DNA from: Sphingobacterium detergens
GTDB lineage: Bacteria > Bacteroidota > Bacteroidia > Sphingobacteriales > Sphingobacteriaceae
Assembly (NCBI RefSeq): GCF_003610355.1
Contig: NZ_RAPY01000008.1
Span: 1-64,000, forward strand
Length of the DNA: 64,000 nt
Direction of reading: 5' to 3'
Position 1 is the first letter of the stretch; every line of letters begins with the position of its first letter. The translations under genes were made by a program, and so were the position numbers. The notes beneath the pieces were generated by a model. The model saw nothing but the letters and a program-made list of their open reading frames with translations. It searched no databases and was not told where the DNA came from. Shown here piece after piece: positions 1 through 64,000 of this stretch.

Positions 1-12
1 TCTTTTTTTCAT
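1..12 (-). CDS. Possible 5' end of a gene leaving the left edge
   Basis: On the minus strand an ATG at 12-10 is followed by AAA AAA AGA, giving Met-Lys-Lys-Arg, a common beginning for an exported protein. It lies about 45 bases downstream of a good Bacteroidota promoter on the same strand and is preceded by a purine stretch (gaagagg). Only four codons are visible, so the product cannot be named and a leader of a non-coding transcript is equally possible. Confidence 0.3.
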
Positions 13-56
13 GGCCTCTTCTTTCGAAGTAACCGTTCCTCCCTTGCGGAGTGGTG

Positions 57-88
57 CAAAGATAGGGAGTTTACTAACAAACTTCCAA
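57..88 (-). promoter_or_regulatory. Promoter directed toward the left edge
   Basis: Read on the minus strand, TATCTTTG at 64-57 matches the Bacteroidota -7 consensus TAnnTTTG. TTGG at 88-85 sits 20 bases upstream as the -33 element. It would drive whatever begins near position 12. Confidence 0.5.
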
Positions 89-130
89 GCCTTTTATTCT
101 TATTTATTTCATTTTGCCGCTAACTCGCTG

Positions 131-1058
131 TGAACTTGGCCGATTCTTTTTGTAAAACAGGATCCCCAGGGGCTCCGGGGGACAAAAAAGGACGGTTATG
201 GCCAGATCGGACGCAGGGAAACAGCGCCGAGACTGTGGAAACGCTGTGGAAAGGCGGCGCAGGGGGATGGTGGAACCGCAGCGGATACACAGTGGAAAGG
301 TCGGGATTGCCTATGGGACTAGACGTACGCCGCAGCAGCGCAAAACCGGGGAATGCAGTGGAAAGGTTGCAGCAGGGTCAGTTATGCGCGCAAAAAAGAC
401 AGCGAAGGGATAAAAGTGGATGGGCGGCAGAAACCGGGGATCAGGGAAGCAAGGAACCGCGACAGTCACTGCCGGAGGGGGCTGAAGGGTATTTTCAAAC
501 GGGCGCTCCTCGGGATCTGCTCACCCTTTCTTCGCCCCTCCTTCGGACGCTGCCTACCTTTTACCTATCCATTCCCTATCTATTCCCTATTGTTTGAATA
601 GGGAATAGATAGGGAAACGGTAGAGAATCTATAGAGAAATCCCGAACAAAGGGCGAAGCGGGGACGAACGAGACCCGAACCGCAGCCGAAAAAGGCTATG
701 TACGCGCGGATCGGCCGCAGTAAGGTCCGCGACAAGGCCGGATAGTTACCAAACAGCTGCTCCTCGATGGGGATAGCTGTTCTTATATTGATCATAAGGT
801 CCCGTATTTTGTAATGGAGCGGCAGTAGAAGTGATCCGGGGGATTTCAGAAAAATCCGGACAGCACAGAAAAAGCCTCCGCTATAAGGGTAGAACAACCG
901 GCAGATTGCTTTCTAACTGTTTTAATAATAAAAGGGATATTACTTAGGGTTTATAGGGGGGTAACAGGGGTATAACAGGGGTAAATCCCTGCTAATCCGG
1001 TGTTAATACTTTGTTATAACTTTTTTAAGTGTAAACCAGGTAGGAAGTAATCCCAGAG
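131..1058. other. G-rich region with no credible gene
   Basis: About 0.9 kb whose composition differs sharply from the AT-rich surroundings. From about 180 to 490 the plus strand is strongly purine-rich and repeats short variants of GTGGAAAGG. From 956 to 984 there are three tandem variants of GGGGTAACA. Open frames in it overlap one another and give low-complexity basic translations without recognisable domains, so I do not call genes. An 11-base direct repeat (ctaactcgctg) lies at 120-130 and 1324-1334, but a chance repeat of that length in this span is quite possible. It may be a decayed insertion, a structured RNA region or a regulatory spacer. Confidence 0.5.
572..616. repeat. Perfect 20-bp inverted repeat (hairpin)
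   Basis: Arms 572-591 and 597-616 are perfect reverse complements separated by a 5-base loop (gtttg). The arms themselves consist of two near-copies of TATTCCCTA. A further outer pairing (cttcgccc near 533 with gggcgaag near 651) could enclose it. There is no U-tract on either side, so it does not look like an ordinary terminator. Confidence 0.75.
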
Positions 1059-1539
1059 ATGGGCCGGAGCGGGATCGGAAATGAGAACCTAATGATTGCC
1101 CCCGGAGCTCCTGTGTATCTCAGTCGGGACTGTTTTAGTATCTGTCCGTGCTGTGTCCATGGTGAGTCCGTCTTAACATGGAAACAGCATGTCTACAATC
1201 CGGACTTACATCGCTCAAATCTGTACTCAGACACCTTTAAAGCCCGATTTAGCCCCAATTCAAGAGTGACCAAAAACCGAACTGCAGCGTAAAAAAAACA
1301 CGAAAAAATGCTAAACACGTGGACTAACTCGCTGGAAACGCAGTTTTTTGAAGCAAAAGCATCCAAAAATTGTGCATCACATAACGGGAATTAAGCTGTA
1401 TATTTCCGCTACAAAAAAAATCTCGGTGGCAGAGAAGATACCAATTAATTGTTTCTATACGAAACGTAATTATATTGTATATCAAAAGCAATTTATCTAA
1501 GTTTGGATAATAAGGAAAATTTAATCGTTATCAGCAGTT

Positions 1540-2373
1540 TTGAACGAACTTTTCAAAATATATCAAGTCGATGCGAAAGAAGCACTACGCATCCAAGAGT
1601 CGAAAAATGAAATGCACCAACATGATTTCGAAGAACTGATTATTGGTGTAAAGGGACGATTAGAGCATTTTATCGATTTTAAAGCGCAAACATACAGCGC
1701 TCCCTTTGTCAGTTTTGTAGCGCAAGGTAAAAATCATCGTGTAAAACCGCTTCTCCAAGACAATGACATCGATTTTTGGGTTATCCGATTTAAAAGCGAA
1801 TTCATCCCCGAAACCACCTTCCAACTTTATGCGCATTTTCATGAAAATGCAACATTGACTTTTTTCCAACCAACCTGTTTTTCCAGATTGGTCATCCTGT
1901 GCCAAATGATCCAACAGGAAACACAACAGTCCTTAGTAGATTATGCCGTTATTAAGCAATTGTTGAGTACAATCTTTATTATGATCGAGTCCGAGCGAAA
2001 AAAACAATTTCCGGATACCCAACAACAATTAAAAAACCAAAGTACAACGTTCACTAGCTTTCTTTTTATATTAGAAGAGAATTATCGACGACCAGAGGGG
2101 GTTAACTATTACGCGGAAAAACTTTTTATGTCCGCACGCAATTTAAACCTGATTTGCCAAAGTATATTGCAACAGAGCGTATCGGAGATCATCGAAACAA
2201 GAAAACTGATAGAAGCCAAAAATCTATTGTTAACAACCAATAAGACGATTTCGGAAATAGGCTTCGAATTAGGCTATCAGGAAAAATCTTATTTCACCAA
2301 CGTTTTCAAAAAGAAAGCCGGAATGACACCATCTGAATTTAGAAATGAAATACAGAAATTGATTTCCGAATAA
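1540..2373 (+). CDS. AraC-family transcriptional regulator
   Basis: A 277-residue protein with an N-terminal cupin-like sensing region and a C-terminal AraC/XylS DNA-binding domain (two helix-turn-helix units, about residues 170-272). The second unit reads ISEIGFELGYQEKSYFTNVF followed by KKKAGMTPSEFR, the typical family signature. The start is TTG at 1540: an in-frame stop lies at 1522-1524, and the next Met (residue 25) would remove the beginning of the sensor domain just before the conserved HxHDFEEL stretch. The dioxygenase gene follows 88 bases downstream on the same strand with its own promoter, so this regulator is a reasonable candidate to control it. The inducer cannot be read from the sequence. 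The 250 bases upstream (1293-1539) are AT-rich, with nothing recognised. Confidence 0.88.
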   Translation: MNELFKIYQVDAKEALRIQESKNEMHQHDFEELIIGVKGRLEHFIDFKAQTYSAPFVSFVAQGKNHRVKPLLQDNDIDFWVIRFKSEFIPETTFQLYAHFHENATLTFFQPTCFSRLVILCQMIQQETQQSLVDYAVIKQLLSTIFIMIESERKKQFPDTQQQLKNQSTTFTSFLFILEENYRRPEGVNYYAEKLFMSARNLNLICQSILQQSVSEIIETRKLIEAKNLLLTTNKTISEIGFELGYQEKSYFTNVFKKKAGMTPSEFRNEIQKLISE

Positions 2374-2421
2374 TACAACAGATTGACTAAAAAACAATAC
2401 CCCCTCCCACCCGACTCTACT

Positions 2422-2429
2422 TAATTTTG
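2422..2429 (+). promoter_or_regulatory. -7 promoter element of the dioxygenase gene
   Basis: TAATTTTG matches TAnnTTTG exactly and lies 32 bases before the ATG at 2462. No clear TTTG is seen at the usual -33 distance, so an activator such as the adjacent AraC protein may assist (inference). Confidence 0.5.
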
Positions 2430-2461
2430 TAATAACAATTAACGCTATTAGAAATATTCAA

Positions 2462-3346
2462 ATGCGTAGAAAGGATTTTATAAAAATTATGGCAACATTA
2501 CCCTTATCAGGCATAGCTAGTCCCGCAAGTTCATTACGTAAATTGTCTACTGAACTTACTGCGACAGATAAATTTCCAGCTCTTTTTTTAGGACATGGAA
2601 GTCCCATGAATGCCATTGAAGACAATGAGTTTGTTCAGGGATTCAGAAAAATAGGACAAACATTCGAAAAGCCGAAAGCAATCCTGGTTATCTCGGCGCA
2701 TTGGGAGACACGTGGAACATTTGTTACCGCCATGGAGCATCCGGCTACCATCCATGACTTTGGAGGTTTCCCCCAAGCTCTGTTTGACGTACAATATCCT
2801 GCACCCGGAAGCCCATCCTTAGCCCAAGAAACACAGCGTATCGTTACAAAAACCGAAGTGCATCTTGACGATAAATGGGGATTGGATCACGGCTCCTGGT
2901 CTGTTGTCAAACATTTATACCCCAATGCTGACGTGCCCATTATTCAGATGAGTATCGACTACACCCAACCAGCTTCTTATCATTATGAAATCGCACAGCA
3001 ACTGGCAGAGCTACGGAAAAAAGGTGTATTGATTATCGGAAGCGGCAACATGGTCCACAATCTCAGAATGGTAGCCTGGGATAAACTCAATACAACCGGA
3101 TACGCCTACGAATGGGCCTCCATTGCGAATGATAAGATGAAAAAGTTTATTCAAGATGGCAACCATCAGGCTTTAATTGATTTCAGGCAGCAGGGAAAAG
3201 AGTTTGACCTAGCAATCCCAACACCGGAACACTATCTTCCTTTAATTTATACTTTGGCTTTACAGGAAAAAAATGAAGATCTATTTTTGTTTAATGACAA
3301 TTCTGTAGCAGGCTCACTGACCATGACTTCATTAAAGATCGGATAG
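2462..3346 (+). CDS. DODA-type extradiol aromatic-ring-opening dioxygenase (YgiD-like)
   Basis: A 294-residue class III extradiol dioxygenase of the LigB/DODA (4,5-DOPA dioxygenase) family. These non-haem iron enzymes cleave catechol-type rings next to the hydroxyls. The family hallmarks are present: LFLGHGSPMNAIEDN near residue 45 (metal-binding His), ISAHWETRG near 80 (second His), the HDFGGFP segment near 100, LDHGSW near 140 and a GSGNMVHNLR segment near 195. Most family members start directly at the LFxGHGSP region. Here about 40 extra residues begin MRRKDFIK and contain a short hydrophobic stretch, resembling a Tat-type signal with a twin Arg and suggesting export (inference). The natural substrate is unknown. 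Confidence 0.85.
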   Translation: MRRKDFIKIMATLPLSGIASPASSLRKLSTELTATDKFPALFLGHGSPMNAIEDNEFVQGFRKIGQTFEKPKAILVISAHWETRGTFVTAMEHPATIHDFGGFPQALFDVQYPAPGSPSLAQETQRIVTKTEVHLDDKWGLDHGSWSVVKHLYPNADVPIIQMSIDYTQPASYHYEIAQQLAELRKKGVLIIGSGNMVHNLRMVAWDKLNTTGYAYEWASIANDKMKKFIQDGNHQALIDFRQQGKEFDLAIPTPEHYLPLIYTLALQEKNEDLFLFNDNSVAGSLTMTSLKIG

Positions 3347-3376
3347 TCGAAAAAACAAGATGATGAACTAAGATTT

Positions 3377-3419
3377 CACCCCAGACTATTCAACGACTAT
3401 TTGTCAACGGTCTGGGGTG
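3377..3419 (+). terminator. Hairpin terminator after the dioxygenase gene
   Basis: caccccagac (3377-3386) pairs perfectly with gtctggggtg (3410-3419) across a 23-base loop, followed by a short T-rich stretch. It lies 30 bases after the dioxygenase stop codon. Confidence 0.6.
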
Positions 3420-3499
3420 GATTTCTTATGGACGTTTTGATGACAGCAGAGAGATAAGTACATTTGTTTTATAAAACGCATACTATCTTAGTTTAAATC

Positions 3500-3787
3500 A
3501 TGGCATCAAAACCTGTTATCGAAATTGAATACTGTCCAAAATGCAATTGGATGTTGCGTGCAGCTTATATGTCCCAAGAGATATTGAGCTCTTTCACGGA
3601 AGATATCCACGGCGTCCTGCTTATTCCAAGTGAAATTGCGGGCCGTTATACCATACGCATAGACAACAAAGAAATCTTTGATCGAAAAAGAGCAGGCCGA
3701 TTTCCCGAAATAAAGGAATTAAAGCAACTGATCCGGGATATTGTCGCCCCTGAAAAATCATTGGGACATTCCGATAAAACTTCTTAA
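3500..3787 (+). CDS. SelT/SelW/SelH (Rdx) family protein
   Basis: A 95-residue thioredoxin-fold protein of the SelW-like Rdx family. The N-terminal strand IEIEYCPKC carries a redox motif Cys12-Pro-Lys-Cys15, in which the position that is selenocysteine in some relatives is an ordinary Cys. The C-terminal half contains GRFPEIKELKQLIRDI, as in other members. Such proteins are small cytoplasmic oxidoreductases of poorly defined role. It stands alone between a terminator and the Ada-like gene, with separate spacing on both sides. Confidence 0.85.
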   Translation: MASKPVIEIEYCPKCNWMLRAAYMSQEILSSFTEDIHGVLLIPSEIAGRYTIRIDNKEIFDRKRAGRFPEIKELKQLIRDIVAPEKSLGHSDKTS

Positions 3788-3865
3788 AATTCGTTCAATT
3801 TAGCATAAATCGGATTTTATAAACTTCTTCTTCTTAGCAACTTTGTATAAACTAAATGGACAATC

Positions 3866-4702
3866 ATGACTATTCAACAAGAAGTAGATTTTCAACGTAT
3901 CGCCAAGGCAATACATTTCTTACAAGAAAATTTCAGAACTCAACCCACACTGGGACAGATCGCTTCTCATGTCTACATGAGTGAAGCTCATTTCCAACGG
4001 ATGTTTACCTCCTGGGCAGGCACAAGCCCGAAGAAGTTCTTGCAATATATTAGTTTAAATCACGCCAAATCACTACTGAAGGAAAACAATATTGCAGAAA
4101 CCACTTTTCAACTGGGCCTTTCGAGTAGCAGCAGATTACACGAACTGTTTATCAATATCGAAGGGATGACACCTGCTGAGTACAAGAATGAAGGTGCCAA
4201 CCTGCTTATTTCATACTATTATTATGAAACACTTTTTGGCCCCATCATCATAGCCTCTACCTCAAAGGGTATCTGTCATATTGCTTATGAAGAAGATAAA
4301 GAATCTGCATTCGAAACGCTTCAAAAGCGCTTCCCAAACGCAAAATATATACAACAGAAGGATGTAATGCATGAAAATGCACTAAAAGCATTAAATCCAC
4401 AGGATAATGATATCGGTCAGGTGAAATTGCATCTCAAAGGAACAGAATTTCAGTTGAAGGTATGGGAAGCACTGTTAAAAATTCCTATGGGCAATTTAAG
4501 CACTTATGGTTCGATTGCTTCTCAAATCGGAAACCCCAAGGCTTCACGTGCTGTAGGCACAGCCATTGGCAGTAACCCTATTGCTTATCTGATTCCCTGT
4601 CACCGGGTTATCCAAAACAGTGGTATATTTGGGGGGTATCGTTGGGATCCGATAAGAAAAACAGCGATTATCGGCTGGGAGAGCCTCCACACGGCAATAT
4701 AG
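3866..4702 (+). CDS. AraC-type HTH / methylated-DNA-protein cysteine methyltransferase fusion (Ada-like)
   Basis: A 278-residue bifunctional protein. Residues 5-110 form an AraC helix-turn-helix domain (MSEAHFQRMFTSWAGTSPKKF, then SSRLHELFINIEGMTPAEYK). Residues 115-278 form an Ogt/MGMT domain with the acceptor motif IPCHRVIQ, whose Cys is residue 245. The C-terminal part directly repairs O6-alkylguanine by taking the alkyl group. The zinc-binding N-terminal domain of E. coli Ada, which senses methylphosphotriesters, is absent, so any autoregulation must use another signal. A partial -7 element (CAACTTTG, 3838-3845) lies upstream. The alkB-like gene starts 23 bases downstream, making this a two-gene alkylation-repair unit. 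Confidence 0.9.
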   Translation: MTIQQEVDFQRIAKAIHFLQENFRTQPTLGQIASHVYMSEAHFQRMFTSWAGTSPKKFLQYISLNHAKSLLKENNIAETTFQLGLSSSSRLHELFINIEGMTPAEYKNEGANLLISYYYYETLFGPIIIASTSKGICHIAYEEDKESAFETLQKRFPNAKYIQQKDVMHENALKALNPQDNDIGQVKLHLKGTEFQLKVWEALLKIPMGNLSTYGSIASQIGNPKASRAVGTAIGSNPIAYLIPCHRVIQNSGIFGGYRWDPIRKTAIIGWESLHTAI

Positions 4703-4725
4703 GGCAACAAAACGGTAAGGATAAC

Positions 4726-5340
4726 ATGGAACTTTTCGACAATCTTTTTGATGGAAACAAAAATATACTTCCCTATGATGGGACAGTCAATTACTATGGC
4801 AAAATACTAGATCCGCAACAAGCGGATCATTATTTTAACCTGTTGATGAATTCCATCGAATGGGTAAACGATCGTGCGATTATTTTCGGAAACGAAATTA
4901 TCACTAAACGCAAAGTCGCCTGGTATGGGGATCAGCCTTTTGAATATAGCTATTCCAATACCACCAAAAGAGCTCTTCCTTGGACAAAAGAACTACTCGA
5001 ACTAAAAACACTTGCTGAATTAAAAACGCAGGAAACTTATAATTCTTGTTTATTGAATCTATATCACAATGGTGATGAAGGGATGGCCTGGCACAGTGAC
5101 GGAGAAAAAGACCTAAAGAAAAATGGTGCCATTGCTTCTTTAAGTTTTGGAGCCGAAAGAAAGTTTGCTTTCAAGCACAAAACGACAAAAGAAAAAGTAG
5201 ATCTTATTTTGGGAAATGGTAGTCTTCTGGTTATGAAGGATCTTACACAGACGTATTGGTTGCACCGTCTTCCCCCTACAAAAAAGGTATTTATGCCTCG
5301 TGTGAATCTGACCTTCAGAACTATTGACAATTTTCAATAA
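4726..5340 (+). CDS. alkB: AlkB-like 2-oxoglutarate/Fe(II) dioxygenase
   Basis: A 204-residue DNA-repair dioxygenase that oxidatively removes alkyl groups such as 1-methyladenine and 3-methylcytosine from DNA. The iron ligands are visible as His123-x-Asp125 (in AWHSDGEKDL) and His180 (in YWLHRLPPT). The 2-oxoglutarate-binding arginines are Arg192 and Arg198 in PRVNLTFR. I chose the ATG at 4726 rather than an in-frame ATG at 4642: it has AAGGA just upstream and starts outside the ada-like gene, whereas the longer version would overlap it with unrelated sequence. It resembles the compact ALKBH2/3-like branch. It is very probably co-transcribed with the upstream ada-like gene. Confidence 0.9.
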   Translation: MELFDNLFDGNKNILPYDGTVNYYGKILDPQQADHYFNLLMNSIEWVNDRAIIFGNEIITKRKVAWYGDQPFEYSYSNTTKRALPWTKELLELKTLAELKTQETYNSCLLNLYHNGDEGMAWHSDGEKDLKKNGAIASLSFGAERKFAFKHKTTKEKVDLILGNGSLLVMKDLTQTYWLHRLPPTKKVFMPRVNLTFRTIDNFQ

Positions 5341-5515
5341 CACAGACAATTGATTCGTCAAGCTGATTATTTTCAAATTACCCATCCATATGGGAAAGGA
5401 TATTCAGCACTGATATTAGCAGCTGCAAAGACATCAACTTTAAGTTGGGTCCCGACCTAAGCGCACAATAATTTCATTGTCAGACAATGTGCGGCTATAA
5501 ATTTAACAGGAATTG

Positions 5516-5547
5516 TGTCAATCTCCTTTATAAGAAGGAGATTGACA
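5516..5547. terminator. Bidirectional hairpin between convergent alkB and M1 peptidase genes
   Basis: A 13-bp perfect stem (5516-5528 with 5535-5547) with a 6-base loop, rich in T/C on one side. It sits 13 bases past the stop of the minus-strand peptidase gene. The rest of 5341-5559 holds a short imperfect inverted repeat (attgtcagacaat) and nothing else recognised. Confidence 0.65.
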
Positions 5548-5559
5548 TAAATAACGTTG

Positions 5560-7440
5560 TTATTTTACAGCTGCCCAATCATTGTCTTTGGCTGTATAGT
5601 CCATAAAGACACCCCCATCCAACGTAATTTTCTTCACTTTCTTTGAAGATGACCAGCTGATTGTTGCCTGTTTTTCATTTTGTTGCCAAATTACAGGTGT
5701 TTGATGTTTTGTTTCCAAAGTGCCGTCTGTATAGGTAATCAAGACATCAAATGGAACCGCAAATCCCCCTGCGTTTGTGATCGACAAGGTATTTTTATTG
5801 CCAGACTGCTTAAAGCTATCCACCTTTAAATCGATGTAATTATTGGTAAAATACCAGTTTTTCCAAAACCAATTTAAATTCTGACCAGCTCCGGCATTGA
5901 TACTATAAAAGAAATCCCATGGCGTAGGGTGTTTACCATGCCAAAGATCCATATAATGATGTAGCGCTTTTTTGAAAACCGCATCACCTAAATAATCCCG
6001 TAGCGCGATATACGATAAGGCAGCTTTGATATAGGCATTATTTCCGTAGCCCAGACCATTTAACTGTGAAGTCATGGTAATCAATGGTTGATCCTCTTCT
6101 GTAGACGGGTCAAAGATGTATCGTTTCACGCGTGACTCTTTAAAAAGCTCCTTATTCTTTTCAGCTCCGATCTCCGCATTACCAATCCAAAATTCAAGTG
6201 CTGTAGCCCAGCCTTCATCCATATAACCATATCGGGTCTCATTGATCCCCATGTAAAAAGGGAAATAGGTATGTGCGATCTCATGATCTGCTGTTTGTCG
6301 GGCATCAACAAAATTGTCGGGCACACTTGAATCATTGATCATCATAGGGTATTCCATATCCGCAAATCCCTGTACTGCTGTCATTGTCGGATAAGGGTAG
6401 GTCACACCGGGCCAATTTTTGGAAAACCAGTCGATACAATATTGCTGCCAGCCAATATACTGTTCAAAATCGGGAGTACCAGCAACATAACTGGATTGTA
6501 CACTGACGCGTTTGGTCCCTAGATCAACACTAGCAGCATCCCATATATAATTGTCACTTACACTGAAACAAAAGTCAGGAACATAAGTTGCTTTAAATTT
6601 CCACTTATTCCATTCCTGCTGTGCAGTTACCCTGCCCTCCTTCATTTCAGATGCTGTAGCAACATGGATAGGCTCATCACGCCGTTTCGATTGCTCAAAG
6701 CGTTCTAAAATAGGCTTCTGCAATACTTCCGCTGCATTCTGAAGCTCCCCCGTGGCCCAGACAACAAAATTCTTAGGAACAGCAATTTCAAACTGATAAT
6801 CATTGAAACCATTATAGAACTCCTGTCTACCGTTATGCTCCAAAACATCCCAGCCATTATAATCATCATAGACAGATACACGTGGATAGGAATAAGCGCA
6901 ATAGAAAGTAGATGCATTGAGCATGCCATCGCGATCACTCTCAACTGATAACGGATATTCCCAGCTAATCTCCAAGGTTGCCACTGTTCCGGGAAGAATT
7001 TTCTGCCCAAAATCACCGAGTTTGACTGTTCCCCAATCTCCACTATTGACCTCATAAACCTGTCCGTTGAGTTTAAAGGATTTTATCTTTAACCCTGATG
7101 TCAAATAGTCGTCCGAAGCATAATTAGAACGTGCAGCATTGGGTTTGTGTACATTGTTCACAAATCGAATTGCCAATTGCTTTAACGTATCGGGGCTATT
7201 ATTGGTATATAAAATTGTTTCATTCCCACGGACGGTCTTCGCGGCAGGATCCAACTGTACCTTGACATCATATTTCCCAAAGTTTTGCCAGTAATTTTTA
7301 CCTGGCACACCGGTTGTGGTCCGCGTGCCTTTTTCAATGGCTTGTTTAATATTCCTGGGTGTATAGAGTTCCTGTGCTTGCGCAAAACCCGTTAGCAACA
7401 GCAAGGCCAAACTGCAGCGATATATATTTTGTCGTATCAT
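5560..7440 (-). CDS. M1-family zinc metallopeptidase (aminopeptidase-like), exported
   Basis: A 626-residue secreted protein with a clear Sec signal peptide (hydrophobic core CSLALLLLTGFAQA, then QE). The gluzincin motif HEIAH is at residues 386-390, with the third zinc ligand Glu409 in MDEGWA, 19 residues on as expected for M1 peptidases. GFADMEYP occupies the place of the GxMEN substrate-recognition motif. The N-terminal half is the M1 beta-saddle domain. It probably trims peptides in the periplasm. A minus-strand -7 element (TAGTTTTG, 7466-7459) lies 18 bases before the ATG. It is monocistronic, facing alkB and divergent from the BamA-like gene. Confidence 0.9.
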   Translation of the reverse strand: MIRQNIYRCSLALLLLTGFAQAQELYTPRNIKQAIEKGTRTTTGVPGKNYWQNFGKYDVKVQLDPAAKTVRGNETILYTNNSPDTLKQLAIRFVNNVHKPNAARSNYASDDYLTSGLKIKSFKLNGQVYEVNSGDWGTVKLGDFGQKILPGTVATLEISWEYPLSVESDRDGMLNASTFYCAYSYPRVSVYDDYNGWDVLEHNGRQEFYNGFNDYQFEIAVPKNFVVWATGELQNAAEVLQKPILERFEQSKRRDEPIHVATASEMKEGRVTAQQEWNKWKFKATYVPDFCFSVSDNYIWDAASVDLGTKRVSVQSSYVAGTPDFEQYIGWQQYCIDWFSKNWPGVTYPYPTMTAVQGFADMEYPMMINDSSVPDNFVDARQTADHEIAHTYFPFYMGINETRYGYMDEGWATALEFWIGNAEIGAEKNKELFKESRVKRYIFDPSTEEDQPLITMTSQLNGLGYGNNAYIKAALSYIALRDYLGDAVFKKALHHYMDLWHGKHPTPWDFFYSINAGAGQNLNWFWKNWYFTNNYIDLKVDSFKQSGNKNTLSITNAGGFAVPFDVLITYTDGTLETKHQTPVIWQQNEKQATISWSSSKKVKKITLDGGVFMDYTAKDNDWAAVK

Positions 7441-7694
7441 ATGTCTGAATTAAATAATCAAAACTAAGATAAATTTCCCCTTACTTCCAAGTTTAATTGC
7501 GTGATTCTATCCTATCACTGAAAATTGTCTACCGCACGCATTTCCGCATTTAAACATGCAAAGATTCAAGCAGATAATTTCCGACCCAACAAGAATTGGC
7601 TAGCCCCAATAACTGTCCAAAATAAAATTGTGTTCATTCCTTTAAAAAACATTTTAATATTTTTGACGTTTAGATCTAAGATAAACCCGAAGGT

Positions 7695-9005
7695 ATGCAG
7701 CAATTTTTACGTCATCACTATTTATTCACGCTCTGTTTTTTACTACCTTGCTTTCTGCTGATATCCAATAGGCTTGTGGCTCAATCTGAAACTGAGATAG
7801 ATTCGGCTTCCTTCTATAAAAAGCAACGCGATTCCATTCTCGCGAGCCAATATGATATCTCGGATTTGATCGGCCGAATTATTCACCCCAAACGTAAAAA
7901 GGAAAAATCCAGCAAACGTTCGCCGATTACCTTAATGCCAAACATTGCCTATAATCCGACGATTGGTGGACAGATTGGAGTCAAGGCTGTTGCTGGAAAA
8001 GTACTGGGTGATCCAAAAACAACGACTATGTCAATCGCGGCAACGTCAGCCTCCATTACGACCAAAAACATCATGGTTTTCTATATTAGCCACAATGTAT
8101 TTACCCCAAACAATAAGTTGAATTTTCAGGGGGCTTTTGCGTTGGTTAAAATGGTTGCCCTAGACGCAGGTTTGGGTATGACCCCGCAGGGCAAATGGAA
8201 CAATGAGGAGGAGGAAATACTTGCTAATCCCGAGCATAAAAAATATGGGGCCAAATACGATGCCTTCACGTTTAATGAGAAGGTCTATAAAAAGGTTGCT
8301 GATGACTTATTTTTAGGAGCCGGACTGGCCTTCGATCTGCGACGGAAAATAACAAGCAGTGGCCCAAATGGCAATATTACACCCAATACAATATATACCG
8401 AAAAGCATGGTTTTGCTCCAGATAGCTACAACTCCAATGGCCTCCTATTGAATATGCAATATACCACCCGGGATAATCCCAACAGACCTTATAAAGGAAT
8501 CTATTCGGATATTGGCCTACGATGGAATACAAGCTTATTGGGCAGTAGCAAAAATGCCGTCCAGCTCACGACCGACTTTCGGAAATACTTTAGTTTATCG
8601 CAGTCAGATCCAGCACATGTACTTGCATTTTGGTATTGGGGCTCTTACAAACTTGGTGGCGTTCTCCCCTACTTCGACCTCCCTGGTACAGGAAGAGATG
8701 CTGCTGTAAGAACCGGTCGCGGTTATACAATCGGTTATTTCAAGGGGCCTTCTTTTGCCTATGCGGAAACAGAATACCGTTTCCCAATTTTAAAAAACCG
8801 CTTTTTGAGTGGCGCAGCATTTTTTAACCTCCAAAGTGCAAGTGATGAATTGGGCACAAAACTTTTTGAAAGATGGCAGCCGGGCGGTGGTGCAGGGCTA
8901 CGGGTACTGTTTAACAAAGCCACCCGAACAAACCTCTGTTTGGACTATGCCATAGGAAAATATGGATCCCGTGGATTCTTCCTCGGATTGAATGAAGCAT
9001 TTTAA
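7695..9005 (+). CDS. BamA/TamA-family outer-membrane beta-barrel protein
   Basis: A 436-residue protein with an N-terminal signal peptide (hydrophobic segment LFTLCFLLPCFLLI, ending near LVAQ) and a C-terminal surface-antigen (Omp85-like) barrel ending in a terminal Phe. After the signal there is only a short charged linker (HPKRKKEKSSKR) before the barrel, so there are no POTRA repeats. It is therefore not the main BamA but one of the short relatives common in Bacteroidota, of unknown cargo. The start ATG is preceded by gaaggt. The 250 bases between this gene and the divergent peptidase hold no other gene. Confidence 0.8.
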   Translation: MQQFLRHHYLFTLCFLLPCFLLISNRLVAQSETEIDSASFYKKQRDSILASQYDISDLIGRIIHPKRKKEKSSKRSPITLMPNIAYNPTIGGQIGVKAVAGKVLGDPKTTTMSIAATSASITTKNIMVFYISHNVFTPNNKLNFQGAFALVKMVALDAGLGMTPQGKWNNEEEEILANPEHKKYGAKYDAFTFNEKVYKKVADDLFLGAGLAFDLRRKITSSGPNGNITPNTIYTEKHGFAPDSYNSNGLLLNMQYTTRDNPNRPYKGIYSDIGLRWNTSLLGSSKNAVQLTTDFRKYFSLSQSDPAHVLAFWYWGSYKLGGVLPYFDLPGTGRDAAVRTGRGYTIGYFKGPSFAYAETEYRFPILKNRFLSGAAFFNLQSASDELGTKLFERWQPGGGAGLRVLFNKATRTNLCLDYAIGKYGSRGFFLGLNEAF

Positions 9006-9115
9006 TTTAATGGAAAGCGGCAAGACTTCTTTTCTATAAAATCATTAAATTAGCCGATATTGTGACTTCGTCCAAAATCCAAGGGATGGAGTCCCCCCAT
9101 TGAAGATAAATACGC

Positions 9116-9925
9116 ATGAATTTACAGACAATTTTTCTATACCTTTTGCTTTTTGGATTTGCTTCCTGTCAGCAAACAACACAATCTAATCCTCAGACCA
9201 TTCCTACAAAAGACAGTGTGGTCAATAACCAAAGTCAGCAGGCGACTGAAAGCCCCCAGGCAGTGAAACCTTTGCTCGATACCTCCACCTATACTAATCC
9301 ACGATTCAATAAGATGGCTAATCAGCAACGCGAACAGCTGGTCAAATTGGCTGATGAGGGACTCTTTGAAAAGTTGCATCTAAAAATGCAAGCAGACCTT
9401 GCTGAAGAGCAAAAGAATTATTTCGAGAGTCATGCAAATCTCAATATTTTGGCGCATACAAAAGGAGATATTTTTGAGAATAAAGGGAACGATCTGGCAT
9501 ATATTGTTTATGATAAAGAAAAACATCAAATTGAAATCCTTCTTTTTGATCAGAAGAATAAACGCTTTAAAACATTATATCGGGACGTACAAGTATCCAA
9601 TTTGCTGCATCAATCCGATTGTTACTATGCCAATGGAACATTAGATTATAGTATTGGCGCAGAATTGATTTATCAAGAGGATTATATCCGTTCAAGTCAA
9701 TCAAATTATTTGATTGATGAAAATGCATTTTCGATCAACAATATTTCAACCAATCATATCTTTGACCTCAAACGAGGATGCTTAAGCAGGGATTTCCCGA
9801 CAAATGCTATGGCAAATACGCTGTGCATACCGACGAGCTCGGTATATGCCAATTATCAATGCTTGAAATACAATAAAACCAAAGCAGTTTTTGAAATTTA
9901 CTTTAGCCAAGAATTTGCGGACTAG
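9116..9925 (+). CDS. Predicted lipoprotein of unknown function
   Basis: A 269-residue protein with a lipoprotein signal: a hydrophobic run FLYLLLFGF followed by ASC, with the lipidation Cys at residue 18. A Gln/Ser/Thr-rich linker comes next. The remainder is a mixed alpha/beta region with no domain I recognise. A stretch reading DLAYIVYDKEKHQIEILLFDQK hints at a beta-sheet fold (not written as a functional motif). The TonB-dependent receptor begins 19 bases after its stop codon, so it may be an accessory surface or periplasmic lipoprotein of that receptor (inference from position only). Confidence 0.7.
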   Translation: MNLQTIFLYLLLFGFASCQQTTQSNPQTIPTKDSVVNNQSQQATESPQAVKPLLDTSTYTNPRFNKMANQQREQLVKLADEGLFEKLHLKMQADLAEEQKNYFESHANLNILAHTKGDIFENKGNDLAYIVYDKEKHQIEILLFDQKNKRFKTLYRDVQVSNLLHQSDCYYANGTLDYSIGAELIYQEDYIRSSQSNYLIDENAFSINNISTNHIFDLKRGCLSRDFPTNAMANTLCIPTSSVYANYQCLKYNKTKAVFEIYFSQEFAD

Positions 9926-9944
9926 GCCAACCTAACCATTAAAA

Positions 9945-12014
9945 ATGAAAAGAAATTACCTACTTGCCGCAATTTGTCTATACGGTAAATTATATGCCCA
10001 AACGACTGACAGCATCAACAATAGACTTGAACAGGTCGAAATTAAAGCTTATTTTAATAAACAACCCTTACTACGACTTACATCATCCGCTGCCGTATTA
10101 AGTCAGCAGCGGATTCAATCTCAGCAATCGCCAGCACTTGTGGCTGTCATGAATACGGTACCTGGACTACGCATGGAAGAACGCTCTCCCGGAAGCTATC
10201 GTTTAGCATTACGGGGTAGCATGCTCCGTTCTCCGTTCGGTGTCCGTAACGTAAAGATCTATCTGGATGACTTTCCGCTCACAGATGCTGGAGGAAACAC
10301 TTACCTCAATCTGATTGATCCTTACGCAATAGACCAGATCAATATTTTGAAAGGACCCGATGGTTCTATTTATGGTGCCAACTCTGGCGGTGTAATTTCA
10401 CTCTACAGCAAGGGTTTTAATACCCTGACCAAACCAGAAGTCAACTTACAGCTAACTGGAGGTTCATATGGCTTATTTCAGCAGCAGCTCAATGCCATAC
10501 TTCCAATCAATCAGACACAGCAATTGGCGATCAATCAAAGCTGGACACGCAGTGACGGTTATCGGCAACATTCATCCTTGAACAAGAAAACCGTCCAGTT
10601 GAACTACAATTGGCAATATGCAAAACATTCTGAGCTCAAATTCACGGGATTCTATACCGATCTGGGGTATCAAACTCCCGGAGGTCTTACTGCTGCACAA
10701 CTGGAGAGCGATCGCCGGCAATCTCGTCCCAAAGGTGGCCCGAATCCAAGTGCTGCGGAACAAAAAGCGGCAATCTATGATAAAACATTTTTTGGCGGTG
10801 TAAGCAACCAAACGAGTATCAATTCTAAATTAACCTTGTTTGCCAATGTATTCGGTTCGTCCAACCAGATCAAAAACCCATTTATCACCAATTATGAAAA
10901 AAGAGATGAAAAAAACTTAGGGACACGGTTGTATTTATCCTATGTTGATCGGTTCAGCAAAAACTTAACGTATGAACTACAATTTGGTTTAGAGGCTCAA
11001 AAAGGTTGGTACGATATAGACAATTATGATAATAATCAAGGGCAGGCTGGCAATCCACAAGCCAAAGATAAGCTGGAAAATAGTCAACAGTCATTCTTTG
11101 CGCGTACTCAGCTAGCTTGGTTAGATCGTCTTCAAGTCGAACTGTCCATTGGGCTCAATGAAAATAAGATCGCTTACCAACAGCGCTATCCAATTGCACA
11201 AGAGGATAAGGCACATATCAATTTTGGCAATACCTGGATGCCGCGAGCCGCCGTCTCCTATATGGCAACGCCAACATTAGCAGTCCGGGCTTCTATTTCA
11301 AAAGGTTTTTCAGCTCCGACAATTGCGGAAGTGCGCTCATCTGACAATATGATCAATAAGGACCTAAGGCCTGAGACTGGAACCAACCATGAATTCGGTG
11401 TTCGATGGCACTTGTGGAACCGCCGTGTTATATTAGATGCAGCAGCATACACGTATCAAATGGATGATGCCATTATTCGGCAAGTACGCGAATCTGGAGC
11501 AGAATATTTTCAGAATGCAGGAAAAATAGATCAAAAAGGAATTGAAGCTTCAATACTCGCCTATCTGTTAACACCAACGTCTGCCGGACTGATCCGTAGT
11601 TTACAGGTCGGAAGCAATTTTTCTTTAAATAACTATTCTTTCAAAAACTATCAAGTTGGGGATAAAGATTACAGTGGTAATAAATTAACCGCTGTCCCAA
11701 AAACAGTTTGGGTAAACACTTTAAATGTTCTTTTCCCTTATCAACTTCGCTTGGATCTACTTTCCAATTTAACCGCTGCCATACCATTGGATGACGCCAA
11801 TACCGTTTATGCAAAACGTTACCATCTTTTACAAGGCAAAATATCCTGGAGCAAAGCTGTAGGCCATGGACATAAAGTCAGTATTTTTGCTGGTGCCGAC
11901 AATCTGCTGAACCAAAAATATAGCCTTGGTAATGACATCAACGCTTTCGGTGGTCGGTATTTCAACCCAGCCCCATTGCGAAATTATTATGGCGGCATGA
12001 ATTTTAATTTTTAA
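9945..12014 (+). CDS. TonB-dependent outer-membrane receptor
   Basis: A 689-residue receptor with a signal peptide (cleavage near LYAQ), a plug domain at about residues 30-160 and a 22-strand-type barrel ending in aromatic residues (YYGGMNFNF). The plug contains the standard segments VPGLRMEERSPGSYRLALRG and ILKGPDGSIYGANSGGVI. It lacks the N-terminal carboxypeptidase-like extension and a SusD partner, so it belongs to the FecA/siderophore-type group rather than the glycan SusC group. The ligand is unknown. It lies between a lipoprotein gene (19 bases upstream) and a SNF2 helicase gene (10 bases downstream), which suggests co-transcription. Confidence 0.9.
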   Translation: MKRNYLLAAICLYGKLYAQTTDSINNRLEQVEIKAYFNKQPLLRLTSSAAVLSQQRIQSQQSPALVAVMNTVPGLRMEERSPGSYRLALRGSMLRSPFGVRNVKIYLDDFPLTDAGGNTYLNLIDPYAIDQINILKGPDGSIYGANSGGVISLYSKGFNTLTKPEVNLQLTGGSYGLFQQQLNAILPINQTQQLAINQSWTRSDGYRQHSSLNKKTVQLNYNWQYAKHSELKFTGFYTDLGYQTPGGLTAAQLESDRRQSRPKGGPNPSAAEQKAAIYDKTFFGGVSNQTSINSKLTLFANVFGSSNQIKNPFITNYEKRDEKNLGTRLYLSYVDRFSKNLTYELQFGLEAQKGWYDIDNYDNNQGQAGNPQAKDKLENSQQSFFARTQLAWLDRLQVELSIGLNENKIAYQQRYPIAQEDKAHINFGNTWMPRAAVSYMATPTLAVRASISKGFSAPTIAEVRSSDNMINKDLRPETGTNHEFGVRWHLWNRRVILDAAAYTYQMDDAIIRQVRESGAEYFQNAGKIDQKGIEASILAYLLTPTSAGLIRSLQVGSNFSLNNYSFKNYQVGDKDYSGNKLTAVPKTVWVNTLNVLFPYQLRLDLLSNLTAAIPLDDANTVYAKRYHLLQGKISWSKAVGHGHKVSIFAGADNLLNQKYSLGNDINAFGGRYFNPAPLRNYYGGMNFNF

Positions 12015-12024
12015 TAGACTCCGT

Positions 12025-15000
12025 ATGGATTTCCATCAACATACATTGACAACAATAGATTTCGGTACAGTAAGCCGTTACTCTTATTTTCCCTGGATGG
12101 ATACCGCCTTGGCAAATATCCAAATCAATGTCCTGGAGATGGAATTCAATCAAGCTACCTTTCAGGTGATCGAAAGCTATACGAATTTTCAGGTGATGGT
12201 TATTTACAAATCACCTGTAACTTCGCTTTTCTGCAATTGTGCTCAAACGGGCTTTTGTACCCACCAGAAAGCAACGTTAACGAAACTATTCGGACAAGAA
12301 AACTGGTTATCTTTTTTCGACCTCAACCGTTATCGAAATCTACTAAAAAAGGCCGCTGTTCAGTATGGTTTAGAAAATGAGCCAGCGCTGGAAACCTATT
12401 TTTCGGCACAGGTTAAAGATGCTGATCTACAATTCGTCTTAAAAGACAAACACCTGACCTCCATAGATGATTTTGATCTACTGGAACCGAATTCAAGCCC
12501 CTCTAAACCTTCAAGCGAACAGCAGCATAGTTTTATCGTACTAACGCGTAATCGCTATTATAAGCAATTACAGGTATTGTTATGCCAGGCGCCACAGTCG
12601 AAATCGGGTGCACCGAAAAATCCCATTTCGGTTATGGAAAGTCAAACACGTATCTGGCAAACTGATTCCATTGAAGAAACCCAGTTTTTTGCAGCAATCA
12701 ACCAGCTTGCCCAGCCTTTACAACAAGCGGATGTCGCTGTTGAACGCAGTTTGCGTGCTATTGCAAAAAATCCGCTGACCCTGGATTTCTACCTCCACGA
12801 TCACGAAAAAGCAGAAAATATAACGGCTACTTCGTTATCTCCAATTCAAATCAGTTTGAACAAGGGAGAGATTAAATTGTTAGTCGAGCAAAATGACGCA
12901 TTCTATAGTATAAAAGGGGAATTATCCATTCACGGTATCGCTTACGATCTACAGGATCTGCGTATTCTTTTTGACCACTTTATCCTGATAAAAAAGCACC
13001 TCTACCTTGTCGAAAATAAACTTCACCTCAAGCTGATTCGCCTATTTGGAAACAAAGGCAATCAACTGCGCATACACCGCAACAAGTTTAAAGAGTTTAA
13101 TGAGCTATTTCTAGAACCCCTTGCCAATTCAGTCGTGTTAAATTTCAAGGATATCCCCAAGGCGAGCAAACCACAATTGAAGGAAAATCTCTACTATCAG
13201 GATATGCAAGCACTCCTTTTCCTGGAAGAATCGGAAGACTTTGTCAACATAATACCTGTCATGCGTTATGGCGATGTTGAAGTTCCTATTTTGAGTAAAA
13301 GGAACATTTTTGGAACTGATGCAAAAGGAGCCCAATTTTTGGTAGAACGAAAAAAAGAGGTAGAAACCAAAGTGATCTCACTACTGCTCAAGCAGCATCC
13401 CTATTTTCAGGAGCAATTGGATGATGATAGTTTTCAGCATCTCTATTTGCACCGCAAAAATTTTCTGGATAAAGACTGGTTTTTGAATGCCTTCGATGAA
13501 TGGCATAATCAGGGTATCCAGATTATCGGATTCAATACGTTAAAGGGGAATAAACTAAGCCGTTTCAAAGGTAAAATACAAATTGAGGTATTAAGTGGAC
13601 AAAATTGGTTTAATGCCAATATGTTAGTCAAATTTGGCCCTAAAAGTGTTTCACTTAAGAAGCTTGAAAAAGCTGTTCGCAATCGTTCTCAATTTATTAG
13701 TCTGGATGATGGTACGTTTGGGATTTTGCCTGAGGAATGGCTAGAAAAATTTGAGGCCTATTTTAATGCCGCTGAAATCATCGAGGATGAACTTATTCAG
13801 ATTCCCAAATATAAGTTTAGCGAAATCGATCTGCTCTTTGACAAAAAAGAGCTCGATCAGGAAGTATCAGCCGAGGTTAGCTATTTAAAAAATCAACTTT
13901 CCGCTTTACCAACGTACCCACCAATAGAATTACCTGATATTTTTGTCGGAGATTTACGCAGCTATCAGTTGCAAGGGTTGCAATGGCTCAACTTTTTGGA
14001 CCAGTTAAATTTCGGAGCCTGCCTGGCCGATGATATGGGATTAGGGAAAACGGTCCAAATCCTAGCCTTTCTGGCAACTCAAAAAGCAAAGGGTATATCC
14101 GCTCCGACACTCTTGGTTCTTCCAACCACACTCATTTTTAATTGGAAGCATGAAATTCAGCAATTCCTGCCATCTTTTAACACACTGATCCTCGAAGGGC
14201 CAAACCGAAGCGATATAACGGATCAGTTTGAAGAACTGGATATCGTGCTTATTTCTTACCATAATCTGCTGACCGATATCAATAGATTAAAAAAGCTGAC
14301 ATTCAACTATGTCATACTCGATGAATCTCAGCATATAAAAAATCCAGATTCACAGCGGTACAAAGCCGTAAATCTATTGCGGTCGAGAAACCGTATTATT
14401 CTTACAGGAACACCTATTGAGAATAACACAATGGATTTATTTGCACAGCTCTCGTTTACTGTTCCGGGCTTATTGGGGAATAAAAAGTATTTTAAAGACG
14501 TCTATACGACACCAATTGATGCTTTTCACGATCGTAAAAGAAAAAGGATGTTGAAGGAAAAAATCAAGCCATTTATCCTGCGGAGAACAAAGCAGGATGT
14601 ATTGGATGATCTTCCCGTAAAAAATGAATTGGTGCTCTATTGTGAAATGAAAACTGCGCAACGTCGGATATACGATCTTTATGAAAAGGAGTTCCGTGAA
14701 TTTATCTCCGCTAAAGATGGAGATGAAATCAAAAAAAGTCCCATGCATGTTCTTAAAGGTCTGACCAAATTGCGTCAGATCTGCAATTCCAGTAAATTGC
14801 TCCAAAGTGAAGACCTGACATCTGCGGAAGATTCGGCCAAGATCGAAATGCTGGTGGAACAAATTCAACACAAAAAAGATCAACATAAAATCATCGTGTT
14901 CTCGCAATTTGTCAGCATGTTGCGACTGATTAAGGAAGCATTGGATAAGAATGGAATACCGTCGCTTACACTGACCGGTCAGTCCAGAAACCGAGGGCAG

Positions 15001-15339
15001 CTGGTCAGCGATTTCCAAACGGATCAAAATATCCGTGTTTTTCTCATTAGTCTCAAAGCTGGCGGGACGGGTCTTAATCTCACAGCAGCAGATGTTGTCT
15101 ATCTGGTCGATCCATGGTGGAATCCAGCCGTTGAACAACAGGCGATCGACCGTATCTATCGTATTGGCCAACAAAAGAATGTCACCGCCGTTCGTCTGAT
15201 CAGTCCTAATACGGTTGAAGATAAAATTCAGGTGCTACAACAGCATAAAAAAGAAATCAGCAGCACGATTCTTGAAGATGGTGGAAGTTTAAATGCTTTC
15301 TACCTCGATAAAGAATACCTATTGAATATATTGCGGTAG
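12025..15339 (+). CDS. SNF2-family DEAD/DEAH-box helicase with N-terminal SWIM-like region
   Basis: A 1104-residue Swi2/Snf2 ATPase. The N-terminus has a cysteine/histidine cluster (FCNCAQTGFCTHQ near residue 75) resembling a SWIM zinc finger. About 500 residues of less conserved sequence follow. The ATPase core begins near residue 645: LADDMGLGKTVQ (Walker A), VILDESQHIKN (motif II, DESQ), ILTGTPIENN (motif III) and, in the second lobe, SLKAGGTGLNLTAADVVYL and DRIYRIGQ (motifs V and VI). Such bacterial proteins translocate on double-stranded DNA and are thought to remodel protein-DNA complexes. The start is only 10 bases after the TonB receptor gene, an unexpected partner. Confidence 0.92.
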   Translation: MDFHQHTLTTIDFGTVSRYSYFPWMDTALANIQINVLEMEFNQATFQVIESYTNFQVMVIYKSPVTSLFCNCAQTGFCTHQKATLTKLFGQENWLSFFDLNRYRNLLKKAAVQYGLENEPALETYFSAQVKDADLQFVLKDKHLTSIDDFDLLEPNSSPSKPSSEQQHSFIVLTRNRYYKQLQVLLCQAPQSKSGAPKNPISVMESQTRIWQTDSIEETQFFAAINQLAQPLQQADVAVERSLRAIAKNPLTLDFYLHDHEKAENITATSLSPIQISLNKGEIKLLVEQNDAFYSIKGELSIHGIAYDLQDLRILFDHFILIKKHLYLVENKLHLKLIRLFGNKGNQLRIHRNKFKEFNELFLEPLANSVVLNFKDIPKASKPQLKENLYYQDMQALLFLEESEDFVNIIPVMRYGDVEVPILSKRNIFGTDAKGAQFLVERKKEVETKVISLLLKQHPYFQEQLDDDSFQHLYLHRKNFLDKDWFLNAFDEWHNQGIQIIGFNTLKGNKLSRFKGKIQIEVLSGQNWFNANMLVKFGPKSVSLKKLEKAVRNRSQFISLDDGTFGILPEEWLEKFEAYFNAAEIIEDELIQIPKYKFSEIDLLFDKKELDQEVSAEVSYLKNQLSALPTYPPIELPDIFVGDLRSYQLQGLQWLNFLDQLNFGACLADDMGLGKTVQILAFLATQKAKGISAPTLLVLPTTLIFNWKHEIQQFLPSFNTLILEGPNRSDITDQFEELDIVLISYHNLLTDINRLKKLTFNYVILDESQHIKNPDSQRYKAVNLLRSRNRIILTGTPIENNTMDLFAQLSFTVPGLLGNKKYFKDVYTTPIDAFHDRKRKRMLKEKIKPFILRRTKQDVLDDLPVKNELVLYCEMKTAQRRIYDLYEKEFREFISAKDGDEIKKSPMHVLKGLTKLRQICNSSKLLQSEDLTSAEDSAKIEMLVEQIQHKKDQHKIIVFSQFVSMLRLIKEALDKNGIPSLTLTGQSRNRGQLVSDFQTDQNIRVFLISLKAGGTGLNLTAADVVYLVDPWWNPAVEQQAIDRIYRIGQQKNVTAVRLISPNTVEDKIQVLQQHKKEISSTILEDGGSLNAFYLDKEYLLNILR

Positions 15340-15348
15340 AAATAATTG

Positions 15349-15396
15349 ATTATACATAAAAAGGGGCATCCATGGATGCCCCTTTTTATGTATAAT
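15349..15396. terminator. 48-bp perfect palindromic terminator between convergent genes
   Basis: Positions 15349-15372 are the exact reverse complement of 15373-15396. The GC core (ggggcatcc/ggatgcccc) is flanked by A5 and T5, so it works as an intrinsic terminator in both directions for the SNF2 gene and the facing minus-strand gene. Confidence 0.85.
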
Positions 15397-15409
15397 GCTT
15401 TACTAAATA

Positions 15410-15952
15410 CTATTTTTTATCGGAAATGTAAGTTTTATTACCATTTCCATTGATGTAATATTTACCTCCTTTTGGACCTAGATAAACTGTATGACCGTTG
15501 TATTTTTCGCTGGTTGCCTTGTCGGCTGTTGCTACGGCATCTTTTTTAACTGCAGACACCTGTTTTTGCGCTTTAGTAACGTCCTTCTTTACAGCTTTCT
15601 CTTTGGTTTCTACTTGAGCAGTTTTTGTCTCAGCTGCTTTCGTAGCTTCCTTCTTTACGGCTTTCTCTTTGGTTTCCACCTGAGCAGCTTTGGTTTCAGT
15701 AGCTTTTTTTGCTTGAGTAGATTTCTCTTTGGCTACTGCATCTTTCTTTTCCATCGCTTTAGCGGGGGCAGCTTTCGCTTTCGTTTCGGTCCCGGAGGCC
15801 TTGGTCTTTACCTCTTTTACTTTTTGTTCTGTTTTTTTGGCTTCTTTCTCCATTTTCTTAGGAGCAGTTTGCGCATAGGATTGTCCCAATCCAAATGTTG
15901 CGATCAGAGCTAATGCAGCTGTGATTTTTTTGAAACGATTTATTGATTTCAT
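15410..15952 (-). CDS. Exported Lys/Ala/Glu-rich protein with PBCV-type basic adaptor C-terminus
   Basis: A 180-residue protein beginning MKSINRFKKITAALALIATF, a Sec signal peptide ending near SYAQ. An upstream in-frame ATG at 15997 would add 15 residues ahead of the signal and is rejected. The middle is a highly charged Lys/Ala/Glu/Thr helix with an internal repeat: AAQVETKEKAVKKEATKAAE is followed by a near-identical copy. The C-terminus NGHTVYLGPKGGKYYINGNG resembles the short PBCV-specific basic adaptor domain found at the ends of many Bacteroidota proteins. The function is unknown; a surface or envelope coiled-coil role is plausible. The adjacent minus-strand gene ends in a related motif. 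Confidence 0.75.
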   Translation of the reverse strand: MKSINRFKKITAALALIATFGLGQSYAQTAPKKMEKEAKKTEQKVKEVKTKASGTETKAKAAPAKAMEKKDAVAKEKSTQAKKATETKAAQVETKEKAVKKEATKAAETKTAQVETKEKAVKKDVTKAQKQVSAVKKDAVATADKATSEKYNGHTVYLGPKGGKYYINGNGNKTYISDKK

Positions 15953-16053
15953 AACCCAATTGTTATTTAAATAATTATAGGTAAAAGTACAATACAAATG
16001 CCAAAATTTCTTTACAATATTTTTTTTAACAAAGTTTTAACTTCACCACATAA

Positions 16054-16515
16054 TCACTTGATGATCTGCTTTCTATATTTCGAATCAATTATATATTTTA
16101 CCCCTTTTGCATCCACAAAAACTTGCTTTCCATCATAGCGCTCGTCAAGCTGTTTATCCAAGGCTACACGATATAATGTACTTGAACGGGAAGAAGAGTA
16201 TTTTATCCCCGCTTTAGGCTTGCTATCTTCCACAACGGGAATCGAAACCTCTGCGGTCGGACGATCTACCTTATCTATAGTTTGTTTCTTTACGCCTGAA
16301 TTTTTGGCTTTATCATTGACGGCTAAGTCCAATGCAACCACATTAGCCTGAATATTTAAAGGGAAAAAAGGATCTATCCAACGATTCGCAAAATGAAAAT
16401 TTCCCTCCCAACTACTGAAGGAAGTAAGCTGTTGACCGTTTACTCTGCCTGCCAACACGAAAATTGGCACTAGAAATAAACACCGTCTAAAGAATATTAA
16501 TTCAACTCCAAACAT
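16054..16515 (-). CDS. Small exported protein with a degenerate version of the same C-terminal motif
   Basis: A 153-residue protein with a signal peptide (LIFFRRCLFLVPIFVLAGRV, cleavage near NGQ). No enzyme motif is visible. Its C-terminus, YDGKQVFVDAKGVKYIIDSK, lines up with YNGHTVYLGPKGGKYYINGN of the next gene (15410-15952), so the two neighbours probably share an ancestral C-terminal module. The middle is Lys-rich and unrelated in length. It is transcribed toward 15410-15952, with 101 bases between the genes. Confidence 0.65.
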   Translation of the reverse strand: MFGVELIFFRRCLFLVPIFVLAGRVNGQQLTSFSSWEGNFHFANRWIDPFFPLNIQANVVALDLAVNDKAKNSGVKKQTIDKVDRPTAEVSIPVVEDSKPKAGIKYSSSRSSTLYRVALDKQLDERYDGKQVFVDAKGVKYIIDSKYRKQIIK

Positions 16516-16533
16516 ATCTTTTTAACTTATCCC

Positions 16534-16731
16534 TCAATCACTTCCAAATAAAATGCCATGTACCCATTCCAGCGAGATCTTTAACATTTTTTTAACTATC
16601 ACAGACATCGGTGATACCGAATGCCATACACTTTCCAATCGGTATCCGCAAGTAAGGATAATGATCATATTTTGCCGCTCATCACACGCATTCGGGCCGA
16701 CCAAACTCGTTTTCAATAAAAAAAGCAACAA
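16534..16731 (-). pseudogene. Decayed fragment of a 2-oxoacid dehydrogenase E1-beta gene
   Basis: The minus-strand reading contains GYRLESVWHSVSPMSVI. This corresponds to GHRLEGVWHSGSPMSVI in the complete E1 gene at 48377-50794. At DNA level 16598-16667 matches 48993-49062 with about nine differences. Most of these change the amino acid, including Arg and His residues conserved in the family, as expected for decay. Similarity continues weakly to about 16690 with one codon missing, then stops. Only about 30 codons of an 800-codon gene remain. The open frame around it is short and shows no start or domain of its own. Confidence 0.7.
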
Positions 16732-16760
16732 AAGGCTCCCACAGATTCCACTAGTGTGTC

Positions 16761-17510
16761 TTAGCTGATATAGATCTCGGTAATATATTTAAACACGATA
16801 CGTTGAGAAATTGCATACTTTTCAAACAATAAGCGGAGGTCATCGTATAAGCTTTTATTTTCATCCCCTTCTTTAGGAAAATAAGAAGATGATCTTACCC
16901 TTCCTAGAAACGATTTTAGATCGAAAATCTGTTGGTTAGGTAAGGATACCTTTGTCATTGGTCTATCCGCAAAAAAACTCCGAAGTTCATCATCGCATAT
17001 ATTTTTATGACTGACAGATTGGTAATTAGGAATATGATTACGTAAAAACTGTTCATATTCCTGTTGGAACGCATCCGTTGGATCACGTTGGTTCCAGACC
17101 AATACGATATGCCCCGTTTTTGTAAGGATACGATTGAATTCGTTGTAACAGGCTGTCCGATCGAACCAATGAAAAGATTGTCCGGCGAAAATTAAATCCA
17201 CACAACTGGATTCTATGGACGTATCCTCAGCGGTAGCATTTAATGCAATTAAATTCCGGTAGGTTTTAAAATGGTGTACCAATGATTCCCGCATCTCCCG
17301 ATTGGGCTCAACGGCAAAGACGTCATTTCCATTTTCTAAAAACAGCTGCGTCGATAAACCTGTACCACTACCGATATCAGCAACCAGCCATTTCTTATCC
17401 AAACCTATCTTTTCTTTAAGAATCTGAATAATTTCCTTTGGATAATTGGGTCTAAATTTTTCATAATCCACGACCCTATCTGTAAATCGCTCAATACTAT
17501 TTTTGCTCAT
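16761..17510 (-). CDS. Class I SAM-dependent methyltransferase
   Basis: A 249-residue methyltransferase with a Rossmann fold. Motif I is VADIGSGTGLSTQLFLENG (about residues 44-62), the acidic residue binding the ribose is in VFAVEPN, and VDLIFAGQSFHWFD is motif IV of the type-11/UbiE-like group. The beginning FTDRVVDYEKFRPNYP is typical of a subfamily of unassigned small-molecule methyltransferases. It starts 17 bases after radC on the same strand, so the two are likely co-transcribed. The substrate cannot be inferred. Confidence 0.85.
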   Translation of the reverse strand: MSKNSIERFTDRVVDYEKFRPNYPKEIIQILKEKIGLDKKWLVADIGSGTGLSTQLFLENGNDVFAVEPNREMRESLVHHFKTYRNLIALNATAEDTSIESSCVDLIFAGQSFHWFDRTACYNEFNRILTKTGHIVLVWNQRDPTDAFQQEYEQFLRNHIPNYQSVSHKNICDDELRSFFADRPMTKVSLPNQQIFDLKSFLGRVRSSSYFPKEGDENKSLYDDLRLLFEKYAISQRIVFKYITEIYIS

Positions 17511-17527
17511 GTTAGATTGTCCTATAG

Positions 17528-18226
17528 CTAATTAATTATATCTTCATCTCTGAAGCTATAATATCCATTGTCTGTAAAGATCAGGTGATCATTTACTGTA
17601 ATATCCATAATTTTTGATGCTTCGACAATTTTTTGCGTCAGAATCCTGTCAGCATGACTCGGCTGCAAAGTCCCAGAGGGATGGTTGTGAATCAGCACAA
17701 TAGAATGTGCTTTTATTGCAAGGGCATTTCTTAGGATGATTCGAACATCGACTGGTGTAAAATCATTTCCGCCACGACCAATGAGCTGTTGATCCAGTAA
17801 TTTGCATCCAGTATTCAGATATAGTGTCCAAAACTCCTCATGGGGTAAATCCTGTAGAATGGGTTTCATAAAATCATACACGCGCTTGCTGCTATTTAAG
17901 ATCTTCTTTTCTTCTACAGGAGCCTCCTTCTTACGTCTCGCCAGTTCTAAGGCTGCAATAATCGAGATGGCTTTGGCCTCACCAATACCTTTGTATTGAC
18001 TCAATTCATAGACTTCCATCTTCGAGACTGTGTCTAAGCTATTGTTCGCATCGGCCAATATACGTCGGCATAGTTCCACTGCACTTTCGTCCATTGAGCC
18101 AGACCCAATCAAAATTGCCAATAATTCTGCATCGGAAAGGGCCCTCCGTCCTAAATTTAATAATTTTTCGCGGGGTCGATCCGCCTCAGACCATTTCCTG
18201 ATAACTAATTTGTGCAGATTTGACAT
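17528..18226 (-). CDS. radC: RadC-family JAMM protein
   Basis: A 232-residue RadC protein: an N-terminal helix-hairpin-helix region (SRRALSDAELLAILIGSG-like, then QYKGIGEAKA) and a C-terminal JAB/MPN domain. The zinc motif HNHPSGTLQPSHAD is near residues 180-193, preceded by the catalytic Glu region. The family was once linked to recombinational repair, but the biochemical role remains unsettled. It is divergent from the cyclophilin gene, with 165 bases between them, and precedes the methyltransferase gene by 17 bases. Confidence 0.92.
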   Translation of the reverse strand: MSNLHKLVIRKWSEADRPREKLLNLGRRALSDAELLAILIGSGSMDESAVELCRRILADANNSLDTVSKMEVYELSQYKGIGEAKAISIIAALELARRKKEAPVEEKKILNSSKRVYDFMKPILQDLPHEEFWTLYLNTGCKLLDQQLIGRGGNDFTPVDVRIILRNALAIKAHSIVLIHNHPSGTLQPSHADRILTQKIVEASKIMDITVNDHLIFTDNGYYSFRDEDIIN

Positions 18227-18361
18227 TGTTTAAACTTTAATTGGCTAGCTCACATAAATATATAAAATATTTCGCATTATTTTTCAGGTCATTGATCCGT
18301 AGATAGATCAATTAAAAAAAAATGGAGATTACGAATTACTTCACATTTCACTCTGAAACAT

Positions 18362-18369
18362 TATCTTTG
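18362..18369 (+). promoter_or_regulatory. -7 promoter element of the cyclophilin gene
   Basis: TATCTTTG is a perfect TAnnTTTG box, 22 bases upstream of the ATG at 18392. It supports ATG 18392 over the in-frame TTG at 18386. Confidence 0.6.
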
Positions 18370-18391
18370 TATTTCATAAAAATTTTTGAAC

Positions 18392-18850
18392 ATGAGTAAA
18401 GCGATTATTAAAACAGAAAAAGGCGACATGACTGTGGATTTCTACACAGCTGATGCTCCAAATACAGTAGCAAATTTTATTAAACTTGCTAAATCAGGTT
18501 ATTATGATGGTTTGGCTTTTCACCGTGTTATCCCTGATTTTGTTATTCAAGGTGGTTGCCCAAATTCACGTGAAGGCGCTGCAGGCATCCCTGGAACAGG
18601 TGGTCCCGGCTATAAAATCGATTGTGAATTAACTGGAGAAAATCAATACCATGACAGAGGTGTATTGTCAATGGCGCATGCTGGTCGCAATACAGGTGGT
18701 TCTCAATTTTTCATTTGCCACAGCCGCAACAATACAGCTCACTTAGACCGTAATCATACTTGTTTCGGAAAAGTAATTGAGAATGTTGATCTGGTAGATG
18801 ATATCAGACAAGGAGACCGTATTTTATCAATTGAAGTAATCGAAGATTAA
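18392..18850 (+). CDS. Peptidyl-prolyl cis-trans isomerase, cyclophilin type
   Basis: A 152-residue single-domain cyclophilin without a signal peptide, hence cytoplasmic. Family residues are visible: [13 protein letters not shown] with the catalytic Arg, [10 protein letters not shown] and [11 protein letters not shown]. The glycine-rich [15 protein letters not shown] insertion is typical of the bacterial PpiB-like group. It catalyses proline isomerisation during folding. The DUF5606 gene follows 26 bases later and both end at one strong terminator, so they probably form an operon. Confidence 0.92.
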
Positions 18851-18876
18851 TTCTTGGAGATTTAAAAAAAATTAAA

Positions 18877-19281
18877 ATGAATTTAAGAGCATTAGTATCT
18901 GTAACTGGTAAACCAGGATTGTTCAAGTTGGTTGGACAAAATAAAGGTGGTTTTATTTTAGAAACCCTTGATCAAGCGAAAATTAAGTCTATAGTAAGTT
19001 TATCTTCGACAAAAATGGCGACATTGGAAGATATTACCATTTATGGTGAAGAAGAAGAAATCCGTCTTTTGGATATTTTCGAAACCATCAAAGAAAAAGG
19101 TCTGACATTACCGGACACGAAATCGGATGGTGCTACATTGAGAGATTTCTTCCGTGAAGTCGCTCCTGGCCATGATGAATCGCGTGTATATACATCAGAT
19201 ATCAAGAAAGTGATTACTTGGTACAATATTATCAAGGAATTCCCTTTATTTGAAGAGGAAGCACCAGCTCCTTTGGTATAA
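18877..19281 (+). CDS. DUF5606 domain protein
   Basis: A 134-residue protein beginning MNLRALVSVTGKPGLFKLVG, the characteristic start of the Bacteroidota family DUF5606. Its C-terminal half includes SRVYTSDIKKVITWYNIIKE. No catalytic motif is apparent and its function is unknown to me. It lies directly after the cyclophilin gene in the same apparent operon. Confidence 0.85.
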   Translation: MNLRALVSVTGKPGLFKLVGQNKGGFILETLDQAKIKSIVSLSSTKMATLEDITIYGEEEEIRLLDIFETIKEKGLTLPDTKSDGATLRDFFREVAPGHDESRVYTSDIKKVITWYNIIKEFPLFEEEAPAPLV

Positions 19282-19290
19282 CGGGCTAGC

Positions 19291-19339
19291 AAATAAATAG
19301 AAAAGGAGTTGATATGATCAACTCCTTTTCTATTTATTT
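19291..19339. terminator. Strong bidirectional terminator between DUF5606 and murA
   Basis: A 23-bp perfect stem (19291-19313 with 19317-19339) with a 3-base loop. The AAAAGGAG/CTCCTTTT core is flanked by A- and T-rich arms, and the site lies 10 bases after the DUF5606 stop codon. The convergent murA gene ends about 105 bases further on. Confidence 0.85.
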
Positions 19340-19444
19340 TAAGTTTTGTTATTATGTCTCGTTTCATAAAAAAGCCCCAGATTTTCTCCGAGGCTCTTAT
19401 TATCAAATATTATTTTTTACGGGCTACTTATTCCCAATTTAAGA

Positions 19445-20770
19445 CTAGTGTCCTTTCGGCTCCACGTCAACACGCTTGATATCTGCTCCTAATTTACGTA
19501 GACGCTCCTCGATATCTTGATATCCACGTTCGATCTGTTCGATATTATGGATCACAGATTTTCCTTTCGCCGATAATGCTGCGATCAATAAGGATACTCC
19601 TGCACGAATATCTGGAGATGTCATTTCGATACCTTTCAAAGAATGCGATTTATTCAAACCAATTACTGTCGCACGGTGTGGATCACATAAAATGATCTGT
19701 GCCCCCATATCGATCAATTTATCCACAAAGAACAATCTGCTTTCGAACATCTTTTGGTGAATCAATACGTTGCCTTTCGCTTGTGTTGCTACCACCAGAA
19801 TGATACTCAATAGATCCGGCGTAAACCCTGGCCATGGCGCGTCCGAGATTGTCAAGATAGAACCATCTATGAAAGTATCAATTTCGTATGAATCTTGTGC
19901 TGGAATAAAGATATCATCCCCGCGCAATTCAAACTGAATACCCAAACGGGAGAATACCGATGGAATTACACCCAATTCCTGGAAGCAAACATCTTTAATG
20001 GTAATTTCTGATCCGGTCATTGCTGCTAAGCCAATAAAGGAGCCGATTTCGATCATATCAGGCAACATGCGATGTGATGTTCCACCAAGACGTTCTACTC
20101 CCTCAATGGTCAATAAATTGGATCCAATACCTGATATCTTAGCACCCATGCGATTCAACATCTTACAAAGCTGTTGCAAATAGGGCTCACATGCAGCGTT
20201 GTAAATAGTTGTTACTCCTTTGGCTAATACAGCAGCCATAACAATATTTGCTGTACCAGTCACAGAAGCTTCATCCAATAAGATATAATTACCTTTTAAC
20301 TCTGTTGCATCCACATTAAAGAAATGTGTGGCAGCATCGTAAACGAATTTAGCACCAAGCTTTTCGAAACCTAGAAAGTGAGTATCCAAACGTCTACGTC
20401 CAATTTTATCGCCTCCCGGTTTAGGGATAGCAGCCTTTCCAAATCTAGCCAACAGTGGCCCAACAATCATAATGGAACCACGTAAGCCACCACCTTTTTC
20501 TTTAAATTCAGGTGATTGGAAATAATCTATATTAATATCTTTCGCTTCAAAAACGTAAGTATCTTTATCTATACGATCAATTTTAACACCCAATGCGGCC
20601 AACAAATCAATTAACTTATTGACATCCTTAATATCGGGAATATTACTGATGGTCATGGGTTCCTCAGTCAGTAAAACTGCTGACAGAATCTGTAACGCTT
20701 CATTTTTTGCTCCCTGAGGAATAATCTCTCCCTTTAACGGTTTTCCACCGATTATTTCAAATGCATTCAT
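19445..20770 (-). CDS. murA: UDP-N-acetylglucosamine 1-carboxyvinyltransferase (MurA)
   Basis: A 441-residue enzyme catalysing the first committed step of peptidoglycan synthesis, transfer of enolpyruvate from PEP to UDP-GlcNAc. The two-domain inside-out barrel is full length. Lys22 in QGAKNEAL and the substrate loop LRGS (Arg97) are conserved. The position of the usual catalytic-loop Cys (Cys115 in E. coli) is Asp121 here, in PGGDKIGRRRLDTH (codon 20410-20408). Cys-to-Asp at this site is known to give intrinsic fosfomycin resistance in M. tuberculosis and Chlamydia MurA. It follows the DUF4290 gene by 278 bases, with an apparent terminator between them. Confidence 0.95.
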   Translation of the reverse strand: MNAFEIIGGKPLKGEIIPQGAKNEALQILSAVLLTEEPMTISNIPDIKDVNKLIDLLAALGVKIDRIDKDTYVFEAKDINIDYFQSPEFKEKGGGLRGSIMIVGPLLARFGKAAIPKPGGDKIGRRRLDTHFLGFEKLGAKFVYDAATHFFNVDATELKGNYILLDEASVTGTANIVMAAVLAKGVTTIYNAACEPYLQQLCKMLNRMGAKISGIGSNLLTIEGVERLGGTSHRMLPDMIEIGSFIGLAAMTGSEITIKDVCFQELGVIPSVFSRLGIQFELRGDDIFIPAQDSYEIDTFIDGSILTISDAPWPGFTPDLLSIILVVATQAKGNVLIHQKMFESRLFFVDKLIDMGAQIILCDPHRATVIGLNKSHSLKGIEMTSPDIRAGVSLLIAALSAKGKSVIHNIEQIERGYQDIEERLRKLGADIKRVDVEPKGH

Positions 20771-20976
20771 TTATATAACTGATATCTTCTTATTACAACA
20801 AAACCCGACTCATAATTTAGCTTATGTCACTAAATGACACTTCGGGATTCTTAAAATCGACAAAATTGTATTGAAAAAATTTTGTGGAGCTGTCCAATCA
20901 ACAATCCTGAGCCGTCTAGGATCTTATTGATCGATTACCTAACCCCGGACTGACAGACAAATCCATACTATAAATA

Positions 20977-21029
20977 AAGAAGGCAATTGTAAAGAAATCT
21001 ATGAATCACTTCGCAATTGCCTGCTTCTT
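20977..21029 (-). terminator. Probable terminator after the DUF4290 gene
   Basis: aagaag (20977-20982) with cttctt (21024-21029), and gcaattg (20983-20989) with caattgc (21014-21020), form a bulged 13-bp stem about 20 bases past the DUF4290 stop codon. The remaining 20771-20976 holds TGTCActaaaTGACA (20825-20839), a small palindrome upstream of murA. Confidence 0.5.
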
Positions 21030-21048
21030 AAATCAAAAACTTAAAGAA

Positions 21049-21855
21049 CTAGCCTCTTTTGTTATTGTAATTATTTTGAGGTTTTCTATTTCTATTGTTG
21101 TTATTATTGTTATTGCTATTGTTATTGCTGCCAAAGTTGTTACGCTTCATATTGTTATTGTTATTTGACATACGAGGCTTGCCACTACCGCCGCCGCCTT
21201 TCGACTGATAACCTGAAGAACTATTATTGTTGCTATGGCTATTATTGTTTCCACTAGAGTTGCTCGTTGTAGGACCTTTGATACGATTTCCTGGAGGCGG
21301 GGTCTTAAAATCAAGTTTAGTCAATACCGTACCTTCAGGTAAAGTTAATTGATATCCTGACAATTCTTTCAGATCCTGAATAATCAATTCATCAGATACT
21401 GAATCCTTGTTCCAAGTAACGTATGCCATTTTCATAAAATTAGCGATACCGATAACCATCTGCTCGCGCTTAGGTTCATCAGTTACCTTCAACGCTTTAT
21501 CGATCATTTTCTCCACTGTAAATCCATAGTGTTTGAATTTAATCGAATGTTGCGGATAGCCTAAGTGTTCAACTTCGTGCTTAACACTTTTTGCTGTCGC
21601 AATAGGATATGGCGAGTCGATATCAAGCTTAAAATCAGAGATAATCTGTAAGTGATCCCAAAGTTTATGCTTAAAATCTGAAACGTCTCTTAAATGTGGA
21701 TTTAACACTCCCATCATGTCAATCACGATTTGGGCATGTTTATTTCTTTCTTCCTTTGTGGGTAAACTACAGATGTAATCTACCATATTTTGCACATTGC
21801 GGCCATATTCTGCAAGGATCAATTTTGGCCTAGTGCTGTTGTAGTCAAAGTTCAT
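21049..21855 (-). CDS. DUF4290 domain protein with Asn-rich tail
   Basis: A 268-residue protein. Residues 1-190 match the Bacteroidota family DUF4290, which begins MNFDYNSTRPKLILAEYGRN; its function is not established. The last 75 residues are a low-complexity tail of Asn, Ser, Gly and Lys/Arg (long runs of Asn broken by Arg), predicted to be disordered and basic. Basic Asn/Gly-rich tails often bind nucleic acid, but that is only an inference. The gene is 53 bases downstream of the uvrD/pcrA helicase gene on the same strand. Confidence 0.85.
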   Translation of the reverse strand: MNFDYNSTRPKLILAEYGRNVQNMVDYICSLPTKEERNKHAQIVIDMMGVLNPHLRDVSDFKHKLWDHLQIISDFKLDIDSPYPIATAKSVKHEVEHLGYPQHSIKFKHYGFTVEKMIDKALKVTDEPKREQMVIGIANFMKMAYVTWNKDSVSDELIIQDLKELSGYQLTLPEGTVLTKLDFKTPPPGNRIKGPTTSNSSGNNNSHSNNNSSSGYQSKGGGGSGKPRMSNNNNNMKRNNFGSNNNSNNNNNNNRNRKPQNNYNNKRG

Positions 21856-21908
21856 ATAGCTAATATAAGTACCTAATTAAACGGTTAAGATCTCGTTTTG
21901 GTATTTTA

Positions 21909-24188
21909 TTATTGAATTATTCTAAGTTTTGCAAATTTAAGCAACAATTGTTTCTGTCCCAACTCTTTAAAGAAAATAGTTGCTTTTATATCTCCTTTGT
22001 TTCCTTCGAGATTGACAACTTTACCAAATCCAAAGCGTTCATGTTCAACTTCCATGCCGACCTGAAGATTTGATGTGTCAGAAGGAGCAAAACCCGCAGT
22101 AGGTTTGTGGGCTTTTGGCAGTATAGACGTTGTTTTAACCATTGCTTTAGGCTTAGGTTTAGAAAACGTATCATCACTGTCCTTTTGTTGCCATGCAATT
22201 CGTTCGCCTTGAAAACTGCCGGCTGAGGCGGAAGTTTGTCGTGGTTTAAAATCCAGTGCAAGACAAGCAGGATTCAATTCATCCAAAAAACGACTGGGTT
22301 CGCAATTATTCAACGTTCCCCAACGATATCGCGAAGTAGCATACGAAAGTAGTAATTTTTTTTCAGCTCTCGTAACAGCAACGTAAAAAAGTCTTCGTTC
22401 TTCTTCTAATTCAGTCCTGGAATTCAATGACAACTGAGACGGAAATAAGTTTTCTTCTAGACCTACGATAAAAACAACGGGAAATTCAAGCCCTTTAGAA
22501 GAGTGTATCGTCATCAAAGAAACTGTATCCGCATTGGGGTCTTTATCGTTGTCGTCATTGGTCAATAACGCGATATCCTGCATATAGACGTCCAGACCAC
22601 GGTCTTCAATATCTTCCCGTTCAGAAAACTCTTTGATACCATTGAGCAGCTCCTGAATATTTTCATAACGCGCCAACCCTTCTACAGACTTATCCTCGTA
22701 AAGTTCTTTCAAGATACCACAGTGCTGTGCAATATGCATGGCGGTATCAAACGCATTATTATTTTTAGCCAACGCCTGGAAGCTTTGTACCATCTGTGCG
22801 AAACCACCTACAGAGGTCGCACTACGACCATCCAGGAAATGTGCCGCGTTAGCAACAACATCCCAAATACGATATTGATTTTGATCGGCAGCAATCATAA
22901 TCTTTTCTATGGTTGTATCCCCGATTCCCCGACGTGGATAATTGATCACACGTTTCAGTGCTTCCTCATCATTGGGATTGAAGGTAAGACGGAAATAAGC
23001 GATCAAATCTTTAATCTCTTTCCGTTGGTAGAAGGATGTACCACCATAGATCTTATAAGGTATATTGATCTTGCGCAGCGCCTCCTCCATCGCACGCGAT
23101 TGGGCATTGGTACGATAAAGAATCGCAAAATCTTTGTAATTGAGTCCCTTTAAGGATTTTTCCTCAATAATCTGGTCTGCAACGATCTTTCCTTCTTCAT
23201 TATCGGAAAAAGCACGTGAAACCTTGATTTTTTCTCCTTCTTCATTATCCGAAAAAACATTCTTTTCCAGCTGATTCTGATTATTGGCGATCACCGAGTT
23301 TGCGGCATTGACAATCATTTTGGTGGACCTATAATTCTGCTCCAATTTGAAAATCTTCACGTCTGGATAATCTTTCTGGAAATTCAAAATATTCTGGATA
23401 TTCGCTCCCCGAAAAGCATATATTGACTGCGCATCATCCCCAACAACACAGATATTTTCATTGACTGCGGCCAGTCGTTTTACAATTAAATACTGGGAAA
23501 AGTTTGTATCCTGATACTCATCGACCATCAGGTAACGGAATTGATGTTGGTATTTGTGTAATACCTCTGGATGCTTATTCAATAAAACATTTGTCTTGAA
23601 CAGGAGATCATCGAAATCCATAGCACCCGCGCGATAACAGCGTTGTGCATAGGTCATGTAAATCTGTCCCAATTGCCCACGTCCATTCGAAATATCTTCG
23701 GCTAATATGGCTTCATTTTTATTGTATTCCTGAGGGGATATCAAATTATTCTTGGCTTGTGATATCCGGCCATAAACATGGTTGACATTATATAATTTAT
23801 CATCCAGGTTCATCTCCTTTAGGATGGCACGCAACAAACTTTTGGTATCGTCTGTATCGTAGATGGTAAAATTTCTAGGGTATCCTATTAGTTCAGCTTC
23901 AACGCGAAGTATTTTTGCGAATACGGAGTGGAATGTTCCCATCCAAATATTTTTTGCTTCGCTTCCGACGACTGAAACAATACGCGCACGCATTTCCTTG
24001 GCTGCTTTGTTCGTAAATGTCAATACCAAGATATTGAATGGATCAACGCCTTTTTGAATCAAGTGTGCAACACGATAGGTAATTACCCGTGTCTTTCCTG
24101 AACCGGCTCCTGCAACAATCATGACAGGGCCCTCTGTTTGCTCTACGGCTCCTCGTTGTGAAGGGTTTAAACCCGCTAAATAATCCAA
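21909..24188 (-). CDS. pcrA: UvrD/PcrA-type superfamily 1 DNA helicase
   Basis: A 759-residue 3'-5' helicase. The motifs are in order: VAGAGSGKTRVITYR (Walker A, residues 25-39), LVLTFTNKAAKEM (Ia), LMVDEYQDTN (II), CVVGDDAQSIYAFRGA (III), LEQNYRS (IV), VSLMTIHSSKGLEFPVVF (V) and LFYVAVTRAEKKL (VI). A C-terminal Tudor-like segment, VEHERFGFGKVVNLEG, is typical of PcrA. The start is TTG at 24188: AAGGAG lies 5 bases upstream (24199-24194 on the minus strand) and no closer ATG exists. It acts in excision repair and in clearing recombination intermediates and collided polymerases. Confidence 0.95.
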   Translation of the reverse strand: MDYLAGLNPSQRGAVEQTEGPVMIVAGAGSGKTRVITYRVAHLIQKGVDPFNILVLTFTNKAAKEMRARIVSVVGSEAKNIWMGTFHSVFAKILRVEAELIGYPRNFTIYDTDDTKSLLRAILKEMNLDDKLYNVNHVYGRISQAKNNLISPQEYNKNEAILAEDISNGRGQLGQIYMTYAQRCYRAGAMDFDDLLFKTNVLLNKHPEVLHKYQHQFRYLMVDEYQDTNFSQYLIVKRLAAVNENICVVGDDAQSIYAFRGANIQNILNFQKDYPDVKIFKLEQNYRSTKMIVNAANSVIANNQNQLEKNVFSDNEEGEKIKVSRAFSDNEEGKIVADQIIEEKSLKGLNYKDFAILYRTNAQSRAMEEALRKINIPYKIYGGTSFYQRKEIKDLIAYFRLTFNPNDEEALKRVINYPRRGIGDTTIEKIMIAADQNQYRIWDVVANAAHFLDGRSATSVGGFAQMVQSFQALAKNNNAFDTAMHIAQHCGILKELYEDKSVEGLARYENIQELLNGIKEFSEREDIEDRGLDVYMQDIALLTNDDNDKDPNADTVSLMTIHSSKGLEFPVVFIVGLEENLFPSQLSLNSRTELEEERRLFYVAVTRAEKKLLLSYATSRYRWGTLNNCEPSRFLDELNPACLALDFKPRQTSASAGSFQGERIAWQQKDSDDTFSKPKPKAMVKTTSILPKAHKPTAGFAPSDTSNLQVGMEVEHERFGFGKVVNLEGNKGDIKATIFFKELGQKQLLLKFAKLRIIQ

Positions 24189-24282
24189 ATTAACTCCTTA
24201 AATTTTAAAACCTGAGAATAGGGTATAAAAGTACAAATTTCCTATCGATCACTAGGGCAATCTTGCCAATATTTTTGCACAA

Positions 24283-24315
24283 AAAAATCCGACAATTTAA
24301 AATCGTCGGATTTTT
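24283..24315 (-). terminator. Intrinsic terminator of guaB
   Basis: AAAAATCCGAC (24283-24293) pairs perfectly with GTCGGATTTTT (24305-24315), 17 bases past the guaB stop codon on the minus strand. The A run reads as a U-tract in the guaB transcript. Confidence 0.85.
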
Positions 24316-24331
24316 ATAGTATCACTTGTGT

Positions 24332-25828
<1,497 letters not shown>

Positions 25829-25830
25829 CT

Positions 25831-25848
25831 ATTTGCCAGGCAAATCTA
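25831..25848 (-). promoter_or_regulatory. guaB -7 box overlapping a 15-bp palindrome
   Basis: On the minus strand TAGATTTG (25848-25841) fits the -7 consensus. ATTTGCC-A-GGCAAAT (25831-25845) is a perfect inverted repeat overlapping it, an arrangement expected of a repressor site over a promoter. No known purine repressor can be assigned. Confidence 0.45.
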
Positions 25849-26030
25849 AGAAAAATAAGCAATATAAAAAAATAAAATAAACAAATTACAATCGCTAGAC
25901 AAATTAGAACGGTTATGAATTGACACAAAAGATCATCCCTGTTGATTGCATCTATTTTTTTGGCAAGCTATTTGCTTTTGGTTACACGAAAAGTAATTTT
26001 AATTAATGAAAATATAAAGTAAAGATAATT

Positions 26031-26504
26031 ATGAAAAAGACCTTACTCTCATTAGCTGCTGTTGCAGCATTAGCATTTGGTGCACAAGAAGCGAAAGCTC
26101 AATCACCACAACGTGCCGCTATTGGTGTTGTTTTTGACGGAACTGGTGGTGATCTTTGGGGTGTTCAATACAAGCAATCTTTTGGTGGAACAAACAATGG
26201 TCAAGCGCAAGTGATGTTTGATGACAACGTTGTTGCTGTAGGTGCGGATTATCAATATGCTAGACCATTCCGTGGTGTAAACGGATTAGGATGGTATGCC
26301 GGTGTTGGTGCTCAATTGACATTTGTTGACGCTGGTGACAACATTACTCTTGTTGGTTTGAGACCACAATTAGGTTTGGAATTTAAAATCCCTGCTGCCC
26401 CTATCGGATTTCACGCAGACTGGAAACCAGACTGGAGATTAAATCATGGTAATGATTTCGATGCTTCAACTTTCACTTTCGGTATTAAATATACATTGAG
26501 ATAG
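26031..26504 (+). CDS. Small exported beta-barrel-like protein
   Basis: A 157-residue protein with a signal peptide (MKKTLLSLAAVAALAFGAQEAKA). Alternating hydrophobic, glycine-rich strands follow, with a C-terminal strand FTFGIKYTLR, fitting a small outer-membrane barrel of about eight strands. GLGWYAGVGAQL and LGLEFKIPAAPIGFHADWKP align with GLNWYYGFGGSIG and VGIEYNIPQAPFQISLDVKP of the protein at 60539-61039, so the two are paralogues. The function is unknown. Codons look like those of a highly expressed gene. Confidence 0.75.
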   Translation: MKKTLLSLAAVAALAFGAQEAKAQSPQRAAIGVVFDGTGGDLWGVQYKQSFGGTNNGQAQVMFDDNVVAVGADYQYARPFRGVNGLGWYAGVGAQLTFVDAGDNITLVGLRPQLGLEFKIPAAPIGFHADWKPDWRLNHGNDFDASTFTFGIKYTLR

Positions 26505-26520
26505 TGTTAAAGAATTATAA

Positions 26521-26556
26521 AAAAAGGCCCTGCTCAGGTTTGAGCAGGGCCTTTTT
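26521..26556 (+). terminator. Intrinsic terminator after the small barrel gene
   Basis: AAAAAGGCCCTGCTCA (26521-26536) pairs perfectly with 26541-26556 across a GGTT loop and is followed by more T. It is a textbook terminator 17 bases past the stop codon. Confidence 0.9.
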
Positions 26557-26662
26557 TTATAAAATAAATCCATTAAATATTTCTTTTTTTCAGCATTTCT
26601 TCTAATTTTATGCCTTTGACCTAAATGGCATAAATAAAGCTTTTCATTCTACAAAAATTTTA

Positions 26663-26670
26663 TACCTTTG
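26663..26670 (+). promoter_or_regulatory. -7 promoter element of secDF
   Basis: TACCTTTG matches TAnnTTTG, leaving a leader of about 85 bases before the ATG at 26762. Between the preceding terminator and this box there is an 8-bp hairpin (tttatgcc 26607-26614 with ggcataaa 26627-26634) of unknown role. Confidence 0.5.
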
Positions 26671-26761
26671 CCATTCTTGGTAAAGTGTGATTAAACAAGA
26701 ACTAATTATCAATTACATAAACAGTATTTAACATTAAAATTAATACAATTAATAACAGACG

Positions 26762-29749
26762 ATGCAAGGTAAAGGGCTGATTAAACTTTTAGTGATAGTG
26801 GTGTCATTAGCGTGTCTATACTCCCTATCATTTACTTGGGTGACCCGCAAGGTGGAGCAAGATGCTGAGAATTTTGCCAAAGGAGATTTGGCAAAAGAAA
26901 AGAGCTATCTAGACTCTATGGCAGGTGAAGTAGTGTACAATTTAGGTTTTGCGAAATACACCTATAGGGAAGCAAAAGCGAATGAACTGGCTTTAGGATT
27001 GGATTTAAAAGGTGGTATGAACGTTACCATGGAGATCTCATTGGATGAGTTGATCCGTAATCTGGCCAACAATCCAAAAGATGAGAAATTCAACAAAGCG
27101 TTGGAACAAGCGGTAGCAAAAAGCAAAACCAGTCAAAAAACGGTTGTCGCTTTATTTATGGAAGAATATAAATCCATAGGAGCTTCTACCCCACTTTCGA
27201 CATTCTTTTCTACAAAAGACAACGCTTCTTTAATTAAACCAGGTGATTCTGATTCAAAAGTTGAATCGTTCCTTCAAAAAGAAGCTGACAACGCCATTCA
27301 AAATTCGTACAAAGTACTCCGTACACGTATTGATAAGTTCGGTGTTGCTTCACCAAACATCCAGATTCAACAAGGTACAAACCGTATCTTAGTGGAATTA
27401 CCAGGTGTAAAAGACGAAAGTCGTGTTCGTAACCTACTTCAAGGTTCGGCTAAATTGGAGTTCTATGAGACTTACACCAATCAAGAAGTTTACCCTGTAT
27501 TAGAAAATATTGACAGAACATTAGCAACTACTTTAAAAGCTGCGCCAGCTGCGACAAATAAAACCGTTGCTGACACAACGAAAAAGTCAGACGATTTATT
27601 GTCCAACTTAACCGGTGGTCAAAAAGACAGCAAAGCTAAAAAGGATAGTGCGGCGCTTAATCTAGGTCAGAAAAACCCATTATTTGAAGTCTTACGCCCA
27701 GCAGTTTATATGGGCGAAAACCAACAAATGGCACTTATGCCTGGCGCTATGGTCGGTATTGCTTCATTGAAAGATACCGCTAAAGTAAACGCTTATTTGC
27801 AACGCCCAGAAGTAAAATCAATTCTTCCGGGTAACTTAAAGCTTTTATGGGCTGTAAAACCAGAGCAAAAAACACCAGAGCAACTTTCCCTATATGCTAT
27901 CAAAGCAGTAGGAGCAGATAATGGCGCGGTATTGACTGGTGACGTGATCACTGATGCAAATGCCAACTTTGATGAGAAAAACCAACCTGTCGTTGGTATG
28001 CAAATGAATAATGAAGGTGCACGTGAATGGAAGAAAATCACAGCAAAAGCGGCTCAAAATAGAGATGCTATCGCTATCGTCTTAGATAATGTAGTTTATT
28101 CAGCTCCTTCTGTTAATGGTGAAATTCCAAATGGTAGTTCATCAATTTCAGGTTCGTTTACTGTAGAGGATACAAAAGATTTAGCAAACGTATTGAAAGC
28201 TGGTCGTCTTCCGACTACAGCTAAAATCGTTGAAGAAGCAGTTGTTGGTCCGACATTGGGACAAGCGGCTATTGATGCGGGTATCAATTCAGCGGTAATC
28301 GGTATTGTCGTTGTGATGATCTTCATGATTGCATACTACAACACTGCAGGTATCGTGGCTAACATTGCTGTATTGTTGAACGTATTCATTATCATGGGCG
28401 TATTAGCATCGCTCAATGCCGTACTGACCTTACCTGGTATTGCCGGTATCGTATTGACAATGGGTACAGCTGTCGATGCTAACGTATTGATCTATGAACG
28501 TATCCGTGAGGAATTGGGCTTAGGAAAATCAATTCGTCAGGCTGTTGCTGATGGATATAAACATGCTTTACCTTCTATCTTAGATTCACAGATTACGACA
28601 TTCTTAATCGGTATCATCTTATTCTTATTTGGTAGTGGTCCAATTTTAGGTTTCGCAACAACATTGATGGTTGGTATTATCACATCATTGTTTACAGCAA
28701 TACTTGTAACACGTGTTATTTTTGAATGGATGTTGGAAAAAGATATTAAAATTAAAGTATCTTTCCCTTGGTCTGCAAACACCTTGCATAATGCAAACTT
28801 CAAATTCGTTCAAAAACGTAAAGTATTCTACGCAATCTCTGTTGTAGCGGTTTTAATTTCTGCAGCTTCAATTTTCACAAAAGGTTTCAGTTTAGGTGTA
28901 GATTTCCAAGGTGGACGTACTTATACTGTTCGTTACGATAAACCAGTTGATCCGGAAGCTGTTCGTACCAGTTTGGACGATATTTTCCAAAAAACAACTG
29001 AAGTAAAAGTATTTGGTGCATCAAACCAACTTCGTGTGACAACAACGTATCATATTGAAGAAACTTCTGATGCTGCCGATAAGGAAGTATTGGATAAATT
29101 AAACCAAGGACTATCCAAGGTAGATGCTTCCAACAAACATGAGATCCTGTCCTCACAAAAAGTAGGACCTAGTATCGCATCAGACATCAAGTCAAGAGCA
29201 ACTAGTTCAGCAATCTTCTCCATTATTATCGTGGCGGCTTATATCCTAATCCGTTTCCGCAAATGGGAGTACTCAGTGGGTGCAGCGATTGCAACCATCC
29301 ACGATGCAATTATTCTATTAGGTTTATTCTCCATATTGGATGGTATTGTGCCATTCTCATTGGATATTGACCAACACTTTGTGGCGGCCATCTTAACGGT
29401 AATCGCATACTCGGTGAATGATACTGTGGTTGTATTTGACCGCTTGAGAGAGTTCGTATCAAAACCTAATGCGCATAACGAAGATCTTGGTGAGGTTGTA
29501 AATCATGCGATCAACTCAACATTGAGTAGAACAATCATTACTTCATTGACGATCGTTTTCGTTCTTGCGGTTTTGTTCATCTTTGGTGGTGAGGTTATCC
29601 GTGGATTCTCTTTCGCGATCCTAATCGGTGTTATTGTGGGTACCTATTCTTCAATTATCCTGGCTGCGCCTTCTGTATACGATTTACGTAAAGGAAAGCA
29701 CTTAGCTGAAGGTAATACTGCAAAAAAAGCTGAAGTAGTAAGACCATAA
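26762..29749 (+). CDS. secDF: Protein translocase subunit SecDF (fused)
   Basis: A 995-residue fusion of SecD (about residues 1-660) and SecF (about 670-980), the usual arrangement in Bacteroidota. It is an inner-membrane, proton-driven partner of SecYEG that pulls exported proteins into the periplasm. An N-terminal membrane helix (LIKLLVIVVSLACLYSLSF) is followed by a large periplasmic domain with LGLDLKGGMNVTMEI. Six-helix transmembrane blocks carry LTLPGIAGIVLTMGTAVDANVLIYERIREE (SecD) and IAYSVNDTVVVFDRLRE (SecF), which contain the conserved Asp residues. A Thr/Lys/Asp-rich linker at residues 255-300 is specific to this group. Confidence 0.95.
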   Translation: MQGKGLIKLLVIVVSLACLYSLSFTWVTRKVEQDAENFAKGDLAKEKSYLDSMAGEVVYNLGFAKYTYREAKANELALGLDLKGGMNVTMEISLDELIRNLANNPKDEKFNKALEQAVAKSKTSQKTVVALFMEEYKSIGASTPLSTFFSTKDNASLIKPGDSDSKVESFLQKEADNAIQNSYKVLRTRIDKFGVASPNIQIQQGTNRILVELPGVKDESRVRNLLQGSAKLEFYETYTNQEVYPVLENIDRTLATTLKAAPAATNKTVADTTKKSDDLLSNLTGGQKDSKAKKDSAALNLGQKNPLFEVLRPAVYMGENQQMALMPGAMVGIASLKDTAKVNAYLQRPEVKSILPGNLKLLWAVKPEQKTPEQLSLYAIKAVGADNGAVLTGDVITDANANFDEKNQPVVGMQMNNEGAREWKKITAKAAQNRDAIAIVLDNVVYSAPSVNGEIPNGSSSISGSFTVEDTKDLANVLKAGRLPTTAKIVEEAVVGPTLGQAAIDAGINSAVIGIVVVMIFMIAYYNTAGIVANIAVLLNVFIIMGVLASLNAVLTLPGIAGIVLTMGTAVDANVLIYERIREELGLGKSIRQAVADGYKHALPSILDSQITTFLIGIILFLFGSGPILGFATTLMVGIITSLFTAILVTRVIFEWMLEKDIKIKVSFPWSANTLHNANFKFVQKRKVFYAISVVAVLISAASIFTKGFSLGVDFQGGRTYTVRYDKPVDPEAVRTSLDDIFQKTTEVKVFGASNQLRVTTTYHIEETSDAADKEVLDKLNQGLSKVDASNKHEILSSQKVGPSIASDIKSRATSSAIFSIIIVAAYILIRFRKWEYSVGAAIATIHDAIILLGLFSILDGIVPFSLDIDQHFVAAILTVIAYSVNDTVVVFDRLREFVSKPNAHNEDLGEVVNHAINSTLSRTIITSLTIVFVLAVLFIFGGEVIRGFSFAILIGVIVGTYSSIILAAPSVYDLRKGKHLAEGNTAKKAEVVRP

Positions 29750-29767
29750 TAAGCTTTAAAATAACAT

Positions 29768-29799
29768 AAAAAGGCGTTCAAAAATTTGAGCGCCTTTTT
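29768..29799 (+). terminator. Intrinsic terminator of secDF
   Basis: AAAAAGGCGTTCAA (29768-29781) pairs with TTGAGCGCCTTTTT (29786-29799) with one G-U pair and a 4-base loop, followed by extra T residues, 18 bases past the secDF stop codon. Confidence 0.85.
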
Positions 29800-29818
29800 T
29801 TTATTGCATTCAAATTAC

Positions 29819-29861
29819 TTGTTGTACTAAATAATTTTAGATATATTTGTTGCACTAAATA
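29819..29861 (+). promoter_or_regulatory. marR-operon promoter flanked by a 15-base direct repeat
   Basis: TATATTTG (29842-29849) is a -7 box only 17 bases from the ATG, so the transcript is almost leaderless. TTGTTGTACTAAATA (29819-29833) and TTGTTGCACTAAATA (29847-29861) are near-identical direct repeats 28 bases apart that bracket the -7 box. They are good candidates for binding sites of the encoded MarR protein (inference). Confidence 0.55.
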
Positions 29862-29866
29862 TTTGT

Positions 29867-30301
29867 ATGCTAAACGAAAAATTCGACCGTTATTCTTTCA
29901 TCTTGGATCAAACGGCCAAGAAGGTAAAACAATTTGCGCAATCGTCCTTTACAGAAAAGGGATTTGACATTACAGTGGATCAATGGGCCGTCTTAAAGGC
30001 GCTATATGAAACTGACCAGCTATCGCAGAAAGAATTAGCTAAACGATGCGGCAAAGATCAACCCACGTTGACCCGTATCGTGGATATCTTACTGAAGAAA
30101 GGTTTGGCTGAACGTGTTATTGACGAGGCAGACCGCCGAAGTCTCTATCTCCATTTGACGGAAGAAGGAAAACTTAAGGTGGCTTCCTTATCCCCTATCG
30201 TTGCAGCGATCCGTATGAAAGCCTGGGAGAAATTAACGGAAAAAGATTTCGAGGATTTTACAAGAATATTAAACACCATTTACAACAATTTAAATGTATA
30301 A
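29867..30301 (+). CDS. MarR-family transcriptional regulator
   Basis: A 144-residue winged-helix regulator. The DNA-binding segment SQKELAKRCGKDQPTLTRIVDILLKKGLAERV and the wing ADRRSLYLHLTEEG (residues 55-105) are typical of MarR/SlyA proteins. The flanking helices supply the dimerisation domain. It starts an operon: the ferredoxin reductase gene begins 5 bases after its stop codon. It most likely represses its own operon through the direct repeats around the -7 box. The signal is unknown. There are no Cys-pair features typical of OhrR-like peroxide sensing except a single Cys (residue 65) in the recognition region. Confidence 0.88.
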   Translation: MLNEKFDRYSFILDQTAKKVKQFAQSSFTEKGFDITVDQWAVLKALYETDQLSQKELAKRCGKDQPTLTRIVDILLKKGLAERVIDEADRRSLYLHLTEEGKLKVASLSPIVAAIRMKAWEKLTEKDFEDFTRILNTIYNNLNV

Positions 30302-30306
30302 TAGCT

Positions 30307-31311
30307 ATGATAAATACTGATATTTGTATCATCGGTGCTGGACCAGTAGGATTGTTTGCTGTTTTTGAAGCTGGACTTCTAAAAATGAGGTGCCATTTGA
30401 TCGATGTTTTACCTCAAGTTGGTGGACAGTTATCTGAAATATATCCGCACAAACCCATTTATGATATACCGGGCTATCCGAGCATCACAGCTCAGGAGCT
30501 TATTGATAATCAACTTGAGCAGATAAAACCTTTTGCGCCTACTTTTACACTGGGTGAACGCGTAGAACAGATCGAAAAACAGGATGATGGTTCTTTTATC
30601 ATCGCCACGAGTGATGACACTAAAGTTCATGCACAGGTTATTGTCATTGCCGGCGGACTAGGCTGCTTCGAACCCCGAAAACCTGAGATTCAAAATCTAA
30701 ATCTCTTTGAAGGTAAAGGGGTGGATTATATGGTAAAAGATCCCGCCAAATATGCGGACAAACGGATTGTGATTGCTGGTGGAGGGGACTCTGCGCTGGA
30801 TTGGACTTACCATTTAGCTGATATTGCCCAGCAGGTCACACTCATTCATCGCAGTGATTCTTTTCGGGGCGCCCCCGATTCAGCGGAAAAAGTCTTCAAA
30901 TTGGCCCAACAAGGCAAAATTAATTTACTTTTGTCCCATAATCTGAGTAATATACATGGAAATGGTACGCTTACAACAGTTGAAACGATAAATAAAGATA
31001 AAGAAACGATTGCGGTCGAGGCGGATTATTTCATCCCACTATACGGCTTGACACCCAAGCTGGGCCCAATTGCTGACTGGGGGTTAAATATTGATAAAAA
31101 TGCAATTGAAGTCAATACCTTCGATTATTCGACCAATGTCGAACGTATTTATGCCATTGGCGATATTAATACCTATCCCGGCAAACTAAAACTGATTCTC
31201 TGCGGTTACCATGAAGCTGCTCTGATGTGTCAAAGTGCATTCAAATTTGTTTACCCGGATCAAAAGTTAACATTTAAATATACAACCGTAAACGGTATCA
31301 ATACTTTTTAG
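30307..31311 (+). CDS. Ferredoxin-NADP reductase, thioredoxin-reductase-like type
   Basis: A 334-residue FAD/NAD(P) oxidoreductase. The FAD motif IIGAGPVGLFAVFEAG is at residues 8-23 and the NADP motif VIAGGGDSALDWT near residue 155. The conserved YAIGDINTYPGKLKLI segment near residue 280 closes the FAD site. It lacks the CxxC disulfide of thioredoxin reductases, which marks the YumC/TrxR-like ferredoxin-NADP reductase group. It passes electrons between NADPH and a ferredoxin; the ferredoxin gene follows after 2 bases, so the pair is a self-contained electron-transfer module under MarR control. Confidence 0.9.
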   Translation: MINTDICIIGAGPVGLFAVFEAGLLKMRCHLIDVLPQVGGQLSEIYPHKPIYDIPGYPSITAQELIDNQLEQIKPFAPTFTLGERVEQIEKQDDGSFIIATSDDTKVHAQVIVIAGGLGCFEPRKPEIQNLNLFEGKGVDYMVKDPAKYADKRIVIAGGGDSALDWTYHLADIAQQVTLIHRSDSFRGAPDSAEKVFKLAQQGKINLLLSHNLSNIHGNGTLTTVETINKDKETIAVEADYFIPLYGLTPKLGPIADWGLNIDKNAIEVNTFDYSTNVERIYAIGDINTYPGKLKLILCGYHEAALMCQSAFKFVYPDQKLTFKYTTVNGINTF

Positions 31312-31313
31312 CC

Positions 31314-31646
31314 ATGGAAGACAATTTGATACAAGTAACTGTCGTCGATCGCGATGGTTCGGAAAATACAATCGAGATACCTACGGATATCAATCTTTCG
31401 TTGATGGAAATTTTAAAGGCCTCAGCATACGACATATTGGCTACCTGCGGAGGTATGGCGCTATGCGCTACATGCCATGTTGAAGTCCTTGAAGGCTTGG
31501 ATAATCTTCCAGAAGCTAGCGATCAGGAGTTAGATATGTTAGACACCTTACCAGATGCTGACGAACAAAGTCGACTCGCCTGTCAACTTCATCTTCATAA
31601 TAATAACAATGGCATGAAAATCAAGCTGAAAGGTTCATTGCAATAA
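31314..31646 (+). CDS. [2Fe-2S] ferredoxin, adrenodoxin-like
   Basis: A 110-residue ferredoxin with the cluster ligands Cys45, Cys51, Cys54 and Cys90 (CGGMALCATC then LACQLH). This spacing is typical of the vertebrate/ISC-type (adrenodoxin-like) [2Fe-2S] group rather than plant-type ferredoxins. It is the probable redox partner of the reductase 2 bases upstream. The final acceptor is not encoded nearby. The stop codon lies inside the first arm of the operon terminator. Confidence 0.92.
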   Translation: MEDNLIQVTVVDRDGSENTIEIPTDINLSLMEILKASAYDILATCGGMALCATCHVEVLEGLDNLPEASDQELDMLDTLPDADEQSRLACQLHLHNNNNGMKIKLKGSLQ

Positions 31647-31684
31647 CAAAGTCATTGTGTATAAAATACACAATGACTTTGTTA
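31644..31684 (+). terminator. Operon terminator after the ferredoxin gene
   Basis: A 19-bp perfect stem (31644-31662 with 31666-31684) with a 3-base loop. The first arm begins with the ferredoxin stop codon TAA. Intergenic 31685-31898 is AT-rich and holds the NDH-2 promoter region, with a partial -7 box (gatatttg) about 45 bases before the ATG. Confidence 0.8.
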
Positions 31685-31898
31685 TCTATGCAAGTTTTTT
31701 TTAAGCGCCTCTCTGAGTCATAAAAGACTTAAAACCAAAACACTACAAAATATTTTATTAAAAGAATTGGCCTTATAACGATAAATTTCACAATGTATTG
31801 CCATAATAAATAAATATTTTTTAGTTTTTTGGTTCAAAATTTAAGATATTTGCAGCTTAATTCGATTGTACGAATTTTTACAACAAACTATTAAAAAT

Positions 31899-33206
31899 AT
31901 GCCAAGCAATAGTTCAAATAGAAAATTCCCAAGAGTAATCATTATTGGTGCTGGATTTGGAGGAATTGAAGTTGCTAAAAAGCTTAAAAATAAGGAAGTT
32001 GAAGTTCTCTTATTAGATAGAAACAACTTTCATACCTTTCAACCATTAATGTATCAAGTTGCTACTGGTACACTGTCTGCGGACTCCATTTCCTTCCCTG
32101 TCCGTAAAATGTTCAAAAATCAGGAGAACTTCCATTTCAGACTTGCCGACGTAAAAAGCATCGATAACGAGGCTAAAATTGTTAAAACTGATATCGGAGA
32201 TTTTGACTACGACTATTTGGTTGTTGCCACTGGTGCAACGACAAATTTTTTCGGCAATCAGCAAATTACAAAATATGCCTTGCCAATGAAAAACATCCAG
32301 GAGGCACTTAATATACGCAGTTACGTTCTTCAAAATCTCGAAGAAGCAGTAATGATCCCTAATCCTGAAGATCGTAAGCCTAATTTGAACTTTGTGATCG
32401 TTGGTGGTGGCCCTACTGGGGTAGAGCTTTCTGGAGCTATTGCAGAAATCAAGAATAATGTGCTGGAGAAAGACTATCCTGAATTAAAGAAATCAGAGAT
32501 GTCTGTTTACCTGGTGGAAGGCCTACCAAAAGTGTTGGCTAATCTATCGGAGAAAGCATCAAAAAATTCTGAAAAATATTTAAAAGATTTAGGTGTTGAA
32601 GTACTATTGAATGTACAGGTAACTGGATACGATGGTAACTCCATTACCTTCGCGGATGGTAGAAGCATCGAAACAAAAACAGTCATCTGGGGTGCGGGTG
32701 TTGCGGGTCAATATCCAGATGGATTTAAAAAAGAGGTTATCCAACGTGGTAACCGTATACAGACAGACGATCAATGCCGTGTCATTGACATGCCAGGTGT
32801 CTATGCCATTGGTGACGTATCTGCATTTATTACAGACGATCTACCTCGAGGTTTACCTGGTGTAGCCCCAGTAGCACAGCAACAGGGTGGATATGTCGCT
32901 AAACACATCCTTCAGACGATGTCTAATCAACCTACCGAAAAATTCAGCTATTTTGACAAGGGTTCAATGGCTACAGTAGGGCGTAATAAAGCTGTCGTTG
33001 ATATGGGCAAAATTCACTTCAGTGGTTTCTTAGGATGGATGACTTGGATGTTTGTCCACTTGATGTCCATTTATGGTTTTAGAAATAAGTTGATCACATT
33101 TGTAAACTGGACCGTGAAGTTTTTCACGAAAAACAGTGGTGTCCGCTTAATCTTCCATAAGTATGACGAGCCAACGCCTGAAGAACAAGCGAAAACGATA
33201 CAATAA
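31899..33206 (+). CDS. Type II NADH dehydrogenase (NDH-2) family oxidoreductase
   Basis: A 435-residue single-subunit FAD enzyme that transfers electrons from NADH to quinone without proton pumping. FAD binding is at VIIIGAGFGGIEVAKKL near residue 16, NAD binding at VIVGGGPTGVELSGAIAE near residue 168, and the second FAD segment at VYAIGDVSAF near 305. The hydrophobic C-terminus FLGWMTWMFVHLMSIYGFRNKL is the membrane-docking region of this family. The ATG at 31899 is chosen over an in-frame TTG at 31866, because it gives the usual short lead before the first glycine motif. Confidence 0.9.
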   Translation: MPSNSSNRKFPRVIIIGAGFGGIEVAKKLKNKEVEVLLLDRNNFHTFQPLMYQVATGTLSADSISFPVRKMFKNQENFHFRLADVKSIDNEAKIVKTDIGDFDYDYLVVATGATTNFFGNQQITKYALPMKNIQEALNIRSYVLQNLEEAVMIPNPEDRKPNLNFVIVGGGPTGVELSGAIAEIKNNVLEKDYPELKKSEMSVYLVEGLPKVLANLSEKASKNSEKYLKDLGVEVLLNVQVTGYDGNSITFADGRSIETKTVIWGAGVAGQYPDGFKKEVIQRGNRIQTDDQCRVIDMPGVYAIGDVSAFITDDLPRGLPGVAPVAQQQGGYVAKHILQTMSNQPTEKFSYFDKGSMATVGRNKAVVDMGKIHFSGFLGWMTWMFVHLMSIYGFRNKLITFVNWTVKFFTKNSGVRLIFHKYDEPTPEEQAKTIQ

Positions 33207-33255
33207 AAGTCGATAAATAAAATTGTAAAAGACAGATTAACACTGTTTTTTACAC

Positions 33256-33300
33256 AAAAAAGAGTGCTATTATTCCATGAAAATAATGGCACTCTTTTTT
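33256..33300 (+). terminator. Intrinsic terminator after the NDH-2 gene
   Basis: AAAAAAGAGTGCTATTATT (33256-33274) pairs with 33282-33300 (one G-U pair) and is followed by a T run, 50 bases past the stop codon. Confidence 0.85.
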
Positions 33301-33653
33301 TTCAGCACCACTAAAAAACGACCGAAAGTTGATCAAAAAAATAATTGATCTTAAAACTTGGCGCCCACTCCCCATATCGTTGTCAAAGCTACGATCCTGA
33401 AAACCCCAGTGCTCATACGGATAGCAAAGAAGTCAAAAACACATTTTTAATTCCTGCTTGCTATTGCTTCCAATAAAAAATAAGTTACTATTAGACGTAA
33501 CAATTGTAGATTATATTCGTTAAATTTAAAGACAGTTTTTTCCAGATAGAATTTACTTGCAGAATATAGTTTTTTTTGATGTAGAACCTCAAAAAGATTA
33601 ATTTTTTTTGTGTAGGTTTGCATATTATTTTAAAATAGCTTAAGGATTAGCAA
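33301..33653 (+). promoter_or_regulatory. Gene-free region with the mreB promoter
   Basis: About 350 bases without an ORF. TAGGTTTG (33613-33620) is a -7 box 33 bases before the mreB ATG. Upstream there is only AT-rich DNA and a weak gatcaa/ttgatc inverted repeat near 33332. I see no riboswitch-like structure. Confidence 0.5.
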
Positions 33654-34676
33654 ATGGGCTTATTTAATTGGTTTACGCAAGAAGTTGCGATTGACTTGGG
33701 TACTGCAAACACCCTTATAATTCATAATGACAAAGTAGTAGTGGATGAGCCTTCTATTGTTGCATTTGACCGCACCACAAACAAAGTGATTGCCATTGGT
33801 CGACAGGCGATGCAAATGGAAGGTAAAACACACGATAATATAAAAACGGTACGACCTTTACGTGATGGAGTAATTGCTGATTTTACAGCTGCTGAACACC
33901 TGATCAGAGGGATGGTAAAATTGGTTAACAATGGTAAGAGTTGGTTTTTTCCATCCTTGCGTATGGTTGTCTGTATTCCATCAGGTATCACCGAAGTAGA
34001 GAAGAGAGCGGTGCGCGATTCTGCAGAAATTGCAGGTGCCAAAGAAGTTTATCTGATCCACGAGCCAATGGCAGCTGCCGTAGGTATCGGTATCGATGTG
34101 GAAGAACCAATGGGTAACATGATTATAGATATTGGTGGTGGTACGACAGAAATTGCTGTTATCGCATTATCTGGTATCGTATGTGATCAGTCCATCCGTG
34201 TAGCGGGTGACAACTTTGATTCGGATATTGTTCAATACATCCGTAGACAACATAATATCATGATCGGTGAACGTACTGCTGAAAAGATTAAAATTGAAGT
34301 TGGTGCGGCACTTCCTGAATTACAGGAACCACCTGCGGATTTTGCAGTTCAAGGTCGTGACCTCATGACTGGTGTCCCTAAACAGATTACCGTTTCTTAC
34401 ACTGAAATTGCCCATTGTTTGGATAAATCAATTTCAAAAATCGAAGAAGCCATCTTAAAAGCACTTGAAATTACACCTCCAGAGTTGTCTGCCGATATCT
34501 ATCAAACAGGTATCTATCTGACTGGTGGTGGCGCGTTATTACGTGGTTTAGACCGTCGTATTCAAGCGAAAACAAAACTTCCTGTACACATTGCCGAAGA
34601 TCCTCTTCGCGCTGTTGTAAGAGGTACCGGTATTGCGCTTAAAAATATTGGTCGATTCAAATTCTTGATGCAATAA
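33654..34676 (+). CDS. mreB: Rod-shape-determining actin homologue MreB
   Basis: A 340-residue MreB. The start GLFNWFTQEVAIDLGTANTL contains the phosphate-1 motif, and IIDIGGGTTEIAVIALSGIV (phosphate-2) and YLTGGGALLRGLD (adenosine motif) complete the actin fold. It forms membrane-bound filaments that organise the cell-wall elongation complex. It heads the cluster mreB-mreC-mreD-mrdA-rodA. A stable hairpin sits in the 92-base gap before mreC, which may lower downstream expression relative to mreB. Confidence 0.97.
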   Translation: MGLFNWFTQEVAIDLGTANTLIIHNDKVVVDEPSIVAFDRTTNKVIAIGRQAMQMEGKTHDNIKTVRPLRDGVIADFTAAEHLIRGMVKLVNNGKSWFFPSLRMVVCIPSGITEVEKRAVRDSAEIAGAKEVYLIHEPMAAAVGIGIDVEEPMGNMIIDIGGGTTEIAVIALSGIVCDQSIRVAGDNFDSDIVQYIRRQHNIMIGERTAEKIKIEVGAALPELQEPPADFAVQGRDLMTGVPKQITVSYTEIAHCLDKSISKIEEAILKALEITPPELSADIYQTGIYLTGGGALLRGLDRRIQAKTKLPVHIAEDPLRAVVRGTGIALKNIGRFKFLMQ

Positions 34677-34710
34677 TTAGCGTTCGATAATTAACAAGAT
34701 TTTATTAAAG

Positions 34711-34742
34711 AGCGATATAATATGCAAAATTATTATATCGCT
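34711..34742 (+). terminator. Hairpin between mreB and mreC (attenuating or processing site)
   Basis: AGCGATATAATA (34711-34722) pairs perfectly with TATTATATCGCT (34731-34742) across an 8-base loop. Only a short T-poor sequence follows, so termination would be partial. It may separate mreB output from the rest of the operon. Confidence 0.5.
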
Positions 34743-34768
34743 TGCTTATTAAATACCCACGATAAAAA

Positions 34769-35611
34769 ATGAGAAACCTTTGGTTATTCCTGAGACGATA
34801 TAATGCATTCTTTTGGTTTATCCTATTTTTTGGATTCTCATTATTTTTGATTATTACCAACAATTCGTTTCAACGCAACTCGGTGTTAAATTCGTCCAAC
34901 AGTGTAATCGGCAACCTCTATGCAAAGGTAAACTCGTGGAAAAGCTATTTACATCTAGGCGAGACAAATGATGCCTTAGCTAAAGAAAACGCGCAGCTAC
35001 GGAAAGACCTTCAAGCTTATAAATCAACGGATAGTATTAAGATCGGGCCAGTACCACTCATCGATAGCAGTGAATTTGGGCGTTACCAATTTATTATTGC
35101 AAATGTCATCAACAATAGTATTCATCAAAAAGCGAATACAATCACGTTGGATAGAGGTAGTAAAGATGGTATTGAAAAAGGCATGGGTGTGATTGCTCCA
35201 AATGGCGTCGTTGGTATCGTATTAAATGTTTCGCCTAATTTTTCCACTGTGCAATCTTTATTACATCCTGACACCCGTATATCGGTCACCTTGGGCCGTA
35301 GTGAGACCTTTGGCTCCTTAGTCTGGGGTAACAACATCGATTATCGCGCAGCGACGGTTAAGGAGATTCCGAATCATATCAAAGTAAACAAAGGCGACAA
35401 AGTTTATACCTCGGGATATTCAGGACATTTTCCCAAAGGTATTTTTGTGGGCACAGTTATTCAAACCGGCATTTCCTCTGGAGATGCATTCCTGGATCTT
35501 CGCATTCTTTTAAGCACCAATTTCTCCAATCTACAACATGTATATGTAGTAAAGGATTTATTAAGTAATGAATTAAAAACATTGGAGGAATCGACTAAAG
35601 ACAATGGCTAG
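34769..35611 (+). CDS. mreC: Rod-shape-determining protein MreC
   Basis: A 280-residue bitopic protein: one membrane helix (AFFWFILFFGFSLFLIIT, residues 11-28), a coiled-coil stretch (NDALAKENAQLRKDLQAYK) and a periplasmic beta domain with GIEKGMGVIAPNGVVGIV and KGDKVYTSGYSGHFPKGIFV. It links MreB and the PBP2/RodA synthase in the elongasome. Its end overlaps mreD by 8 bases, indicating coupled translation. Confidence 0.93.
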   Translation: MRNLWLFLRRYNAFFWFILFFGFSLFLIITNNSFQRNSVLNSSNSVIGNLYAKVNSWKSYLHLGETNDALAKENAQLRKDLQAYKSTDSIKIGPVPLIDSSEFGRYQFIIANVINNSIHQKANTITLDRGSKDGIEKGMGVIAPNGVVGIVLNVSPNFSTVQSLLHPDTRISVTLGRSETFGSLVWGNNIDYRAATVKEIPNHIKVNKGDKVYTSGYSGHFPKGIFVGTVIQTGISSGDAFLDLRILLSTNFSNLQHVYVVKDLLSNELKTLEESTKDNG

Positions 35612-36122
35612 GATTTTAATATTTAATTTTATTCGATTTATCGTCTTAATTGGAATGCAGGTATTTTTGTTCCAAAATATTGGCTATTATAACTTGGTTG
35701 CGGCATTTCCCTATATTTTATTTATCTTTTTGCTACCGACCGGAACACCCAATTTTCTGGTTTACCTGATTGCTTTTCTAACAGGTTTGACCGTTGATTC
35801 CTTTTATGACACATTGGGGGTCAACACCGCCGCATGCGTGGCTTTGGCTGCATTCCGAATTTTCTTTATGAAGATCACTCTTGAAGTAGAGGAACGGGAC
35901 TCATTTCTTACACCAATGTTGGGGTTGATGAATGTGAGATGGTTTTTCTCCTATATCTTTTTTGGTACATTGATTCATCATACATTCCTGTATCTACTGG
36001 AATCTTTCTCCTTCCAACATATTCAATACACGCTGCTCAGTATTGTTTTAAGTTGTATATTTACGGTAATTATCATGCTGTTATTTAGCATATTATTCTA
36101 CAAAAAGAAAGATCGATTGTAG
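35604..36122 (+). CDS. mreD: Rod-shape-determining membrane protein MreD
   Basis: A 172-residue, very hydrophobic protein with about five or six membrane helices, the size and position of MreD. Sequence conservation in this family is low, so the call rests partly on synteny between mreC (8-base overlap) and mrdA (27 bases downstream). The segment AFLTGLTVDSFYDTLGVNTAACV contains the DxFY-like core typical of the family. Confidence 0.88.
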   Translation: MARILIFNFIRFIVLIGMQVFLFQNIGYYNLVAAFPYILFIFLLPTGTPNFLVYLIAFLTGLTVDSFYDTLGVNTAACVALAAFRIFFMKITLEVEERDSFLTPMLGLMNVRWFFSYIFFGTLIHHTFLYLLESFSFQHIQYTLLSIVLSCIFTVIIMLLFSILFYKKKDRL

Positions 36123-36149
36123 TAGATCGGTGAATAGAAATTTATTTCT

Positions 36150-38132
36150 ATGAATAGTTTTTTTGCTCGCAAGTACGTCGTTTCCGGAATCTTTGTTGCC
36201 ATCGCGCTGACTTTGATTGCCCGTTTATTTTATTTACAGATCATCGACGATTCCTATATACATTCAGCCAATAGTAATGTCATGCGTAAGGTCATTGTCT
36301 ATCCTGCAAGGGGTGTTATTTTAGACCGCAAAGGAAAAGTATTGGTACAAAATGAACCTGTTTACGACCTAATGGTTACCCCTCGTGAAGTCAAGGAGAT
36401 TGACACGGCTTTGTTTTGTAAATTAATTGATATTGACAAAGAAGGCTTTATTAAACGGATGGATAAGGCTCGTGCCCATTCTCCATACAGGGCATCAATT
36501 TTTGAAAAACAGCTATCCGTCCGGACTTGGGCGCAATATCAAGAATATCAATATCAGTTTCGTGGATTTTATGTTCAAAAGAGAACCATCAGAAGTTATC
36601 CCGATAGTATTGCTGCTCAGTTTTTGGGTTATGTAAGTGAAGTAAACGATAAAGATATTGAACGATCCAACGGATTTTACCGAAGTGGTGACTATATCGG
36701 AAGAAGTGGTGTCGAACGTTCCTACGAAGATCTAATTCGCGGTAAAAGAGGCGTCAACAATTTGATGGTGGATGCGCTAAATCGTCCCAAAGGGATATTT
36801 ATGGAAGGGAAATACGATACCTTGGCCGTTGCTGGTGAAGGATTAGTTTCCTCGTTAGACAAGGATCTTCAAATATTAGGTGAAAGCTTAATGAAAAATA
36901 AGCTCGGTTCTATTGTCGCCATTGAGCCCGCAACGGGGGAAATCTTGGCCTATATAAGTAGCCCGAGTTACAACCCCAATCTGATGGTAGGTCGACAAGT
37001 CGGCAATAATTACATGAAATTATTGAATGACGATACCAAGCCCCTTTTTAATCGTCCTATTCAAGCCTCGTATCCTCCGGGATCCGTTTTTAAGGTTGTT
37101 TCAGCCCTGACTGCACAGCAAGCTGGCGTCATCGACCGAAACACCGTATTTTTCTGTCCTCATGGTTATAGCTATGGTGGCGGACGCGGCTGGATGGGCT
37201 GTACACACTACCACGGTTCAACCACTTTACAACGTTCTGTAGCAGTATCCTGTAATACCTATTATGGGTTCACCTACGCCAAAATGATCGACGGACGGGG
37301 GCTCTCGGGGCCAAAAGCTTATGATCTATGGCGTAATGCAACTACGCAGTTTGGAATCGGGCACAAATTAGGGATAGATTTACCGGGGGAAAAACCGGGA
37401 TTATTGCCCACATCGGAGTTTTATACAAAACGATATGGCAATGACAAATGGCGTTCAAGTTTCAACATCTCCCTCTCTATTGGCCAGGGAGAGATGGGTA
37501 TAACACCGCTACAAATGGCCAATATTATGGCTATTGTAGCCAACAAAGGTTTTTACTATAGACCGCATCTCATCAAGGGTATCGGCGCACAAAAAATCGC
37601 CAAAAAGGAATTTACAGAAAAGATCAGCGCTGGGGTAGATGAAAAATATTATCCTGTAGTCATCCAGGGGATGAGCGACGCTGTCAACACACCTGAAGGA
37701 ACAGCTTGGTCGAATCGTATCCCGGGTATTGAAATGTGTGGAAAAACAGGGACGGCACAAAATCCACATGGAGAAAATCACGCCGTATTTTTTGCATTTG
37801 CACCACGGGAAAATCCTAAAATTGCCATTGCAGTATTTGTTGAAAATGCTGGTTATGGTGGAACTTGGGCTGGTCCAATCGCCAGTATGATGGTGGAAAA
37901 ATACCTGAAGGATACCATTACGACACCAAAATATATTCAGGATCGGATTTATAAAGCAAACTTTCTTCCTGCACCAAAGAAAGTAATAGATCCGAAAAGT
38001 AAAGATGTCAAGAAAGCGGATTCGATCAAATCAAAAACAGATACTGTTAAATCAAAACGACAATTAGCGGCATTGGTAAAACCAAAAGAAACAATTGTTC
38101 ACCATAGTGAGGTAAAAAGAAGACATGAATAA
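36150..38132 (+). CDS. mrdA: Penicillin-binding protein 2 (elongation-specific transpeptidase)
   Basis: A 660-residue class B PBP. A single N-terminal membrane helix (VVSGIFVAIALTLIARLFYL) precedes the dimerisation/pedestal domain (ARGVILDRKGKVLVQNEP) and the transpeptidase domain. The active-site motifs are SVFK (Ser312, Lys315), SCN in VAVSCNTYYG, and KTGT starting at Lys532. It cross-links lateral wall peptidoglycan with RodA. A Lys-rich C-terminal tail of about 50 residues (DPKSKDVKKADSIKSK) extends beyond the catalytic domain and is probably disordered. The gene overlaps rodA by 8 bases. Confidence 0.95.
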   Translation: MNSFFARKYVVSGIFVAIALTLIARLFYLQIIDDSYIHSANSNVMRKVIVYPARGVILDRKGKVLVQNEPVYDLMVTPREVKEIDTALFCKLIDIDKEGFIKRMDKARAHSPYRASIFEKQLSVRTWAQYQEYQYQFRGFYVQKRTIRSYPDSIAAQFLGYVSEVNDKDIERSNGFYRSGDYIGRSGVERSYEDLIRGKRGVNNLMVDALNRPKGIFMEGKYDTLAVAGEGLVSSLDKDLQILGESLMKNKLGSIVAIEPATGEILAYISSPSYNPNLMVGRQVGNNYMKLLNDDTKPLFNRPIQASYPPGSVFKVVSALTAQQAGVIDRNTVFFCPHGYSYGGGRGWMGCTHYHGSTTLQRSVAVSCNTYYGFTYAKMIDGRGLSGPKAYDLWRNATTQFGIGHKLGIDLPGEKPGLLPTSEFYTKRYGNDKWRSSFNISLSIGQGEMGITPLQMANIMAIVANKGFYYRPHLIKGIGAQKIAKKEFTEKISAGVDEKYYPVVIQGMSDAVNTPEGTAWSNRIPGIEMCGKTGTAQNPHGENHAVFFAFAPRENPKIAIAVFVENAGYGGTWAGPIASMMVEKYLKDTITTPKYIQDRIYKANFLPAPKKVIDPKSKDVKKADSIKSKTDTVKSKRQLAALVKPKETIVHHSEVKRRHE

Positions 38133-39390
38133 TCAAAAAAATAGTTTCTTTGGAAAAATAGATTGGTTAACAATCACACTCTGGCTCTCACTTTGTCTGA
38201 TCGGTCTATTCAATATCCGCGCAGCTGTATTTAATCCAGAAATGCCTGGTTTTTTCACCTTGGGTACCAACTATGGAAAGCAGTCACTCTATCTGATCTC
38301 AGCGATTATTCTCGGTATATCCATCTTGATTATCGATGCCAAATTTTTCAGCTCGGCCTCACCCATATTTTATGGTATAACAGCTATACTCCTTGTCATT
38401 GTTTTGGTTGTCGGGCGAAATGTCGGCGGAAATCAGGCCTGGATTGATTTAGGATTTTTCAGGTTACAACCCTCCGAGTTTGCCAAGCTCTCCACCTGTC
38501 TGTTGCTGGCCAACTTCCTAAGTGCGCAGAGCAATAAAGCCCCCACCATGCAAACACTGGCCATGGGAGCCGGAATTGTGCTATTTCCTGTATTTTTAGT
38601 TATGCTACAGCCCGACACCGGTTCTGCATTGGCATTCTTTTCCCTGATTTTTGTTTTTTACCGTGAAGGCTATGTAAACAATGAACTATTGATATTTGGA
38701 GGTCTCTGTATCTTACTTTTCGTTTTAGCGCTGTTATTCAATCCATGGATTCTTATTTTAGTCTTGGCTGCTATCATTGGATTTTTTATGTGGAGCTTCC
38801 GAAAAAAGAGAAAATATATTATTAATCTAAGTATCCTTTTTGCAGCCTGTACTGCTTTTATATTATGTGTGGACCTGGTGTACGACCATGTATTACAACC
38901 GCACCAGCGTGACCGAATCGATATCATTTTGGGCAAAACAGAAGACCTCAAAGGAAAGGGTTATAATTTGAACCAGTCCAAAATTGCCATTGGATCGGGC
39001 CAGTTCTGGGGAAAAGGCTATTTGCAGGGAACGCAGACCAAATATAACTTTGTTCCCGAACAAAGTACTGACTTTATCTTCTGTACAGTGGGGGAAGAAT
39101 GGGGCTTTGTAGGTTCAGTAACATTAATTGCCATCTATCTCACGCTGCTCTTGCGTATCATCCATATTGCAGAACGACAGCGTTCGGCTTTCGCCCGAAT
39201 CTATGCCTACGGCGTAGCTTCTATCCTATTTTTTCACTTGTTTATCAATATCGGCATGACCATAGGAATTATCCCTGTCATCGGGATTCCATTGCCATTT
39301 GTCAGCTATGGTGGGTCTTCACTCTGGAGTTTCACGATACTACTCTTTATCATGCTCAAATTTGACTCCAACAGGAAAGGAGTTGTTTAA
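38125..39390 (+). CDS. rodA: Rod-shape-determining SEDS glycosyltransferase RodA
   Basis: A 421-residue polytopic SEDS protein with about ten membrane helices. It polymerises lipid II into glycan strands together with PBP2. SEDS hallmarks include RLQPSEFAKLSTCLLLA, QPDTGSALAF, GYNLNQSKIAIGSGQFWGKGYLQGTQTKYNFVPEQSTDFIF (key Asp in the last part) and IPLPFVSYGGSS near the C-terminus. It overlaps mrdA by 8 bases and ends the shape operon; the next gene is convergent after 28 bases with no obvious terminator between. Confidence 0.95.
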   Translation: MNNQKNSFFGKIDWLTITLWLSLCLIGLFNIRAAVFNPEMPGFFTLGTNYGKQSLYLISAIILGISILIIDAKFFSSASPIFYGITAILLVIVLVVGRNVGGNQAWIDLGFFRLQPSEFAKLSTCLLLANFLSAQSNKAPTMQTLAMGAGIVLFPVFLVMLQPDTGSALAFFSLIFVFYREGYVNNELLIFGGLCILLFVLALLFNPWILILVLAAIIGFFMWSFRKKRKYIINLSILFAACTAFILCVDLVYDHVLQPHQRDRIDIILGKTEDLKGKGYNLNQSKIAIGSGQFWGKGYLQGTQTKYNFVPEQSTDFIFCTVGEEWGFVGSVTLIAIYLTLLLRIIHIAERQRSAFARIYAYGVASILFFHLFINIGMTIGIIPVIGIPLPFVSYGGSSLWSFTILLFIMLKFDSNRKGVV

Positions 39391-39418
39391 CGTACATGTG
39401 GCACTTGGAGAGATTTTT

Positions 39419-40273
39419 CTAAATTCTTTCCAATACCAGTTGAATGGCTTTTTCTACGACTGCTTCAGGATTCGGCGAAAATTCTCCCGCTACCCGACTT
39501 GCTAAAATGGCATTTATGGATAAGGCCTGATGGCCAAACATTTTCGCCAAAGCATAGATACCCGCGGTTTCCATTTCCAGATTGGTCAAACGGAAATTGT
39601 TATGCTTAAATGAATTTACCAAAGGAATCAGATCTGGAATCGTATTATCTGAGCGCAGACAACGTCCTTGTGGTGCATAGAATCCCGGCGCCGTCAATGT
39701 CATCCCCTTGGGCAGATCAAAAGCAATTCGGTCTAATAGACGCTCTCCGGCTCCTGCTACATAAGGTTTTAAACTCAATTGTGGAAAATACCGAATTAGA
39801 GCCTGCTGGATATTCAATTCAATTTCATCGTAAGGCTTTTGATAGAACTGCATCAATGCATCAAAGCCAACCCCATATTCCGAAGCCAATATGCTTCCCA
39901 TTTCAACATCCGTCTGTACAGCACCAGAAGTACCGATACGCACGATATCCAAAGAGGTCAGCTCGCTTTTTACTTCCTTATGCTGAAAATCGATGTTTAC
40001 CAATGCATCCAGCTCATTCAATACAATATCAATATTATCTGTACCTATCCCTGTAGAGATCACGCTCAGCCGTTTAGTACCAATATATCCTGTATGGGTG
40101 ATAAACTCGCGCTTCCCCTTTTTGAGTTCGATACGATCAAAATATTTCGACACCTTGGCGACACGGTCCGGATCTCCTACCGTAATGATCGTATCCGCTA
40201 AATCCTCTGGCAATAAATTCAAATGGTAAATACTTCCATCTGAATTTAAAATGAGTTCTGAATTGTTTATCAT
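39419..40273 (-). CDS. Nucleoside phosphorylase (uridine-phosphorylase-like)
   Basis: A 284-residue member of the PNP/UDP family of phosphorylases, which cleave nucleosides with phosphate to base and ribose-1-phosphate. The phosphate-binding ITVGDPDRVAKVS segment is near residue 30, VIRIGTSGAVQ-like sequence (DIVRIGTSGAVQTDV) near 110, and FRLTNLEMETAGIYALA supplies the ribose-binding Glu. The start is the ATG at 40273, which overlaps the previous stop as ATGA. An in-frame TTG at 40300 would run into the upstream gene. Base specificity is uncertain. Confidence 0.87.
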   Translation of the reverse strand: MINNSELILNSDGSIYHLNLLPEDLADTIITVGDPDRVAKVSKYFDRIELKKGKREFITHTGYIGTKRLSVISTGIGTDNIDIVLNELDALVNIDFQHKEVKSELTSLDIVRIGTSGAVQTDVEMGSILASEYGVGFDALMQFYQKPYDEIELNIQQALIRYFPQLSLKPYVAGAGERLLDRIAFDLPKGMTLTAPGFYAPQGRCLRSDNTIPDLIPLVNSFKHNNFRLTNLEMETAGIYALAKMFGHQALSINAILASRVAGEFSPNPEAVVEKAIQLVLERI

Positions 40274-40887
40274 ATCGTTCTTAAATAATTCAATTGACAA
40301 CCTTCAATTTTCGAAAAACGTTCTACGACACGGTTCACCTGCATTTTACGCACCTCAAATTCCAGATAGCAATTATTGTCAAATTCCTGCTTTTCGATTT
40401 CCAGTCCTTCTTCCTTAATAATGCGCATAACATCATTCATATTTAGATAATCAAAGGTCAACCCATAACTATCATTAACTGTTCGTTCAATTACCTGAGC
40501 TTGATCCAAGGCATCCTGTGTGGCCGATTTATAAGCATTAATCAAGCCTGGTACGCCCAAAAGGGTTCCACCGAAATAACGGACAACAACGACGATTATA
40601 TTTGTAATATCTGCCGAGAGCAAAGCATTTAAAATAGGACGCCCCGCGGTACCAGAAGGTTCACCATCATCGTTTATGCGAAATACATTACGATCTGGAG
40701 TCAGCCGATAAGCCCAGCAGTGGTGTCTTGCTTTTGGATGCAGGGATTTCACCTCCTGTAGCAGATCTTTTAATTTCTCCTCAGATTTAAAAGGAAATGC
40801 ATAGGCAATAAATTTGCTTCCTTTATCTCTAAAAATTCCCTCATAGTTTGCATCGATCGTTCGATAAGTATCTTCAAATAAACTCAC
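40270..40887 (-). CDS. IMPACT/YigZ family protein
   Basis: A 205-residue member of the YigZ/IMPACT (UPF0029) family. Conserved segments are GSKFIAYAFPFKSEE near the N-terminus, HHCWAYRL, FRINDDGEPSGTAGRPIL and VVRYFGGTLLGVPGLI. The eukaryotic relative modulates Gcn2, but the bacterial role is unclear. I choose GTG at 40887: it overlaps the upstream stop as GTGA and places the start next to SLFEDTYRTI. The longer ATG at 40947 would encode a tail inside the transporter gene. Confidence 0.88.
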   Translation of the reverse strand: MSLFEDTYRTIDANYEGIFRDKGSKFIAYAFPFKSEEKLKDLLQEVKSLHPKARHHCWAYRLTPDRNVFRINDDGEPSGTAGRPILNALLSADITNIIVVVVRYFGGTLLGVPGLINAYKSATQDALDQAQVIERTVNDSYGLTFDYLNMNDVMRIIKEEGLEIEKQEFDNNCYLEFEVRKMQVNRVVERFSKIEGCQLNYLRTI

Positions 40888-41756
40888 TGATATGCGATAA
40901 TTAAAACTGAAATAATGGAAAGAACTATCCCCAGGTAATTCAACCACGAAAGTCTTTCTTTAAAAAATAATACACCCACCAAAGCACCCAACGAGATAAC
41001 ACCAATATTCATTCCAGTAAATACGATGGAAGGGTTCTCCGGTAATGCCCGATGAGCTTTCATATAAAATAATATATTACAAAAATTGAAAGCGCCTAAA
41101 ATCAGGCCATAGACGACAGCTTTACCTGAAAAGATCTGCTTTTCAATAAAGATAAAATAGCCTAGTAAACCAAATGCAATCAGCATGGCCATGACAAAGA
41201 TAATAAACATCGAACTGACATAAGGTATCGTCACATGCAATGCCACCTGTTTAAAAAGGATATCAATAATCCCCATACCAATAAAAACAAGCAATGGGTA
41301 GAGAGTATTTTTATATCCTTTATTTGACAGGGTTACTGTAGGGAGAGATTTTCGCCAACCGATGGAACATATTATCGCCAATAGACCTACTCCTATTCCC
41401 AACAGTTTATTTCCCTGTAGCTTTTCGTGGAATAAAAAAAACGCTGCTAGTAAGGGAATAAATAAAGACAGTCGTTGGGCTACCTCCGTTTTTACCAAAC
41501 CACTGTAACGGATAGATAGCGCAATAAATACAAACATCCCCGGTAAAAGTACAGCCAGTGCTACATACAGCGGGAATGGTAAGGCATCCCAGCTAATTTC
41601 TTTTATTTCGGGCCGTAATATAAAATAGGTCAAAGCAACCGCCATAGGATAATTCCAGACAATCACTTGTTTTGTTTCTACGCCATACTGTTTTGCCAAT
41701 TTTAATAATACGGCTACAGTGACGCTACAAATAACACTGATGAGGACAAAAATCAT
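40884..41756 (-). CDS. EamA/DMT-superfamily transporter
   Basis: A 290-residue membrane protein with about ten helices in two five-helix repeats, the drug/metabolite transporter topology (first helix IFVLISVICSVTVAVLLKLA, last LNYLGIVLSIISVLIIAY). The substrate is unknown. It lies 15 bases downstream of the nuclease gene and overlaps the IMPACT gene by 4 bases (GTGA). Confidence 0.85.
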   Translation of the reverse strand: MIFVLISVICSVTVAVLLKLAKQYGVETKQVIVWNYPMAVALTYFILRPEIKEISWDALPFPLYVALAVLLPGMFVFIALSIRYSGLVKTEVAQRLSLFIPLLAAFFLFHEKLQGNKLLGIGVGLLAIICSIGWRKSLPTVTLSNKGYKNTLYPLLVFIGMGIIDILFKQVALHVTIPYVSSMFIIFVMAMLIAFGLLGYFIFIEKQIFSGKAVVYGLILGAFNFCNILFYMKAHRALPENPSIVFTGMNIGVISLGALVGVLFFKERLSWLNYLGIVLSIISVLIIAYQ

Positions 41757-41771
41757 TGTTCTATTACTAAA

Positions 41772-42248
41772 TTATTTCCAAAGCCCACGCTTAGCCTGAC
41801 GGGCCTGTCGTTCTAATTTTACAAAAAAATCAGCATACTGAACATTCGGTGTCAGGGTGTAAGTCACAGCATAGCCCTGCTCTACCAATTCCGCGTTAAC
41901 AAATTTCTCTCTAAGATACACATAAGCGAGAAGTCTTCCATAACGATCCTTTTTACCGACATCAAATACCAGCTTTACATTTTTTCCGGTCAACATAGTT
42001 TTTAGATATTCTTTTGCCTCCACGCCATAGTAACCAACCTCCTTTCGTGCTGTTCTCCTTGTTTCGGGAGCATCAATCCCAATCAAGCGTACCCGCTCGC
42101 CTTTTTTACTACCATTTTCAATCACAAAGGTATCGCCATCAATTACCCGTCGCACCTTCACATACCGCTCCTCCCCTTTATAAGAAAAACCTAAAAACAA
42201 GAAACAGATGATAGTGGCACTCACTAAAAAATTAAATCGCTTTAGCAT
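41772..42248 (-). CDS. Thermonuclease (SNase-like) family nuclease
   Basis: A 158-residue staphylococcal-nuclease-like protein. The N-terminus LNFLVSATIICFLFLGF-type segment (NFLVSATIICFLFLGF) is a signal or anchor helix, so the enzyme is probably periplasmic. Active-site features are present: VIDGDTFVI and IGIDAPET (calcium-binding Asp residues, Arg and Glu) and KKDRYGRLLAYVYL (second catalytic Arg). The start is ATG 42248: the -7 promoter box (42272-42265) lies inside the longer ATG-started frame from 42308, which therefore cannot be right. First gene of a four-gene operon. Confidence 0.88.
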   Translation of the reverse strand: MLKRFNFLVSATIICFLFLGFSYKGEERYVKVRRVIDGDTFVIENGSKKGERVRLIGIDAPETRRTARKEVGYYGVEAKEYLKTMLTGKNVKLVFDVGKKDRYGRLLAYVYLREKFVNAELVEQGYAVTYTLTPNVQYADFFVKLERQARQAKRGLWK

Positions 42249-42264
42249 AAAAATTACATTTGGG

Positions 42265-42272
42265 CAAAGGTA
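42265..42272 (-). promoter_or_regulatory. -7 promoter element of the nuclease operon
   Basis: On the minus strand TACCTTTG matches TAnnTTTG, 16 bases before the ATG at 42248. Confidence 0.55.
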
Positions 42273-42308
42273 ATAAAATACTTTTTCAGCAAACAACGGA
42301 TAAAACAC

Positions 42309-42584
42309 AGCATATTTTAATAAAAAAAACTAGTATTTTTAATAAAAAAAACATCAAAAAAAACAGCACTTTTTAATGTGTTTTTTATGTTAAAAAATCA
42401 TTAAAAAAACAGACACAAAAAAGATAGTAAAAATCATAAAGCACTATATAAAAGAAAATTACAAAAACAAAGCATCTCAAAAAAGCTACAAAAAACATAT
42501 ATTTACAACATAAAAAAAGCAATAAAAAGTAGCATAAAACACATCGATAAATGATGTATTTTTTATGAAAAAAAATATTTTTTC
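42309..42584. other. A-tract-rich, probably curved DNA upstream of the aromatic operon
   Basis: Almost pure A/T sequence with many runs of 4-7 A recurring about every 11-12 bases between 42390 and 42545. Phased A-tracts bend DNA (established knowledge). It contains no credible gene. It lies between the divergent nuclease and aromatic operons, immediately upstream of the pheA leader promoter, so it may act as an UP-like or architectural element (inference). Confidence 0.5.
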
Positions 42585-42614
42585 TTTGATATTTCAAAAA
42601 CATTCGTACATTTG
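42585..42614 (+). promoter_or_regulatory. Promoter of the pheA leader and aromatic operon
   Basis: TTTG (42585-42588) and TACATTTG (42607-42614), separated by 18 bases, fit the Bacteroidota -33/-7 promoter well. The predicted start near 42620 makes the leader peptide begin at the ATG at 42635 rather than the one at 42617. Confidence 0.75.
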
Positions 42615-42634
42615 AAATGTCAAACAACACAAGG

Positions 42635-42700
42635 ATGAACAGATCATATACATATTTCTATTTTAACTTCTTTTATTTTAAAAATAAGAGCCGGGATTAG
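42635..42700 (+). CDS. Phe/Tyr-rich leader peptide of the aromatic operon
   Basis: A 21-codon ORF starting with ATG at 42635 and ending with TAG at 42698-42700. Residues 5-15 read YTYFYFNFFYF: five Phe and four Tyr in eleven codons. There is no Trp. This is the signature of an amino-acid-sensing leader, in which ribosomes stall when Phe-tRNA or Tyr-tRNA is scarce. An in-frame ATG at 42617 would add six residues but lies at or before the predicted transcription start. The stop codon lies at the end of the antiterminator's first strand. The gene is far too short for standard annotation. Confidence 0.85.
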   Translation: MNRSYTYFYFNFFYFKNKSRD

Positions 42701-42766
42701 ATTGTGTATACATTAAAATATAACAAGAAAGAGTCCCGGTTTAGATCATCGGGACTCTTTCTTGTT
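42688..42766 (+). promoter_or_regulatory. Transcription attenuator (antiterminator/terminator) upstream of pheA
   Basis: Terminator: 42722-42738 and 42750-42766 are perfect 17-bp complements with an 11-base loop, and the 3' arm is rich in T (ctttcttgttt). Antiterminator: 42688-42698 can pair with 42732-42742 (about 11 bp, with G-U pairs), using the loop-proximal strand of the terminator, so the two are exclusive. A ribosome finishing the leader covers 42688-42698 and lets the terminator form. A ribosome stalled earlier on the Tyr/Phe codons leaves the antiterminator free and transcription continues into pheA. Confidence 0.85.
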
Positions 42767-42790
42767 TAAGGGCAAAATAGCAACAAAAAA

Positions 42791-43615
42791 ATGAGTTTAA
42801 AAATTGCGATACAAGGAGCAAAAGCTTCATTTCACGAGGAGGCAGCATTTAAATATTTTGGACGCGAAGTCGAAATTGTTGAATGTGATTCATTCAAAAA
42901 AACCTGTGAATTGCTTAAGCAAAGAAAAGTAGATTACATTGTTATGGCGATTGAAAATTCAATTGCGGGTAGTCTGCTACCAAACTACAATCTGCTTCGG
43001 GATTATAAATTTCATATCACAGGAGAAGTCTATCTCAACATTCAACAGAATCTGATGGTATTACCGGGTGTTAAATTGAAAGACATTAAACATATCGAAT
43101 CACATCCGATCGCGATCCGTCAATGCGAAGAATTTCTTTCGGAGCTGGAGGGTGTACGTATTACCGAAGGGTCAGACACAGCAGCCACAGCAAAGATGAT
43201 TGCTGAACGGAAATTGACTGATACAGCTGCAATTGCGGGCACTTTGGCTGCAGAGATTTATGGACTTGAGATTCTAGAGAAAAGAATCGAAACCAATAAA
43301 AAGAATGCAACACGTTTTCTGGTTCTATCGAATGAGGTGGTTGAACACAAAAATGCCAATAAAGCATCTTTATCGTTCCAAACGGGAAATACAGTTGGTT
43401 CCTTAGCGACAATTTTACAGTGTTTTGCTGAGCAAAATATCAACTTGAGCAAGATTCAGTCTATGCCTGTTATCGGAAAACGCAACGAATATGACTTTTT
43501 CGTTGATGTTGAATGGAAAAAACAATCAGACTATGAGGCTGCGATCCGAAAAGTACTCAAACATAGTATCAATTTCAATATTATGGGCGAATACATCAAA
43601 AACGAGAAACTATAA
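42791..43615 (+). CDS. pheA: Prephenate dehydratase
   Basis: A 274-residue monofunctional enzyme converting prephenate to phenylpyruvate, the branch step to phenylalanine. The catalytic domain spans residues 1-180 (IAIQGAKASFHEEAA, YIVMAIENSIAGSLLPNY, ESHPIAIRQCEEFL, and NATRFLVLS near 185 with the essential Thr-Arg). An ACT regulatory domain follows (residues 195-270; GSLATILQCFAEQNINLSKIQS and NEYDFFVDVEW, the ESRP-like Phe-binding region). It starts 24 bases after the attenuator terminator. The next gene is 115 bases away with a possible -7-like box (TACCTTTA, 43710-43717). Confidence 0.95.
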   Translation: MSLKIAIQGAKASFHEEAAFKYFGREVEIVECDSFKKTCELLKQRKVDYIVMAIENSIAGSLLPNYNLLRDYKFHITGEVYLNIQQNLMVLPGVKLKDIKHIESHPIAIRQCEEFLSELEGVRITEGSDTAATAKMIAERKLTDTAAIAGTLAAEIYGLEILEKRIETNKKNATRFLVLSNEVVEHKNANKASLSFQTGNTVGSLATILQCFAEQNINLSKIQSMPVIGKRNEYDFFVDVEWKKQSDYEAAIRKVLKHSINFNIMGEYIKNEKL

Positions 43616-43730
43616 TCAACAATTTAATAATTAAAAAAATCAACTTACCCTGAATCTGTCGGAGCTATAAAGACTTACAAAACAAGCATAACAGCTTAGC
43701 AGACTCAAATACCTTTAAAAATTTATTCCG

Positions 43731-44843
43731 ATGAAAAATACATTAGAAATCACTCCTTTGAAATCATGGTTGGATACTGGAGACAAACCTTTAATTATCG
43801 CAGGCCCTTGTAGTGCAGAAACAGAAGAACAACTGGTATCTACAGCTCATCTATTGGCAAACACTGGAAAAGTAAATATCTTACGTGCAGGAATCTGGAA
43901 ACCACGTACTCGTCCAGGTGAATTTGAAGGTATCGGTTCCATTGGTTTGGAGTGGTTGAAGAGAGCGAAAGAAGAGACAGGTTTATTAACAGCTACAGAG
44001 GTTGCGACAGCAAAACACGTCGAAGAAGCTTTGGCAGCTGGTGTTGATGTACTTTGGGTAGGTGCACGTTCCACTGCAAACCCGTTCACGGTACAAGAAA
44101 TCGCTGATGCACTACAGGGAGTAGACGTACCAGTTTTCGTAAAAAATCCGGTTAACCCAGATTTATCGTTGTGGATTGGTGCTTTGGAGCGTATCAACCG
44201 CGCTGGCATCAAAAAATTAGGTGCTATTCATAGAGGATTCTCTTCTTACGAGAAAACTGCGTTCCGCAATGAGCCAATGTGGGATTTAGCCATCCAGTTA
44301 AAAACTGCTTGTCCTAATTTGCCGATCATCAACGACCCTAGCCACATTTGTGGTAACCGCGAATTGTTACCGTACATCGCACAAAAAGCAATGGATATGG
44401 ATATGCAAGGTTTGATCATCGAATCACATATTGATCCTTCTGTTGCATGGACTGATGCCAAACAACAAGTTACACCAGCAGCCCTAGCAGAGTTGATTAA
44501 TCATTTAACATTACGTAAAGCTGATTCTGACAACCCTTCATTTGAGGATAAATTAGCCGAATTGCGTAGCAACATCGATAAATTGGATGATTTAATTATC
44601 CAAAAAATCGGCGAGCGTATGAAAATTGCAGAGAAAATCGGTGAATACAAACGCGATAACAATGTGACGATCTTACAGGTAAACCGTTGGGATGAGATTG
44701 TTCAAAAACGTACAAAACTTGCTGAAGCACTTTCTTTGGGCAGTGAATTTGCAACAAAATTCCTAGAATTAATTCACAACGAATCTATCCGTAAACAAAA
44801 CGCGGTAATGAATTCACAGGAACAACCAACAGCAGAAGCATAA
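43731..44843 (+). CDS. DAHP synthase / chorismate mutase fusion
   Basis: A 370-residue bifunctional enzyme. Residues 1-260 are a type I-beta 3-deoxy-7-phosphoheptulonate synthase (IIAGPCSAETEEQL, LRAGIWKPRTRPGEFEGIG, IIDPSHI-like NDPSHICGNRELLP, DPSVAWTDAKQQV), the entry enzyme of the shikimate pathway. Residues 275-360 are an AroQ-type chorismate mutase helix domain (LRSNIDKLDDLIIQKIGERM and IAEKIGEYKRDNNVTILQ). The fusion couples the first pathway step to the Phe/Tyr branch and commonly serves as the feedback sensor. Its stop codon overlaps the aroA start (TAATG). Confidence 0.93.
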   Translation: MKNTLEITPLKSWLDTGDKPLIIAGPCSAETEEQLVSTAHLLANTGKVNILRAGIWKPRTRPGEFEGIGSIGLEWLKRAKEETGLLTATEVATAKHVEEALAAGVDVLWVGARSTANPFTVQEIADALQGVDVPVFVKNPVNPDLSLWIGALERINRAGIKKLGAIHRGFSSYEKTAFRNEPMWDLAIQLKTACPNLPIINDPSHICGNRELLPYIAQKAMDMDMQGLIIESHIDPSVAWTDAKQQVTPAALAELINHLTLRKADSDNPSFEDKLAELRSNIDKLDDLIIQKIGERMKIAEKIGEYKRDNNVTILQVNRWDEIVQKRTKLAEALSLGSEFATKFLELIHNESIRKQNAVMNSQEQPTAEA

Positions 44844-46093
44844 TGAATCAACAAGTCATCAAGCTGACGCACCCATCAAAAAAAATAAAAGGCACGGTTC
44901 AACTGACAGGATCAAAATCCGAGAGCAACCGTGCTCTTATTATTCACTCGTTGAGCAAGGGGCAAGTTGATATAGCGAATCTTTCCGAGGCTGCTGATAC
45001 GGTGACGTTAAACCGTGTATTGCAGATTGCATCAGCTCCTCAACCCGGCTACAACACGATTGACATCGGTCCGGCGGGTACAGCAATGCGCTTTTTAACG
45101 GCCTACCTGAACCTTGTTCAAGGAAACTTTATCCTTACAGGGACCGAACGCATGCAACAACGGCCAATCGGTATATTGGTTGATGCCATGAAGGAAATCG
45201 GCGCCGACATTCATTATGAAAAAAAAACCGGCTATCCGCCCCTAAAAATAGAAGGTGGCATATTTCAAGGAAAGGACCGTGTCCGGATAAAAGGAAATAT
45301 CAGTAGCCAATACATCTCTGCGCTGCTATTAATTGCTCCCGCATTGAAAAAAGGGCTTACATTGGAAATCGAGGGCGAACTGACTTCCAGACCCTATGTA
45401 TCCATGACCCTCGATATGCTAAAAAGCGTCGGCATACAGCATGAGTGGACAGCGAATGAAATACATATTGCCCCACAGACTTTTTCAAAAAGCACGATCT
45501 ATGTGGAGCCAGATTGGAGCGCAGCTTCTTACTGGTACGCTATTGTAGCACTGGCAGAAGACGGCGCATCTATCGTCTTACCTGGGCTTAAAAAAGACAG
45601 TCTGCAAGGAGATATTGCAATTGTCGATATCATGACCCATTTTGGCGTGCAATCCAGTTTTGAAGCCGATGGCTTGCATCTTCATAAAACAGCAATAGAT
45701 TCGGAAAAAACGTTATTTGATTTCAAAGAATGCCCAGATCTCGCACAGACTGTCGTCGTTGTCGCTGCAGCTTTAGGTCGTGATGTTTCTTTTACGGGTC
45801 TTGAGACATTAAAGATCAAAGAAACGGACCGAATCGCAGCTCTCCAGACTGAAATAGCAAAATTTGGCGCTGAATTGATAGCAGATAACGAAACCTATCA
45901 TCTTAAAACGGCACAGGTATTCCAGCCAAAAGAGGTGACCTTTGACACTTATGAAGACCACCGTATGGCAATGGCGTTTGCTCCCCTTGCATTGGTTTTT
46001 GACCAGATCAAGATTGCAGAGCCAATGGTTGTAGAAAAATCGTATCCTGATTTCTGGAAACATCTACAGGCCCAATCTTTTAGCATTGACTAA
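44843..46093 (+). CDS. aroA: 3-phosphoshikimate 1-carboxyvinyltransferase (EPSP synthase)
   Basis: A 416-residue enzyme joining shikimate-3-phosphate and PEP. Family segments are TGSKSESNRALIIHSLSKG (substrate-binding Lys and Arg), DIGPAGTAMRFLTAYL (PEP-binding region), RMQQRPIG, PDWSAASYWYAIVAL and KIKETDRIAALQTEIAKFGAE. The PEP-loop reads GPAGTAMRFLTA rather than the usual GNAGTAMRPLTA, a Bacteroidota/class II-like feature with Phe in place of the Pro. Its ATG overlaps the upstream stop codon by one base, indicating translational coupling. It ends at a strong terminator. Confidence 0.95.
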   Translation: MNQQVIKLTHPSKKIKGTVQLTGSKSESNRALIIHSLSKGQVDIANLSEAADTVTLNRVLQIASAPQPGYNTIDIGPAGTAMRFLTAYLNLVQGNFILTGTERMQQRPIGILVDAMKEIGADIHYEKKTGYPPLKIEGGIFQGKDRVRIKGNISSQYISALLLIAPALKKGLTLEIEGELTSRPYVSMTLDMLKSVGIQHEWTANEIHIAPQTFSKSTIYVEPDWSAASYWYAIVALAEDGASIVLPGLKKDSLQGDIAIVDIMTHFGVQSSFEADGLHLHKTAIDSEKTLFDFKECPDLAQTVVVVAAALGRDVSFTGLETLKIKETDRIAALQTEIAKFGAELIADNETYHLKTAQVFQPKEVTFDTYEDHRMAMAFAPLALVFDQIKIAEPMVVEKSYPDFWKHLQAQSFSID

Positions 46094-46100
46094 TATTTTA

Positions 46101-46138
46101 AAAACCAGGGAGAATATAGTTATATACTCCCTGGTTTT
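46101..46138 (+). terminator. Terminator after aroA
   Basis: AAAACCAGGGAG (46101-46112) pairs perfectly with CTCCCTGGTTTT (46127-46138) across a 14-base AT-rich loop, 7 bases past the aroA stop codon. aroC therefore probably has its own promoter in 46139-46308. Confidence 0.85.
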
Positions 46139-46308
46139 ATAACCTATATACACGCTATTAATAGCTTTAATGGCAACAAAAGAAATACTACCCGCGGACA
46201 AACGCAGTCATGATTGAAAATAATCAACTTGATAAAGTTAGGTTTTACAGTAGTGTTTTCATTGCATTTAAAGGCAAATTTATCTAAGTTTATTGAAATT
46301 TAATTCTT

Positions 46309-47415
46309 ATGGCAGGAAACTCATTTGGCGATTTATTCAGAATCAGCACTTTTGGCGAATCACACGGAAAAGCGATCGGTGTAATTATTGATGGTTGCCC
46401 CTCAAATATAACGATAGACGAAGAGTTTATACAGTCTGAACTAGATAAACGGAAACCCGGACAGTCCAGAATTACCACACAACGAAAAGAAAGTGATACC
46501 GCTCAGATATTATCGGGCGTATTCGAAGGGAAGTCGACCGGAACTCCGATTGCCATTGTTATACCAAATGAAGATCAACGTTCCAAGGACTATACCCACA
46601 TTAAAGATATCTTCAGGCCTTCCCACGCGGACTTCACCTATCAGATGAAATATGGTATCCGTGACTACCGTGGTGGTGGCCGTTCCTCAGCCCGTGAAAC
46701 AGCCGCCCGCGTTGCTGCAGGTGCTGTTGCAAAGAGTTTTTTACAACAATTTGGCATCGAAATCTTCGCGCATGTTTCGGGTGTGGGTACGATCGAAGCG
46801 CCCAATTTGGACACCAAAGATCTTAAAGCCCTGCTTGAGCTACGCGAATCTAATATCGCACGCTGTGCTGATCCAGCTACAGCCAATGAAATGGTCGAAT
46901 TTATAGATTCAGTAAGAAAAGCAGGTGATACAGTAGGTGGACGCATTTCGGCCGTGGTAAGACATGTCCCCGTTGGACTTGGAGAACCTGTATTTGACAA
47001 ACTCCATGCTGACCTCGCGAAAGCGATGATGAGCATCAATGCTGTACACGGATTTGAATATGGATCAGGTTTTGCAGGTTCAGAGTTGCGAGGTTCCGAA
47101 CATAATGATATATTTGTAGCAGATGACCATGATTTAAATCAAGTGCATACACATACCAATTTCTCTGGGGGAATACAGGGTGGCATATCAAACGGTATGG
47201 ATATTACTTTTAAAGTAGCATTTAAGCCTGTTGCAACCATCATGAGAGATCAAGAAACAGTCGACATCCATGGCAACCCAGCCATCGCAAGTGGTAAGGG
47301 AAGACATGATCCTTGTGTTGTTTCGAGAGCGGTAATTATTGTAGAAGCCATGGCGGCACTTGTGATTGCGGATCATCTACTTAAACATCAAAGTTACAAA
47401 CATGCTGCAAGATAA
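46309..47415 (+). CDS. aroC: Chorismate synthase
   Basis: A 368-residue FMN-dependent enzyme making chorismate from EPSP, the last shared step of the pathway. The signatures are [19 protein letters not shown] near residue 17, [24 protein letters not shown] near 120 and [29 protein letters not shown] near the C-terminus. It is full length and separated from the pheA-aroA group by a terminator. The ROK-family gene overlaps its 3' end by 14 bases. Confidence 0.96.
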
Positions 47416-48256
47416 TTATGTCGTAGGTGTTGATATTGGAGGCACTCATATTTCTGCCTGTATCATTGATACCAAACAATGGAATATACATTTAGAGAAC
47501 GTGGTCAGAAACCACGTTTTTTCTCAAGGAGATGCTAAAACGATTTTACACACCTGGGCTTCCACAATACAGGATAGTATTACCACCTCACCCACTGCTA
47601 TTCAATTCATTGGCATAGCAATGCCGGGCCCTTTTGACTATGAAAATGGCATCTCTAAAATGTTAGGGCAAAGCAAGTACGACAACTTGTACGATCAGGA
47701 CATTAAAAGCCTTTTATCCGCTGAGTTGGGTTTACCTTCTACTGCTATTCACTTTATCAATGATGCAGCGGCTTTCCTACAAGGTGAAATATTTGTACAG
47801 AACCTTCAGACCAATCCGAGAATACTCGGGATTACATTAGGGACTGGCTTAGGATCTGCGGTATGGAATAAGGGCGAGAAGGCCTTCGATGCAGACCTTT
47901 GGAATACACCTTATCAGGAAAGTATCTTTGAAGAATATCTTGTGACAAGATGGTTTGTCAAACGGTTTAAAGAGATCACTGGGAAAGATGTCACTGGTTT
48001 AAAAGAAATTTTGGACAATCATAGAGAAACAGCTGCATTCGCAACAATCAAAGATGAATACGCAACACATCTATTCGATTTTATGCAGTTTTTTGAAGAA
48101 AAATATCAGACTAATCTCTTTATTATTGGTGGCAATATTGCGAAAGCACTTCCTATCTTTATCGCGGATCGGGAAGAATTCAATAGATTCACTATCTATA
48201 CAGCTATATTGGGTGAAAAGGCAGCCATGATCGGCGCTGCAAGTATTTTCAGTTAG
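47402..48256 (+). CDS. ROK-family sugar-kinase-like protein
   Basis: A 284-residue ROK protein of the ASKHA fold: [20 protein letters not shown] (phosphate-1) at the N-terminus, [25 protein letters not shown] (catalytic Asp region) and [14 protein letters not shown] (phosphate-2). The zinc-binding CxCGxxGCxE motif of most ROK kinases is missing, as expected for a divergent subgroup. The substrate is unknown; glucokinase-like activity is only a guess. The start ATG 47402 lies inside aroC. An in-frame ATG at 47366 would deepen the overlap. A 15-bp hairpin terminator follows the gene. Confidence 0.82.
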
Positions 48257-48300
48257 TTTAGGGACTTAAAAACACAAAATAGCGTTTCCCCTAAAAAAGA

Positions 48301-48344
48301 ATACTATTCAAAGAGTTTCTTGCAAGCAGCTCTTTGAATAGTAT
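48301..48344. terminator. Hairpin between convergent ROK and E1 genes
   Basis: ATACTATTCAAAGAG (48301-48315) pairs perfectly with 48330-48344 across a 14-base loop. It lies 44 bases past the ROK stop codon and 32 bases beyond the end of the minus-strand E1 gene. Confidence 0.65.
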
Positions 48345-48376
48345 CGCTAAAATAACAGATGCAAAGAAATATCCGT

Positions 48377-50794
48377 CTATTCAAACATAGATGGATATTT
48401 TTCTGGGTTAGCCTCATGCATGATTGCATATACCGTCTCTACAACATCATCTGAAGATGGTTTTGAGAAATAATCACCATCCGAACCATAAGGTGGGCGA
48501 TGCGCTTTTGCAGTCAATGTTCTAGGTTGGCTATCAAGTAAATAATAACCATTTTGATTTTCAAGTATTTCCTGCAGTATAAATGCGGCAGCACCCCCAG
48601 GTACATCCTCATCTACCACTAACAACTTATTTGTTTTTTTCAGAGACTCCGCACATAATTGTCCTTTATCAAATGGCAACAAGGTCTGCGCATCAATAAT
48701 CTCGATAAATATTCCCAAACGTTCTAATTCTACAGCTGCTTCTTCGACAACACGCAAAGTTGAGCCATAGGAAACAACAGTGATATCCTGTCCTTCTTTA
48801 ATGCGCTCAGCATAACCTATTGGCACTGTAAATTCCCCAACATTCTCTGGCAAGCGTTCTTTGAGGCGATATCCATTCAAACATTCAACGACAATAGCTG
48901 GTTCATCTGAGCGGAAAAGCGTATTATACATTCCAGCAGCTTGTGTCATATTACGAGGTACGCAGACATGCAATCCTCTTAAAGAGCCCAATATCACAGA
49001 CATCGGTGATCCCGAATGCCATACCCCCTCCAATCGGTGTCCGCGGGTACGGATAATGACCGGTGCTTTTTGCCCTCCGAAAGTACGGTAACTTAAGCTG
49101 GCTAAATCGTCACTGGCAACAGTGATACCGTAAATCAAATAATCTAAGTATTGAATTTCAGCAATTGGTTTTAACCCACGGATTGCCAATCCGATCCCTT
49201 TACCGATAATTGAATTTTCGCGGATCCCGGTATCAAATACGCGATGTGCACCGAGCTTATCCTGTAGACCTGCAAATCCTTGGTTAACATCTCCTATTTT
49301 CCCTACATCTTCCCCGAATGCCAATAAACGTTCATCTCGTTGAAAATTTTCTTCAAAACAAAGATTCAAGACTTCCCGACCATCTACGATTTTAGAATCC
49401 TCACTATAAATCGCTTCTACTGTAGGCACATTGAAGGGAGAATCAACGCCATCCGTAAATAATTTGGAGTTATACCGTTTCTCGTTAATCTCCTGTTTAA
49501 CTTTATACCAATTCAACAATTCCTGACGGCCTTCTGTGTCTTTTCCCTTTAGCTCATGTAAGATCTTCCGAACCTGTCCATATACCTCTTTCAGAGAGGG
49601 TTCAACCATCGATTGCAGTTTTTTTGCGGCGAAGTCCGCCTTTTCATTTGGAATTCGTGACAATAGATCAATGGCTTCTTTCGCTTCAAGCGTCAAAGTT
49701 CTGATATAATCAGTCCAAGCCCTTTTTTGTTCCTGGCGAACAAAATCCTTAGCATCACGATCCAGTTGATCCAACTCTTCATCTGTAGCGATACCCGAAC
49801 TTTGTATCCACTCTTTCATTTTCGCAATACAATCGAAGTCCGTTTCCCACTGCAAGCGTTCCTGAGATTTATAACGCTCGTGGGATCCTGAAGACGAGTG
49901 CCCTTGCGGTTGTGTCAATTCAGTCACATGGATCAGACAGGGGATATGCTTTTCTCTTGCTATATTTGCGGCCTGTTCGTATGTTTCACACAAGCCTGCA
50001 TAATCCCAACCTCTGACTTTAAAAATTTCAATTCCGTTTGTCAGTTCCTCTTTTTGAAAACCCTTCAGTATTTCAGAAATATCACCTTTTGTGGTCTGGG
50101 TCTCATTCGATACCGAGATTCCGTAACCATCATCCCAAATAGAAATAACCGCAGGAATCTGATGTACTCCGGCAGCATTGACGACTTCAAAAAATACACC
50201 TTCTGAAGTTGCAGCATTACCTATTGTACAGAAGGTAACTTCATTTCCCCTATTCGAGAAATAGGACAAATAATCCAAGTTTCTATTTTGTTTATATAAT
50301 TTAGATGCTAATCCTAACCCCAATATTCTTGCCATCTGCCCACCTGTGGTAGATATATCCGAAAACGAATTCTTCTGCACCGTTTGATCAAGCCAATTAC
50401 CCTGATCATCCAGCACCCTTGTAGAAAAATGACAGTTCATTTGTCGACCGGCAGAGGAAGGATCAGCTTCAACATCTGGATGTGCATATAATTGAGAAAA
50501 AAAACGATAGACATCACTGATGCCTGAAGCAAATATAAATGTTTGGTCACGGTAATATCCCGATCGCCAATCGCCATTTCTGAAGACCTTAGCCATCGCA
50601 ATTTGTGCCAATTCTTTTCCATCGCCAAAAATACCAAACTTCGCCTTACCTGTAAGCACTTCCTTACGTCCCAATAAACTTACGTAACGACTTTCCAAGG
50701 CGGTCCGATAATCATTCACAATAATCTTTCTGAACTCGTCAAAGCTCAAAGTGGAAATAGATTCATTGTTTTGGTCAAATGCAGTATCAAACAT
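48377..50794 (-). CDS. 2-oxoacid dehydrogenase E1, fused alpha and beta subunits (branched-chain type)
   Basis: An 805-residue fusion: the alpha part (about 1-400) binds thiamine diphosphate and the beta part (about 460-805) supplies the second half of the active site. It decarboxylates a branched-chain 2-oxoacid and acylates an E2 lipoyl domain. Beta signatures are LLAFGEDVGKIGDVNQGFAGL, RTRGHRLEGVWHSGSPMSVI and HVCVPRNMTQAAGMYNTLF. In the alpha part the thiamine/Mg motif reads GNAATSEG followed by SIWDDGYGI, where I would expect Asp in the second position (GDA or GDG). No E2 or E3 gene is nearby. The gene is divergent from the DEAD-box helicase gene. Confidence 0.9.
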   Translation of the reverse strand: MFDTAFDQNNESISTLSFDEFRKIIVNDYRTALESRYVSLLGRKEVLTGKAKFGIFGDGKELAQIAMAKVFRNGDWRSGYYRDQTFIFASGISDVYRFFSQLYAHPDVEADPSSAGRQMNCHFSTRVLDDQGNWLDQTVQKNSFSDISTTGGQMARILGLGLASKLYKQNRNLDYLSYFSNRGNEVTFCTIGNAATSEGVFFEVVNAAGVHQIPAVISIWDDGYGISVSNETQTTKGDISEILKGFQKEELTNGIEIFKVRGWDYAGLCETYEQAANIAREKHIPCLIHVTELTQPQGHSSSGSHERYKSQERLQWETDFDCIAKMKEWIQSSGIATDEELDQLDRDAKDFVRQEQKRAWTDYIRTLTLEAKEAIDLLSRIPNEKADFAAKKLQSMVEPSLKEVYGQVRKILHELKGKDTEGRQELLNWYKVKQEINEKRYNSKLFTDGVDSPFNVPTVEAIYSEDSKIVDGREVLNLCFEENFQRDERLLAFGEDVGKIGDVNQGFAGLQDKLGAHRVFDTGIRENSIIGKGIGLAIRGLKPIAEIQYLDYLIYGITVASDDLASLSYRTFGGQKAPVIIRTRGHRLEGVWHSGSPMSVILGSLRGLHVCVPRNMTQAAGMYNTLFRSDEPAIVVECLNGYRLKERLPENVGEFTVPIGYAERIKEGQDITVVSYGSTLRVVEEAAVELERLGIFIEIIDAQTLLPFDKGQLCAESLKKTNKLLVVDEDVPGGAAAFILQEILENQNGYYLLDSQPRTLTAKAHRPPYGSDGDYFSKPSSDDVVETVYAIMHEANPEKYPSMFE

Positions 50795-50848
50795 ATTCTT
50801 TTTTGTTTCAACAAATTTAACAAAAATATTATTCTATATAATTGGTGT

Positions 50849-50867
50849 TTGTCAAATAATTTGACAA
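50849..50867. promoter_or_regulatory. 19-bp perfect palindrome upstream of the E1 gene
   Basis: TTGTCAAAT-A-ATTTGACAA is a perfect inverted repeat 55 bases upstream of the E1 ATG in the divergent intergenic region. A second inverted repeat, tttctcaaa (50901-50909) with tttgagaaa (50919-50927), lies next to it. Both look like operators for dimeric regulators. The regulator is unknown. The remainder to 51072 holds no gene. Confidence 0.5.
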
Positions 50868-51072
50868 TCAATAGTTCGTATTTGAAATAGAATATTCTAA
50901 TTTCTCAAATTAGTACTTTTTGAGAAAAATTCCTAATTTTTGCAGATTTTTAATTATCATAGATAGGGATTGAACGCTAGCGGCAGGGGATCAGAAATTC
51001 ATAGCTTCATGATCTTCTAAGACAAAGACTCGAGATTGAGATAGTTCTTTTTTTAAATTTTAACTTTTTACT

Positions 51073-52263
51073 GTGAATTTTTCGACACTACAACTCAATA
51101 AGCTCCTTTTTTCCAACATTGAGAAACAAAAGCTTTCGGTATTAACAACTGTCCAGGAACAGGCTATCCCTGCTATATTAGCTGGCGAAGATTGTTTGGC
51201 GATTGCCCCTACGGGAACCGGAAAAACCGAGGCTTTTGCCATCCCGATCGTACAACATTTATTAGAAAAAGAACAAAGAGAACACGCCTCCGTTCTTATT
51301 CTACTTCCAACACGCGAACTCTGTATCCAAACGAAAGATCGAATTGCTAAACTGATTGAGGGTACAGGTCTCAATATTGCCAGTTTTTATGGTGGCGGAA
51401 CTTACGAACGCCAGCTTGCGGCCTATCCTAAAGCTCAGCTGATCCTGGCTACTCCAGGCAGATTACTTGACTTTTTGGAACAACAGCTTGTTGATCTAAA
51501 AGCGATAAACACCCTAGTCATTGATGAATTCGATCAATTGCTCGATCTTGGTTTTGCATTAGAAATCAATAAAATTATACAGGCACTTCCAACCAAAAGA
51601 CAGTCTATTTTTGTTTCGGCGACACGCACAGCAGAAATGGATAAGATCATTCAAAAAAGGCTCAAAAATCCGATAGAAGTCAGGGTAGAAGATCATCTAA
51701 AAAAAGGAAAAATAAGCGAGTATGTATTATATGTTGATAAAAATGACAAGAAAAATCTAGTCCGTTACCTTCTTGAAAACAAAATTAAATCGCAAGCCCT
51801 TATTTTCACCCGGACAGTACATGCTGTCGAACGGATTGAAACAGACCTTCATCGAAATGGCATTTCGGCACTAGCACTATATGGTGATAAGTCGCAACAG
51901 CAGCGCGAGGAGATTATCTCCAAATTTAGAAATAAAGAAAACAGGGTTTTGATTGCCACAGATTTGCTAGCAAGGGGCATAGATTTCCCCGATTTGGAAG
52001 CTATCATAAACTATGAAGTACCGGACTCTCCAGAGGTATATACGCATCGTATCGGAAGAACGGGCCGCTCTCAGGCTGACGGTACGGCCATCACACTCTG
52101 CGACGCCGAAGACAACCAAAAGTGGATCAAACTACAGTTGTCACTAAATAAACAGATACAGATTGACGATCAACATCCATTTTTATTGAGCTGGGAGAAA
52201 ATGCTGTCCAGTAGCCAAAACAATGGCCGAAAAGGACAATCAAAATCAAGAAAACGTCGTTAA
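51073..52263 (+). CDS. DEAD-box-type RNA helicase
   Basis: A 396-residue superfamily 2 helicase: Q-motif region (LTTVQEQAIPAILAG), APTGTGKTEAF (Walker A), LPTRELCIQ (Ia), ATPGRLLDF (Ib), VIDEFDQLLDLGF (motif II, DEFD instead of DEAD), VSATRT (III, SAT), LIFTRTVHAVE (IV), ATDLLARGIDFP (V) and HRIGRTGR (VI). A basic tail (KSRKRR) ends the protein. It probably remodels ribosomal or messenger RNA, possibly at low temperature. The start is GTG at 51073, the only start codon that includes the Q-motif lead. Confidence 0.92.
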   Translation: MNFSTLQLNKLLFSNIEKQKLSVLTTVQEQAIPAILAGEDCLAIAPTGTGKTEAFAIPIVQHLLEKEQREHASVLILLPTRELCIQTKDRIAKLIEGTGLNIASFYGGGTYERQLAAYPKAQLILATPGRLLDFLEQQLVDLKAINTLVIDEFDQLLDLGFALEINKIIQALPTKRQSIFVSATRTAEMDKIIQKRLKNPIEVRVEDHLKKGKISEYVLYVDKNDKKNLVRYLLENKIKSQALIFTRTVHAVERIETDLHRNGISALALYGDKSQQQREEIISKFRNKENRVLIATDLLARGIDFPDLEAIINYEVPDSPEVYTHRIGRTGRSQADGTAITLCDAEDNQKWIKLQLSLNKQIQIDDQHPFLLSWEKMLSSSQNNGRKGQSKSRKRR

Positions 52264-52315
52264 ATTATAATTATTCTTTTACTTTTACCTGCAATTAACA
52301 AAATCACAGTCCAAG

Positions 52316-53062
52316 ATGAGTACAATACATTTATTTGACGATAGTAACAATGCGAACGACAATCGCTTAGGGGATCTGGAAAAAACCATCATCATTAATA
52401 ATCTGATGGAGGTTCCTTTTGCAGAGCGGGATGAATTATGGCGTGATACCTTCTTAAATAACATCGCAGAGTGTACATTGAAACTCGCCGAAACCGAAGT
52501 CGTCATCGGTCCGGACGGATTTCCCTATTTCCAGTTGGAAAGTGTCCCCAAAGATCAGAATTTTCAGGCCTTTGTGATCAAAAACCGTTTAAAGGATTTT
52601 GTACTACCAAAAGGCTTTGGTATTGCCATTAATACACAAAATGAAAATCCAGACTGGATATTTACCTATGGCGATCTGGTCAATTATTTCCTGAATGAGG
52701 AGTTTTATACAGACGAGAGTATTTTTTCGCAAAAAAATGAGCAAACCACAATCGGCAAAGATGAAGAAATTTTAGTTGGCCAACCTTCCGAAACGATCCT
52801 ACCTTATCATGTTCGTACACAGCTTCGTGAGTTTCTGGATTATTATGGTGTCAAGAATGCCAAAATTATGCTTATCGCACGTAATTATAAAGACGAAGAA
52901 AAAGCCTCTCAAGATCTGGTATTTAATATCGTTGCCAATCAGTTTAGAACAGAGAAAGAATTTACGAATATCATGGAAGCAATAGGCTGGTTTTTACCAA
53001 GACATTACTCCTATATCGGGTTGGATGAATTTGCGGTTGAAAATGGTTTCATGCCATTATAG
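52316..53062 (+). CDS. Conserved-looking protein of unknown function
   Basis: A 248-residue soluble protein without signal peptide or membrane helix. I do not recognise a domain. It is acidic, with an N-terminal helical part (residues 20-65), a middle segment VIGPDGFPYFQLESVPKDQN, and a C-terminal part ending FLPRHYSYIGLDEFAVENGF. It lies 52 bases after the helicase gene and 36 bases before the Nudix gene, same strand, with no terminator between, so the three are probably co-transcribed. Confidence 0.7.
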   Translation: MSTIHLFDDSNNANDNRLGDLEKTIIINNLMEVPFAERDELWRDTFLNNIAECTLKLAETEVVIGPDGFPYFQLESVPKDQNFQAFVIKNRLKDFVLPKGFGIAINTQNENPDWIFTYGDLVNYFLNEEFYTDESIFSQKNEQTTIGKDEEILVGQPSETILPYHVRTQLREFLDYYGVKNAKIMLIARNYKDEEKASQDLVFNIVANQFRTEKEFTNIMEAIGWFLPRHYSYIGLDEFAVENGFMPL

Positions 53063-53098
53063 AAGAAAAAATTTGATTATATAAATAGAGAATAAATA

Positions 53099-53554
53099 AT
53101 GTTTCCATTTAACGTAAGAGTATACGGGATATTGATCAACGAGAAAGAGGAAGTGCTGATCAGTGATGAAAGAACGGAAAATGTTTCATTTACCAAATTC
53201 CCCGGTGGAGGGCTAGAGTACGGCGAAGGTCTATTGGAGGCTTTAATCAGAGAATATCAAGAAGAGTGTGCATTTGACATTGACGTCGTTAAGCATATCT
53301 ATACCACTGATTTTTACGAAAAATCAAGCTTCAACGATAGTCAGATCATATCAATTTATTATCAGGTCAAAAATACTTCGACCATTCAGATCAGAACGAC
53401 GACTAAAGCATTTGATTTTGATCTGGATCAGAAAGTTGAAGATAATAAGCGTCAATCCTTCCGATGGGTTCCGTTACAAATGCTTTCGATAGAAGATCTG
53501 ACATTCAAAACCGATCAAATCGCTTGGTTGGAATTTTTGAAAACAATCAAATGA
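53099..53554 (+). CDS. Nudix hydrolase
   Basis: A 151-residue Nudix protein. The Nudix box spans about residues 39-61: GGGLEYGEGLLEALIREYQE followed by ECAFD, containing the metal-binding REYQEE core. It hydrolyses a nucleoside diphosphate linked to another group; the substrate is not predictable. It is the last gene of the helicase group; the 355 bases downstream contain a probable RNA gene. Confidence 0.88.
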   Translation: MFPFNVRVYGILINEKEEVLISDERTENVSFTKFPGGGLEYGEGLLEALIREYQEECAFDIDVVKHIYTTDFYEKSSFNDSQIISIYYQVKNTSTIQIRTTTKAFDFDLDQKVEDNKRQSFRWVPLQMLSIEDLTFKTDQIAWLEFLKTIK

Positions 53555-53583
53555 TAATAAATTTCTAATTTTCGTCGATTTTA

Positions 53584-53614
53584 TTTGTATTTAAAAAATA
53601 AACATATATCTTTA
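53584..53614 (+). promoter_or_regulatory. Promoter of the candidate structured RNA
   Basis: TTTG (53584-53587) and TATCTTTA (53607-53614) separated by exactly 19 bases: a near-consensus Bacteroidota promoter with one mismatch in the final base of the -7 box. Transcription should begin close to 53618, exactly where the RNA's closing helix starts. Confidence 0.6.
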
Positions 53615-53617
53615 CGT

Positions 53618-53829
53618 AAACCAATGGAAATACTTTGTTTTTTTAAAGTATTGACCTTAATAACTACATTTTATTATTTTTTTGATATCTCGCTAAGACG
53701 AGATGGGTGCAGGGGGAAGTGATATCAAACAGACATTGGTTTATTGAATTTGTAAATTCCTAGTCCTATAGGTTTTTTAATAGTTAGTGTGATTTTATGG
53801 CGATACTCCCCGTATCGCCTTATTTTTTA
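53618..53829 (+). ncRNA. Candidate free-standing structured RNA
   Basis: No ORF fits this span, but it folds consistently. P1, a closing helix: 53616-53626 with 53734-53744 (11 bp, including one G-U). P2: 53629-53636 with 53645-53652 (8-bp hairpin). P3: 53681-53689 with 53721-53729 (9 bp), capped by P4 around 53690-53692/53699-53701 (ctcg/cgag) and a G-rich loop, tgggtgcagggggaag (53704-53719). Two small stems follow (53746-53759 and 53760-53773, the latter before a T6 run) and then a terminator. The downstream gene is convergent, so it is not a leader. I match it to no known RNA class. Confidence 0.55.
53799..53829 (+). terminator. Intrinsic terminator of the candidate RNA
   Basis: GGCGATAC (53799-53806) pairs perfectly with GTATCGCC (53812-53819) around a TCCCC loop and is followed by TTATTTTTTAT. 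No protein gene on the plus strand ends nearby except Nudix, 245 bases upstream. Confidence 0.8.
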
Positions 53830-53909
53830 TCATTTTATTGGCTATTTCCATACCAAGCATTTATCCTTGCATCTTGTCTGCTTTGTCGTGTTATTATCAA
53901 GCATGAGTA

Positions 53910-54623
53910 CTATTTGAATGCGACAAAAGAAGCAAAACATAAATTCTTGTGTAGTACATCTATATCTTTAAATCCGACCTTAGCCAATAGCTCAAGCTGA
54001 TAGACCAAGGGTCGTGGTGTATCTTCATGTTCCACATAGGCAAAAACATGGTCACGATATGCTTCGTTTTGCAATTTAGTCAAGTACGCACCATATTTTT
54101 CACGATAGATCAGCTGTTGAAGAGGGGCACTATTTTGTTCGATTAAATCGAAAATCCATACACTTCCCCCGCTTTTGAGAAGTTTAAAAAGTTTGCGAAA
54201 TGCGGTCTCCCAATCTTGATCGTCTCTCAAATGATGCAAAACTGCTGTCGCAATAATCACATCAAATTTCTCCGCGGACAGATCGGCTTGTCGAAAATCG
54301 CCTTTAATCAAATGAACTGCGCCAGTTGTAAGAACGCCAACACGTTCTTTGGCTCGCTCCAACATGGGCAAGCTCAGATCGACCAAGGTAACATCGGGAT
54401 TGGATCTGACTTTCTGAAGCAGTTTCACATCATAATTACCTGCACCGCAGCCGATATCCAACACCTGCTCAAGATTCGGGTAGAGCGATGAAATTGCGTC
54501 TGTTATAAGTTCCATATTCCAGACCGCATCCAATGTAGTCGCCTGACCTGTTTCTAAATTAGAGAACCGTTCGACATCTTTGTCAAATCGTGTTTCAATT
54601 TCTTGTAATGTTGCCTTACTCAT
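53910..54623 (-). CDS. Class I SAM-dependent methyltransferase
   Basis: A 237-residue methyltransferase. Motif I is VLDIGCGAGNYDVKLLQKV near residue 60, motif II is VTLVDLSLPMLERAKERV, and FDVIIATAVLHHLRDD is motif IV near residue 130. The start is taken as ATG 54623 (MSKATLQEIE); the ATG at 54689 would add 22 residues with no family resemblance. The substrate is unknown. It is divergent from the LysR gene, 198 bases apart, so LysR may control it (inference). Confidence 0.85.
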   Translation of the reverse strand: MSKATLQEIETRFDKDVERFSNLETGQATTLDAVWNMELITDAISSLYPNLEQVLDIGCGAGNYDVKLLQKVRSNPDVTLVDLSLPMLERAKERVGVLTTGAVHLIKGDFRQADLSAEKFDVIIATAVLHHLRDDQDWETAFRKLFKLLKSGGSVWIFDLIEQNSAPLQQLIYREKYGAYLTKLQNEAYRDHVFAYVEHEDTPRPLVYQLELLAKVGFKDIDVLHKNLCFASFVAFK

Positions 54624-54821
54624 AGCTAAATAAATATTTGTGAGCACAAATGCTCGGTTTGTCATTCCATGGAAATATCGAATATCCAAGTTATTTTCAT
54701 AAGCGCTTTTTACATTCTATGCATTGATATCACCTATAAATTTTAATTATTTAAAGGTAGGGTTAACTCAAATTCATTAAAAATATTTATTTTGTCATCG
54801 ATTCATACCAAAAAAGTATCA

Positions 54822-55703
54822 ATGGAAATCCGACATCTTATTTATTTCAAAACAGTAGCCGAAGAACTCCACTTCGGAAGGGCTGCCGAGCGGTTATTTA
54901 TGTCCCAACCACCGTTAAGTCGACAAATCAAAGATCTTGAAGATGAGCTGGGCGTTATACTCTTTTTCAGAACGAACAAAAGGGTAGAACTGACCGAAGC
55001 TGGTAAATACTTTTTGGAAGAGGTTGTTGAGATACTTCAAAACTTAGCGCATAGCAAAACGATCACAAAACAGATCCATAACAATATTTCAGGCGAATTT
55101 AAGCTCGGCTATATCAGTTCCACACCAAAGCAGATGTTGGCAACGGTATTGAAACAGATTCAACAAAAATTCCCCTATCTACGGGTCAGCTTGTTTGAGA
55201 CATCAACACAAAAACAGAAAACAGCCCTGGAAAATGGAAAACTGGATCTCGGCATTATGCGTGCGCCCATTTACGCGAGCGAACTGCTCGTCACTCCCCT
55301 ATTTGAAGATCCCATGGTTATTGCTGGATCCACGGAAGTTGACTTTAAGAACATCAATTTTTTCAATGAAAATTTTATCTCTTTCAATCAAAAATATGCT
55401 TCTGAATATCATCGCCTAACAATCAATACCTGTAATCGCATGGGGTTTGAGCCCAAAATTGTGCACCAAAGCAATTCTATGTCTTCTATCCTTGAACTCG
55501 TTTCACAGGGATTGGGTTTGGCTGTGGTCCCGGCATCCACGATAAAACAGTATCCACATCTAAAATTGAAAATCCTGAAACTTGATGACCTAGATAGTAA
55601 AACAGAGGTAATTTTGGTTTCGAATATAAAAAGTAAGAATAGTGCTCTTGCTGAATTTATTCAATGTATTCAAAAAGAATACCTTAAATTCAATAAAGGT
55701 TAG
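54822..55703 (+). CDS. LysR-family transcriptional regulator
   Basis: A 293-residue LysR protein. The N-terminal winged helix reads MEIRHLIYFKTVAEELHFGR, then AAERLFMSQPPLSRQIKDLE and LFFRTNKRVELTEAG. Residues 90-290 are the periplasmic-binding-like effector domain. The beginning at the ATG at 54822 is the standard LysR start; an in-frame TTG at 54792 would add ten residues. The effector is unknown. A serine hydrolase gene follows 34 bases later on the same strand. Confidence 0.92.
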   Translation: MEIRHLIYFKTVAEELHFGRAAERLFMSQPPLSRQIKDLEDELGVILFFRTNKRVELTEAGKYFLEEVVEILQNLAHSKTITKQIHNNISGEFKLGYISSTPKQMLATVLKQIQQKFPYLRVSLFETSTQKQKTALENGKLDLGIMRAPIYASELLVTPLFEDPMVIAGSTEVDFKNINFFNENFISFNQKYASEYHRLTINTCNRMGFEPKIVHQSNSMSSILELVSQGLGLAVVPASTIKQYPHLKLKILKLDDLDSKTEVILVSNIKSKNSALAEFIQCIQKEYLKFNKG

Positions 55704-55737
55704 TAACCAACCTGATCATTTTATTCCCGTACACACT

Positions 55738-56874
55738 ATGAAAAAGACCATTATTACCTTCTTTCACTTAGCGCTGTTACTCCCCGTATTATTGTTCGGA
55801 CAGGAGACTTCAGAAATTGACCAACGATTGCAAACTATTATGCAACGATATCAAGCAATAGGACTTAGTGTAGTGCTTGTAAAAAACAACCAGATTTATT
55901 TTCATAAGAATTATGGTAACAAAAGCATCGAGGACAAGACTTTGCTCAATGACAATGATATCTTTCGGATCGCTTCCATATCAAAGTCATTTACCGCGAC
56001 CTCTTTTATGCAGCTTTTGAAACAGGGGCGATGTTCTTTAGATGATGATTTCGGAGATCTTATCGGTTTTCCGATTAGAAATCCAAATTATCCCGAGGAA
56101 AAAATTACCCTTCGGATGATACTTTCTCACACCTCGAGCATTAATGATCAAAACGGTTATTTTAATCTGGATGTGATCAATCCAACCAAAAATCCGAATT
56201 GGAAAAGTTCTTATAATAATTATACACCAGGCAGTCAATATCAGTATTGTAATCTAAATTTTAATATGGCTGGCGCCGTATTGGAAAAATTGACGCAGAT
56301 GCGTTTTGATAACTACATCTCCAAAAACATTCTTAAGCCATTGCATCTTTATGGTGGATATTGTGTTGACTCGCTAGATCATTCGAGATTAGTCCCTTTA
56401 TATTCATTCGATAACAACGCTAATATTATCGAAGAACCGAATGCATATGCACCAAGGCGTGACGAACTTGCAGCTTATCAATTAGGCTATACGACTCCTG
56501 TCCTCTCCCCGACTGGTGGAATGAAGATCTCGACACTCGATCTTGCAAAATATATGCTTATGCATATGAACTATGGGGTGGCTAGCGGGAAGAAAATAAT
56601 GGATAAAAAATATGCAAAGATCATGCAAACAGCTGTTAATAGCGATGCAGGATATGGCCTCGCCATTATGAACGAAAATACGGTAATTCCAGGTGTTACA
56701 TTAACGGGACATACGGGATCTGCTTACGGCTTATACAGCGCAATGTTTTTCAATCCTGTAAAAAAATATGGATTTGTGGTGATCACCAATGGTTGCAACA
56801 TACCTGATAGCGAAAATTTTAATCCACTGCTCAAAGACTGCATCCGCGCCTTATATGACACGTATATAAAATAG
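55738..56874 (+). CDS. Exported serine hydrolase of the beta-lactamase/penicillin-binding fold
   Basis: A 378-residue protein with a signal peptide (TIITFFHLALLLPVLLFG) and the class C beta-lactamase-like fold. Catalytic motifs are SISK (Ser80, Lys83), YCN in YQYCNLNFN and HTGS (the KTG equivalent) in LTGHTGSAYGLYS. Members include esterases, D-amino-acid peptidases and peptide-processing enzymes; true beta-lactamase activity cannot be assumed. The start is ATG 55738, just before the signal sequence. It is probably co-transcribed with the LysR gene. Confidence 0.86.
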   Translation: MKKTIITFFHLALLLPVLLFGQETSEIDQRLQTIMQRYQAIGLSVVLVKNNQIYFHKNYGNKSIEDKTLLNDNDIFRIASISKSFTATSFMQLLKQGRCSLDDDFGDLIGFPIRNPNYPEEKITLRMILSHTSSINDQNGYFNLDVINPTKNPNWKSSYNNYTPGSQYQYCNLNFNMAGAVLEKLTQMRFDNYISKNILKPLHLYGGYCVDSLDHSRLVPLYSFDNNANIIEEPNAYAPRRDELAAYQLGYTTPVLSPTGGMKISTLDLAKYMLMHMNYGVASGKKIMDKKYAKIMQTAVNSDAGYGLAIMNENTVIPGVTLTGHTGSAYGLYSAMFFNPVKKYGFVVITNGCNIPDSENFNPLLKDCIRALYDTYIK

Positions 56875-57003
56875 ACTAATATTCAGTAAAAAAGTTCCAC
56901 AATTTTTATTTTCAATCATTTATTTTAACTGCGAAAAAAGGGCTTGATAAGCAGAAGAGTTGGAGCACTTTCAGAATCATCCCGCTGTCTTTCAGCCATA
57001 AAA

Positions 57004-57038
57004 ATACCCCCAAATAGTTGAACACTATTTGGGGGTAT
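57004..57038. terminator. Bidirectional terminator between serine hydrolase and peroxidase genes
   Basis: ATACCCCCAAATAG (57004-57017) pairs perfectly with CTATTTGGGGGTAT (57025-57038) across a 7-base loop. It separates two convergent genes. The remaining 56875-57003 shows nothing else. Confidence 0.8.
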
Positions 57039-57060
57039 AGCTGTATTTCTTGCTTTTTAC

Positions 57061-57585
57061 TTATTTCTTATTTCCTACCCAGTTTACAATCGCTGGATCC
57101 AATGGATTGGTAGCTGATCGAAAGCGATGTACTAATTTACCATTTTCGTCGATCAGGAATTTTTCAAAGTTCCATTTAATCTCTCCTGTAAAATCGGGAT
57201 TTTCCTGTGTGATCAGATATTTAAATAAAGGTGAAATCTGATCCCCTTTGACTTCCACTTTTTCAGCCATTAAAAAGTCTACACCATAGTTTTGTTCACA
57301 GAATTCCTGAATCTCTGAATTGGAGCCAGGTTCTTGCTGTCCAAAGTTATTCGCCGGAAAACCAATGATAACCAATTTGTCGCCAAATGTTTTGTGTAGT
57401 TCTTCCAGGTCCTTATACTGTTTCGTAAAACCGCATTTAGAAGCTGTATTGACAATCAATATCTTCTTTCCTTTGAAATCGGACATTTTCACCTTCTGCC
57501 CTTCTAGCGTCTTAAAAGTGAAATTATAAATTTCGGGATTGCCAAATAACATTGACATGTACACCATAATAGTTGCTACGATCAT
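57061..57585 (-). CDS. Glutathione-peroxidase family thiol peroxidase
   Basis: A 174-residue peroxidase with the catalytic Cys51 in NTASKCGFT (Cys rather than selenocysteine), the GFPANNFGQQEPGS segment with the catalytic Gln, and KWNFEKFLID with the Trp-Asn pair of the active site. It reduces hydroperoxides, probably with thioredoxin in bacteria. The first 15 residues are hydrophobic and may act as a short anchor, or translation may start at a later Met (Met10 or Met12). The start lies 12 bases after the kinase-like gene on the same strand, suggesting an operon. Confidence 0.9.
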   Translation of the reverse strand: MIVATIMVYMSMLFGNPEIYNFTFKTLEGQKVKMSDFKGKKILIVNTASKCGFTKQYKDLEELHKTFGDKLVIIGFPANNFGQQEPGSNSEIQEFCEQNYGVDFLMAEKVEVKGDQISPLFKYLITQENPDFTGEIKWNFEKFLIDENGKLVHRFRSATNPLDPAIVNWVGNKK

Positions 57586-57596
57586 ATTTATTTAAT

Positions 57597-58463
57597 TTAA
57601 AGACTCAACAATGAGTTACTCTCTCTTTCCAGCACCGCATTGAACAATTCGTTAATAGGTGACTTTAGTATTGTTCCGACCTTGATCTGATGTGTTTCAC
57701 ACACTTCACGCAATAACAGATCAAAGCTATAAGCAATTGAGCCAACAAAGTGGCACTCATACTGTGTATAATCCGCATAAGTCAAAATAGAGGCCTGAAC
57801 AAACTCTTCAAAACCACCTTTTACCAGATCAATAATAAATGGATGGGTAATATTATCAGACATAAATGGTGCAAAGGAGGCTAAAAAAGCATTCGGCCGT
57901 TCTTTTTGGTACACATTTTTGATAACAACCTCTTTATTTATACGGTATTTAACGGCGAATTTCTCATTCAAATCTTTTGGCATACGCCCATATAAAAATA
58001 AGCGTAGGAGCTTTTTACCGAAGTAAGCGCCCGAACCTTCGTCTCCCAGCACATAACCATTACCATTGTGGGAGGCCATGAGCTCCTCACCATCAAAAAA
58101 GCTAAGATCCGATCCAGTACCAAGTGTAGCTACATAACCTTTTTTATTGCCACAGGTTGCTAAAGCACTACCAAAAAGGTCGTTCTCAACTGCGATATAA
58201 GCATTTTCAAATAAAGGGGTCAATGCATTTGAAACCATTTCACGACGGTCAGGGGTAATACAGCCCGCCCCAAAAAAATAAAGCTCTGTAACCTCGTCAG
58301 CATAGGGTATTATTTCAGGTATTTCTTTAATAACCCGTGTGATTTCTTTTTCATTAACGAAAAAAGGATTGAGTCCATTTGTACTGAACGAAATAGGAGC
58401 ACTATCAGGCAATTCCAATTTCCAATCTGACTTTGACGAGCCACTATCAACAACTAAGATCAT
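57597..58463 (-). CDS. BadF/BadG-type ATPase, N-acetylglucosamine-kinase-like
   Basis: A 288-residue ASKHA-fold protein: MILVVDSGSSKSDWKLEL (phosphate-1 loop), FFGAGCITPDRREMV, VENDLFGSALATCGNKKGYVATLGTGSDLSFF (phosphate-2) and NGYVLGDEGSGAYFGKKLLRLFL, which is diagnostic of the BadF/BadG/BcrA/BcrD group that includes GlcNAc kinase. It probably phosphorylates an amino sugar recovered from cell-wall turnover (inference). It is transcribed toward the peroxidase gene, 12 bases away. Confidence 0.83.
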   Translation of the reverse strand: MILVVDSGSSKSDWKLELPDSAPISFSTNGLNPFFVNEKEITRVIKEIPEIIPYADEVTELYFFGAGCITPDRREMVSNALTPLFENAYIAVENDLFGSALATCGNKKGYVATLGTGSDLSFFDGEELMASHNGNGYVLGDEGSGAYFGKKLLRLFLYGRMPKDLNEKFAVKYRINKEVVIKNVYQKERPNAFLASFAPFMSDNITHPFIIDLVKGGFEEFVQASILTYADYTQYECHFVGSIAYSFDLLLREVCETHQIKVGTILKSPINELFNAVLERESNSLLSL

Positions 58464-58666
58464 ACAAATTCTTGATTATTTTCCCCTTATAAACTAGTGT
58501 ATCAAATATACAAAAATTACCTCCAAACTGAAACGACGATTCTTAAAGAAAATACGTATCTTGGAATTCTTATGTGACATCTTTACAATCCAATGAGACT
58601 TTTTGAATCAATCAAAGTACGCCGGATTTTAATAAGCTATTGAAGAACCAACAAAACATTTTTTTG

Positions 58667-58698
58667 TTTGATTTAAGCATAAGATACTTTTAATTTTG
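58667..58698 (+). promoter_or_regulatory. Promoter of the M61 peptidase gene
   Basis: TTTG (58667-58670), a 20-base spacer and TAATTTTG (58691-58698) fit the Bacteroidota -33/-7 promoter. The ATG follows 26 bases later. Confidence 0.65.
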
Positions 58699-58723
58699 TA
58701 AGCGCATACTAAAATTATTTTTC

Positions 58724-60469
58724 ATGGATAGTGACCATTTAAATGTACCTACAATAAACTTTGAGGTATCATTTCCAGAAGTACAAGCTCATTACATTGA
58801 CGTAAAGATGAGCATCAAAAAACTCAATCAACCCTATGTTGATCTAAAAATGCCCGTCTGGTCACCAGGTTCCTACTTAATTCGTGAATACGCAAAAAAT
58901 GTAGAGCGATTTAAACCTGTCGATGCCAATGGAAATCCCATTCCTTTCAGCAAAATATCAAAAAATACCTGGCGTGTTACAACAGATGCACTGGATCAGA
59001 TAGATGTACACTATTCGGTCTATGGCTTTGAGGTCTCTGTCCGTACAAATTTTTTCGACAGCGACCACGCATTTATCGTCCCAACAGCAACATTTCTACA
59101 TATTGAAGGCTATCTTAACGTCCCTTCGACGATCGTTATTGTGCCAAAAGAAACTTGGAAAAGTATATCAACAGGACTTGAACGGTTGACGCAGCATACT
59201 TTCCATGCGCCCAACTTTGACGTTTTATATGACAGTCCGATTGAAGTAGGCAACCAGGATATTTGGAAGTTTCATGCTGCAGGAGTAGAACATGAGTGCG
59301 CAATGGTGGGTGGTGGCTCCTATGACAAAGAACGTCTTACCACAGACATTACACGTATTGTGGAAGAAGAAACCCGTATTTGGGGATCAAACCCCAATAA
59401 ACGTTATGTCATTATCACACATAACTATCAATCTGGTGGTGGCGGTCTTGAGCACCTCAACTCTACCGTGCTAGGGGCTTCGAGAAATGCATATCGCAAT
59501 GAACACAGCTACAAAACATATCTAAGCCTCGTAGCGCATGAATATTTCCACCTATGGAATGTAAAGCGCCTTCGCCCCAAGGCATTGGGCCCATTTGACT
59601 ATGATGGGGAGAACTATACCACAGGATTATGGATCATGGAAGGGGTGACCTCCTATTATGACAATTTGATCATCAAACGTTGTGGGTTCTATGATGAAAA
59701 GGAATACCTTTCATTATTGGCCAATGATTTTAATATTATATTGAACCGTCCAGGACATGAGATACAGTCTGCGGCTGCATCAAGCTTTGATACTTGGATC
59801 AAATATTATAGACCAGATGAAAATGCCATTAATTCGGCTATTTCTTATTATAACAAAGGGGCTATGCTTACCGCCCTGCTTGATATCAAAGTAATAGCAG
59901 CCACAGATGGAAAAATAAAATTAGACGACATCCTCCGTGCTGCTTATGAAGAATTCTTCTTAAAACTTGACCGTGGCTTTGAAGAAAAAGAGTTTCAGAG
60001 CCTGGCGGAGCGTATTGCTGGCACCTCGCTGGATGATATATTCCAGGCAGCACATCAGGATGGCGAACTCGATTACAACGCTTATTTTAATTTGGTAGGA
60101 TATGAAATCGTGGATACCAACGAAGATAACGACACATTAACCTTGGGTATCACGACCAACAAAGCAGATGGTGTAATCAGTGTTGCGACTGTTGAAAAAG
60201 GAACAGGTGCCTACGATGCCGGTTTAAATGTCAGAGATGAATTAATCGCAATCAATAATATCAGACTTGATTTAAAAGACAAGGAGATTGATTTTATCAT
60301 CCAACATGCTACTGATGGTGAAATATTGAATTTCCTTATTGCAAGAGACGGCTTAATTCGAGAAATACCCGTTCAAATCAGAAAAAATAACAAGAAGATT
60401 CATGAAATCCGTCCGCTTAAAGACCAAACCTTCCTGCAGGAACTGTTGGGAAAAATCTGGATGGCTTAA
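58724..60469 (+). CDS. M61-family metallopeptidase with C-terminal PDZ domain
   Basis: A 581-residue glycyl-aminopeptidase-like protein. The N-terminal beta domain (residues 1-170) begins near PTINFEVSFPEVQAHYIDV. The zinc motif HEYFH is near residue 272, within LVAHEYFHLWNVKRLRP, and the third ligand Glu lies in WIMEGVTSYY. The C-terminal part (about 480-560) is a PDZ domain (VEKGTGAYDAGLNVRDELIAINN). No signal peptide is visible, so it may be cytoplasmic, although many relatives are exported. It stands alone with its own promoter and terminator. Confidence 0.9.
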   Translation: MDSDHLNVPTINFEVSFPEVQAHYIDVKMSIKKLNQPYVDLKMPVWSPGSYLIREYAKNVERFKPVDANGNPIPFSKISKNTWRVTTDALDQIDVHYSVYGFEVSVRTNFFDSDHAFIVPTATFLHIEGYLNVPSTIVIVPKETWKSISTGLERLTQHTFHAPNFDVLYDSPIEVGNQDIWKFHAAGVEHECAMVGGGSYDKERLTTDITRIVEEETRIWGSNPNKRYVIITHNYQSGGGGLEHLNSTVLGASRNAYRNEHSYKTYLSLVAHEYFHLWNVKRLRPKALGPFDYDGENYTTGLWIMEGVTSYYDNLIIKRCGFYDEKEYLSLLANDFNIILNRPGHEIQSAAASSFDTWIKYYRPDENAINSAISYYNKGAMLTALLDIKVIAATDGKIKLDDILRAAYEEFFLKLDRGFEEKEFQSLAERIAGTSLDDIFQAAHQDGELDYNAYFNLVGYEIVDTNEDNDTLTLGITTNKADGVISVATVEKGTGAYDAGLNVRDELIAINNIRLDLKDKEIDFIIQHATDGEILNFLIARDGLIREIPVQIRKNNKKIHEIRPLKDQTFLQELLGKIWMA

Positions 60470-60496
60470 TGTGAACGTTAGTCAACTGTACCATTT

Positions 60497-60534
60497 AACA
60501 GAAAGAGCAGAAATATATTTCTGCTCTTTCTGTT
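60497..60534. terminator. Bidirectional terminator between M61 and barrel-protein genes
   Basis: AACAGAAAGAGCAGAAAT (60497-60514) pairs with 60517-60534. The G/C-containing core is AGAGCAG/CTGCTCT and AT-rich sequence follows on both sides. It lies 28 bases past the M61 stop codon. Confidence 0.75.
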
Positions 60535-60538
60535 AATT

Positions 60539-61039
60539 TTAAAACTTATATCTTACCGAGAATCCAATAGGATCAAATATCTTGAGGCTGGATTCATTCA
60601 GAAAATCAAAGTAAGGTTTTACATCCAATGAAATCTGAAATGGGGCTTGGGGAATATTATACTCTATCCCGACAATACCATCTATACTTAAATTAAGATG
60701 CGAATCAAAGGATTGACGTTGACCATTTATAATTTTGTCTTTTTCTTTGTACGATCCGATACTTCCACCAAAACCATAGTACCAATTTAAACCAGTCGCT
60801 AAAGGTTTGTAAATTTCATACAATCCAACTACACGAAATCGGCGGAAATCAGAATTGCTTTGAATACTCATAATACCTTCTAACGCATGGTTTGAATTAA
60901 GTGTATGACGATAAGTAATCCCTTGAGCAGAACCAAACCGCCCACCAATAGCGCCTTTATTATCCAGCTGAGCTACAGCTTTATTGGATAACGCACCAAA
61001 CATCAGCATTCCACCGACAGCCAAAAATATTTTTCTCAT
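60539..61039 (-). CDS. Small exported outer-membrane beta-barrel-like protein
   Basis: A 166-residue protein with signal peptide (RKIFLAVGGMLMFGALSNKAVA, then QL) and alternating beta strands ending FSVRYKF, with a terminal Phe typical of outer-membrane barrels. It is a paralogue of 26031-26504: GLNWYYGFGGSIG and VGIEYNIPQAPFQISLDVKP correspond to GLGWYAGVGAQL and LGLEFKIPAAPIGFHADWKP there. The function is unknown. Confidence 0.75.
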   Translation of the reverse strand: MRKIFLAVGGMLMFGALSNKAVAQLDNKGAIGGRFGSAQGITYRHTLNSNHALEGIMSIQSNSDFRRFRVVGLYEIYKPLATGLNWYYGFGGSIGSYKEKDKIINGQRQSFDSHLNLSIDGIVGIEYNIPQAPFQISLDVKPYFDFLNESSLKIFDPIGFSVRYKF

Positions 61040-61208
61040 AAAAATTGAACGCTTTATACTCTACTTTATATCTTTCAAAAGTAACAATTACAGCTATAAC
61101 GACACAATGTTTAATTTGTTATGACATTAATCCCAATATCTCCAACTTTATTTCTGATATTTTTTTTATATTTAAGTCAATAGTGATAACCAAATAAACT
61201 CAAGTGAT

Positions 61209-62975
61209 ATGGGCAGAATTTTTGACTTTATAACCTTATATAAAGAAAAATACGCAAAGGACATTATGGTGGCGGGCAGAGATTCCAGTGGCAACTGGAA
61301 AACTTACTCCACCAAAGAATATACGGATGCAATTGATTCCTTGAGTAGGGCTCTATTGAAATTGGAGCTTAAGAAAGGGGATCGTGTCGGAATAATGTCC
61401 GGTAATAGACCGGAATGGAACTTGGTTGATTTTGCCTGCAATCAAATCGGGCTTGCAACAGTTCCCCTCTACCCGACATTATCTACACAAGATCTTTCAT
61501 TTATTGTGAACGATTCCGATGTTAAAGTGTTATTTGTAAGCAATAAAGACTTAACAGCCCGTATTGAGCAGGCGATCAAGGAACATGGCATACAACCGCA
61601 GGTATATACCTTTGACCAGATTGAAAATCATACTCCTTTAACTGAGTTAATTGCAGGTGCAAAAGAAGACACGACTGATCTGTCCTCCCATCGCGATAGC
61701 GTTACCGAAGATGATCTATTGACCTTGATTTATACCTCGGGCACCACAGGGCGTCCCAAAGGTGTTTACCTATCTCATAAAAATGTCTATAGCAATGTCA
61801 CCGCCTGCAATTATCTGATACGGGAGGATTTCAAAACTGCACTTAGTTTTCTTCCGTTATGCCATATTTTCGAACGCATGGTTGTGTATATGTACTATTC
61901 AAAGGGGATTCAAATTTACTTCTCAGAAACCCTGGATAATGTCGTTGCTGATATTAACGATGTAAAACCAGATGTCTTTACAACGGTACCACGTGTACTG
62001 GAAAAAGTCTACGACAAGATCATTGAAAAAGGTAAAGCACTGACCGGTATTAAAAAGAAACTATTCTTCTGGGCAGTAGACTTAGGGTTAAAATTCCAGG
62101 AGCCAGGCAAAAATGGCATGCTCTATTCGATTAAACTGGGCATTGCCCGTAAGCTGATCTTTTCTAAATGGCAGGAAGCATTGGGAGGTAATATTAAGAT
62201 TATTGTATCAGGCGGTGCCGCCCTTCAAGAGCGCTTAGCGCGTATATTTTGGGCTGCTGACCTCAAGGTGCTTGAAGGATATGGATTGACGGAAACGTCT
62301 CCCGTTATTGCTGTAAACTCTTATTTACCAAATGGACTAAAATTTGGAACAGTTGGAAAACCGCTTAAAAACCTTGAAGTAAAAATCGCATCAGATGGTG
62401 AGATCCTAGTGAAAGGCCCTAGTATAACTACAGGCTATTATCAAAACGAGGAAGCCACTAAGGAAGCTTTCGATGAAAATGGTTTCTTCAAAACCGGAGA
62501 TATTGGCGAAATTACGACAGATGGTTTCTTAAAGATTACTGATCGAAAGAAAGAGATGTTTAAAACAGCTGGCGGAAAATACATTGCACCGCAGTCTATT
62601 GAAAACAAATTAATGGAATCAACCTTGATCGGCCAGGTAATGGTAATCGGCGAGAATCGCAAATTTCCGAGTGCATTAATCGTACCTGCTTTTGATGTCC
62701 TTTCAAAATGGGCTGCCCAAAAAGGGATATCCAGTAGTTCAAATGAAGAACTTATCAAAAATTCCGACGTTGTTCAAAAATACCAAGAGGAAATAAACCG
62801 ATTATCAGGTAACTTTGGCCATTGGGAGATTGTCAAGAAATTTATTCTTTTACCAAAAGAATGGTCAATAAATGAAGGTCAATTGACCCCAAAATTGAGT
62901 TTGAAACGAAAAGTTATTTTAAAAGAGAATGAAACTGCGATCGACAAATTGTATGTGGAACAGAATCAAGAATAA
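61209..62975 (+). CDS. Long-chain fatty-acid-CoA ligase (AMP-forming)
   Basis: A 588-residue adenylate-forming enzyme. The phosphate-binding loop IYTSGTTGRPKGV is near residue 177, followed by FLPLCHIFERMVVYMYYSKG, LEGYGLTETSPVIAVN near 355 and the hinge KITDRKKEMFKTAGGKYIAP near 440. The long insertion after the hinge and the overall pattern fit the bacterial long-chain acyl-CoA synthetase group (FadD15-like). It activates fatty acids for lipid synthesis or breakdown. A YihY-family gene follows after 35 bases on the same strand. Confidence 0.9.
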   Translation: MGRIFDFITLYKEKYAKDIMVAGRDSSGNWKTYSTKEYTDAIDSLSRALLKLELKKGDRVGIMSGNRPEWNLVDFACNQIGLATVPLYPTLSTQDLSFIVNDSDVKVLFVSNKDLTARIEQAIKEHGIQPQVYTFDQIENHTPLTELIAGAKEDTTDLSSHRDSVTEDDLLTLIYTSGTTGRPKGVYLSHKNVYSNVTACNYLIREDFKTALSFLPLCHIFERMVVYMYYSKGIQIYFSETLDNVVADINDVKPDVFTTVPRVLEKVYDKIIEKGKALTGIKKKLFFWAVDLGLKFQEPGKNGMLYSIKLGIARKLIFSKWQEALGGNIKIIVSGGAALQERLARIFWAADLKVLEGYGLTETSPVIAVNSYLPNGLKFGTVGKPLKNLEVKIASDGEILVKGPSITTGYYQNEEATKEAFDENGFFKTGDIGEITTDGFLKITDRKKEMFKTAGGKYIAPQSIENKLMESTLIGQVMVIGENRKFPSALIVPAFDVLSKWAAQKGISSSSNEELIKNSDVVQKYQEEINRLSGNFGHWEIVKKFILLPKEWSINEGQLTPKLSLKRKVILKENETAIDKLYVEQNQE

Positions 62976-63010
62976 CAATTTGCACGATTATTGGAGCGGA
63001 TAATCTTATT

Positions 63011-64000
63011 ATGAAGCACGTTACACTAAAAGATTTATTTACATTCGGGTACTGGAAAAATATTTGGCAGGTCATGATTGATGCCTTCAACGGATTCAAT
63101 GATGACAAGTGCATGAAAAAAAGTGCGTCGCTAGCCTATTATACGATCTTTTCGATCGGTCCGTTGCTAATGATCGTCATTTGGTGTATCGGTTTCTTTT
63201 ATGGTGAACATCTTCAAAGTGGTTCTTCTGCACAAGATGAAGTGCTGGACGAAGTTACGATACTTTTTGGACAGGGTGTGACCACGCAGATTCAATCCTA
63301 TCTTCAGAAAATTACTTTTGAAAACAAATCCAATATAGGCATTACAGTCGGTATTGTTACTTTGGTCCTTTCCTCCACGACTTTATTTGTCGATATCCAG
63401 GATTCAATAAACAATATCTGGAAAGTGAAGCCTAAACCCAAGAAAGGATGGTTAAAATTGATCATCAATAGACTCATCTCCTTTTCCATCGTGATTGCTT
63501 TAGGCTTCTTATTAATTGCTTCATTGATGATAAACGGAGTTATTGTCGCGGTCACCAACCTGGTTATGACCTATTTCCCCATTATTCCGATTGCCCTGAT
63601 ATCTTGGGTAAATACCGGCATTACGTTTTCTGTCATTGTGATACTATTTGGATTTATCTTCTCATTCTTACCGGATGCCAAGGTGAAATTCCGCGATATG
63701 CTCGGTGGAGCTATTTTCACTGGCCTTCTTTTTATGCTAGGCCGCTATGGTATCTCGATTTATCTCAACCTCTCCTCCACGGCGAGTTTTTACGGTGCCG
63801 CAGGCTCTATCATCATTATGTTATTGTGGATCTATTATTCCGCAGCAATACTTTACTTTGGGGCTGAGTTTACCAAGTTTTATGCGATCAAATTTGGAGC
63901 GGGTATTGTTCCATCCGCATTTGCCGTTGCTGTTGAACAAACAGAAAAAGTCAAGAAAATGGGCTCCGATGCAGAAGCCCATATCGGAGATACGATTCAA
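63011..64000 (+). CDS. YihY/virulence factor BrkB family membrane protein (partial)
   Basis: An open frame from the ATG at 63011 through the right edge, 330 codons with no stop. The N-terminus reads MKHVTLKDLFTFGYWKNIWQ, followed by KCMKKSASLAYYTIFSIGPL, the family's typical first membrane segment. About six hydrophobic helices follow, with VKFRDMLGGAIFTGLLFMLG and AAGSIIIMLLWIYYSAAILYFGAEFTKFYA near the end, which are diagnostic of the YihY (formerly misnamed RNase BN) family. The molecular function is not established. The C-terminal tail lies outside the window. Confidence 0.9.
   Translation, partial: MKHVTLKDLFTFGYWKNIWQVMIDAFNGFNDDKCMKKSASLAYYTIFSIGPLLMIVIWCIGFFYGEHLQSGSSAQDEVLDEVTILFGQGVTTQIQSYLQKITFENKSNIGITVGIVTLVLSSTTLFVDIQDSINNIWKVKPKPKKGWLKLIINRLISFSIVIALGFLLIASLMINGVIVAVTNLVMTYFPIIPIALISWVNTGITFSVIVILFGFIFSFLPDAKVKFRDMLGGAIFTGLLFMLGRYGISIYLNLSSTASFYGAAGSIIIMLLWIYYSAAILYFGAEFTKFYAIKFGAGIVPSAFAVAVEQTEKVKKMGSDAEAHIGDTIQ

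Follow-up and report, generated by a model that had tools for sequence, protein, structure and literature searches.

A predicted phenylalanine/tyrosine leader-peptide attenuator upstream of pheA in Sphingobacterium detergens

Classical attenuation is textbook knowledge for Proteobacteria. The pheA leader of Escherichia coli combines a Phe-codon-rich ORF upstream of pheA with a mutually exclusive antiterminator and terminator, and thrL of the same species is a multi-residue leader (Thr and Ile). The 2004 study of Vitreschak reportedly named attenuators in Bacteroidetes/Chlorobi, and an earlier prediction of a system like the one described here is therefore possible.

For Bacteroidota, the available text on Flavobacterium psychrophilum reports "strong clues" that operons for amino acids are preceded by leader-peptide attenuators (PMC9723704), so the statement, in an earlier note on the present DNA, that such attenuation is much less described in this phylum than in Proteobacteria was partly right. 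In Bacteroides thetaiotaomicron, short ORFs "reminiscent of leader peptides" appear in the accessible text of PMC7366714. Outside the phylum, the accessible text of PMC8632094 proposes a Phe-codon uORF with a terminator for the uORFC-13-1 motif, found upstream of aroF in Acholeplasma.

In the present study we analysed a window of 64,000 nucleotides from S. detergens, in which the region upstream of pheA very probably encodes a leader-peptide (ribosome-mediated) transcription attenuator reading the charging of both tRNA-Phe and tRNA-Tyr. The genome is 6.73 Mb in size, and its PheA is 100% identical to those of named Sphingobacterium species including S. puteale, S. athyrii and S. prati.

Promoter, leader ORF and alternative helices

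The gap between a divergent nuclease-family gene and pheA is about 480 bases long and contains, in this order, a TTG element, the box TACATTTG, the leader ORF and a hairpin. The features are as follows:

41772-42308, minus strand: nuclease-family gene, divergent, upstream neighbour of the pheA gap
42586..42588, plus strand: TTG, upstream (-33-like) promoter element, read from the sequence
42607..42614, plus strand: TACATTTG, Bacteroidota -7 box (TAnnTTTG), matching the F. psychrophilum box
42635..42700, plus strand: leader ORF MNRSYTYFYFNFFYFKNKSRD of 21 codons, with ATG at 42635 and the stop codon TAG at 42698-42700
42650..42705, plus strand: possible leader (protector, 1:2) hairpin, 42650-42654/42701-42705 and 42670-42677/42683-42690
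42688..42698, plus strand: antiterminator strand (region 2), pairing with 42732-42742
42732..42742, plus strand: region 3, the strand shared by antiterminator and terminator
42722..42766, plus strand: predicted intrinsic terminator hairpin (3:4), 19-bp stem 42722-42740/42748-42766 with a T-rich 3' arm

A promoter is present, as the earlier note had proposed, but it is of the Bacteroidota type (TTG plus TACATTTG) and not of the sigma-70 consensus type; a scan for sigma-70-type promoters listed none at the leader region. In the available text on F. psychrophilum, TAnnTTTG is the -7 box of the main sigma factor and is placed at -12 to -5 (PMC9723704), which would put the transcription start near 42619 and the in-frame ATG at 42617 outside the transcript. 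Among 80 pheA loci of near relatives, 79 had the box in the 50 nt preceding the start of the leader (vs 144 of 4000 base-shuffled stretches), the sole exception (L037) having undetermined bases, and TTG lay 15-25 nt before it in 78 of these 79 loci, a count run without a control. In a wider survey (see below) only 27 of 61 leader-bearing genomes had this exact motif within 60 nt upstream, so promoter sequences vary more beyond the family of Sphingobacterium. The gene-like ORFs at 39419-42308 are all on the minus strand, and the terminator at 42722-42766 is thus not needed by any close upstream gene on the plus strand.

The leader ORF contains five Phe and four Tyr codons, all within codons 5-15, exactly as first described. 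The densest stretch in the short ORFs upstream of pheA in the window has 9 F/Y per 12 codons; among 1220 dinucleotide-shuffled upstream regions of class members, 18 (1.5%) reached at least 7 and none reached 8. The near-relative sample comprised the best 80 of 223 pheA loci kept by one scan, with titles naming Sphingobacterium, Parapedobacter, Olivibacter, Daejeonella, Pedobacter and others (mostly Sphingobacteriaceae; L071 is a metagenome bin titled Legionellaceae). All 80 carry a short ORF with at least 6 F/Y per 12 codons upstream of pheA, so the conserved codon runs that had been suggested as a check were indeed found.

These loci were used to build an alignment (A1) of 58 sequences, made up of the window plus 57 loci from the set of 80 (near-identical sequences among 74 distinct ones were dropped by eye, and L034 was shortened by hand). 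Columns 0 and +1, the anchor pair, are F and Y by construction and were excluded from residue counts. The five other columns of the block (290 cells) contained 150 F, 99 Y and 8 W (257 aromatic residues), the remaining 33 cells being 13 N, 4 T, 4 S, 4 D, 3 P, 2 L and one each of Q, I and H. The commonest one-step neighbours of F and Y codons, namely Leu, Ser, Cys, Ile and Val, account for only 7 of the 290 cells, with N, D and H accounting for 18. The block residues thus change mostly among Phe, Tyr and Trp. Of the 18 gaps within the block, 17 had a length of 3 nt, although this frame keeping is partly a result of construction, since each row starts at the start codon of an open ORF; the spacer downstream of the leader ORF had no frame preference (21/19/18).

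We consider it unlikely that the same attenuator senses Phe alone, with the Tyr codons as passengers or aids to RNA pairing. Such a reading would agree with the position of pheA as the first gene, with the leader of E. coli pheA, which is Phe-rich and is not known to contain Tyr, and with the location of the aminotransferase-tyrA pair, which lies apart from pheA in this genome (G000:C1:1873600-1877400; L245 and L236) and before which an aromatic leader was sought and not found. However, Tyr codons are as common as Phe codons across the 58 leaders (231 vs 219), and the two residues exchange at the same positions (26 Y and 24 F in the column before the anchor pair), as is expected if either amino acid triggers the switch. 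Moreover, the gene order pheA-aminotransferase-tyrA occurs in several genomes of other families, where control by Tyr would be sensible: among 22 loci of other families with about 1.5 kb past PheA (L128-L149), TyrA was seen downstream in 14 and DAHP synthase was next in 3, neither being seen in the other 5, and in all three loci checked an aminotransferase gene separates pheA from tyrA. Sensing of both Phe and Tyr may thus fit either an older pheA-tyrA operon or the way in which the two branches are now provided with prephenate.

The two helices of the predicted Phe/Tyr attenuator are mutually exclusive. The earlier note had given the terminator 17 bp; the hairpin and its T-rich 3' arm were confirmed, with a stem of 19 bp, the G+C part of which is followed by TTTCTTGTTT. 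An automated terminator scan missed the hairpin at 42722-42766; the folding energy of 42617-42770 is -44.3 kcal/mol, compared with -21.8 +/- 3.1 kcal/mol in shuffles (z -7.2). The alternative helix of 42688-42698 with 42732-42742 (GAGCCGGGATT/AGTCCCGGTTT) is present as originally proposed, and the region 2/region 3 duplex has an energy of -17.4 kcal/mol.

Compensatory changes, a further check that had been suggested, were detected in both helices of A1, as judged against shuffles that ignore relatedness. In the terminator, 96.6% of cells are paired and 8 of 13 pairs have double changes (64 double-change cells vs 23.2 in shuffles), with a covariation score above 500/500 shuffles; its 22 further pair types were matched by 48/500. 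In the antiterminator, 86.2% of cells are paired and 4 of 8 pairs have double changes (11 cells vs 4.9), again with a score above 500/500 shuffles; its number of double-change pairs was matched by 23/500, and sliding the helix by +2 and +3 gave 15 and 13 double-change cells vs 11 unslid. Judged from these sequences, the terminator covaries clearly and the antiterminator moderately. Seven A1 sequences differ in all three strands together at one position (C/G/C to G/U/A). The best helix chosen by the script differed from the expected antiterminator in 8 of the 80 loci (L020, L022, L025, L034, L039, L049, L050 and L077). In the possible leader hairpin, a feature absent from the earlier note, 87.5% of cells are paired and there are 35 double-change cells, but its 3 double-change pairs of 13 were matched by 417/500 shuffles.

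Putatively controlled genes and spread in Bacteroidota

The genes downstream of the leader are arranged as follows:

42791..43615, plus strand: pheA, prephenate dehydratase (PDT), first structural gene (Pfam PF00800, 6.2e-58)
43731..44843, plus strand: DAHP synthase/chorismate mutase fusion (PF00793 and PF01817)
44843..46093, plus strand: aroA, EPSP synthase (PF00275), beginning where the preceding gene ends
46101..46138, plus strand: long hairpin after aroA, from the fold (12 + 4 pairs, one internal mismatch)
46309..47415, plus strand: aroC, chorismate synthase (PF01264)

The ACT domain of pheA (PF01842) scored 24.5 bits, below the cut-off of 27. No TAnnTTTG box is present in the gap between pheA and the DAHP synthase gene (43612-43731) and aroA adjoins the latter gene, so the three genes probably form one unit. 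The control of pheA and the aromatic operon that had been proposed is plausible, by gene spacing, as far as the DAHP synthase/chorismate mutase gene and aroA; aroC is set apart by the hairpin at 46101-46138, a possible end of the attenuated transcript, and its membership of the controlled unit is uncertain. The order pheA-DAHP synthase/chorismate mutase-aroA is kept in all 80 loci. In 74 of them aroC follows aroA; five of the other six sequences end soon after or within aroA, and L078 has no aroC in the 588 bases covered.

A PheA match was found in 258 of 296 Bacteroidota genomes (69 of the same class or nearer, 189 outside). Those examined first, from listed matches favouring high scores, were 61 of the 69 class genomes and 46 of the 189 others, with a threshold of at least 7 F/Y in 12 codons upstream of pheA. 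A leader was present in 54 of the 61 class genomes (the 8 of the window's family included), distributed among the families as f1 7/8, f2 8/8, f4 29/29, f5 3/5, f8 3/7, f9 2/2 and f11 2/2. Outside the class it was found in 4 of the 46 genomes (G066, G014, G156 and G283), where leaders of longer proteins may be missed, as the surveyed regions were anchored on the PheA match instead of a mapped start. No leader was found within 440 nt in the other 8 of the 69 class genomes, which have divergent PheA (E 6e-29 to 2e-23); in total, pheA is below the leader threshold in 15 of the 69.

The pairing was surveyed in 61 leader-bearing genomes having at least 6 F/Y (57 of the class, 4 outside). A region-2/region-3 helix with a score of at least 16 was detected in 54 of them (vs 6.6% of shuffles), and one beginning 5-13 nt from the block in 52 (vs 1.8%).

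A covariance model (R1) comprising the leader hairpin and the terminator was searched in the 296 genomes. It matched 8/8 same-family genomes at E <= 1.2e-10, and some match at E <= 0.1 was obtained in 96 of the 296; its matches outside the family were rejected as a measure of spread, those inspected being in part pheA leaders and in part plain terminators. Within its own genome R1 scored strongly at the window locus alone, the next match (window 26446) resembling a plain terminator.

Other leader-like regions were also observed. Four loci of genus g8 in family f4 (L144, L146, L148 and L149) have the leader form MxxNRFYFSNNFYFFF, with antiterminator and terminator sequences wholly unlike those of the window and with the spacing kept. 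In the S. detergens genome we identified (i) a Trp leader, MTRRYTNTNWWWPEAISIGNQLVLS, before the gene of anthranilate synthase component I (L227; G000:C7, upstream of 172357), in which GCATCGGG, 13 nt past the last Trp codon, is complementary to the terminator arm CCCGATGC (pairing by eye), (ii) upstream of an aspartokinase/homoserine dehydrogenase gene, a Thr/Ile leader, MNTNTIITTIIITTGIKLRRK, together with a terminator-like hairpin (L232; G000:C9, upstream of 87789), and (iii) a His-rich short ORF, MIYTYVHHFHLHHRHVAIC, which follows a TACATTTG box and precedes hisG (L229; G000:C1, upstream of 1774401), with no clear terminator in the fold of that upstream region. The ilvB gene of this genome has no obvious leader before its own start.

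Ribosome position and the predicted switch

In the window the stop codon of the leader falls at the end of the antiterminator strand, as the earlier note had pointed out, but this position is not conserved: among the 58 leaders the stop codon ends 9, 12, 18, 21, 30 or 39 nt past the last F/Y codon. The nearly fixed quantity, unlike the position of the stop codon, is the distance from the block to the core of region 2. Counted from the last base of the final F/Y codon up to the GGG core, it is 12-14 nt in 48 of the 58 leaders, 10 nt in 4 and 8 nt in 2, the 8-nt cases reflecting an earlier GGG run; the other four values are artefacts, caused by an altered core or by a different GGG.

The consequences of this geometry were calculated for a ribosome covering 15 nt past the first P-site base, the value of the E. 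coli footprint. In the nascent RNA of the window, the probability of 2:3 pairing is 1.0 with the A site at any codon up to 15 (the last F/Y codon), 0.67 at codon 16 and 0 from codon 17. With the last F/Y codon in the A site it reaches at least 0.5 in 57 of the 58 leaders, whereas at the stop codon it is below 0.2 in all 58, and the antiterminator is lost two codons past the block in 53 and one codon past in 5. Shared ancestry explains part of this constancy, and the calculation was therefore repeated in the wider survey with 57 distinct leaders, including 7 of the window's own family. In 41 of these the probability at the last F/Y codon was at least 0.5, and in 56 it was below 0.2 at the stop codon; the last permissive codon lay at -1 to +2 codons relative to the end of the block in 51, further away in 5 and was undefined in 1. 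It should be added that the calculation constrains the block at its downstream end only, because the antiterminator is allowed at every codon up to 15.

At equilibrium the full transcript always terminates (P34 = 1.0), so the switch must be kinetic. Nascent RNA without a ribosome favours the antiterminator (0.999), and no superattenuation is thus predicted; this is the opposite of textbook attenuation, in which an untranslated leader terminates.

According to the proposed mechanism, RNA polymerase would start near 42619 and a ribosome would begin the 21-codon leader at 42635. When Phe or Tyr is short, the ribosome would wait on codons 5-15 with its leading edge at or before 42689, leaving the core of region 2 (42690-42698) free to pair with region 3 (42732-42742) while region 4 has yet to be transcribed; this 2:3 pairing would block the terminator and allow transcription of pheA, the DAHP synthase/chorismate mutase gene and probably aroA. 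When both amino acids are plentiful, the ribosome would cover region 2, regions 3 and 4 would pair, and transcription would stop near 42766. We infer that the leader is translated, that termination takes place in vivo, that transcription and translation are coupled, and that the system responds to starvation. The codon runs, the covariation of the helices and the conserved spacing support the Phe/Tyr attenuator as originally read, and the basis of this reading comprises the sequence, its conservation, the promoter box, the covarying terminator, the moderately covarying antiterminator and the calculated geometry.

It is very improbable that the hairpin merely terminates transcription in the ordinary way or controls translation, with the F/Y ORF standing outside any switch. 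In favour of such a role, only 24 nt separate the hairpin from the start of pheA, and it is always formed once the RNA is complete. Against this, the gap between hairpin and pheA varies from 10 to 68 nt among the 80 loci (L034, in which the script misplaced the terminator, being excluded), the leader residues and the spacing between block and region 2 are kept, and in other families region 2 is complementary to terminator arms of quite another sequence. Still slightly less probable is an arrest peptide, or a small protein whose sequence is itself important: a Phe-Tyr pair near the block end is present in 58/58 aligned leaders, followed by F or Y in 54, but at the other positions F, Y and W replace one another, and the aromatic runs of other families are quite unlike these. 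A T-box or another ligand-binding riboswitch, which the structured 5' region of an amino-acid operon might bring to mind, can practically be dismissed, as no Rfam family reached its gathering score in the window, and the 30 Rfam matches obtained at E up to 10 over 42560-42800, all below gathering scores, include no T-box or riboswitch (the best two, ohsC and a plastid 3'UTR, are hairpin-like).

A broader reading of the Phe/Tyr attenuator is more tentative. It may be a class-wide "aromatic" attenuator of Bacteroidota, inherited by descent, in which Phe and Tyr charging are interchangeable inputs and which belongs to a wider group of leader-peptide attenuators (Phe/Tyr, Trp, Thr/Ile, perhaps His); this group would be one of the chief modes of amino-acid regulation in these bacteria and would imply that transcription and translation are closely coupled in the phylum. 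We place this proposal a little on the doubtful side of even. A precise and widely kept Phe/Tyr attenuator would provide a ready reporter of aromatic tRNA charging in Bacteroidota. Since it could work only if the ribosome follows the polymerase closely, it would also allow a direct test of whether transcription and translation are coupled in this phylum, the promoters of which are unusual.

Comparison with described attenuators

The Rfam family Phe_leader (RF01859) aligns end to end with 42651-42763, but the score is below its gathering cut-off (21.5 bits vs 55, E 0.17), and membership of this family was ruled out on that score.

The F. psychrophilum clues share with the window the phylum, the association with amino-acid biosynthesis operons and the TAnnTTTG promoters, as far as the available text goes; no pheA or Phe/Tyr leader is named there and the word "phenylalanine" occurs 0 times in the main text, while the supplementary tables may include such a case (PMC9723704). 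Like uORFC-13-1, the locus combines a Phe-codon uORF and a terminator with a DAHP synthase gene, here among the downstream genes; in contrast, uORFC-13-1 is described, in the accessible text, from Acholeplasma and environmental sequences with at least one Phe codon, and no Tyr block is mentioned there (PMC8632094). Within the accessible open-licence PMC literature we found no description of a pheA or Phe/Tyr leader in Bacteroidota.

The closest likeness is to the pheA leader of E. coli, as the window also has a Phe-codon-rich ORF before pheA and mutually exclusive helices. The differences are (i) Tyr codons as frequent as Phe codons, (ii) a Bacteroidota promoter and (iii) the downstream genes, which in the window are those of DAHP synthase/chorismate mutase and aroA. 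Like thrL, the window leader carries codons for a pair of amino acids from related pathways, here Phe and Tyr instead of Thr and Ile. The sequence contains a control-codon ORF, a predicted terminator before pheA and an antiterminator sharing a strand with that terminator, and by calculation region 2 would be free with the ribosome on the control codons and covered with the ribosome at the stop codon. The window leader thus has most of the testable structural features of classical attenuators and would work as they do; its Phe-plus-Tyr version is what appears to be new.
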